From Oscillospiraceae bacterium (lineage in GTDB: Bacteria > Bacillota > Clostridia > Oscillospirales > Oscillospiraceae): 36,612 nucleotides of DNA. Position 1 is the stretch's first letter, and every line of letters starts with the position of its first letter. Below are positions 1 to 36,612 of the stretch, piece after piece. Location: the NCBI GenBank assembly GCA_031260605.1, contig JAISLF010000075.1:1-36612 (forward strand). The letters are read 5' to 3'. The notes below the pieces were generated by a model. It did no database searches, was not told the DNA's origin, and was given only the letters and a program-made list of their open reading frames with translations. A program made the translations under genes and the position numbers.

Positions 1-770
1 GCTGAGCGCCTACGCGGCGGGCGGTTCCTTTCTTGTCTTGGCAAGAAAGGAACCAAAGAAGCCGCTTTTGGGCTTAGGCAGGTTGCGGTGCGGCAAGTGT
101 AGGTGTCCGTACGTCCGAACCCTGACAGAATTGCCGAGTGACGGGCTTGCGCCCTATGTGCCAGAGGTAAGTGCAGGCGGGTGCCAACCAGAATTTGGCG
201 AAGCCCACCCGCACCGCGCCCTGCGCTGTGTGGTGCGGCAAGCAGTTGCGTGTCCCGACGCGCAATGCGCGGAGATAGACGAGCGCACCCGCCGCACCCA
301 CATAGCAGGGTGCAGTGGTACAACGCAAAGTGCGGCGGCAAACCAAACCAGGGACGTCGAGGACGCCGTCCCCTACGGAGATTGTTGCGGTAACGGGACG
401 GTGCCGTGAACCGTAAGTATACACTGACCGTCACAACAACCTCCGCCCCGACGGGACACGCACCGCATTGCCGCACAATGTGCGGCAGCAATCGTAGCAG
501 CAATGACCTTCCGGTTGGCACCCGTAGGCAGTTTGCGGCAACTTACAGACCTACCTAAGTCACCAGCCTCGCCCCTGTGTGCGGCGCAGCGTAGGCGTTC
601 GCGCACTCCACCGCAATACGTAGCGGGGAAAGGCACACGCTGCATTGCTACCACTGCAGTTCCCGTATAGAAAAAAGATTGCTTCTTCTAAAGAAGTCAC
701 CTCTTTTTGGTTACTTTTTCCTGCGAAGCGGAAAAAGTAACCGCCCGCCGCGCAGGCGCTCAGCAGCGCG
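1..770. repeat. Non-coding inverted-arm element, copy 1 (left end may be cut by window)
   Basis: This GC-rich stretch has no credible gene. Its interior matches the interior of 3427-4370 in the same orientation: shared blocks include GTGCCAACCAGA, GGGACGTCGAGGACG and ATTGCCGCACAATGTGCGGC. The left edge carries a hairpin, GGTTCCTTTCTTG...CAAGAAAGGAACC. The right edge (about 672-755) carries the arm AGATTGCTTCTTCTAAAGAAG followed by GGTTACTTTTTCC...GGAAAAAGTAACC, which recurs at both ends of copy 2. The ORFs in the track here overlap each other on both strands and look like spurious GC-rich frames. It could be a MITE-like element or a structured RNA; neither is shown. Confidence 0.7.
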
Positions 771-1060
771 GCGAGGCGACGCTTCGCCGCAATTTCAAAC
801 ACTGCACCTTGCGCCGCAGTTCTACGGTTGCACCCGAGTAAAAGCAAACCCACGCGAAGAAGCAAACAGCGGGCGACCGGGGACGGTCGCCCCTACGGCG
901 TGCGCCATAAGAAATGCGCCAAACAAACCTCCAGGCGGCAGAATGTCGCCCCGATGTCCGCCAAAAACCCGCCGGAAACCGCGACAACGGTATGCTGAGG
1001 GCATCGGCCCCTGCAAACGCAAAGCCCCGAAAAAGGTCAAGCCCGCCACCGCACAAAAAC
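630..1060. repeat. Left inverted repeat flanking the radical-SAM cassette
   Basis: Read as reverse complement, this segment aligns with 3120-3570. Shared landmarks in the same order include GCCCTCAGC, the GGGGCGACCGTCC / GGTCGCCCG block, TTTTACTCGGGTG, TGTTTGAAATTGCGGCG, and then the TTACTTTTTCCGC arm. Similarity is imperfect, with many substitutions and small indels, so this is an old or diverged duplication. It overlaps the right edge of element copy 1. No protein is apparent in it. Confidence 0.7.
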
Positions 1061-1097
1061 ACTTGCAAAGCAAGCCCCTTTGTGGTTTAATACCAAT

Positions 1098-2297
1098 ATG
1101 GACAAATACGAAATAAAAGGTCGGCAGCTAAGCTCCGTTGAGCTGAAATGCTTGCTTGTCAGCCGCGGCGTGTCGGTTGACAAGGCGGTCTACCGTGAGC
1201 TTGGCGGGCAGTCCCGGCTGAATATCAACCCGCTGACGTGCAACTGTATGCTCCTGCCGGACAGCACGATTGTGCAGCTGACAGATGTGAAATTTCACCT
1301 TAATTACCTGTCGGGAATGCTTTCGTGGGACAACCTGAAGTTGCTGAAATACGCGTCACAGCTCGGTACGCCTTATTCCCTGCGAATGCAGGACGGCAAG
1401 GCGGCTCTGTTCTGCGAAAAGGAGTTTGTGACCTTTGTCACATTCCCGGATTACACGGACTTCTATTCGCAAAAAACATCAGGAGGACTGCCGTTTATCG
1501 GAAACGCGGTTTTGCAGGGTCTGGACTGGGTTTCTTTCCAGTGCCTGTGGCACTGCGAGTTCGCGGCAAGCGGACGGCCCTGCGAATTCTGTTTTTCCGG
1601 CGCCGATCATCAGGCGCTTGCCGCAAAAAACACGCCTATGCCAGACGCGGTTTCCGCCGACGATGTGCGCGAAATTGTGCGCTACGCGCAGGAGCACACC
1701 GGCGCGTCCGCCGTGCAGATTACCGGCGGCTCAACCTTTGACGGCAGAAGCGAGGCGGAGCATATTCGCGCGTACCTCGCGGCGCTTGACGGCTTCGAAT
1801 TGGAGGAACTGCTGCTCTATATCACGCCGCCGTCTGACACCGCGACGGTGGATGAGTATTTTGCGCTTGGCGCAAGCCGTATCGCGTGCAGCCTTGAGGT
1901 TTGGGACACGGCACGGGCAGCAAGTATCACGCCCGGCAAAATCGAGTACACGACGCGCCGCCGACATCTGGACATTTTAGAGTACATTGCCGCAAAATAC
2001 GGCGCGGGCACGGCGTTTTCAAACTTTATCATCGGTCTTGAACCGTTTGAAACGCTCAAGGAGGGCGCGACATACCTTGCCGAGCGCGGAATTATCCCCA
2101 GCGCATCTGTGTGGATGCCGATGGGGCGGCCGGTTATGGGAAGCATGACTGCGCCGGAACTTGACTATTACAGCCGCGTAGTTGACCTGTTCGGCGAGCT
2201 TTACGCGCGGTATAAGCTTGAGCCTGCCGGCTGCTGCGGGCTGAATGTGTGCATGGAGAGGGATATATGGCGACTGCAAAATCCGGCGGCTGTTTAA
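1098..2297 (+). CDS. Radical SAM family protein with atypical cysteine spacing
   Basis: A protein of 399 residues from the ATG at 1098. The track's TTG start at 1080 adds only six residues that reach into the repeat. A probable cluster-binding region lies near residues 149-165: CLWHC, eight residues, then CEFCFSG. The CxFC ending resembles radical SAM enzymes, which reductively cleave S-adenosylmethionine at a [4Fe-4S] cluster, but the usual CX3CX2C is not present as such. QITGGS follows about 45 residues later and fits the SAM-binding glycine motif of the TIM barrel. The stop overlaps the next gene by 31 bases, so the two are probably co-translated. The substrate is unknown. The pair sits between long inverted repeats. 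The radical SAM call is fairly secure; the exact subfamily is not. Confidence 0.8.
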   Translation: MDKYEIKGRQLSSVELKCLLVSRGVSVDKAVYRELGGQSRLNINPLTCNCMLLPDSTIVQLTDVKFHLNYLSGMLSWDNLKLLKYASQLGTPYSLRMQDGKAALFCEKEFVTFVTFPDYTDFYSQKTSGGLPFIGNAVLQGLDWVSFQCLWHCEFAASGRPCEFCFSGADHQALAAKNTPMPDAVSADDVREIVRYAQEHTGASAVQITGGSTFDGRSEAEHIRAYLAALDGFELEELLLYITPPSDTATVDEYFALGASRIACSLEVWDTARAASITPGKIEYTTRRRHLDILEYIAAKYGAGTAFSNFIIGLEPFETLKEGATYLAERGIIPSASVWMPMGRPVMGSMTAPELDYYSRVVDLFGELYARYKLEPAGCCGLNVCMERDIWRLQNPAAV

Positions 2298-2968
2298 TCT
2301 GCGGCGCGCCGCTTGAGTATAGAACGGCGGCGACCTTACATAAATGCGCCCTGTGCGGCAGACCGGTTGTTTCTTCAATAATATGCGAGCACGGCCACTA
2401 TGTTTGCGACAAATGCCACGCAGACGGCGCGATTGCACCCGCAAAGCTGCTGTGCCTTAACTCGCAGAGCTGCGCCCCGTGGGAAATTGCGCTTGAGATT
2501 ATGCGCCTTGAGGGCGTTAATATGCACGGACCGGAGCACCACGTAATTGTTGGCTTTGCGCTTGCGGCGGCATACTGCAATGCGTCAGGGCGGCGCGCAC
2601 AGCTGCCGAAAATGCTGAATACGATTGAAAAACGGGCAGAAAAAATTCCAGGCGGCACCTGCGGTTATTGGGGAGCCTGTGGTGCGGGGCTCGGCGCGGG
2701 TGTTTTTTTAAGCGCGGCGCTTGGCGCGACTCCGCTCGGCGGCGGCAAGCTCTGCAATCAGCTGACGGCTCGGTGCCTTGCGGCAATAGCCGCAGTCAGT
2801 GATGTGCGCTGCTGCAAGCGAAACGTAGGGATTTCGCTGCGCGAGGCGGTTGCGTTTTTACGAGAGAACAGCATAGCGGAGCTTGGAGAGCCGGAGATTT
2901 TGTGCGAGTTTAGCGGGAGAAATGCGGAGTGTATCGGTGATGAGTGCCCCTGGCGGGGTGGGGCTTAG
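2267..2968 (+). CDS. DUF5714-like cysteine-rich protein
   Basis: I chose the ATG at 2267 (233 residues) because GGAGAGG lies six bases upstream; the track's GTG at 2249 lacks such a site. The N-terminus has two CxxC knuckles (CLICG, CALCG) and a CEHGHYVCDKC cluster that could bind zinc or an Fe-S cluster. The core has HGPEHH, GGTCGYWGACGAG and RCCKRN, a pattern I associate with the DUF5714 family of anaerobes and archaea, whose function is not established. Three further cysteines sit at the C-terminus, ending in CPW. It overlaps the upstream radical SAM gene, so the two products plausibly act together, for example as a metal- or thiol-dependent modification pair; that role is inference. Confidence 0.75.
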   Translation: MATAKSGGCLICGAPLEYRTAATLHKCALCGRPVVSSIICEHGHYVCDKCHADGAIAPAKLLCLNSQSCAPWEIALEIMRLEGVNMHGPEHHVIVGFALAAAYCNASGRRAQLPKMLNTIEKRAEKIPGGTCGYWGACGAGLGAGVFLSAALGATPLGGGKLCNQLTARCLAAIAAVSDVRCCKRNVGISLREAVAFLRENSIAELGEPEILCEFSGRNAECIGDECPWRGGA

Positions 2969-3006
2969 CACGGCGGGGCGTGGACTGGTTTCGGGGGGGG
3001 GCGTGT

Positions 3007-3049
3007 GCAAGCCCTGCGGCGATGTTTCGCCGCAGGGCTTGCTTTATTT
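3007..3049 (+). terminator. Intrinsic terminator after the radical-SAM cassette
   Basis: A perfect 16-bp stem (GCAAGCCCTGCGGCGA and its complement) with a TGTT loop is followed by TTTATTT. It lies 39 bases after the stop of the DUF5714-like gene and probably ends this two-gene transcript. Confidence 0.8.
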
Positions 3050-3119
3050 AGGCTGGAGGTAGGGGCGACAGACTGCCGCCCGGGGTTTGTTTTGCTTTTA
3101 CTTGGTTGCAAATGCAGAC

Positions 3120-3570
3120 CTTTGGCGCAGGGTGCTGTTTTTGGCGGGATTTATCTTTTTTCAGGGCTTCGCTTCTGTAGGGGACGCTGCCCTCAGCGTC
3201 CCTTGTTGCGGTTGCCGCCGGACTTTTTGTCGGACGTTGGGGCGGCAATCTGCCGCCCGGGGGCGCGGGGCGGATTTCTCGCGGCGCACGGTGTAGGGGC
3301 GACCGTCCCGGTCGCCCGTTCCTGCGGGGCTTTTACTCGGGTGTAAGCGTATTGCCTGCGGCGCAGGTTACGGTGTTTGAAATTGCGGCGAAGCGTCGCC
3401 GCTTCGCGCTGCAAAGCGCCTGCGCGGCGGGCGGTTACTTTTTCCGCTTCGCCGGAAAAAGTAACCAAAAAAGGGGCGACTTCTTTAGAAGAAGCAATCT
3501 TTTTTTATACGGGAACTGCGGTGGCAACAAGGGGGACTGTGCCTTTCCCCGCAACGTATTGCGGTGGTAG
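3120..3570. repeat. Right inverted repeat flanking the radical-SAM cassette
   Basis: This is the inverted partner of 630-1060. It contains GGACGCTGCCCTCAGCGTCC, the GGGGCGACCGTCCCGGTCGCCCG block and TTTTACTCGGGTG. It then runs into the left arm of element copy 2. No gene is visible in it. Confidence 0.7.
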
Positions 3571-4370
3571 CGGCGAATGTTTACGCACCGCCGCACACAG
3601 GGTCACAGCCTGTCGCGGCGTTGGCGACTCGGGTAAGGCTGTAAGTTACCGCGAACTGCCTACGGGTGCCAACCAGACTTGGCGAAGCACGCCCGCACCG
3701 CGCCTGCGCTGTGTTGTGCGGCAAGTGAGTGTGTCGCCTGTTGCCGCAAGTTCGGCGGACTGACCACCGCGTTCCGCGGTGGTCTCCACGATGGTTTGGA
3801 GTAAAGCGAGGGGGTGCCCTGCGTTGTTGCGGTAGCCTCATACCCGCGTGTCACGACGCGCAAAGCGCGGAGAAAGACGAGGGCACCTGACCGCACCCCA
3901 TATAGCAGGTTGCAGTGGTTCGACGCAAACGTATGCGGCAAACAAGACAAGGGACGTCGAGGACGTAGTCCCCTACGAACATTGTTGTGGTTACGGAGTA
4001 TGCAGTTGAACCGCAAGGACGCACCCACCGCCACCCACCGCCACCACACCCCCACCGCGTCGGGACACGCACCGTATTGCCGCACAATGTGCGGCAGCAA
4101 TCGTCCGTGCAATATCCTTCCGGTTGGCACCCCCACCGCACCTCGCGGCAACCTACCGCCATACCTAAGTCTTTAGCCCCGAACAAGCTTCGCCCCTGCG
4201 TGCGACGGTGCGCTGGCGTTCGGACGCTACTCCGCACCTGTCGCGGGGTGGGAACGCACCTATTTGTAGCGACAGCTGTGCCCGGCATAAAAAAAGATTG
4301 CTTCTTCTAAAGAAGTCGCCCCTTTTTTGGTTACTTTTTTCCGGCGAAGCGGAAAAAAGTAACCGCCGCC
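3427..4370. repeat. Non-coding element, copy 2, with about 80-bp terminal inverted arms
   Basis: The left arm (about 3431-3515) reads GGTTACTTTTTCCGCTTC, the GGAAAAAGTAACC half-stem, AGGGGCGACTTCTTTAGAAG and AAGCAATCTTTTTTTAT. The right arm (about 4288-4370) is its near-perfect reverse complement. Weaker inverted similarity continues inward (for example GGTGCCAACC on both sides), so the whole unit is close to an imperfect palindrome. The interior matches copy 1 in direct orientation. No open frame resembles a transposase. The family could be a MITE-like repeat mobilised in trans or a repeat encoding a large structured RNA. Confidence 0.75.
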
Positions 4371-4525
4371 ACGCGCAGTGGCATGTCTGCGCAACCACCA
4401 GCGCCACCGGTAAACAAGCCATTAAGCAGAACAAAGCAGAAGTCCTCAAACATAAAAACCGTCCGCCAAAACACCGGTACACAAGGCAAACAAAAGCCCG
4501 AAAAAACAAAGCTCACGCCCCGCAT

Positions 4526-4554
4526 TTGACAAATCCGAAAAAACAGAGTATAAT
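4526..4554 (+). promoter_or_regulatory. Consensus sigma-A promoter
   Basis: A TTGACA box, a 17-base spacer and TATAAT form a perfect match to the housekeeping consensus, 37 bases before the ATG at 4592. Confidence 0.85.
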
Positions 4555-4591
4555 ACATAAAGTATCCTGTGAAAAACCAAGGAGACGAATT

Positions 4592-4852
4592 ATGACTTCA
4601 AAAAAAGTACAAATGCGCGTTATCACGGCGCTGATTGTTATCGCGGCGCTTGCGCTGGGCTTCGGCGCAGGCTCACTCATTGCGGCGAATTCCGACCCCG
4701 GCTCGTCCGGCGACCCGCTTGTTTCAAAAAGCTATCTTGACAGCACCTTCCGTCCGCAAATCGAGGCAGCGTGGGACGCTGCAATCAGTGCGCGCGAGGC
4801 TCAGCTTGAGGCGCAGCTTCAGGCAAAAATATACGAGGCTCTGGGGGCGTAG
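4592..4852 (+). CDS. Small membrane-anchored protein of unknown function
   Basis: A protein of 86 residues starting at the ATG at 4592, with AAGGAGA just upstream and a perfect promoter before that. The track's longer start at 4208 runs back through repeat DNA and is not supported. The N-terminus has a short basic stretch, then one hydrophobic segment (about residues 9-31, rich in Ala, Leu, Ile and Gly) that would act as an uncleaved anchor or signal. The rest looks soluble, with an Ala/Glu/Gln-rich C-terminal helix (EAQLEAQLQAKIYEAL) that could form a coiled coil. I do not recognise the family. It is monocistronic between the repeat element and the tRNA cluster. Confidence 0.65.
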   Translation: MTSKKVQMRVITALIVIAALALGFGAGSLIAANSDPGSSGDPLVSKSYLDSTFRPQIEAAWDAAISAREAQLEAQLQAKIYEALGA

Positions 4853-4986
4853 CAGCCCGGCGCGCAGCCGACAAGGTGCCACAGACGCATTTTCGGCGAG
4901 GAGCAAACCGGGGAAGCAGATTCCCCGGCTTATTTTCCATACGAATAGAATGCGTAATGGCAAATGGGATTTCCTTTATATACCAT

Positions 4987-5015
4987 TTGACATTACGTAT
5001 TTTGTATTATATAAT
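4987..5015 (+). promoter_or_regulatory. tRNA promoter (Pro, probably Lys)
   Basis: TTGACA, a 17-base spacer and TATAAT lie 21 bases before tRNA-Pro. This is a perfect consensus, as expected for a stable-RNA unit. Confidence 0.85.
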
Positions 5016-5035
5016 TATTAAGCTGTTTTCGCTAT

Positions 5036-5112
5036 CCGGGCATGGCGCAGTTTGGTAGCGCGCCTGCTTTGGGAGCAGGAGGCCGTGGGTTCAAGTCCCG
5101 CTGCCCGGACCA
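5036..5112 (+). tRNA. tRNA-Pro (TGG)
   Basis: The acceptor strands CCGGGCA and TGCCCGG pair fully, and the CCA end is encoded. The anticodon stem CCTGC/GCAGG encloses a loop with anticodon TGG. The T-arm contains TTCAAGT. Confidence 0.95.
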
Positions 5113-5203
5113 AGAATGTGCTGCTTTTGCGCAGGAAACAGCGAAAAATGACGAACCTTGAATTTTTTGCAGAAAAGCTTGCGCAAACGTCTGCACAATA
5201 TAC

Positions 5204-5279
5204 GACCTGTTAGCTCAGTTGGCAGAGCACCTGCCTTTTAAGCAGGGTGTCCGGAGTTCGAATCTCCGACAGGTCACCA
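5204..5279 (+). tRNA. tRNA-Lys (TTT)
   Basis: The acceptor GACCTGT/ACAGGTC is perfect and CCA is encoded. The anticodon loop CTTTTAA gives TTT, and the T-loop is TTCGAAT. It lies 91 bases after tRNA-Pro and may share its promoter. Confidence 0.95.
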
Positions 5280-5413
5280 TCGGACTTTACTTACATTCGC
5301 GGCAAGCGCGCGCAAAGCGGCGCATGGTAAAGTCCTGAAACCAAATTTACTTTTTGCATAGTTCTGCGCTTATTACACAGCAAAGCGCAGATATGAAAGC
5401 TGCAATATTTTGC

Positions 5414-5442
5414 TTGACAACATCAGGCAAATATGCTATAGT
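5414..5442 (+). promoter_or_regulatory. Promoter for the tRNA-Met/Glu/Ala unit
   Basis: TTGACA, a 17-base spacer and TATAGT end 12 bases before tRNA-Met, which indicates a second tRNA transcription unit. Confidence 0.8.
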
Positions 5443-5454
5443 AAGTTTCACTTT

Positions 5455-5531
5455 GGCGGTATAGCTCAGTTGGCTAGAGCACACGGTTCATACCCGTGGT
5501 GTCACCGGTTCGAGTCCAGTTTCCGCCACCA
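5455..5531 (+). tRNA. tRNA-Met (CAT)
   Basis: The anticodon stem CACGG/CCGTG encloses TTCATAC (anticodon CAT), and CCA is encoded. The first base pair of the acceptor is G-C, which argues against initiator tRNA. It looks like elongator Met, but a lysidine-modified Ile tRNA cannot be excluded from sequence alone. One acceptor pair and one T-stem pair are mismatched. Confidence 0.9.
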
Positions 5532-5567
5532 ACCGCTGCCGGGGTCATAACAGACGCCGGCAACTGC

Positions 5568-5642
5568 GGCCCGTTGGTCAAGAGGTTAAGACACCGCCCT
5601 TTCACGGCAGTAACACGAGTTCGATTCTCGTACGGGTCACCA
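5568..5642 (+). tRNA. tRNA-Glu (TTC)
   Basis: The acceptor GGCCCGT pairs with ACGGGTC (one G-U pair). The anticodon loop CTTTCAC gives TTC, and CCA is encoded. The D-loop GGTCAAGAGGTTAAGAC is typical of Glu tRNA. Confidence 0.95.
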
Positions 5643-5694
5643 AGCTGCCTTTTGGCAGACGCAAAAATGAAAAAATTGCGATGCGGCAAAATGT

Positions 5695-5770
5695 GGGGGT
5701 ATAGCTCAGCTGGGAGAGCGCCTGAATGGCATTCAGGAGGTCAGCGGTTCGATCCCGCTTATCTCCACCA
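5695..5770 (+). tRNA. tRNA-Ala (GGC)
   Basis: The anticodon stem CCTGA/TCAGG encloses ATGGCAT (anticodon GGC), and CCA is encoded. The acceptor GGGGGTA/TATCTCC places a G-U pair at position 3-70, the alanine identity element. Its 3' part and terminator recur at 15366-15453, which suggests use as an integration or recombination site. Confidence 0.95.
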
Positions 5771-5810
5771 CAACCCGAAAGCAGCACGGACGTATTGTCC
5801 GTGCTGCTTT
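5723..5810 (+). repeat. 88-bp att-like direct repeat, left copy
   Basis: This runs from the anticodon arm of tRNA-Ala through the CCA end into the terminator. It matches 15366-15453 over 88 bases with one difference that I can find. An intact tRNA at one end and a partial copy at the other is the usual footprint of a tRNA-targeted integrative element. Confidence 0.75.
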
Positions 5811-5812
5811 GT
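5778..5812 (+). terminator. Terminator of the tRNA cluster
   Basis: A 14-bp stem, AAAGCAGCACGGAC with its complement and a GTATT loop, ends in a short T run. The right arm is cut short compared with the copy at 15415, where the stem is 20 bp. Confidence 0.8.
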
Positions 5813-6019
5813 TGTCGGTGCTTCACCGGTTGTATCTGCTGCTCAAAAGCGGTAATTCAAATATAGAAAATACACAAAGCTAAGCTGTGGTTCGTGAAGG
5901 TATGACTGATTTGCAGTTATACCGCTACTCGCAGAACAAAGGCTACTACATTGCAAAAAAGGCAGCGGGTTTGGCAACACGCCGCGCCCGCTGTCAGTGC
6001 ATACCGCGCCCGCAGGCAA

Positions 6020-9000
6020 CTATCTCACGTTCTCGGTAAACCGCCACAGCAGGGTTGCCACCTCTGCTCGTGTTGCGTTGCCCTCGGGGACAATTGTGGT
6101 CTCGGTCCTGCCGCTGAGCAGCCCAATCGCGTTTGCCCACTTGACCGCTGCAAGGGCGTAATCCGACACCGCCGCCGCGTCTGTGTACCTTGAAATGTCG
6201 GTTGTAGCCGACACATCGTAACCCTTGAGCTTGGCGTAGCGGTACAGAATCGCAACAATCTGCTCACGCGTAATGTTGTCGTTTGTGCCGAAAATGCCGT
6301 CGCCGTAGCCTGCCACGATTCCCTCGGCGTTTGCCCAAATCACGGCATTTGTGTACCACTGCTCCGCCGCAACGTCGCTAAAAGTGCTTGCTCCGGAAAC
6401 CCTCGGCTGACCCGCTATGCGGTACAGCACCGTTGCAAGCATTGCACGCGTCATCGGAGCGCCCGGCGCGAATTCTGTTGTCGAAACACCTGCCATCAGC
6501 CCGTTTTTCGACACATACTCAACAGCTCCGGCGAACCAGTCCTTTGCCTGAACGTCGGCAAAGGGGTTTGTCCAGGGCGTGTTGCCCTCCGGCGTGTCGT
6601 CCCCCGGCGGGGTTACTCCCGCCTTGTCCTTGAACACCGCCGAAATCACGACATTTGCGTTCGGCATAACGAAGCTTTTTGCCGCCGTAATGTCAACCGC
6701 CGAACCGCCGTTCGGCGTAAACGTCAGCTTGTCAAGCTCTTTTCCTGCAGGTGCGGTGACGTAGACCGTGACGGTTTCGTTCTTTTCAGCCTCATTTGCG
6801 GGGCTTGTGGTGACCGTTGCGCCCGCCTCAAGCGCCGGGTCGATTGCGATTATATAGGTAAGGCTTGCCGTGGGGTTCTCGTCGTAGTTCAGCACCTTCA
6901 GTATCGGGTAGCCGTCGTTGTACCCCGTGTCAGCCGAAAACGCGCTGCCGAGTGTTGTAACAAACGACAAATCCCGCATTTGCAGAGCTAATCTTGCTCC
7001 CGTACTGTTCACGCTTCCTGTCGCAAGGAAATACCCGCCGTCAACCGCGCTGCTCTGCAAATAGTACGTGTTTGTCACCGTGCCGCCGCCGCCGTTCCGC
7101 GTGCCGATTGCCATTGCGTAGCCGCTGCCCGCCTTGATTGTGCCTACGTTATAGCAGTTAATAATCGGTATCTCAACCGAGCCTGCGATTCCGCCTGTGA
7201 CTGATGCGGACGTATTCGTCACATCGCCCGCGTTGTAGCAGTTTCGGATTACTCCGCCGTTCCAAGCCGCGCCGACTATTCCGCCCGTACCCTTTTTGTC
7301 CGTTGCGCGGATTGTTGCGTAATTCGCGCAGTTCTCAATGATTCCGCCTGTCGAGCCGTCGAACGTTGCGCCTGAGGACGCCGTGGTTTTGCCGATTTTG
7401 CCGACTATTCCGCCGACGCTGCGGTTCGCGTAAATGTAGCCCGTGATTGCGAGGTTTTTCACACCCGGATTCACGGGTCGCAGCTCCACGGGGTCGTTAT
7501 CGTGCACGCCGAGCCGTCCGATTAGCCCCACAGACTGTCCGTCGCCGAAGGTAGCGCCGGCGTTTCTGCTGCAATAAATGTTGTAGATGAAGTGACCGCC
7601 GCCGTCCAGCGTTCCGCAGAACGATGAGCTGATTTTTGTATCAGAATTGCCCGGCGTCATGAGATACTGCCCGCCGATTGGCATATAATTCGGTCCGTAC
7701 CACGAGCCGTAGCTGTACACGCCGCCCATATCGATTGCGTTTTTCAGGTGGATTGTCTTGCCGTTAAAGTCAAACGCGCCGTAGTGGTAGGTTGCGGTTG
7801 AGAGGTTATTGCTGTCGTCCTTGTCGCCAATGTCTGACTTAACGTAGTCCGGGTTTGCGTTCCACTCCGCCGCCGAAACGGTTGAGCCGTCCCACAGATA
7901 CAGCGTTGTATTCTCGTTCACAAGCCCGTTGACCAGCGCCGCAAGCCCCGCAAGCTGAGCCGGACTGCCGATGTAAAAGTCTGTCGTTGCCGCATATGTT
8001 GACGGCGCGAACCACGTCAGGTCGATGGTTTCCCCGTCCCACGCCGCCAAGCAGTCCGCCGACGGCATCCTCGCCGTAAACGCGCCCCGTGTTTGCACAG
8101 CCGACTATTTTCAGCGTCGGCGCATTGTAAACGCCGTTTACAACACACATTATCCCGCCGACAGCCGAATATGCCGCTAAATTCCCTGAATTTGAGCAGT
8201 TTTCAATAAGAATTCGTGATTCGTCATAGGGCTGCGGCGCGCCGTTTACATGTGTTCCGTTGCTTGGCCAGTTTGTGTTGGGTCCGAGAATACCGCCTAC
8301 ACTGTATCCGGTGGTACACGTTACATCGCCGAAATTACGGCAGCCTTTAATCGAAATCGCACCTGAACCGCCGCCGACAACTCCGGCTCCAGTGCTCATC
8401 GTGGCGAGTATCGTCCCGTAGTTCACACAGTCCTGAACCACTAAAGACTTGCCGCTCAGCGTGGCATTTTGACCCGTTTGCAGCGTCCCGTAATATGTAC
8501 CGAGAATGCCTGCCACGAAGCCGTTTTTGCCCGTTTCCGTTACAGCCGCCTTGTTTGTGCAGTTGTATATAAATACGTTTCCTGAGGCATAGCCCGCAAT
8601 TCCGCCTATTGCTGAAATTCCGGTTAAATCTCCCTCGACGTTCAGGTTCTTTATTGTTGCGTCGAAAATGCAGCCGAATAGACCCGCGCCGTCCTCCGCC
8701 GGGTTAATTGTACTTGTGCGCTTCATGAACAGCCCTGAAATTGTGTGTCCCGCGCCGTCAAACGTGCCGGAGAACGGCTTGTCGTCGCTTGTACTTATCG
8801 TGCCGTTTATCGTTCCTATCGGATCCCACCCTTTTGGCTGCGGGCATACCGAGGCTGCGTCTATATCCGCAGTCAGCCGCACTACCTTGCCCGCAAACGT
8901 ATTGCCGCCGTTTACCGCGTTTGCAAAATCAGCAAGCTCCTGTGGCGTACCTATTTCCAAATACGCGGGCGCGGTGTTCGGCAGTACCGTTACATCGCAC

Positions 9001-9719
9001 GTTTTGGCAATGCCGCCGTCCTCCGCCGTTACCGTCAGCGTAGCCGTGCCCGGCTGAATTGCGTGAATTTGTCCCGCGCTGCCGACTGATACCACAAGGC
9101 TGTCTGAGCTTTCCCATGTATATTTTTTGTTTGAGGCGTTTGCCGGCGTGAACTGCGGGGTGTACGTCAGACTATCGCCCTCGGTCAGCGTCAGCGTGCT
9201 TTCGGGGATTGTAATATCCTCAACGTCCGCGTAGTATGACGTTATGTGCAGTGTTGCCGCAATATCTCCATCGGTTGTGTATACCGTAAGGTACATCTCA
9301 CCGGGGGACTGTGCGGACACACTGAACCGCGAAACCATGCGGTTATAGTCGGCGCTTACGGGATTGAAATAGCCTATATTCTGATAGCTGCCGATATTAT
9401 CGCCTGTTCTTACCGGATATGTCTGATTATACGCGTTTTCTGCCGGGTCTGTGCCGTAAACCGAGCGCACGGTTGCGTTTATCGGCTGAACGTCTGCCGT
9501 GATAAACACGTTTTGCCCGATTGCAAGGGAAAGCTCCGTTACGTCATACTCGTTTGGCAGGGTTTCCGCAGTATAATGTATTACATCAAACTTCACCCCT
9601 GTTGCCGCAACGTACTCCGGCTCTTCGTCCACGGCAAACGCCGCCGGCGGCAGCAGTGACAAAAGCATTAGCAGACAAAGCGCCGCCGCCGTTAATTTAC
9701 GCAGTAATTTTGCTGACAT
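6020..9719 (-). pseudogene. SLH-domain surface protein with Ig-like and GLUG/beta-helix repeats, frameshifted
   Basis: The ORFs 7839-9770 and 6020-8098 are two halves of one gene of about 1,232 codons. The ATG at 9719 is preferred: AAGGA lies eight bases upstream and a signal peptide ending near PPAAFAVD follows. In order, the protein has a BIG_2-like Ig domain (about residues 180-250), a long Gly/Asn-rich stretch of GLUG-type beta-helix repeats (GGIAGYASGN, NLNVEGDLTG), a second region starting AWDGETIDLTWF, an InlB-like TTSPANEAEKNETVTVYV domain, and three SLH repeats (WTNPFADVQAKDWF onward) that bind secondary cell-wall polymer. Near 8036-8056 the frame changes: GEDAVGGLL is in one frame and WDGETID in the other, which fits one extra base. 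A sequencing error would make it intact. A riboswitch-like leader precedes it. Confidence 0.85.
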
Positions 9720-9768
9720 ATGGAGTATCCTTATTTCCGAAAATAATAATCCGCTTGCCTGAACCCGC

Positions 9769-9806
9769 AAAAAAAGCGGGTATCCTCCGCATGAGAAGAA
9801 CCCGCC
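9769..9806 (-). terminator. Leader terminator upstream of the first SLH gene
   Basis: On the minus strand, GCGGGT...ACCCGC forms a stem with extra internal pairing and is followed directly by seven Ts, about 50 bases before the start codon. A second GCGGGT lies just after the T run, so the ACCCGC arm could pair with either copy. That is the layout of an attenuator with mutually exclusive hairpins. Confidence 0.65.
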
Positions 9807-9820
9807 GTGTTTTCAGCGTG

Positions 9821-9950
9821 GGTATCTCCTCCTCAAAATGCGTGAGGGCTGTGCCTTTCGGCGGCAACCTGTGTGCAGACCGGGTAACAGCCCGCACAGG
9901 CGCTGCAATCCGTAGGAGTAACCCCCGTAGGCTTGCAGGCTTGGAGAATA
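9821..9950 (-). promoter_or_regulatory. Conserved structured 5' leader RNA (riboswitch-like), copy A
   Basis: Read 5' to 3' on the minus strand it begins TTCTCCAAGC and ends GAGGAGGAGA, which can pair to close the structure. Between them are two hairpins (CTGCAA...TTGCAG and CCTGTGC...GCACACAGG), then TTGCCGCCGAAAGGCACAG and CACGCATTTTGAG. The same blocks in the same order are in the leader of the divergent SLH gene (10103-10229), while the hairpin stems differ and keep pairing. I cannot assign it to a known class. The CTCC/GGAG closing stem and GCCGCC-AAAGGC core recall the Moco RNA family as I remember it, with low confidence. Confidence 0.65.
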
Positions 9951-9969
9951 TAGTATTCTATTATTATAT

Positions 9970-9997
9970 ATTTTACCACTGTATCTTTATTTGTCAA
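9970..9997 (-). promoter_or_regulatory. Promoter of the first SLH gene
   Basis: On the minus strand, TTGACA, 16 bases, then TAAAAT. It lies about 20 bases upstream of the structured leader and about 250 bases before the start codon, giving a long untranslated leader. Confidence 0.75.
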
Positions 9998-10049
9998 GAG
10001 GGGTAACCTTGCGCTTCTGCTGAAAAATTTTGCTGCCTCAAAAAAGTGC

Positions 10050-10078
10050 TTGACATTTCTTTCACGGTCGGCTAAACT
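10050..10078 (+). promoter_or_regulatory. Promoter of the second SLH gene
   Basis: TTGACA, 17 bases, then TAAACT. A TATAAT also overlaps downstream, but at a poor 22-base spacing. It is divergent from the 9970-9997 promoter and starts a leader of about 300 bases. Confidence 0.7.
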
Positions 10079-10102
10079 ATAATAAAACATATACAATTAC
10101 AT

Positions 10103-10229
10103 ACCTCTCCAAGCTCTTAAACCTAAAGAACATCTGTTCCACGGTTTACGAGCCTGAACCTTGATGTTTGAGGTTCACACAGGCTGCCGCCTAAAGGCGC
10201 TGCCCGTCACGCATTTGAGAAGGAGAGCA
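10103..10229 (+). promoter_or_regulatory. Conserved structured 5' leader RNA (riboswitch-like), copy B
   Basis: It begins CTCTCCAAGC and ends GAGAAGGAGAG, which can pair. The interior has hairpins CTC..AAACC/GGTTT..GAG and CCTGAACC/GGTTCACACAGG, then CTGCCGCCTAAAGGCGCTG and CACGCATTTGAG. The unpaired blocks match copy A almost base for base. The stems differ in sequence but keep pairing, which is covariation-like evidence for a functional RNA. The ligand is unknown. Confidence 0.7.
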
Positions 10230-10266
10230 CCGCTGCCGCTTTAATTTTTTGTTGTTAAAGGGTAAT

Positions 10267-10301
10267 AAGGGGTGTTCTTCTTTTAGAAGAACACCCCTTT
10301 T
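10267..10301 (+). terminator. Leader terminator upstream of the second SLH gene
   Basis: A 14-bp stem AAGGGGTGTTCTTC with its complement is followed by TTTTCT, about 90 bases before the gene. Its 3' arm overlaps a palindrome, CCTTTTCTGTACAGAAAAGG (10295-10314), so two exclusive folds are possible, as in the copy A leader. Confidence 0.75.
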
Positions 10302-10387
10302 CTGTACAGAAAAGGCGAAATTTTTCGGTAATATCCTGCAAGGGTTTTTACATAAATAAAACAAACAAAAAATATTAGGAGAAAAAA

Positions 10388-12666
10388 TTGTACATGAAGA
10401 AGTTCAGACAGAAGGCTCTCAGCGTTGCGCTCAGCATTGCTATGCTGCTCTCGCTTGTGCCGATATTCGGCATTTCGGCTGCCGCGACCGATGGCACATG
10501 GGATGGCACCGGCACGGAGGACGACCCGTATATCATCGCGGACTTAGCCGATTTCACCAAGCTGCGCGACGATGTTAACGCAACCGCAACTATCAGTTAT
10601 GCCGATACGTATTTCCGGCTGGACACGGACCTTTCCCTCACAAGCTTTGCCGTTGTCGGCAACGCGGCAACAAAGACCTTTAACGGCATTTCGACGGAAA
10701 CGGGCATACAATAACAATTGCCTCCGGCTCGGGAGTGTTTGGTTACATTAAAAGCGCGACGATAAAGAACGTCACCACCGCCGGAACTGTCGGCACCGGG
10801 ATAGGCGGCACCGGTGCGCTTGTTCAGTACATAGACAACCGCGGACCTGCGGATGCGGCAGTTCCCGCGGTAATCGAAAACTGCGTGAATTACGCCAATG
10901 TGTCCGGCACCGGGACAAACGGCACCGGCGGACTGATCGGACGGATATATACCTCGGTGAACCCCGGACCGGTATACATAACAGATTGCGTGAACTACGG
11001 CACAATCAGTCTTTCCGGCTCTACCCCAACCAACGCCGGCGGAATCGCCGGTATTGCGTGGTACGGAGTGATTACCTTCTCAGGCTGCGTGAATAACGGA
11101 AACGTATCGTCAACGATCAATCCCTCAAACTATCTTGGCGGTATCTCAGGGAATGTTAACAGTGGCGCGAAGGTTGTTTTTGAATATTGCGGAAACAACG
11201 GAAACATTAGCTGCACCACCCTTAACGGTAACGGCAACGGCGGCGTAGGCGGCATAACCGGAGATATGTGGGGCTATGCCCTGCTCTTCAAGGGTTGCTA
11301 CAACACCGGCACGATTACTCAAGGTCCCCAAGGCAACGGCACTAAGTACTACTACATCGGCGGAATTGCTCCTTCGGGACGGGTTGTCGAAGACTGCTAC
11401 AACACAGGCGCGATTGTTGTCGCCGGCACCGGTAACAATGTCGCGGCAGGCGGTTTGATCGGCGCGCCATTTAGTCAAGGCACGCCCAAAACGCTTTCTA
11501 TCACAAACAGCTATTCCGCAATGGACGGCTTTACCGGTACGCCGACCGCCACGACTTCATACCACCCGCTGGCTGCCCGCTGGGGCATAAGCGGCTCTGA
11601 AGAGCCTACATTTGATAACGCGTATTACCTGCTCACGGCGGGAGTCGCCATCACTATGCCGGCAATCGACACATCAGCCTATGAAGTTGCCGACAAGGAC
11701 GCTCTTATCGCGGCGGTTCTCGGCATTACTGACACGCCGTTTGCGCCTGACATCACGCCCAACATCAACAACGGCTACCCGATTTTGAAGTCGCAGCTTC
11801 CCGCGCCGACAATCACAATCGACACAGACCCGGCAAACGTAACGGTAACAGAGGGCGAAATCACGGAAAGCCTGACGGTTGCGGCAAGCTCAGACCTCGG
11901 CTTTGAGCTGACATATCAGTGGTATGACGAGGACGGCGCAATTTCGGGCGCAACAGACGCGACGCTTGCAATCCCCACAGGTCTTGCAGTCGGCACGTAT
12001 GACTATTATGTTGAGGTTTCCTCAACAACAGGCTTTAAGTCAAGCACAGAAACCTCTGCAACGGCAACTGTAACAGTTGAGGAAAAGGTAACGATACCTG
12101 AAGCAAAGCCGTGGGTAAATCCGTTCACGGATGTTTCAGAGGACGATTGGTTCTACAGCGCGGTTGAGTTTGCAAGCAAGAACAAATTAGTCTCCGGCAC
12201 AAGCGACACGACGTTCTCGCCGAATGTTGAGCTGACACGCGGTATGCTCGTAACAATCCTGCACAGCCTCGAAGGCAAACCTGCGGCAACTGCGGAGAAA
12301 TTCACCGATGTTGCCGAGGACGCATACTACGCAAAAGCAGTAGACTGGGCGCGGGCAAACAAAATCGTCGCAGGCGTCACGGATACCGAGTTTGCGCCGA
12401 ACGCGTCAATCACGCGCGAGCAGCTCGCGACAATCCTGTACAGCTACGCCAAGTACAAGGGCTACGACATTGCTGCGGCAGTGAGCTTTGCGGCGTACGG
12501 CGACGCAGGCGAAGTGTCTGATTACGCGAAAACCGCGATTTCGTGGGCAGTGGCGCAGGGCTTTATCAAGGGTCGCTCTGAAACCGCGATTGAGCCGCAA
12601 GGTACGGCGACGCGCGCCGAGGTAGTAACAATGCTGAAGCGTCTGATTGAAAAATACAGCGCATAA
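10388..12666 (+). pseudogene. SLH-domain surface protein with beta-helix repeats, one-base frameshift
   Basis: The ORFs 10388-10714 and 10735-12666 are one gene of about 759 residues. The reading frame is restored exactly by adding one T at 10689-10691: NGI then becomes FDGNGHTITIASGSGVFGY, the standard start of such beta-helix domains. AGGAG lies six bases before a TTG at 10388 and twelve before an ATG at 10394; either could start. The protein has a signal peptide (about 30 residues), GLUG-type repeats rich in NCVNYG and GGIAG, an Ig-like domain (TYQWYDEDGAISGATDATL) and three C-terminal SLH repeats (VNPFTDVSEDDWF onward). It is presumably attached to the cell wall through polymer binding. 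The break may be real, phase-variable or a homopolymer error. Confidence 0.88.
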
Positions 12667-12696
12667 ATAGCGGGTTTTCAAATACAAACAGTGAAA

Positions 12697-12740
12697 ATAA
12701 TGAGGGACGGTGCGTGTGAATTCGCACCGTCCCTCATTAT
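12697..12740. terminator. Bidirectional intrinsic terminator
   Basis: An 18-bp perfect inverted repeat, ATAATGAGGGACGGTGCG and complement, with an eight-base loop, lies 30 bases after the SLH stop codon. Confidence 0.85.
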
Positions 12741-12741
12741 C

Positions 12742-12870
12742 GCAGGAAAGAGTACAGAAAGACCTCGTATTGAACGCCGACGTTCAGGAAACGTCGGTTG
12801 AAGTCTCAAACAACACGCAGCTGCGGGCATTTGCAAATATTCAGGCAAGGCTTCAACAATTACACAAGTA
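12742..12870 (+). other. Possible coding remnant, unassigned
   Basis: One frame reads without a start codon for about 42 residues, including EVSNNTQLRAFANIQARLQQ, and ends in TAA at about 12870. The composition looks protein-like, but I do not recognise it. It may be the tail of a deleted gene. The rest of 12871-12960 shows nothing clear. Confidence 0.3.
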
Positions 12871-12960
12871 AAAGAAGCGAATCCATATTATGCTGAACCG
12901 ACGTAAAAGCGCCTTGTACGAATATTATTGTTGACTCCACTTTGCCCGTTGTTAGGCTAA

Positions 12961-13173
12961 CCCCACCCGGCGAGCAGGGCGTGCTGGACTCCAAAGGAGT
13001 CCGCACGCAACTCGCCGGGGAGTGCCCCGGTCCCCCTGATCGCCGCCCCAAGGGGCGACAGCTGCGCGGCGTTGCCGCTATTTTTACAGGCACAGTCAGT
13101 ATTTCTAAAGAAAAGGTATTCACTCAATAACCAAAGCTACAACTTCTCGCGCTCCGCTTCGTGACCGCGCTCA
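12961..13173. repeat. Dispersed repeat of about 210 bp, copy 1
   Basis: It shares with 25957-26175, in the same orientation, CACCCGGCGAGCAGGGCGT, GGACTCCAAAGGAGTC, CCCCTGATCGCCGCCCCAAG, GGGCGACAGCTGCGCGGCG and TCACTCAATAACCAA-like blocks. The right end overlaps the tail of a relaxase remnant on the minus strand, so the repeat is probably DNA downstream of the relaxase gene in a family of conjugative elements. Confidence 0.75.
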
Positions 13174-13340
13174 CGCGTGTCCACTCCAAGCAGCTAATCC
13201 GCGTTCGCCTTTGCCGTCAAGACCGCCCGCGTTTCCGTTTTTATCGCGCGGTACTCGGCATAGGCTTTTTCTTTTCGCCAAGCACCTGCGCATACTCCGT
13301 CCGCAGCTGCTTGACGGACGGCAGGCGTTTCTTTCGGTCA
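13138..13340 (-). pseudogene. C-terminal remnant of a MobA/MobL-type relaxase
   Basis: On the minus strand one frame gives RKKRLPSVKQLRTEYAQVLG then EKKK. After a one-base shift it continues YAEYRAIKTETRAVLTAKAN, an in-frame TAG, and LLGVDTRERGHEAEREKL. This matches, from memory, the C-terminal pattern of Tn1549-like conjugative-transposon relaxases, which nick and pilot the transferred DNA strand. The catalytic N-terminal domain is missing; a TAA lies just upstream in the same frame. It is clearly non-functional and marks a former mobile element here. Confidence 0.65.
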
Positions 13341-13375
13341 TCTTAATGCTTAGCAAACTCACTCCTTATGTTTGC

Positions 13376-13570
13376 CTACTCCGGCGCAACCGCGCCAGAC
13401 TTAAAACTCCGGCGCGTGTGATACACACGAACATCACGCTGCTGCGGCTGCGCGGACAAATGAATAACAAATTCGCCGGTCTTGGTTTTTGTTTTTGCAT
13501 GACGAAAGGCGAACTTTTTCGGCTCGCCTTTCGGGGCTACTGCTATTGCGTTTCGAGGTTGTATTATCAC
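13376..13570 (-). CDS. Small hypothetical protein, possibly a fragment
   Basis: A frame of 64 residues from a GTG at 13570 that overlaps the stop of the nucleotidyltransferase gene (TGA within GTGATAA). The sequence is basic (PKKFAFRHAKTKTKTGEFVI, VRVYHTRRSF). I do not recognise a family. It lies between a toxin-antitoxin-like pair and the relaxase remnant on the same strand and may be a small mobile-element gene or its remnant. No good ribosome-binding site is seen, so it would depend on coupling to the upstream gene. Confidence 0.4.
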   Translation of the reverse strand: MIIQPRNAIAVAPKGEPKKFAFRHAKTKTKTGEFVIHLSAQPQQRDVRVYHTRRSFKSGAVAPE

Positions 13571-14298
13571 GCCTCACGGTCTTGCTCGGTTCTGCGTTTT
13601 TTTCGCGCGGCACTAAGTATTGCACCTAATTTATCGTCTTTTAGTTCGCTTATATTATCCTTTTCAACGCTCAGCAGAATTTCCCTTGCTTGTTTTTCAC
13701 TTTTGCGAATCTCACTGTACACCCGTTCATAGTCGCCGCTTTCGAAGCAGTCTTCAATGAATTGAGCGGCAGCATCGGGAATTTTCGCGGATTCACCATA
13801 GAGCACAGCTATGGCTTTATCTACAGCATCACGCGCAATCGGAGTTCCGTTTCTCTGATGTTCTAAAAGAATTCCCGCAACATCTGAAAGGTCGTGCTTG
13901 TATTGTCTGCCGCTCATCAGTTTCATTGCAATGAGATATTCGGCAGCAATGGTCCGCACTGTCAGCACTTTTGAAAATGACTTGTAGTACATGGACACCT
14001 CGGACAATTTGCCGGAGTATGACGTGGTTCTTGTAAAGTCCGTGTTCAGCCATCCATTCGGAAGCTTGAGGCTGTCGCCAACGATATTAACAGCCTCTTT
14101 CATAACAGAGGACGCGTGAATTATTGCGTCAATGTCGTATGTCGTTTCTCGAAAACCGTAATTGGCAAGCACCGCCGCGCCGCCGATTAGTATAATTTCC
14201 GCAGGCATTGCCGCTCCGCCGCGCTTGCGGTATTCTTTGCCAAGCTCGGTTAAGTATCGGTCGAGATTTTCTTTCGTAAATTCCTTTTCAGCAGACAT
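13567..14298 (-). CDS. DUF6036/AbiEii-like nucleotidyltransferase, probable toxin component
   Basis: A protein of 243 residues. IILIGGAAVLANYG, then ETTYDIDAII (about residues 35-60), gives the GG...DxD motif of the nucleotidyltransferase fold shared by DUF6036 and AbiEii-type toxins. A helical region follows (AAEYLIAMKLMSGRQYKHDL), typical of these families, where the Lys and the DLSDV segment are near the active site. The gene starts inside the end of the upstream HTH gene (11-base overlap), so the two are co-translated. An HTH protein followed by a nucleotidyltransferase is a common toxin-antitoxin layout. Whether it is toxic and what it modifies are not known from the sequence. Confidence 0.75.
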   Translation of the reverse strand: MSAEKEFTKENLDRYLTELGKEYRKRGGAAMPAEIILIGGAAVLANYGFRETTYDIDAIIHASSVMKEAVNIVGDSLKLPNGWLNTDFTRTTSYSGKLSEVSMYYKSFSKVLTVRTIAAEYLIAMKLMSGRQYKHDLSDVAGILLEHQRNGTPIARDAVDKAIAVLYGESAKIPDAAAQFIEDCFESGDYERVYSEIRKSEKQAREILLSVEKDNISELKDDKLGAILSAARKKRRTEQDREA

Positions 14299-14857
14299 TT
14301 CTCACCTCGCTTTCAACGATATTGCACCGCCGAAATTCGGGTATCGCTCGTTCAAAGCTGTCTTGCTTATATTTCTCATTTCCGCTTACCGCGCATATTG
14401 CAATTATGCTTGCGGGATATACCGGCTCTTGCAGCTTTTCCGCACGAATATCCGCGTAATCGCGGCACAGTGCCAAGCCGTTTTCGCGGCTTAAATAGTC
14501 TGTCATTGCAAGCAGATACAAGCTCTCGGCATACCACTTTTTCTCGTACAGCTCGCGGATTTCTCCGGATTCCAGAGTAGCAATGATGAAGTCCAAATCG
14601 CCCATATCGTGAACCCTGTGGCACACCGTACTTTTGAACGCCTCAAAGCTCATTCGATACTCCATTTTATCCGCAACAAGCTCTTCCATTGTCACATCAA
14701 GCGTTTTTGCGAGTTTATACAGCGTAGCGGCAGAGCAGTTTTCCAAACTCGTCTTGCCCAAGCAAATATCGCTGACAGTAGCGTAAGGAATAGTGCTTTG
14801 CTTTGCCAAGCTGTACTTCGTCAGTTTCTTTTCTTTTAGAATTGTGTTTATATTCAT
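14288..14857 (-). CDS. XRE-family HTH protein, probable antitoxin/autorepressor
   Basis: A protein of 189 residues. The N-terminal Cro/C1-type HTH is clear: YSLAKQSTIPYATVSDICLG then KTSLENCSAATLYKLAKTLD (residues 14-55). The C-terminal 120 residues look like a separate helical domain seen in HTH partners of DUF6036-type nucleotidyltransferases. It overlaps the downstream nucleotidyltransferase gene. A 24-bp palindrome sits within its own promoter, so it most likely represses the operon. The start ATG at 14857 follows GAGGTTC and a consensus promoter; the ribosome-binding site is weak. Confidence 0.8.
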   Translation of the reverse strand: MNINTILKEKKLTKYSLAKQSTIPYATVSDICLGKTSLENCSAATLYKLAKTLDVTMEELVADKMEYRMSFEAFKSTVCHRVHDMGDLDFIIATLESGEIRELYEKKWYAESLYLLAMTDYLSRENGLALCRDYADIRAEKLQEPVYPASIIAICAVSGNEKYKQDSFERAIPEFRRCNIVESEVRNVC

Positions 14858-14875
14858 AACCGAACCTCTGTGTTC

Positions 14876-14904
14876 ATTATAACGGATAACCGTTATAATG
14901 TCAA
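14876..14904 (-). promoter_or_regulatory. Promoter with embedded palindromic operator
   Basis: On the minus strand, TTGACA, a 17-base spacer and TATAAT make a perfect promoter. The palindrome ATTATAACGG-TTAT-CCGTTATAAT (14876-14899) fills the spacer and the -10 box. A repressor bound there would block RNA polymerase. The adjacent HTH protein is the obvious candidate. Confidence 0.85.
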
Positions 14905-14969
14905 CCTCTTTTTCATAGTATGCCCGTTTTGCCGCTCGCGCTCTGGTTCACCGTACATCAGTGATGAGA

Positions 14970-15191
14970 ATTCACATACCGAAGGGGTGAACGATTCGTT
15001 CACCCCTTCTTTTGCGGATTCTTGTAGCCGAGAATTCGCGCACACTCTGTAGCGGGGAAGTAAGGCTTGCCGGATTGCACAAGGATAGCGAATTCGCCGA
15101 ATTCGGCACGGCTGAAGCTTTGGCGTGGGTTGTATGTTGTGTTAGGCAAGGGATTTTCATCGTGGCTTGAATTAAAAGCTCTCAATGCCAT
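14970..15191 (-). pseudogene. BRO-N antirepressor remnant
   Basis: The minus-strand frame from 15191 includes FGEFAILVQSGKPYFPATEC then ARILGYKNPQK, the signature of the BRO-N domain of phage antirepressors. The expected helix after KNPQ (usually around a DHC motif) is missing. A shifted frame then resumes with GVNESFTPS, which also fits BRO-N. A small deletion that shifts the frame explains both. It is an inactive trace of a prophage or similar element. The overlapping inverted repeat GGGGTGAACGA/TCGTTCACCCC is part of this coding remnant rather than a clear terminator. Confidence 0.65.
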
Positions 15192-15357
15192 TCATCCGCC
15201 TGAAAAACGCACACGACCGTTTCGTTAGCGCATTAGTGTACTATCTGAAAAAAACGCATATTTTCCACTAACGTTCTTCGCGCAACATCGTTGATACATC
15301 AGCGTATTTTACGCAATTCCAGCCGCAGTTTGGGGGTGCGTTACCAACCCGTCCGCC
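15192..15357. other. Intergenic DNA, nothing recognised
   Basis: No gene, repeat or promoter that I can support lies between the antirepressor remnant and the tRNA fragment. Confidence 0.5.
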
Positions 15358-15413
15358 AGAGCACTTGAATGGCATTCAAGAGGTCAGCGGTTCGATCCCG
15401 CTTATCTCCACCA
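15358..15413 (+). pseudogene. 5'-truncated tRNA-Ala (GGC) remnant
   Basis: It retains part of the D-arm (AGAGC), an intact anticodon arm CTTGA-ATGGCAT-TCAAG, the T-arm and the TATCTCCACCA end, but lacks the 5' acceptor strand and most of the D-arm. The anticodon stem differs from the intact gene at 5695 at both paired positions (C-G replaced by T-A), so it probably came from another functional alanine tRNA rather than being a simple copy. It forms the right end of the tRNA-bounded segment. Confidence 0.8.
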
Positions 15414-15453
15414 CAACCCGAAAGCAGCACGGACGTATTGTCCGTGCTGCTTT
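15366..15453 (+). repeat. 88-bp att-like direct repeat, right copy
   Basis: This is the partner of 5723-5810. It spans the anticodon arm, the tRNA 3' end and the terminator up to GCTGCTTT, where the two copies diverge. Confidence 0.75.
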
Positions 15454-15460
15454 CGGGTTT
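15415..15460 (+). terminator. tRNA terminator, complete form
   Basis: A 20-bp perfect stem, AACCCGAAAGCAGCACGGAC with its complement and a GTATT loop. It appears to be the full version of the terminator shortened at 5778-5812. Confidence 0.75.
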
Positions 15461-15694
15461 ATCGGCGTCCCCGAAATATATAGCTTCTTGGGTAAACCGT
15501 AGTGCGATATGAGGTGTTTGATGTTCGGGTAGCCATTGGCACATTACTGGAAAACGAATGCATCTTGGAATGCCGTTAAAAGGGATTTTAGCTGACCCGT
15601 TGGACTGTTTCAGTGAATAGCTTTCAAAACAACTCGAAATGTATTTAGACGCGATCTCAAAGCAATGATGAGCTCGTGCCTATTTTGTTTATAC
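15461..15694. other. Intergenic DNA, nothing recognised
   Basis: No supported gene or repeat. Composition becomes AT-rich towards the YobI-like gene. Confidence 0.5.
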
Positions 15695-15723
15695 TTGTGT
15701 TTTTCAACAGATTAAGCTATAAT
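15695..15723 (+). promoter_or_regulatory. Promoter of the YobI-like gene
   Basis: TTGTGT, 17 bases, then TATAAT, about 70 bases before the start codon. Confidence 0.65.
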
Positions 15724-15791
15724 ATAAGTAAATTGTGATATTATTTTAGGGAATTGTGCAATTACAACAATAAATTTGATGAGGGAATAGT

Positions 15792-18700
15792 ATGGCTGAA
15801 AAACTTAAAACAACAGAAACGTCGGACCCAAATGAACCAGCGAACACATCTAAACAACCCCTCAATTTTCAAAAACTCACACCAACTGATGAAGTAGAGC
15901 TTGGTACTTACCTCAATGCATTAGATTTTGTTTTTGAAAATGATGACTTGACAAATGTTGCAATTTCAGGTGCATACGGCGCAGGCAAAAGCAGCATTTT
16001 AGAGTCATATAAAGCGCGACGATCAAATAAGCGGTTTATTCATATTTCGCTTGCTCATTTTGAAACAACCGAGAGCAAAGAAAAGCAACAGAGCAAAACA
16101 ACGCCACCCGAAATTAAGCAGGCAGTACTTGAGGGTAAAATACTAAACCAGCTTATTCATCAAATTTCACAGAAAAATATACCACAAACAAATTTTCGCG
16201 TAAAGCGTGAAGCAAAGCCGCACAAAATAATATCTTGGGCAATAGGAGCTGTTCTATTTGCATTGCTTCTTCTGCATACCATCTTTTTTGAAACCTGGCA
16301 GACCTATGTAGAAAATCTAACACACTTTTGGCTGCGACAGCTATTGAGTCGGACAACCAATAGTAGTGTTTTGCTTGTAACAGGACTATTACTTGCCGTT
16401 GCAATTGGCTTGTGTGTGTTTCATATTATCAAAGCACAAATCAACCGAAGTATATTAAAGAAAATAAGTGCAGACAAACTTGAAATTGAAATATTCAAGG
16501 ACAGTGACGATTCTTTTTTTGATAAATATCTCAATGAAGTCCTCTACCTTTTTGAAAAGTGCGATGCCGACGTTATTGTGTTTGAGGATTTAGATAGGTA
16601 CGATGTCAACCATATATTTGAACGATTGCGTGAAATCAATAGCTTGATAAACGCTAAGCGCAAAAAAGGGCGTATTAAAGAGCAAAAGCCGCCGCTGCGT
16701 TTTCTATACCTGCTTCGTGATGATATATTTACCTCAAAGGACAGGACAAAATTCTTTGATTTTATTATTCCTATCGTTCCAATAATTGATGGTTCAAACT
16801 CGTACAACAAATTTATTGAGCTATCAAACAACACCCAAGCTAAGATTTTTGACGATGCCTTTTTGCGCGGACTATCGCTTTACATAGACGATATGCGTAT
16901 ACTGAAGAACATTTACAACGAATATCTGATTTACGAAAGCCGCGTTAATAAGATTGAATTGAATCACGATAAGCTGCTTGCGATTATTGTGTACAAAAAC
17001 CTATTCCCGCAAGATTTCAACGATTTGCAATTGAGGAAAGGGTTTGTTTTTGCACTGTTTGATGAAAACAGAGTTAATAATATTAGAGCTAATAAACTTA
17101 CTGCGCTTAATGAAGACTTAAAAAAAGCACGCGACGCATACCCAAAAAACAGTAAGATAGAGGACAAAATAGGTTCAGATGCTGAAATGGTTGCGATTGA
17201 ATCCGAACTTGGAGAAGCTAGATTTGCCACACTTAAAGAGTTAATAAATCCAGGAAACATTGACGAAATTTTTGCAGTTACAAGCACAAATGCTGTCGGC
17301 AAACGATTTGACTACACCGCCGTTCGCAGCAATAAGTATTTTGACTTGCTTAAATACCTAATCCGCGACGGATATATCGACGAGTCGTACACGGATTACA
17401 TGACTTACTTTTACCCAAATAGCCTTACTACGAGAGATAAAATATTTCTGCGCAGCGTAACTGACCAAAAGCCTAAAGAGTCAACCTATAAGTTGGACAA
17501 CCCTGAAATGGTATTTGCATGGTTAAGCGAAAGGGATTTTGAGCAACCAGCGGTGGTAAATAATGACTTGCTTTTTTTCTTGTTAAAGAGCTGCGCAAAA
17601 TTTCAAAGAGTAATAGAAGACAGTGGCAAAGATGAAGCTGTTAGCATGGTTTATAATAGTTATGAACCATACTTTGAAGAAGACAATTCAATCGAAATTA
17701 AGCGCTTGGTAAATATGCTTTACCTTTTTCCAAAAACTGATATGGATAATTTGTTTGATTCAGTGAAAGATGTTCAATTAAACTATCTTGTTAACTGTCT
17801 AAATGCGTTTTATGCACCAAAATTATCGCACACTAATTCAGAGACTTTTGTATTTAGAACTCTGATTGCCACGGATGTAGATGATATGTTAACCGGCAAA
17901 CAAGACAAACCTATATTTCTTGAGTCTCACCTGAAACAATACATTTCTGCACACAGCTCATTAATCTCTCGTAAAGCGTTTGACAACCTTGAAAACCTAT
18001 ATGGTACAGGAGTAAAGGATCCGTCGAAAGAAGTTGTTGGCATTGCCCAACTACCTGATAAGTTTGTAAAAAAGCTAATCCGTATTGGCGTCCGTTTCAC
18101 AGATCTTGACCCTGAGCAAGCGCGACAGTCTATTTTTGAGTTAGTTTACTTACACAACCTATACGAACTCAACTTTGGCAACATTTCGAGAATACTTAAA
18201 TCCGAATACGGCATAACAAGTGATGAGGATATTGCACACAAAAGCTATACGCTTATCCGCTCAAAGCCCAAAAGTTCGCTTGCGATGTATGTTAAGGACA
18301 ATATTGATGGATACATTGCTGTGGTACTTGATACGTACGACGCTGAAATTGATGACGAACGAACTGATGCACTCGCTATACTTAATAATGAAAATGTGTC
18401 CGAGGAACATAAGGCGGAATACATTAGAGTTTACAAACGTATTTGGTATCGCTTAACAGACATAACTGACAAATCACTTTGGCAGTTGCTTATTGAAAAC
18501 AAGCGCGTGTCACATAATGTCCAAAACACACTTGACTATTTCAGCTATTGCGGATACGAACTAACATACGAATTACGAAGATTCATAGTTGACAGTAATA
18601 TCGATTCGCAAGACTATACGACCATTCGCAAAACATATGACGACGAAGCTTTGCGGGAGCTCTTCAACGCCGTTATTAAGTGTAACGACTTGGATAATGC

Positions 18701-19523
18701 ATACTATAGCCAAATCCTCAAATCCCTCGATTTCTCTTATTCCAATAGCTTTGACATTGAGGATATCTCGGACGATAAAGTTCTGATTTTAGTAGATATT
18801 GGAGTTATTCGAATGGCAACCGACTCGCTGCTATTTATGCGTGAGCATTACCCCAACGCCGTTTTGCCATACATAACGAAAAATATTGAAAAATATATTA
18901 CCGAAATTATTGAAGGCGATAGCTTTGAGTTTGACCTAAAAGAGGTGCAGTGCGTTGTTGCAAGCAATGAACCCGGCGTAACCGACAAACGCAAGCAACG
19001 TCTGCTTCACGCATTTTGCAAGCCAATAACTGCCCAAAACAAGGCTCATTCAGACACAATTAAGGAGTATATTTTGCTGCACAACCTTGACACCGGCGAT
19101 CTGCAGCACTTTATTTTAGTCTATTCACGCGAAAAGGCAAATACAAAATCTGCAATTGAGAGAATCACGGTTAGTAACATTGACGCTATTTTTGAAAATA
19201 GCTATACTATTGATAAAGCCTTGGTAGATAAACTTTTGTCGTGCAGTGACATACCTGCCGACACCAAGCAAAAACTGTTTGCACTATTATTGCCGAATTT
19301 TGACATAGCGCAGTGCACACAGTATTTGCAACAGCTAAAGTTGAACGATTTGCTTAGCTTATTTGACGGAAAACTCCCGCTTATTCACGATAGCGACATT
19401 AACGAAAGAATACTTAACATTTTCAAAACCAACAACTGGATAAGCAGCTTTGCGCTTGATAAGAAATCGACCGATTGTTTCCGTCCATATATACGAAAAT
19501 CAGCCACAAGAGACTGGGCTTAG
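15792..19523 (+). CDS. YobI-family membrane P-loop NTPase
   Basis: A protein of 1,243 residues, close to the length of Bacillus subtilis YobI as I remember it. The ATG at 15792 follows GAGGG. Walker A is GAYGAGKSS (about residues 59-67), and a Walker B-like VIVFEDLDRYD lies near residues 261-271. Between them are two hydrophobic segments (about 147-167, 193-214) joined by a short loop, which place the NTPase at the membrane. The C-terminal 900 residues are helical without a domain I can name. The gene is clearly more AT-rich than its surroundings, which suggests transfer. It lies upstream of an exported anchored protein, an LHH toxin and a SUKH immunity gene; yobI-like genes near toxin/immunity loci have precedent. 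Its molecular role is unknown. Confidence 0.75.
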   Translation: MAEKLKTTETSDPNEPANTSKQPLNFQKLTPTDEVELGTYLNALDFVFENDDLTNVAISGAYGAGKSSILESYKARRSNKRFIHISLAHFETTESKEKQQSKTTPPEIKQAVLEGKILNQLIHQISQKNIPQTNFRVKREAKPHKIISWAIGAVLFALLLLHTIFFETWQTYVENLTHFWLRQLLSRTTNSSVLLVTGLLLAVAIGLCVFHIIKAQINRSILKKISADKLEIEIFKDSDDSFFDKYLNEVLYLFEKCDADVIVFEDLDRYDVNHIFERLREINSLINAKRKKGRIKEQKPPLRFLYLLRDDIFTSKDRTKFFDFIIPIVPIIDGSNSYNKFIELSNNTQAKIFDDAFLRGLSLYIDDMRILKNIYNEYLIYESRVNKIELNHDKLLAIIVYKNLFPQDFNDLQLRKGFVFALFDENRVNNIRANKLTALNEDLKKARDAYPKNSKIEDKIGSDAEMVAIESELGEARFATLKELINPGNIDEIFAVTSTNAVGKRFDYTAVRSNKYFDLLKYLIRDGYIDESYTDYMTYFYPNSLTTRDKIFLRSVTDQKPKESTYKLDNPEMVFAWLSERDFEQPAVVNNDLLFFLLKSCAKFQRVIEDSGKDEAVSMVYNSYEPYFEEDNSIEIKRLVNMLYLFPKTDMDNLFDSVKDVQLNYLVNCLNAFYAPKLSHTNSETFVFRTLIATDVDDMLTGKQDKPIFLESHLKQYISAHSSLISRKAFDNLENLYGTGVKDPSKEVVGIAQLPDKFVKKLIRIGVRFTDLDPEQARQSIFELVYLHNLYELNFGNISRILKSEYGITSDEDIAHKSYTLIRSKPKSSLAMYVKDNIDGYIAVVLDTYDAEIDDERTDALAILNNENVSEEHKAEYIRVYKRIWYRLTDITDKSLWQLLIENKRVSHNVQNTLDYFSYCGYELTYELRRFIVDSNIDSQDYTTIRKTYDDEALRELFNAVIKCNDLDNAYYSQILKSLDFSYSNSFDIEDISDDKVLILVDIGVIRMATDSLLFMREHYPNAVLPYITKNIEKYITEIIEGDSFEFDLKEVQCVVASNEPGVTDKRKQRLLHAFCKPITAQNKAHSDTIKEYILLHNLDTGDLQHFILVYSREKANTKSAIERITVSNIDAIFENSYTIDKALVDKLLSCSDIPADTKQKLFALLLPNFDIAQCTQYLQQLKLNDLLSLFDGKLPLIHDSDINERILNIFKTNNWISSFALDKKSTDCFRPYIRKSATRDWA

Positions 19524-19566
19524 CAGTTATTGACCTCATTTATAACGACTTCAGGAGATTTCTGAT

Positions 19567-20853
19567 ATGAAAAACAAAAGCAAGTTTTCATCCTTCCGAT
19601 TGCTATTATGTTCTTGTCTGGCAATAGCAATTATCATATGCCCACAAGCGTCTTGTGCCGTGAGCGGCGGCACTGTTAGTTACTTTGGTGAAGCAGTTGT
19701 CTGCAAAAAGGACAATGACTTTAAGCCAAATATAAGCATTCCGTCAATTCCTACGGATAATCCGCACTTCGCGTAGAGTTTGGGTCAGTTCTACGTCAAA
19801 GGCTATTCGGATAAATCCGGTACAGAGGATAATGTGTTTCTCAAGACCGTCGGCGACCAAATCGAATTTGGGTTTAGATTAACGCAAGATATTGATGTGT
19901 TGAACGGCAATTTAAATATAAAGATCGTCAATGACAATATGAGTATTGAAGACCCGCCGCTTATAAAGACAAACATTGGACGCGGTACGCTTGTTATAGT
20001 CAAGACGGATTATCAGGGAAACAAAACGCAAAGTGAATACACAAACTTTTTAGAGGCAAAAAGTGTTGATGCAGACACAAAAGTTGGAATTTTTGAGGAA
20101 GGTGACTATCGCGTAGTCCTTGTATACGAGATTCAGAAAGTAAGCGGACTGTTTGGCTTTTTTAAGAATTATTACAACTACCGTATGGAATCAAGCTTCA
20201 AAATCAGAAACGCAAACAGTATGCTCTTCATCCAAGACACAAAAACCGGCAGTGAGTTAGCAAATGAGGACTTTACTGAAAGCGGCTTCAAAATTGATTT
20301 AGCGCAATCTCATTATCTGCACGTTAGCGCAAAAAAAGAAGTGTTAAATGATACGGGTGATGGGATTGTAGAGGATATTCGTTTCAACACGCTTGTGAGT
20401 GATGGAACTGTCTTTACTGCTCCGGGAAAATATACGCTTACCGTCAGTAATGATTATAATGATATGAAAACTCCAAAGGTCATCTACATCGGAGTGGACT
20501 ACAAGATAGTTAAAGCAAGTGTTGTAAACAATACCAGTGTACTTGCTATTAAGCAAGCCCTTGACGACGGAGCAACACTGTCTGATAACTGGAATATTAT
20601 CAATGCACCTGAGTCTTTGCCCACACGGTCCCCGGAGCTACCGACTTTACCGGCACAAACTTCACCTGAAAGTTTACCGGACAATTCGGTTACTCCCGAT
20701 ATAACTCCTGAAATTCCTCTCGATAATGGCGAACAAAATGCGATAATACTTTGGAGTGGCATCGGAACCGCGATATTAATAATTGTGCTTGGTGTAGGTG
20801 CTTTTGTCTATGCTCACATGAAGAAAAAACATCACGAGGAGGATAAACTGTGA
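19567..20853 (+). pseudogene. Exported membrane-anchored protein with in-frame TAG
   Basis: The ORFs 19567-19776 and 19780-20853 are in one frame, separated only by a TAG at 19774-19776 (HFA, stop, SLGQFYVKGY). There is no ribosome-binding site before the second part, so it reads as one gene of about 428 codons. AGGAG precedes the ATG at 19567. There is a signal peptide (ending around PQASCAVSGG), an extracellular region with a repeated-strand character, a Pro/Thr/Ser-rich linker (SLPTRSPELPTLPAQTSPES) and a C-terminal membrane helix followed by KKKHHEEDK. I recognise no enzymatic domain. The end overlaps the next gene's start (GTG at 20850), so they are co-translated. Confidence 0.65.
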
Positions 20854-22103
20854 AACGACTGATAGCATTAACCCTATGCCTTGCGTTGCTGCTCGCAAGC
20901 TGTGAACCGGGGACAATGGCACCCACAGCACCCGATGGACAAACAGCCGGGTTACCTGAAGCCCCAAACAATTCGGCTGATACCGCACCGACAGAAGCTG
21001 CAAATGAGCCGGTAATTCCAACTCCGGAAGACAACTTTCCGGGACTTAACGCCGCCGTCTTGCTGCGGTCTGTTGAGGACAGCGTCTACGCAAATATCAT
21101 TGCAGAACTCGACAGCGATTTGTACTTTGTTGAAAACGTAAGCGCGATATACATTTCGCAGGAATACATAGACGAATTGTCATATAACTCACAGGCAAAT
21201 ATCTACTTCGGCTATACTCTTTCTGAACTTGAAGAGCAATTTCAGGGCGCAAAATTTGTATTCACGCTCAGAGATGATGGTCAAACTGCTGTGAAAGAAT
21301 TTGAAGAGTATGACGACACTTACGACAGAGTAATCAGAAATGTCGCAATTGGAACAGGCGTAATATTATTGTGCGTGACGATTTCGGTTGTTACCAGTGG
21401 TGGTGCTGCGCCTGCGATATGTGCCATCTTTGCGGCGTCGGCAAAAACAGCAACCATAGCTGCTATTTCCGGTGGTCTGTTCAGCGGAGTTACCGCGGGC
21501 ATTGTTACGGGTATTCAGACAAAAGACTTCAACGATTCATTAAAAGCCGCCGCGCTTGCGGGCAGCGAAGCATTCAAGTGGGGTGCAATAACAGGGGCAA
21601 TCTCCGGCGGAGCGACAGAAGCCATTGCGCTTAAAGGCGCGACGCTCAATGGGCTTACGATGAATCAAGCTGCTGTTATCCAACATGAATCGAAACTTCC
21701 ATTGTAGCTGATTAAAAACTTCAAGTCAGTTGATGAATATAACATTTATAAGAGTGCAAATTTAGTGCCAAAAACTTTTAATGGTAAGCTATCTCTAATC
21801 CGTCAAGTTGACCTTAATCGCATCGACGAAGCTGGACGCGCAAATGCACAGAGGATATTAGAAGGATTGTCCCCACTTGACGACATGGGAATAGCGTATG
21901 AATTACATCACATTGGGCAAAAAACGGATTCTCCTCTTGCAATATTAACAAAAGCTGAACATATGTCTCCTGGCAATAACACGATATTTCATAACACATC
22001 AATTGAGACTGGAGTACACGCAGAAATTAGTACTGCTGCTTGGCAAAAAGAAGTTAAAGAGTTTTGGAATGCTTATCTTAACCTATCACAAGAAGGATTC
22101 TGA
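20850..22103 (+). pseudogene. Lipoprotein polymorphic toxin with LHH nuclease domain, in-frame TAG
   Basis: The ORFs 20850-21707 and 21765-22103 lie in one frame, split by TAG at 21705-21707. Without the stop it is a 417-residue protein. The N-terminus is a lipoprotein signal (LLLASCEPG). A hydrophobic, Gly/Ala-rich segment follows (IGTGVILLCVTISVV; GGLFSGVTAGIVTG). The region IQHESKLPL, stop, LIKNFKSVDEYNIYK is the linker seen before C-terminal toxin domains of clostridial polymorphic toxins. The last 110 residues hold LHHIGQ...LTKAEH, the signature of the LHH group of the HNH/Endo VII nuclease fold. The GTG start overlaps the previous gene. The SUKH gene three bases downstream is the expected immunity partner. 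Confidence 0.75.
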
Positions 22104-22105
22104 TT

Positions 22106-22495
22106 ATGTCCGAATTTGTTGCGCTGTTGCACTCAAAACCAAATTTTCGAGCAATAATTGGTGCGTCCAACGAGCAAATAAATGAAGCTGAAAACGCGCT
22201 GGAGTTGCAGTTTTCTGATGAGTACCACGAATATTTAGCAGCCTTTGGCGTTGCCTCGGTTTATGGACACGAATTCACCGGGATTTGCGCATTTCCGCGC
22301 TTGAATGTTGTTAACGTCACCTCGGAAGCAAGAGCACTTGAGGGAAATATTCCTGCGGACTGGTATGTTATCGAGCAAGCGCATATAGACGGCATTGTAA
22401 TTTGGCAGTCAAGCGCGGGCGAGGTATACCAAACAATGCCGAATGCACTGCCGACAAAACTATGCGATTCGCTATACGAATATCTTGAACTGTAG
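22106..22495 (+). CDS. SMI1/KNR4 (SUKH) family immunity protein
   Basis: A protein of 129 residues starting two bases after the toxin stop codon, with GAAGGA upstream. The ASNEQINEAENALELQFSDE then YHEYLAAFGVASVYGHEFTG pattern is characteristic of SUKH-1 proteins, which neutralise C-terminal toxin domains, often nucleases. It probably protects the cell from the LHH nuclease. The gene is intact although the toxin gene is interrupted, so it could also act as an orphan immunity gene against siblings. Confidence 0.85.
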   Translation: MSEFVALLHSKPNFRAIIGASNEQINEAENALELQFSDEYHEYLAAFGVASVYGHEFTGICAFPRLNVVNVTSEARALEGNIPADWYVIEQAHIDGIVIWQSSAGEVYQTMPNALPTKLCDSLYEYLEL

Positions 22496-22547
22496 TTTGT
22501 AATTGTGCTCACATCGGAATAATAGAATTGAAATTGAAAATTAACTA

Positions 22548-22576
22548 TTGATATAATTCCGATAATGTGGTATACT
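22548..22576 (+). promoter_or_regulatory. Promoter of the truncated Fic gene
   Basis: TTGATA, 17 bases, then TATACT, 25 bases before the ATG at 22602. Confidence 0.6.
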
Positions 22577-22601
22577 GTTGGAGTGAAAGTGAGGTATCCA
22601 T

Positions 22602-23003
22602 ATGGAATTTATGACTGCGAAAGAAGCGGCGGCGCGTTGGGGTATTTCCGACCGCCGCGTAAGAATCCTTTGCGCCGAAGGAAAAATTGACGGCGTAACA
22701 CAAAAAGGGCGGGCGTATTTGATTCCCGCAGATAGCTTAAAGCCTGTCGATGGAAGGGCATATCGCGGTGTGGAATTATCGGAACAATATGCTCCGCTGT
22801 TCGCTGCCGTTGATGCACAAAAAAGTGAGCTTGACCGCCGCCGTCCCTTAACGCAGGGGGAACTCCAACGGCTGCGTGATGAATTTTTGGTGGACTTCAC
22901 CTACAACTCCAACGCTATCGAGGGCAACACTCTAACGCTTAAGGAAACGGCGCTGGCGTTGGAGGGTGTGACCATCGACAAAAAGCCGCTCAAAGACCTT
23001 TAA
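22602..23003 (+). pseudogene. Fic family protein, N-terminal part only
   Basis: A frame of 133 residues. Residues 1-50 form an excisionase-like HTH (TAKEAAARWGISDRRVRILC), a known N-terminal add-on of some Fic proteins. FTYNSNAIEGNTLTL carries the inhibitory (S/T)xxxE(G/N) motif that blocks ATP binding in Fic AMP-transferases. The catalytic HPFxxGNGR core is absent: the homology stops at KPLKDL, exactly where a truncated immunity gene begins on the other strand. This looks like a deletion or recombination joint near 23000. The remaining piece might be expressed but cannot transfer AMP. Confidence 0.8.
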
Positions 23004-23105
23004 TACATCAAATACAAAATCATATTGCCACGCCAATTCGCGAACACCTATACACTGCAAATCTAAAGCGTTTCTGATCAGGTTTTCGGGAAGGAGATTA
23101 GTCAT
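22932..23105 (-). pseudogene. Truncated immunity-protein-like gene
   Basis: It begins at an ATG at 23105 preceded by AGGAGGG at ideal spacing. The first 38 residues, with LIRNALDLQCIGVRELAWQY then DFVFDVLKVFE, resemble the starts of immunity proteins that follow clostridial toxin tails. From about 23000 the frame runs antisense into the Fic remnant and stops at 22932. It is too short for the ORF track. The strong ribosome-binding site and the toxin-tail ORF just upstream support a real but broken gene. Confidence 0.55.
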
Positions 23106-23116
23106 TATATGCCCTC

Positions 23117-23281
23117 CTACCGATTAGGCTGAAACAGCCTATGGTTTACAGTGACTCCGTCAGGTTCGATGATATACTCGAATACTCCTGCCTGCCCATT
23201 GTATGAGCCAGGTATTTCTATTTTGGTTCGTATAATACCGTCACCGCCAAGTCCCCTGAAAAATATAGGTATTTGCCTCAT
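23117..23281 (-). CDS. Short ORF resembling a polymorphic-toxin C-terminal tail
   Basis: A protein of 54 residues whose ATG overlaps the TGA of the upstream lipoprotein (ATGA at 23278-23281), so it is translationally coupled. GVFEYIIEPDGVTVNHRLFQ matches, from memory, the extreme C-terminal motif of several polymorphic toxins. It is followed by AGGAGGG and the start of an immunity-like gene, the normal toxin-immunity order. It may be a toxin fragment left after deletion, or a genuine small protein. It is below the length of the ORF track. Confidence 0.5.
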   Translation of the reverse strand: MRQIPIFFRGLGGDGIIRTKIEIPGSYNGQAGVFEYIIEPDGVTVNHRLFQPNR

Positions 23282-24438
23282 AAAAACTCCACGCCGGTTA
23301 CTGCGTCAATCAGCACCCAAAAGGTTCGTGTGCCCTCTGAGGCGGGGTACATAGCGACGGCGGGGATTGGATATTTCTCGATTATTGCAAACAGCCAAAC
23401 CGGCTCAAGCCATTGCTGCGACAGTGTTGATTTGTAGAAATAGCGAAGCTCGACCCCTGCAATTGTATAGTCATTGTCGCTGATAATGTCGGTATACTTG
23501 CCTACCACAGCGTCTATTGCCGCGCCGCCTGAAATAATTTCTACTTCAGACAGAACCTCCGAGTCTTCACGGCAAATTGCTTTTGCCTGCAAAAACACAC
23601 AGCCGCGCGGCGAATAAATCGCAATTGCCTGTGCGCCGCCGACATACGCCTCGGATTGTAAAGAAATATCCATTGTGTTTACATCAATACCGTAAAAATC
23701 CGCGGACGCGCTGCTTTTGAAAAATATCAGGTAGAAATCGTCCGCTTCTGTCCAAATAAGTTTTTTTACCCGCTCATTTTTTTCCGGGTCAAGGCTGAAT
23801 TCATAAATATCTGTCAGGACGTTATCCGTCCACCACCTTTGAAGCTCGTTATGGTCAATTGAATACACCTTGTCAAGCGAAATGGCGGTAATGCCAACCG
23901 ATGCAAAGTCGTTTTTCGCGCGCTCAACGGTTTCTTCAACAGTCGCAAACGGCAGCTCAACATTTTGCGGCCAAGTATTTAGATTGTAATCTAAATACTC
24001 AGGATTCCAACGCAAAGTGTGAGAAATATATCCAAACACGTATTCTGACGAAATGCCGTACATAAATTCAGATAAGTCCTCAGGATATTGCAAGAAAGCC
24101 GCATCATCGTCACGCTTATCAAAGTTTTTGTCATTGTGCAGCTCTTCAGCCGCCGCCCTGCCGCGCTCAAAAATCGCCTCTAACGCGGCGATGCTTACCG
24201 TTTCAACCTCTCTTTTGATTATCCCGACGGTTCTTTTTTCGTTTAGGTCAAAATTGATGACCGCGTTTATATGCAAATTATCCGCGTAATCCTCTTTGAT
24301 CCTGTACGGGAGGGGCTGTGCGGTATTTGCGGCGTCGGTTTGTTGTGCGGGCGGAGTTTGTTCGGCGGAAGGCGCAGGGGAATTGTTGCAGCTCGCAAGC
24401 AGCAGGCTGAGCAGCAGTATCGGTAAGAATTTCTTCAT
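23278..24438 (-). CDS. Lipoprotein of unknown function
   Basis: A protein of 386 residues. The N-terminus MKKFLPILLLSLLLASC is a lipoprotein signal with lipobox LASC; a Pro/Ala/Gln-rich linker follows. The mature part is acidic and probably extracellular, with no motif I can assign. The two-lobed layout, with repeated strand-rich segments (YGIDVNTMDISLQSEAY, WLEPVWLFAIIEK, TFWVLIDAVTGVEFL), loosely recalls YycI/PepSY-type regulatory domains, but that is a weak impression. Its stop overlaps the start of the toxin-tail ORF. It lies downstream of the sigma/anti-sigma pair on the same strand but beyond a terminator. Confidence 0.65.
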   Translation of the reverse strand: MKKFLPILLLSLLLASCNNSPAPSAEQTPPAQQTDAANTAQPLPYRIKEDYADNLHINAVINFDLNEKRTVGIIKREVETVSIAALEAIFERGRAAAEELHNDKNFDKRDDDAAFLQYPEDLSEFMYGISSEYVFGYISHTLRWNPEYLDYNLNTWPQNVELPFATVEETVERAKNDFASVGITAISLDKVYSIDHNELQRWWTDNVLTDIYEFSLDPEKNERVKKLIWTEADDFYLIFFKSSASADFYGIDVNTMDISLQSEAYVGGAQAIAIYSPRGCVFLQAKAICREDSEVLSEVEIISGGAAIDAVVGKYTDIISDNDYTIAGVELRYFYKSTLSQQWLEPVWLFAIIEKYPIPAVAMYPASEGTRTFWVLIDAVTGVEFL

Positions 24439-24566
24439 TTGTATAGCTCCTTTGGTGTGTATGTTTATTGGTGTCTTGTGTCTCTACCATAATAACGAAT
24501 AAGCAATAGCAAATATTGCAGCATTTTAAGAAAAAAACTTTGTTTTTTTGAAAACAGTAAATATTC

Positions 24567-24610
24567 AAAAGCCGTAAATCGTTGCTGTTACGACAATTTA
24601 CGGCTTTTTT
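24567..24610. terminator. Terminator after the sigma/anti-sigma operon
   Basis: AAAAGCCGTAAAT and ATTTACGGCTTTTTT form a 13-bp stem with T runs on both strands, 18 bases past the anti-sigma stop codon. Confidence 0.8.
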
Positions 24611-24627
24611 AGGACTGCAAATTTTTT

Positions 24628-25326
24628 TTACTTTTCGGAAATCTTCTTTACAGATAGTGCAACTTTAAGCAATTCGTCTTTATCAAGCGTCGCAGAAAGA
24701 ACAAAATCATACTCCTTTGCTTGCCAGAAAATCACCGTGCCTTTATCAGGCGGTAAGATTTCGAATATGTGGTAGTCAACCCCATTGCGGGAAATCACAG
24801 AATACTCAACATCTTCGTTATCAATATTAGTCTGTCCGGAACCAATAGGATAGGCATCAAACGCAATATACTCTTCACTCGTATACTCGTAAGCCAAAGC
24901 GGTTACGCCCACAGCATATACAGCGTTTGTTAAAACAAAATCATCAGGTATTTTCGTCGGCCGCCACTCGGTGTTTTGTGCGGTTCGCTCACTGTCGTAG
25001 TCGCTGAAGCTTGCAAACCTGCTTGTCCACTTTATCAGCACATCTTTTGCGGCGGCTCGAATACTGCTGTTTGTCAAAAATAAAATTGAAATGGCGGCAA
25101 AAACGGTAATAATGGCGGCAATAGGTCGGCGAACAACACGCCACATACGGTGCGCGGCGGAACGATAACGCTCGCGTGAAAACAAGCGGTGTATTTTTTT
25201 GTCAAGCAGTGCAGATATGTTTATCGCGCTTTTGTCGTTTTGCAAGTTTTCTAAAGCACGCTCATGATTTTCAATAATCGCAGCCTTTAGAATTGCCTCT
25301 GCAACAGCAGTGTTTTTAATGTTCAT
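24628..25326 (-). CDS. Anti-sigma factor-like membrane protein with DUF4367-like domain
   Basis: I chose the ATG at 25326 (232 residues), which follows GGAGG and lies one base after the sigma stop codon; the track's earlier start is inside the sigma gene. Residues 1-85 are cytoplasmic and helical. One membrane helix (about 88-105, IAAIITVFAAISILFLT) follows. The extracellular domain has IPDDFVLTNAVYAVGVTALA then YEY and IFWQAKEYDFVLSATLDKDE, the layout of DUF4367 proteins encoded next to ECF sigma factors. It probably holds the sigma factor at the membrane until an envelope signal arrives. Confidence 0.75.
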   Translation of the reverse strand: MNIKNTAVAEAILKAAIIENHERALENLQNDKSAINISALLDKKIHRLFSRERYRSAAHRMWRVVRRPIAAIITVFAAISILFLTNSSIRAAAKDVLIKWTSRFASFSDYDSERTAQNTEWRPTKIPDDFVLTNAVYAVGVTALAYEYTSEEYIAFDAYPIGSGQTNIDNEDVEYSVISRNGVDYHIFEILPPDKGTVIFWQAKEYDFVLSATLDKDELLKVALSVKKISEK

Positions 25327-25327
25327 A

Positions 25328-25873
25328 CTACTTGCTTCCTCCCTCAATAATTTTCCGCAGCTTTGCTTTTGCCCGTGAAATTCTCAAAGTCACATTACTA
25401 TATTCAACTCCGAGCACCTCCGCGATTTCAGTGTTTGACATTTCGTGATAACATCTAAGCTCAAGCGGAATGCGATAGTATTCAGGAATTTCTGCAACGC
25501 AGTCAACAAGAAAATCAAAACGCTCTTGGTTCTGCAAAACAGCAGCTAAATCCTCGCTTTCGCTATCAATGTCGGCAATGTTTTCGTCAAAACTTATAAG
25601 CTTTTTTTCGCGGCGTAGAATATCAATTGCGCGGTTCTTCACCATAATAACGATTAACGACCGCCAATTATTGCAGGGTCGGCGAAAAAACTTTTCCCAA
25701 CCATCAATTATTTTCATAAAGGTGTCGTGCAGCGCGTCCTCAGCAATCGCTGTATTTCCGCCCGTAACAATCATTGCAGCGCGCAGAGCGGCAGTGCGAT
25801 GCGCAGAATACAGCTTTTCAAACTCTGATTTTTGTTGCGGGTCATCAATAATTGAAAGATAATATGTAAGCAT
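25328..25873 (-). CDS. ECF sigma-70 factor
   Basis: A protein of 181 residues. Region 2 includes AEDALHDTFMKII and WRSLIVIMVKNRAIDILRRE; region 4 includes IPEYYRIPLELRCYHEMSNT then EIAEVLGVEYSNVTLRISRA, a clear HTH. It directs RNA polymerase to a dedicated promoter set. The anti-sigma gene follows after one base. I found no clear matching ECF promoter in the window. Confidence 0.9.
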   Translation of the reverse strand: MLTYYLSIIDDPQQKSEFEKLYSAHRTAALRAAMIVTGGNTAIAEDALHDTFMKIIDGWEKFFRRPCNNWRSLIVIMVKNRAIDILRREKKLISFDENIADIDSESEDLAAVLQNQERFDFLVDCVAEIPEYYRIPLELRCYHEMSNTEIAEVLGVEYSNVTLRISRAKAKLRKIIEGGSK

Positions 25874-25956
25874 TAATGCACGCCTTAGATGTTTTGGTCT
25901 ATTGTATCACATTTTAGGGTTAGGAGCAAGGGCAAGCAAGAATTTTGTCCGTATTC

Positions 25957-26175
25957 ACCCGGCGAGCAGGGCGTACCGGACTCCAAAGGAGTCCTGACAC
26001 GCAACTCGCCGGGGGAGTTTTGCCTTCCCCCGGTCCCCCTGATCGCCGCCCCAAGGGGCGACAGCTGCGCGGCGTTGCCGCGGGTTTTGTGTTGCGCAGG
26101 TGCAGTCAGTGTTCCTGAAGAAGAGGTGTTTACTCAATAACCAAGGCTACACCTACTCGCGCACCGCTTCGTGAC
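25957..26175. repeat. Dispersed repeat of about 210 bp, copy 2
   Basis: The partner of 12961-13173. The end of the shared block reads, on the minus strand, GTCACGAAGCGGTGCGCGAG, which matches the tail of the relaxase remnant near 13140-13175. No relaxase body is present here, so this copy is a bare fragment of the same mobile-element junction. Confidence 0.75.
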
Positions 26176-26254
26176 ACCATTCGGCAGACGTTGAATCGTG
26201 ACGAATATCTTCGTGTTGAAACCGGGCACCTGTTAAAAAAATGCATATAAAGCC

Positions 26255-26283
26255 TTGCTTTTAGCAGAAATATCGGTTATACT
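26255..26283 (+). promoter_or_regulatory. Promoter of the MerR-type gene
   Basis: TTGCTT, 17 bases, then TATACT. The leader to the ATG at 26400 is about 110 bases and contains GTGGCG...CGCCAC, which could form a long-range hairpin. No known riboswitch is recognised. Confidence 0.6.
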
Positions 26284-26399
26284 GAAACTGTGCAAATAGG
26301 TCGCATTCTGTGGCGAGCCATCTACAGAACCCACGGGCGGATAGACACTGCCGCCACGCAACAGCACTATTTGAAATATTATAAAAGAGGTATTTTACA

Positions 26400-27203
26400 A
26401 TGTTAGATTCTGACCTGTTGTCAATGAAAGAGTTTGCAAAGTACACCGGGTTTTCACAAACCAATCTGCGTTATTACGATGAGATCGGTCTGCTCAAGCC
26501 CGTCAAACGCGGCGAAAATAATTATCGGTACTACTCTGCGCAGCAGATTGTTACCATTAATATGATAAACGTGCTGCGCAGTTTAGGAACCCCCCTTAAT
26601 GAAATTGCAGAATTGGAGTCCAACCGCACGCCTGAGCTTATTTTAGATCAGCTCAAACGGCAGGAGCGCAAGCTGACTGCCGAGCTTCGGCGCATTTATG
26701 AAGCGCAATCCGTTATTCATATTTATTCGGATATGATTGAAGCGGGACTGCACATTAATGAAGACAAAGTCATTGAATACGAGGCAGAAGATATGCCGAT
26801 TGTTTTGGGACCCAAAACAGATTTTGAAGATAACAAACCGTTTTATGAGGCGTTTCTTGAATTTTGCGAAAGAATGAAGCAACTGGGCTTGAATTTAAGC
26901 TACCCGGTGGGCGGATATTACGACAGCATGGATTATTTTTTAGAGCATCCGTCGCAGCCCTCTCGTTTCTTTTTGGGCGACCCTAAGGGCGGGTTCCATA
27001 AAATGGCGGGGAGGTATTTAAGAGCATACACGCGCGGGTACTATGGTGTGCTCAACGATGTGCCGACACGAATTGCGGACTATGCCAAAGAGCATTCCCT
27101 GGATATTGTCGGTCCGGTATATGTCATTTATTTGCACGACGAACTGAGCGTCAAGGACCCTGACCAATACCTCTCACGCGCCTCAGTTTTAATTAAGAAA
27201 TAA
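26400..27203 (+). CDS. MerR family regulator with GyrI-like effector domain
   Basis: A protein of 267 residues. The N-terminal MerR domain is plain: MKEFAKYTGFSQTNLRYYDE then IGLLKPVKRG...NNYRYYS (residues 9-50), followed by a coiled-coil dimerisation helix (LDQLKRQERKLTAELRRIYE). Residues 125-267 resemble the GyrI/BmrR ligand-binding domain, which in relatives binds hydrophobic cations or other drugs. MerR proteins typically bind promoters with a 19-bp spacer and untwist them. Such a promoter lies 230 bases downstream, before the fibre operon, so this protein may control it; that link is inference. A terminator follows the gene. Confidence 0.9.
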   Translation: MLDSDLLSMKEFAKYTGFSQTNLRYYDEIGLLKPVKRGENNYRYYSAQQIVTINMINVLRSLGTPLNEIAELESNRTPELILDQLKRQERKLTAELRRIYEAQSVIHIYSDMIEAGLHINEDKVIEYEAEDMPIVLGPKTDFEDNKPFYEAFLEFCERMKQLGLNLSYPVGGYYDSMDYFLEHPSQPSRFFLGDPKGGFHKMAGRYLRAYTRGYYGVLNDVPTRIADYAKEHSLDIVGPVYVIYLHDELSVKDPDQYLSRASVLIKK

Positions 27204-27232
27204 AGGTAAAATAGCAAGCATATCTGAAAGAT

Positions 27233-27280
27233 AAAAGAGCTAAAACTCTCACCCACTTGAGAGTTTTAGCTCTTTTATTT
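27233..27280 (+). terminator. Terminator of the MerR-type gene
   Basis: AAAAGAGCTAAAACTCTC and its full complement form an 18-bp stem with an eight-base loop, ending in TTTTATTT. Confidence 0.9.
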
Positions 27281-27431
27281 ACCTAAAAATTACCAATAAA
27301 TCAACTATTCGTAGACTGAATTTGTCCTTTTTCAAAAAAATATGCTGCCGAAAAACCCGAAGCTTTCAAGAAAAAACAAGTTTTATGCAGTCTTAACATT
27401 AAAAAAATTAAAAAAAAAATTAAAAACCTAC
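27281..27431. other. AT-rich intergenic DNA upstream of the fibre operon
   Basis: No gene. There is a strongly A-rich run just before the promoter (27400-27425) that could act as an UP element or a bent-DNA site. Confidence 0.5.
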
Positions 27432-27462
27432 TTGACTCTCCAGTTTATAGAGACGGTACAAT
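27432..27462 (+). promoter_or_regulatory. MerR-type promoter (19-bp spacer) of the fibre operon
   Basis: TTGACT and TACAAT are separated by 19 bases, two more than optimal. The spacer holds a partial dyad, TCTC...GAGA, centred between the boxes. This is the architecture MerR-family activators use. The start codon of the signal peptidase gene is about 150 bases downstream, leaving a long leader. Confidence 0.65.
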
Positions 27463-27609
27463 AAAGCTGTAATCAGAAGAAAGGCAAGGACAAAAAAATC
27501 ATACAGCGAAGTGGGGAAACGGAAAGGAAGATGTCTCAAATTCAAGAGCCGTCCCGAAAACATTTTAACATATTGATTAGCCCCAAACGGCATAAAGGAG
27601 GTGTAACGT

Positions 27610-28575
27610 ATGCCAAACTATGATTCTTATCTAAACGATATATTCAACGATGACCCGGAAATGCAAAAAGTTCTGGACAGCATCAGACAGTCTCTTGAAC
27701 CCCATGATATGCCCGCAAGCGGCACAAAATATGTACGACCTCCGTCCCCGGCGAATTCGCAGGCGCCATCAAACCAAAGGACAAATGCGCCACCGCCGGA
27801 AGCAAAACAGACGCTAAAAGCGCAGCTGGCACCGCAATGGCAGAATCCGGCAACTGCTTCCGAATTCAGGCAAGCAGACGTGGTTGCCGACGAAGAGCTT
27901 CCTATGCCGAAAGCTTTGTTGAAGCAGCAAGAAAAAATGGAAGTCCGCGAGCAAGCCACGGCAGGGAAGCAAAGCAAACCGGCAAAGCCCGTCACAGGGA
28001 CGCGCAAGTTCGTGAAAACCGTGAGTGATGTCATCTTTTGGGTTGTTTGCGTCACATTTATAGTGGGAGCTGTCCTTTTCGCCACAAGCAAGGACCCGCG
28101 CAAAAGCTATTTTGGGTATCGCACCTATAATGTCATAACCGGCAGCATGACGCCGCAGGCGGACAGTCCGCCGGGCGGGTTCAAAGCCGGAGATGTCATT
28201 ATCACCAAGATGTGCAGGCCGGAAGATATTAGAGTCGGTGATATTATTACCTTCAATCCCAGCACAAGAGACGATGGCAACACATCCTTTTTGACTCACC
28301 GTGTTGTGGAAATCAAATACGAGCTTGGCGGCAAGAGCGGCATCTACTTTGTGACGAAGGGCGACGCCAACCCGTCAGCAGACCCTCCTATCTCCGGCGA
28401 TATGCTAATTGGAAAAAAGGTGTTTCATGTTCCGGCTGTTGGCAAAATTCTGCAAGCCATGCGCAACAACTTCAAGGCAAGCATTCTTACGGTTATCTGC
28501 TTTTTCAGTTTCATTTTCCTGACCAAATGGTATTTTGCCAAACCGAAGGACTTGCAGAAACCGGCGCAGGCATGA
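27610..28575 (+). CDS. SipW-type signal peptidase I
   Basis: A protein of 321 residues with a strong AAAGGAGGTG site. Residues 1-130 are a long Pro/Gln/Ala-rich cytoplasmic tail, unusual for SipW. A membrane helix (VIFWVVCVTFIVGAVLFA) follows, then the catalytic serine in VITGSMTP, AGDVIITK, VGDIITFNP, and LTHRVVE, where a histidine replaces the lysine of standard bacterial enzymes; GDANPSADP is the third conserved block. A second membrane helix near the C-terminus is followed by KWYFAKPK. This is the ER-type S26 family that processes TasA-like fibre proteins. It is first in the operon with two SipW-type substrates downstream. Confidence 0.9.
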   Translation: MPNYDSYLNDIFNDDPEMQKVLDSIRQSLEPHDMPASGTKYVRPPSPANSQAPSNQRTNAPPPEAKQTLKAQLAPQWQNPATASEFRQADVVADEELPMPKALLKQQEKMEVREQATAGKQSKPAKPVTGTRKFVKTVSDVIFWVVCVTFIVGAVLFATSKDPRKSYFGYRTYNVITGSMTPQADSPPGGFKAGDVIITKMCRPEDIRVGDIITFNPSTRDDGNTSFLTHRVVEIKYELGGKSGIYFVTKGDANPSADPPISGDMLIGKKVFHVPAVGKILQAMRNNFKASILTVICFFSFIFLTKWYFAKPKDLQKPAQA

Positions 28576-28701
28576 CAAGCCCGCTGATGTAAAGCGCACC
28601 GCCGCACGCAGCGGCAAACAAATCTGATATGCACTTCCGACCGGAAAACGGAAGTTTGTGTATATAAAAAATGCCTATAAGGCAGAAGAGAGGTTCCTAT
28701 T

Positions 28702-29901
28702 ATGTTTAAGAACAAAAAACTCATTGGAGTCGCAGCGGTTGTACTGGCTATTATGACTGTCGCCTCCGCATCATTTGCTTGGTTTACCAGCAACGATAGT
28801 ATCACAAACCACTTGGAGTCCGGTCAATTCTCCAACGGCGATGTAAAACTGGTCGAAATTTTCGATCCGGACACGCCTCTTGATCCCGGTGTGGATGTAA
28901 ACAAAGACGTGTGGGCCGTGAATATCGGCAGCGTAGACGCGCTTGTGCGTCTCTCCTTCGCCGAGGTTCTGCAGAAGCTTGTTGCTGACGGAAATAATCC
29001 CGAGCAACCCGAAATTACAAATTTCGGCGAGGTTTACGGTAGCACATCTAAAAGCACAGCAGGCGTTTTTCCGATTCTGTTTAACGCGGATGCTCTCGCC
29101 ACAGGCGGTGCGTACGCAGCTCCGGATTGGCAAAACCTCGCCACAAATCCCCCGGCTAATCTGACTGTTCCTGCAGGCACGATTCCCGATGGCGTAACGA
29201 TTCTGTACAAAGCTCTTACCGCAAACGGAAAGACTACATACGTCTTTGTCGCTTACGCAGCGCTGTCCGGCGATTATAACGGCAAATACCAGGCTATCAC
29301 CGCAAACTATAAGGTCAGCGAAGCCGCGCCACGCACACTCACCATCTCCGGCGTGAACTACCAGGTTGTTACTCAGAGCCCGACTATTGAGAAGGCAAAA
29401 TGGGCTGCTCTTGCCGGACATGACGGCGATGCATACAAGACTACAAATATGAATCCGGCATTTGACGGTCTGTTTGGCGATTTCTTCACAGGCATTCCCG
29501 CCGTTCCGCAGCTAACTGCACAGTTCACTGATGACGGAACTTATTACACCTTTGCAAAGACAGAGGTTGACAACGCCAATCATTACATCGAGCTGGTCTT
29601 TGCTCCGAGCAAAGTAACGCTGGTGCCCACGGCAAACAAATGGTGGTACAACCCGGCTGACGGCTACTTCTACTTTGTCGGTAAGGTTGCCCCGGGGCAG
29701 TCTACTCCCGAACTGCTGGACGCGGTACGTTTGAACAACGGGTCAGACAGCATTTACAACAAGCTCAGCTATGACCTTATTGTCAAGATGGACGCCATAC
29801 AGAACCTTCAGGAAGCGCTCAACGGCACTGCCGGCTGGAATGTGAATGTAGATGACCTCACAAACGAGCTTATAGCCGCAAACGCATTTGCAGCAGGTTA
29901 A
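28702..29901 (+). CDS. TasA/BsaA-like SipW-dependent fibre subunit
   Basis: A protein of 399 residues. The N-terminus MFKNKKLIGVAAVVLAIMTV then ASASFAWFTSNDSITNHLES is the hallmark of SipW-processed matrix proteins such as TasA and CalY. The mature part has alternating hydrophobic strands and DVWAVNIGSVDALVRLSFAE, the conserved region of the family in which added strands form the fibre jelly-roll. It likely polymerises on the cell surface. It lies 126 bases after the signal peptidase gene, in a spacer with a hairpin (CTTCCG...CGGAAG). A GC-rich hairpin without a T run follows the gene. Confidence 0.85.
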   Translation: MFKNKKLIGVAAVVLAIMTVASASFAWFTSNDSITNHLESGQFSNGDVKLVEIFDPDTPLDPGVDVNKDVWAVNIGSVDALVRLSFAEVLQKLVADGNNPEQPEITNFGEVYGSTSKSTAGVFPILFNADALATGGAYAAPDWQNLATNPPANLTVPAGTIPDGVTILYKALTANGKTTYVFVAYAALSGDYNGKYQAITANYKVSEAAPRTLTISGVNYQVVTQSPTIEKAKWAALAGHDGDAYKTTNMNPAFDGLFGDFFTGIPAVPQLTAQFTDDGTYYTFAKTEVDNANHYIELVFAPSKVTLVPTANKWWYNPADGYFYFVGKVAPGQSTPELLDAVRLNNGSDSIYNKLSYDLIVKMDAIQNLQEALNGTAGWNVNVDDLTNELIAANAFAAG

Positions 29902-29927
29902 TCTCGTCCGCACCTGAATTAGACTAT

Positions 29928-29956
29928 GCCGCCCGCAGCAACCCGCTGCGGGCGGC
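29928..29956 (+). promoter_or_regulatory. Intercistronic GC-rich hairpin
   Basis: GCCGCCCGCAGC and GCTGCGGGCGGC form a perfect 12-bp stem with a five-base loop and no T run. It may protect the fibre-subunit mRNA from 3' decay or pause polymerase, and so set a higher level of the subunit than of the genes downstream. Confidence 0.65.
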
Positions 29957-29982
29957 AGGAACCCTAAAAGGAGGGCTATCAT

Positions 29983-30717
29983 ATGTTACGTAAATTTCGA
30001 AAAGCAATTTGCTCCGCAGTATCTGTACTCGTTCTTTTTAGCGTGATTTCCGGCACGTTGACTGCGCGCGCTGCAGAAACCGTAACAAGAGAACTCCCTG
30101 CGGGCATCCTTATCGGGGATCAGGACGGCATTCATGTGGACGCTCACGGCTATTACTACATTGACGCCCGAAAACTGAAGCCCGGTGAAGTAATCCACAA
30201 AATAATTACTATCGAGAACCTTGAGTATAACGACCCGACCCCTGAGGCTAAAATCCCTTATGTCGTCACTATGATGGCAGAACCCGTTATGAGTAAGGGC
30301 CCGGTTGATTTGCTTAACACGCGCTGCGTCATTAAGCTGGACGGGAAGATAGTCTACGACGGCACTGTCCGGGGCGACGGTACACCAAATATGAACATAA
30401 CGCCGTTAGAGCTGGGCAAATACAATTTAGGCGACCGGCACATTCTTGATGTAACGCTAACGGTAGACCCGAACGCCCAGTTCGGCGAAGAGTTAAGCGA
30501 GGCGGATTTCAAATGGATCTTTTACGCTTATCGCTCGCTGGATGTAGCCCCGCCAAAGACGGGAGTAGCGGCATTTATTGATTCTTACGGGTATCTGATT
30601 CCCGTTGCCGCGCTGTTGCTGTGCGGTGTCATTCTGATTCCGCTGAAGAAAAAGCGTGACGAAAAGCTACGGGCGCAAGCAAAAACATCGTCTGACGGAA
30701 GGTATTGGCGTGCTTAG
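29983..30717 (+). CDS. Sortase-anchored surface protein (PPKTG motif)
   Basis: A protein of 244 residues, AGGAGGG upstream. It has a conventional signal peptide cleaved near TARAAET, not the SipW type. The middle of about 160 residues (LKPGEVIHKIITIENLEYND, LGDRHILDVTLTVDP) looks like an all-beta domain. The C-terminus is a sorting signal: PPKTG, a hydrophobic stretch (YLIPVAALLLCGVILIPL) and KKKRDEK. It probably anchors the fibre to peptidoglycan after cleavage by the class B sortase encoded two genes downstream. Confidence 0.85.
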   Translation: MLRKFRKAICSAVSVLVLFSVISGTLTARAAETVTRELPAGILIGDQDGIHVDAHGYYYIDARKLKPGEVIHKIITIENLEYNDPTPEAKIPYVVTMMAEPVMSKGPVDLLNTRCVIKLDGKIVYDGTVRGDGTPNMNITPLELGKYNLGDRHILDVTLTVDPNAQFGEELSEADFKWIFYAYRSLDVAPPKTGVAAFIDSYGYLIPVAALLLCGVILIPLKKKRDEKLRAQAKTSSDGRYWRA

Positions 30718-30815
30718 CGCAATGCTGTCCGCTTCAGACCCTTAACTGTGAGAAAAACAAGATTGAAAATCTTTGACGATAGAAGACCGATTTAGACTGA
30801 AAAGGAGGAATGACC

Positions 30816-32789
30816 ATGAAAAAACAATTGAAAGAATCCCGGCGGCGGAACACAAATTGCGCCAAACAGTTGCTCAAATGCAAACCGCTGGTTTTTGTAA
30901 CCAGCGCGGCTCTCGCTTTTGTGATGACGCTTGGCAGCACGGCGGCTTGGTTTACATCTTCCGATTCGAATACGAACAACTTCCGGGGTCCGGACTTAGA
31001 CTACGTCAACACTGACTCCGGGGAAATTGACGGCGGCGGAAACGGCGGCACACCACACAGTTCATTTCAGGTGTCATACTCCAATGCGGCGACAGGCGGA
31101 CCGTTCTCGGAGGGTCTGCACCCGATTTTGCTCCAGGGAAGCACTCAGCCGCGCACATTGACCTTTACTGCAGACATCGTGACAAATGATGTACCGGGAC
31201 GTCCGGCATACTGGACAGTCATCCCGGGAAGCGGAACAGACGGCTTTGCCGGCAAGACCACGGCAGATCTCGTTGGAACAAATCCCTCCACTACGATTAA
31301 TTTGCCCATTCCGGCCGCTGCAACCGGCAAAATCACCATCCGCGCAACATCAGTGGACAACCCGAATGACTATGTGGATTTCACTATTATGCTTGGTATC
31401 GTTTGGGTTAACAAAGAGCTTGAGGATGTAAACGACTTTCACCGCAGCCTGCAGATGTTTGACTCGACGACCCCTTACAATGTGTTTATCTACAATGGTC
31501 AGTACTATTTGCAGGGAACACAGGCGACGATGGCAAATGCCCCCACCAGCTTTGCGACAGGAGTTACGGGAAACCAGCAATATCCTATACCAATGAAGTG
31601 GAGTGCGGCGGCAGGCGACTATATGACGGTTGAGAACGTCAGCAAGATGATTCTTAACACCTCGGGCATACATGTTCTGAAACGCAGCGACGACATCTGG
31701 TATTTTACCGGACAGGATTGCTACGGCATTGGCTCGGTAGGGTCAGCAGATATTACTCAAGCCAGCGGAACGACGTATCCATGGCCTGTGCCGCAAAAAT
31801 GGAGTGCGGCAGCCGGTGATTATATGACAGGCGCAAGCACAGTGAAGATTATCAACAACCAGAGTGATTCGTACATACTGAAAAACGACGGTTACTGGTA
31901 TAGCTCAGGAATGAATACAGCGACCTATCCCATGAAGGGGGACGGGACGACTACTATGGCACGTTATCCGACAAGGATGAAGTGGAACGCAGGTACTGAT
32001 ATTGCCGCAGCGGATATTCTGAATATTCGGGTAGCGCAGAACATCATCCTGTTGCTGCGCCAAGAAGCAAACGGTGAACAAAACTGGTATTCAATCGGCA
32101 TGAACACGGGCGGAGCGCGCTGCGACGGTACAGTATCCACTGAAGCTGCGCCACCGGATCCCTATCCGACACAAATGCTGTGGAGCGCGGGCAACAAGAT
32201 GACGGCACAAAACGCAGATATGTCCTACAACAACGGACAGCGGTATGTGGTGTATATTCTGAACAAGACGGACAACATCTTCTATGCCTCAGGCGAAAAC
32301 GCCAGCGGACTAACATTGCAGGGCACAGGCGCAGGCAACACAGGCGGTTATCCGCTGCCAATGCAGTGGAACAGCACGACATATCTCGCCACCGGCAATG
32401 TCAAGCAGATAGAAACCTCCTGGTACGGAATCTACATTTTGAAGACAGACGGCACCTGGTGGGCAGCGGGACTCAATGCAAACGGCGAGCTGTCAGACGG
32501 CACGACGCAGGGAAAAAGCTTGCCGGTGCAAATGAAGTGGAGCGCGGCAGCGGGCGATTACATCACCGAAGCCAGTGTTAAGAACATTAAGGGCGGACGC
32601 GGCTTTATCGCGCTGGAAAAGCAAAATGGTGTTTGGTATGGCGCGGGTGTTTGCAACAAGGTGCTTAACCAGTACACCAGCTTCCAGATAGTCGGCAACA
32701 GCGGAGAAAACTATGTGTATCCGCAGCAGATGTACTGGAGCAGCGGAGTACCGCTGGTGACCTACCGCTTGTACCCGTTTGATGAATAG
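30816..32789 (+). CDS. SipW-type secreted protein with seven RCC1-like beta-propeller repeats
   Basis: I chose the ATG at 30816 (657 residues): AAAGGAGG is seven bases upstream of it but only one base from the track's ATG at 30810. The N-terminus (LVFVTSAALAFVMTLGSTAA then WFTSSDSNTNNF) is a SipW-type signal, matching the fibre subunit. After an Ig-like region (TFTADIVTNDVPGRPAYWTV) come seven repeats of about 58-65 residues, each opening with YPxPMKWSA or a variant and containing VxxI...YILKxDGxWYxxGxN, with the last ending in a partial strand. The period and motifs fit a seven-bladed RCC1-like propeller. No sortase motif or C-terminal membrane helix is present. It may cap or decorate the fibre, or bind a ligand. 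Confidence 0.8.
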   Translation: MKKQLKESRRRNTNCAKQLLKCKPLVFVTSAALAFVMTLGSTAAWFTSSDSNTNNFRGPDLDYVNTDSGEIDGGGNGGTPHSSFQVSYSNAATGGPFSEGLHPILLQGSTQPRTLTFTADIVTNDVPGRPAYWTVIPGSGTDGFAGKTTADLVGTNPSTTINLPIPAAATGKITIRATSVDNPNDYVDFTIMLGIVWVNKELEDVNDFHRSLQMFDSTTPYNVFIYNGQYYLQGTQATMANAPTSFATGVTGNQQYPIPMKWSAAAGDYMTVENVSKMILNTSGIHVLKRSDDIWYFTGQDCYGIGSVGSADITQASGTTYPWPVPQKWSAAAGDYMTGASTVKIINNQSDSYILKNDGYWYSSGMNTATYPMKGDGTTTMARYPTRMKWNAGTDIAAADILNIRVAQNIILLLRQEANGEQNWYSIGMNTGGARCDGTVSTEAAPPDPYPTQMLWSAGNKMTAQNADMSYNNGQRYVVYILNKTDNIFYASGENASGLTLQGTGAGNTGGYPLPMQWNSTTYLATGNVKQIETSWYGIYILKTDGTWWAAGLNANGELSDGTTQGKSLPVQMKWSAAAGDYITEASVKNIKGGRGFIALEKQNGVWYGAGVCNKVLNQYTSFQIVGNSGENYVYPQQMYWSSGVPLVTYRLYPFDE

Positions 32790-32820
32790 TGTATAAAAGC
32801 ACAGGGAAAGGAGGATGCAT

Positions 32821-33636
32821 ATGAAAAACTTAAAAAAACGGATATACTGCGTCCTCCTGCTTCTCTTAGCGGGGATAGTAATCTTCGCAGCATACCAGAT
32901 TCGGGCGGAAAAAATTCTGATTCAGGATTCAGACGCGCAGATGGCACTCAAGCCGTCTCTGATAAGCCCTCCGCCGGAGGCAACACACGAAAGCACACCG
33001 GACGGTATACCGGATGATTCACCTGAGGCGGAAGCTGAGAATTCATCTGAGACTGCCACGGAAGACACAACTCCCGCATTGCCGATGATGGATTTCAGCG
33101 AGGTTCAGGCAAAAAATCCTGACATTGTGGCGTGGCTGGTCATTGACGGTCTCGGTATAGATTACCCCATTGTGCAGGGAACAGACAACAGCTATTATCT
33201 CAACCATACTGCGGAAAATAAATACAACAAGCTTGGTGCATTGTTTGAGGACTTTCGCAACAACCCGGATTTTAGTGATTTTAACTCTATTATCTACGGG
33301 CACAACAGGAAATCACCGCAGGTGTTCGGACGCCTGAGCCTTATGAAGGATCAGGAGACCTTCGACAAAATCACCACAGGTTATTTGTACACGCCTGCAA
33401 AAACCTACCGCATAGATATTTTTGCGATAGTAGTAGGCGGCTCGCGAAGCGAGTTTTACAACTACATCTTCGCCTCTGCGCAAGCAAAACAGTGGCATTT
33501 GGATATGATCCGGCAATATGCAATGCATTACCGTGACATTGACATAACGGCGGAGGACCGCATTTTGTCCCTGTCTACATGTTCCTATGAGTACAAGGAT
33601 GCCCGAACCATTCTTATTGCAAAATTATCTGATTAG
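32821..33636 (+). CDS. Class B sortase
   Basis: A protein of 271 residues from the ATG at 32821, six bases after AAGGAGG; the track's ATG at 32815 is too close. It has one N-terminal membrane helix (IYCVLLLLLAGIVIFAAYQI), a Pro/Glu/Thr-rich linker, and then the sortase fold. The catalytic histidine is in YGHN, the cysteine in LSLSTCSYEY, and the arginine in KDAR, with the longer class B helix region before the cysteine. It is the likely transpeptidase for the PPKTG protein. Class B sortases usually serve one dedicated substrate encoded nearby, which fits here. Confidence 0.9.
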   Translation: MKNLKKRIYCVLLLLLAGIVIFAAYQIRAEKILIQDSDAQMALKPSLISPPPEATHESTPDGIPDDSPEAEAENSSETATEDTTPALPMMDFSEVQAKNPDIVAWLVIDGLGIDYPIVQGTDNSYYLNHTAENKYNKLGALFEDFRNNPDFSDFNSIIYGHNRKSPQVFGRLSLMKDQETFDKITTGYLYTPAKTYRIDIFAIVVGGSRSEFYNYIFASAQAKQWHLDMIRQYAMHYRDIDITAEDRILSLSTCSYEYKDARTILIAKLSD

Positions 33637-33666
33637 ATTAGCACACCATGCCAAGGGGGTGAGCCA

Positions 33667-34332
33667 ATGAAAAAGCAAATAACCCAAGTAAGCATAGAGG
33701 ATTTAGAGCAGAACCCAACGATTTGTCCTGACATTGAGGATGTGTTTGCGTTACTTCCTTCTCCCTTGCAGGCGCACTGCCTGCGGGTTGGGAAAAGTAT
33801 GCCCTTGATAGTGAAATATGCGCCGTATCTTGTAGATACATACCGATTCAAGGATATGGATGAGCTCCAGTGCGCCGCTTATTCCGGCGGAATTCACCAT
33901 GACATCGGAAAGGCAATCACTTCTGCACAATTTTCATCGAGCGTTTTTGAAAGAGTAAGCCATCCGATTTTAGGACGAGCGTATTTCGATCTGAACATAG
34001 CAAACTTTGATTACGATGAAGCAAAAAATATGATTTTACGCGACATAATAAGCTATCATCACGAAAGACAAGACGGCAAAGGGATCCCATATGGAAAATG
34101 CGGCACGGAGATTCCGCTTGCATCTGCAATTTGTTCAATTGCAGATATGCTGGATCACCTGCTGCTTGCGCCGGGAAGAGGCAGGAAAAGACTTGATTTT
34201 GACCGGGCACTGATATATATTCAATCGCAGCTGGGTGTGATGTTTAGCGGAACTGCTGTCAGTGTCTTCTCTGAGGCAAAGGATGAACTGCTGGCGAATT
34301 ATGAAACCTATACCCGCGAAAAAGCAGTCTGA
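33667..34332 (+). CDS. HD-GYP-like phosphohydrolase
   Basis: A protein of 221 residues, GGGGGTGA upstream. HHDIGK and HHERQDGKGIPYG, then SIADMLDHLL, are the metal-binding motifs of the HD-GYP family (GIP replaces GYP), which degrade cyclic di-GMP. The protein has a short N-terminal region and no sensor, membrane segment or receiver domain. It starts 30 bases after the sortase stop codon and is last in the operon before a terminator. A cyclic di-GMP phosphodiesterase next to a fibre operon would fit biofilm control, but the substrate is inferred from motifs only. Confidence 0.8.
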   Translation: MKKQITQVSIEDLEQNPTICPDIEDVFALLPSPLQAHCLRVGKSMPLIVKYAPYLVDTYRFKDMDELQCAAYSGGIHHDIGKAITSAQFSSSVFERVSHPILGRAYFDLNIANFDYDEAKNMILRDIISYHHERQDGKGIPYGKCGTEIPLASAICSIADMLDHLLLAPGRGRKRLDFDRALIYIQSQLGVMFSGTAVSVFSEAKDELLANYETYTREKAV

Positions 34333-34349
34333 AACGGGCTGTAATGCCG

Positions 34350-34400
34350 AACAAACCCCGATTATAGTGGAAGTGGATTCCGATATAGTCGGGTTTTGTT
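34350..34400 (+). terminator. Terminator of the fibre operon
   Basis: AACAAACCCCGATTATAG...ATAGTCGGGTTTTGTT forms a long stem with few mismatches; the T content is in the 3' arm. It lies 17 bases past the HD-GYP stop codon. Confidence 0.7.
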
Positions 34401-34446
34401 ATATGCGCTCGCACCGAGGCGACGCGATATTTCGGAATTTCAAGGC

Positions 34447-34475
34447 TTGTGTTTGCAGGCGGAATGTTGTATAAT
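34447..34475 (+). promoter_or_regulatory. Promoter of the PucR-type regulator
   Basis: TTGTGT, 17 bases, then TATAAT, about 45 bases before the GTG at 34522. Confidence 0.65.
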
Positions 34476-34521
34476 CAGCGTATACAAATAGAAATTGCCT
34501 GTAAAAGGGGAGCCGGCTGCG

Positions 34522-35982
34522 GTGGACATTACAATTGGAATCATCATAGAACTTCTTGCGCGTGACGGAATTGACACCCGGCAGCATGCGGCGGAGGGCG
34601 CGGTTGTCCGCAGCTTTGCGCGGCTGACGGAGAATCCCAAGCCGCCGGACTCCGGTACGCTCTACCTCTGCGACGAAGCTTCAGACGCCGAGTGTATGTG
34701 GCTTTGCGCCGCCGGGTGCGGCGCCGAGGAGCTGCTTTCTCACGTTCAGGCGATATTTTTACTGATGCACGAGTGGTACGAGACTATGCAGGACGCGCTC
34801 CTGTCGCAGCAGGGAATACAGGAGATACTTACGCTGTCTGAGCCGGTGATCGGAAACTTCATCTCCGTGTCAGATTCCGCGCTGGCGCTGCTGGCATATA
34901 CAAAAAACATCAGCACAGACGACCCCGTGTCGCTGTATTTGATTGAAAACGGCCACCACTCCAACGAGACCTACCGCAAGTTCGTCGAGCAGAAGAGATT
35001 TAAGGCGTGGACCTCCGGTAACGGACTTATCGTCAACGATAACCGAACCATTGCAAAGCACACCGTCGTGAGCCGGGTGTTCACGTTTAACCGCGCGTAT
35101 TTTACGCACGTCGTAATGAGCTGCAACAATCATGAAATCTCCGCCGGACTGCTCGACCTGTTTACGATTATGTCGAAAATAATCGACCGCTATGTCAAAC
35201 ACGAGTGGGACGCCGTGAGCTTTTACAGTCAGGGCTATAACTCGCTTGTGTCGGAGCTTGTCGGCGGCAAAATCGGCGACTACGTCGATGTTGTTGAGCG
35301 CGCACATATCGCCGGACTGAAGCAGGGCGAAGAATACGTCGTGCTGCTGATCAGCGAGGGCAGCACCAATGCCGCGTTCCCCGGACGGCTCGCCCGAGAC
35401 ATTTCGGAGCAGTTTTTTCCCATCAGGCCGTTTTATTACGGCACCCGGCTGCTGTTATTTCTGCAGTGCAAAGACGTGAGAGCGTATCTGGAGGAACGGG
35501 GCAACGGGAAGCTGCTCACCGAATTCTTCGACTCGCACGGACTGCACTGCGGAATAAGCGATGTGTTCACAGATTTGCTGAATATGTCGGCGGCGTACAA
35601 GCAGGCGAAGCTTGCGCTGACAGCAAACGTAAAGAAGACGACCGTCGTTTTTTTCGAGGATGTGTTCGTAAAATACGCGTTTAACAACGACCCCGAGATG
35701 TTGCGCCTGTTCCGCAACGGCAGGTACGGCAATATGCTCCGCGCGCTCCGCGAATCCGACCACGAGAAGCATAAGAACGATTTTGACGTGCTGAAGACCT
35801 ACCTTTTTAACGAACGCCGCCCGGCCGAGAGCGCGGAGAAGCTGTTTATGCACAGAAATAACGTGGTTTACCGCGTGTCTAAAATTGAAGAGCTGCTCGG
35901 TATTAGCCTTGAAGACCCGCAGACGAAGCTCAACCTGTTTTTGACTTTTTTGCTTGAAGACGCATTTCATATATTTGATTGA
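34522..35982 (+). CDS. PucR/CdaR-family transcriptional regulator
   Basis: A protein of 486 residues. I chose the GTG at 34522, nine bases after AGGGGAG; the track's TTG at 34495 lacks a site. The C-terminal 60 residues hold the PucR HTH: YLFNERRPAESAEKLFMHRN then NVVYRVSKIEELLGISLEDP. A GGDEF-like central region (about 280-410), including DVVERAHIAGLKQGEEYVVL, is typical of the CdaR/PucR family. The N-terminal half may sense a ligand but is unassigned. Relatives activate catabolic or transport genes in response to metabolites. The next gene, in the same direction, is a substrate-binding lipoprotein, a plausible target. Confidence 0.85.
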   Translation: MDITIGIIIELLARDGIDTRQHAAEGAVVRSFARLTENPKPPDSGTLYLCDEASDAECMWLCAAGCGAEELLSHVQAIFLLMHEWYETMQDALLSQQGIQEILTLSEPVIGNFISVSDSALALLAYTKNISTDDPVSLYLIENGHHSNETYRKFVEQKRFKAWTSGNGLIVNDNRTIAKHTVVSRVFTFNRAYFTHVVMSCNNHEISAGLLDLFTIMSKIIDRYVKHEWDAVSFYSQGYNSLVSELVGGKIGDYVDVVERAHIAGLKQGEEYVVLLISEGSTNAAFPGRLARDISEQFFPIRPFYYGTRLLLFLQCKDVRAYLEERGNGKLLTEFFDSHGLHCGISDVFTDLLNMSAAYKQAKLALTANVKKTTVVFFEDVFVKYAFNNDPEMLRLFRNGRYGNMLRALRESDHEKHKNDFDVLKTYLFNERRPAESAEKLFMHRNNVVYRVSKIEELLGISLEDPQTKLNLFLTFLLEDAFHIFD

Positions 35983-36047
35983 ATCGCCCTGCTTATAGTA
36001 TTGTAAAAATTCAATAAACCTACCCGGCATTTTTTCTAATTTTCACA

Positions 36048-36076
36048 TTGACTTTCAATTCTCTTCGTGGTAATTA
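36048..36076 (+). promoter_or_regulatory. Promoter of the substrate-binding protein gene
   Basis: TTGACT, 17 bases, then TAATTA, about 60 bases before the start codon. Confidence 0.6.
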
Positions 36077-36136
36077 TTAAGTATACACATATGAACCGCA
36101 AAGTTCATAAATTTAATAGTATATAGGAGGATTGAA

Positions 36137-36612
36137 ATGAAAAAGATAGTAGGATTACTACTCGCACTGTTGATGGTGTTTTCGCTCGTCGCATGTGGAA
36201 AAACCACGGTGCCTGACGAACCCGTAAGCACTCCCGAGGCGTCCGACGTGACGACGCCCGCGCCTACGCCCACACCTGCTGAGGATGCCGACGTTTCGGC
36301 GACGGAGAACGCAATCGGCTACTTCTCGAGCGGAGTAGACCCCGCGTCCCGCGATAAGTACCAGATCGTGTGGGCATACATGCGTCCGATGGCTCTGTTC
36401 CAGAACATCGAGTCCGCGCTTATTGAGCTTGAGACAAAGCTCAACTTCAAAACAACGTCGTACTGCGCAAACAGCGACATTGACGCGATGATTCAGAACA
36501 TCGAAATCTACGCGGATCAGGGTGTTGACGGATTCCTCATCGTTATCGATCCGACAGCGTCGGCGCGTATCAAGGAAGTGCTCGACGGCACCGGCATTCC
36601 GTATGTCGCAAT
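36137..36612 (+). CDS. ABC transporter substrate-binding lipoprotein (sugar type), partial
   Basis: The 3' end is cut by the window; 158 codons are visible. AGGAGG precedes the ATG. MKKIVGLLLALLMVFSLVAC is a lipoprotein signal with lipobox LVAC, followed by a Thr/Pro/Glu-rich linker. YQIVWAYMRPMALFQNIESA and IDAMIQNIEIYADQGVDGFL, then IVIDP, fit the Peripl_BP_4/RbsB-type fold that binds sugars or autoinducer-2-like ligands outside the membrane. The transporter's ATPase and permease genes would be expected just beyond the window. Confidence 0.85.
   Translation, partial: MKKIVGLLLALLMVFSLVACGKTTVPDEPVSTPEASDVTTPAPTPTPAEDADVSATENAIGYFSSGVDPASRDKYQIVWAYMRPMALFQNIESALIELETKLNFKTTSYCANSDIDAMIQNIEIYADQGVDGFLIVIDPTASARIKEVLDGTGIPYVA

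Follow-up and report, generated by a model that had tools for sequence, protein, structure and literature searches.

It is not settled how the cell holds on to fibres of the TasA type; the assembly or anchoring factors proposed for Bacillus, TapA and CapP, both work without a sortase. A six-gene unit of a gut-type Clostridia bacterium of the Oscillospiraceae (GCA_031260605.1, contig JAISLF010000075.1, positions 27610-34332, forward strand) raises the question of whether such a fibre could be tied to the wall by a sortase encoded beside it. The window analyzed here is the whole stretch of 36,612 nucleotides in which this unit lies. An initial annotation of the window had read the six genes as a SipW-type peptidase, a TasA-like subunit, a PPKTG anchor, a propeller protein, a sortase B and an HD-GYP protein. 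All six open reading frames were found where it had placed them, co-directional on the forward strand, with intergenic gaps of 127, 82, 92, 25 and 30 bp. The features of the locus are as follows:

26400..27203, forward strand: gene of a MerR-family regulator (MerR_1, 9e-18), the proposed activator of the operon
27230..27279, forward strand: terminator hairpin with a 22-bp perfect stem (fold z -7.3), separating the MerR gene from the operon
27432..27462, forward strand: predicted promoter TTGACT-19 bp-TACAAT before sipW, with a partial dyad in the spacer (5 of 1000 shuffles)
27610..28575, forward strand: SipW-type signal peptidase of the ER/archaeal type (TIGR02228), Ser-His, with an N-terminal extension of ~130 aa
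28702..29901, forward strand: TasL, TasA/BsaA-family fibre subunit (TIGR04090) with a SipW-type signal (AWF, residues 26-28)
29927..29957, forward strand: intercistronic 13-bp G+C-rich hairpin without a T-run, between the TasL and anchor genes (z -4.6)
29983..30717, forward strand: anchor with Sec signal, TasA-like beta-sandwich, PPKTG, transmembrane helix and basic tail
30810..32789, forward strand: slot-4 protein with SipW-type signal and N-terminus, an Ig-like-looking region and a seven-repeat RCC1-like propeller
32815..33636, forward strand: class B sortase, SrtB (TIGR03064; SrtB homologues in the PDB)
33667..34332, forward strand: stand-alone HD-GYP-like protein (PF13487, 1.7e-8; PDB 4mcw, 4e-9)
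34357..34393, forward strand: hairpin with T-run at the operon end, 3' of the HD gene

The hairpin terminators on either side support the earlier proposal, on sequence grounds, that the six genes form one transcript. This proposal needs to be qualified after TasL, where transcript levels may step down at the intercistronic hairpin. Strong hairpins 3' of TasA-like genes were also observed in six related loci (L140, L036, L037, L040, L049 and L058). In Clostridium perfringens, a predicted terminator after bsaA yields a short sipW-bsaA mRNA besides a read-through mRNA (PMC7395162), and this precedent makes it plausible that the hairpin after TasL serves as a similar control of stoichiometry.

The identities of the first two products were upheld. 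An ER-type (SipW-type) signal peptidase lies inside the operon: its gene product reached 81 bits against TIGR02228 (cut-off 52) and carries the Ser and His signatures TGSM and THRV, while scoring under the cut-off of the SipW-specific NF046067. TasL is a TasA/BsaA-family subunit bearing a SipW-type signal, with 79.2 bits against TIGR04090 ‘BsaA family’ (cut-off 60); it fell under the cut-off for TIGR04088 (15) and camelysin (16.1). A PDB sequence search with this pilin gave no match, and its AlphaFold model was unusable (pLDDT 37), which was counted against a wall-anchored fibre.

The third product has the make-up of a cell-wall sorting substrate in both sequence and model, with a signal, a P-x-T-G motif, a hydrophobic helix and a basic tail, so the PPKTG anchor of the initial annotation stands. 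The P.TG motif was present in all 11 anchors of alignment A1. When the signal was removed, the ectodomain profile aligned with a profile of SipW-type pilins at an hhalign probability of 93.5 (score 48.2); the controls gave 24.5 at best in 40 column shuffles and ~10 for SrtB or SipW profiles. Compared directly with the TasL group of the window, the probability was 2.4 and not significant. Homology of anchor and pilin is thus significant only through other SipW-type pilins, and this too was counted against a wall-anchored fibre. AlphaFold modelled the anchor as a beta-sandwich with moderate confidence (70.6). The weak fold matches of this model, with low TM-scores, include 7ueg and 7pnb, donor-strand pili of archaea; TasA is related to the bundling pili of archaea (PMC9674648). 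A PDB sequence search with the anchor returned one weak, non-significant match, and a viral-fold search returned only assorted matches of low similarity. The profile comparison suggests that the anchor ectodomain is remotely TasA-like.

The sortase was correctly assigned to class B, as it scored 161.9 bits against TIGR03064 (cut-off 153.75) and its catalytic H161, C254 and R262 are invariant in sortase alignment A3. In Clostridioides difficile, SrtB cuts PPKTG between T and G (PMC4591827). The two other sortases of the host genome are both encoded on other contigs, one of them matching a genus-conserved sortase and the other lying in a mobile-element-like region.

The fourth product fits the second SipW-type substrate and the propeller that had been claimed, with a SipW-type signal and seven regularly spaced W/Y-x-x-G repeats; the match to WD40_RLD (E 1.4e-8) is under the curated cut-off. 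An ATG at 30816 is also a possible start. No sorting signal was found in its sequence, and a PDB sequence search gave no match. Among the 301 family genomes no full-length relative of the propeller was found, only RCC1 repeats.

To see how far this arrangement recurs, genomes were scanned by sortase, with one genome per GTDB species and four SrtB sequences as the query, seven being too diverse. The scan recovered L140, the Oscillospiraceae MAG Lab288P3bin30, with the order SipW, TasL, PPRTG anchor, SipW-signalled slot-4 protein and SrtB, followed by a 1632-aa repeat protein. The first five genes are hence in the same order as in the window, at 43-58% identity where comparable (pairwise 43% for the SipW peptidase, 45% for TasL and 47% for the anchor; 58% for SrtB). 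The tail of an operon of this type was present in a second MAG, L141 (Co191P4bin15); judging from their isolate names, both MAGs presumably come from termite guts. At slot 4, the two complete operons have only the signal and the first mature residues in common (2e-6): the protein of L140 is small and reads as TasA-like, whereas that of the window is the propeller. By sequence, slot 4 is the variable position of a five-gene unit. The six-gene order given in the initial annotation accordingly recurs in its first five genes, with a different slot 4 past the N-terminus and without the HD gene. Neither the propeller nor the HD gene was found in comparable operons, and both are particular to this locus.

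Looser relatives were more numerous. TIGR04090 was matched in 25 of the 301 family genomes; neighbourhoods retrieved from these contained SipW, several TasA-like subunits and often a VWA/SpaA protein plus a P.TG anchor, and SrtB in a subset of them (L036, L037, L040 and L056). In these four loci, and in L163, L171 and L209 recovered by the sortase scan, the SipW-type genes are accompanied by an anchor gene with SrtB next in order; the anchor search added L004, where the order is anchor-SrtB-SipW. With L172 of the cultured relative Flavonifractor sp. An112, L173 and L191, which appear to be the L036, L040 and L056 loci, not counted twice, a P.TG anchor and SrtB stand beside SipW-type genes in ~10 loci. 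Recurrence in the same order supports both the earlier view that SipW, the TasA-like subunit, the P.TG anchor and SrtB belong together and the idea of a wall-anchored fibre drawn from it. Many related operons have the anchor and no sortase, so SrtB is not essential to this class of operon. A recognised SipW homologue was nearby in only 6 of the 80 nearest sortases, indicating that class B sortases mostly serve other purposes.

Taken together, the operon probably builds a surface fibre of the TasA/BsaA type and, through its own SrtB, links it to the wall by a covalent bond. SipW would cut the special signals off TasL and the propeller protein and leave free N-termini, which, by inference from TasA, would act as donor strands; TasA fibres assemble through N-terminal donor strands, the first of which TapA may supply (PMC9674648). 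TasL, with a donor strand and an acceptor fold, would polymerise into the shaft by donor-strand exchange. The anchor has a TasA-like fold and no SipW-type N-terminus; it would be cleaved by SrtB of the operon, joined to peptidoglycan and accept the last donor strand of the shaft, as the base. In the propeller protein the N-terminus is of the donor type and a TasA fold is not recognisable, so this protein would occupy the end of the fibre away from the base, as tip or adhesin. Shaft production may be favoured over that of the accessory proteins by the hairpin after TasL. A recurrent operon in which a sortase and a TasA-like substrate accompany the fibre genes would give a direct, testable answer on attachment for Clostridia, and it suggests that tips can be swapped. 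This would, if true, join two literatures, on donor-strand matrix fibres and on sortase-anchored surface proteins.

The variable slot 4 allows a more general idea, which we put forward tentatively and regard as doubtful in this full form. The SipW-type signal and the first mature residues could together serve as a portable donor-strand tag. Fused to an ectodomain unrelated to it, in this case the RCC1 propeller of seven repeats, the tag would plug that ectodomain into the tip of a fibre of the TasA type. At the base, a TasA-fold protein able only to accept a strand would be joined to the wall by a dedicated sortase of class B. Such a pilus would be held together non-covalently, its tips could be exchanged, and its root would be covalent.

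The C. perfringens system is the closest point of comparison. It likewise has SipW, a BsaA-family subunit, more secreted proteins and a predicted terminator with read-through, and srtB adjoins sipW-bsaABCRSD on its 5' side (PMC7395162), which contradicts the earlier premise that known SipW/TasA operons lack a sortase. That srtB is dispensable, in that its deletion left BsaA polymers and pellicles unchanged; BsaA polymerises without it and is mostly extracellular, no LPXTG-like motif is predicted in it, and regulation is by the BsaRS two-component system (PMC7395162). The operon of the window differs in holding srtB and a P.TG anchor inside, together with the propeller and the HD gene, and in its adjoining MerR gene. 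These C. perfringens findings, and the many related operons without a resident sortase, would fit a free matrix polymer here as well, with SrtB and its PPKTG substrate as a surface-display unit in its own right that happens to be cotranscribed. We consider this unlikely, given the ~10 loci with anchor and SrtB beside SipW-type subunit genes and the remote homology of the anchor ectodomain to pilins.

Further known systems share parts of the arrangement. The tapA-sipW-tasA operon of B. subtilis has SipW-processed TasA-type subunits and TapA as an accessory donor-strand protein, but a sortase is lacking, TapA is not a substrate for one and no wall-linked TasA-like base is described (PMC9674648, PMC10151520). 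TasA/CalY/CapP filaments of B. cereus combine SipW-processed subunits with a cell-wall-associated assembly factor, but the filaments are described as sortase-independent (PMC13082335). A literature search that covered few subscription papers found no SipW fibre with a sortase substrate in its operon. A SipW fibre operon in which the sortase substrate is TasA-like and the fourth, SipW-signalled gene can be exchanged is apparently undescribed; the operon is a recurrent variant of a known biofilm-fibre system and not a wholly new one.

The initial annotation had also placed the operon under second-messenger control through its last gene, and a reading in which the HD-GYP protein lowers c-di-GMP and tunes the fibre, making this a c-di-GMP-controlled sortase surface system, has some points in its favour. 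The HD gene starts 30 bp after srtB and ahead of the terminator, its product exceeds the HD_5 cut-off and keeps the candidate metal ligands (motifs HCLRVG, HHDIGK, SHP, HHERQDGKGIP and ADMLD), and 8 of the 12 genus genomes carry GGDEF genes. The PPKTG/SPKTG substrates of C. difficile SrtB, also a class B sortase that cleaves PPKTG, are under c-di-GMP control; they differ in being large adhesins with riboswitch control and no SipW fibre, and in not sharing an operon with the sortase (PMC4591827). Against this reading, the protein has GIP in place of the expected GYP, no GGDEF gene was found in the host genome (74% complete), no c-di-GMP riboswitch reached the Rfam gathering score in the operon leader, L140 has no HD gene in its operon and matches across the family were to generic HD-GYP only. 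Weak Rfam riboswitch matches in the leader were rejected, being mostly chance matches to the terminator hairpin. The last product is HD-GYP-like, and c-di-GMP control, possible but unsupported, is in this form quite improbable. Least credible of all is covalent polymerisation of subunits by SrtB in the style of a class C pilus sortase: a sortase is present in the operon and proteins with SpaA or VWA domains occur in some relatives, but the sortase is of class B, no class C pilin polymerase or shaft pilin with a sorting signal was identified, TasL and the propeller protein being without one, and a SpaA-type covalent pilus was therefore rejected.

For the wall-anchored fibre, the neighbouring MerR protein is a better candidate regulator than c-di-GMP, and we infer that it would activate the operon by switching on the promoter before sipW. 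Its gene belongs to a small family, and the two closest genus homologues (54% identity; G263:C37 and G302:C109, in two congeners) both flank SipW operons divergently. MerR-activated promoters typically have a 19-bp spacer, and a -35/-10 spacer in the range of 19-20 bp does occur beside the MerR gene of the window; the same 19-bp spacing was found in L038, L132, L135 and L136. All five MerR-adjacent intergenic regions examined contain exactly one TTGAC-19-TANANT, facing a surface-protein gene, and none has the same strict pattern at 16-18 bp. Two pairs among the five look orthologous, leaving about three independent cases. Chance occurrence of the pattern ranged from 0 to 37 of 1000 shuffles across the five regions, figures that are descriptive because the regions were picked after the first example had been seen. 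The MerR gene and the 19-bp-spacer promoter ahead of sipW had not featured in the initial annotation.

At the two congener loci with the closest homologues of the MerR protein encoded 5' of the operon (L038 on G263:C37 and L132 on G302:C109), the MerR gene is divergent from a SipW operon and faces SipW. These operons encode SipW, a Big_2/TasA-like protein, a DUF6273 protein, a SpaA-type P.TG protein and a TasA-like subunit, and a sortase is absent from both. Further MerR homologues adjoin SPKTG/VPKTG surface-protein genes at L135 and L136, where the promoters of these genes also have 19-bp spacers, which suggests that the MerR homologues constitute a small family of surface-protein activators.

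Two more class B-like sortases were found in the genome, at G000:C12 (L107) and G000:C14 (L108). One lies in a region that resembles a mobile element, together with a SpaA-type protein; the other matches a sortase conserved across the genus.

Elsewhere in the window, the following features were observed:

9810-9958 (-), Moco (molybdenum/tungsten cofactor) riboswitch match, 38.0 bits
10095-10241 (+), Moco riboswitch match, 58.8 bits
15792-19523 (+), 1243-aa protein, putative P-loop NTPase with membrane segments
34495-35982 (+), PucR-type regulator, HTH_30 and GGDEF_2 domains

The gene of the PucR-type regulator lies between the operon's terminator and the gene of a putative substrate-binding lipoprotein. 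The GGDEF_2 domain of the regulator is GGDEF-like and is not to be taken for a diguanylate cyclase. The riboswitch matches form a divergent pair (9810-10241), each 5' of a large secreted ORF, and these ORFs look like SLH/GLUG surface proteins, not cofactor genes. The 1243-aa protein, which reads like a P-loop NTPase, possibly has a role in defence.
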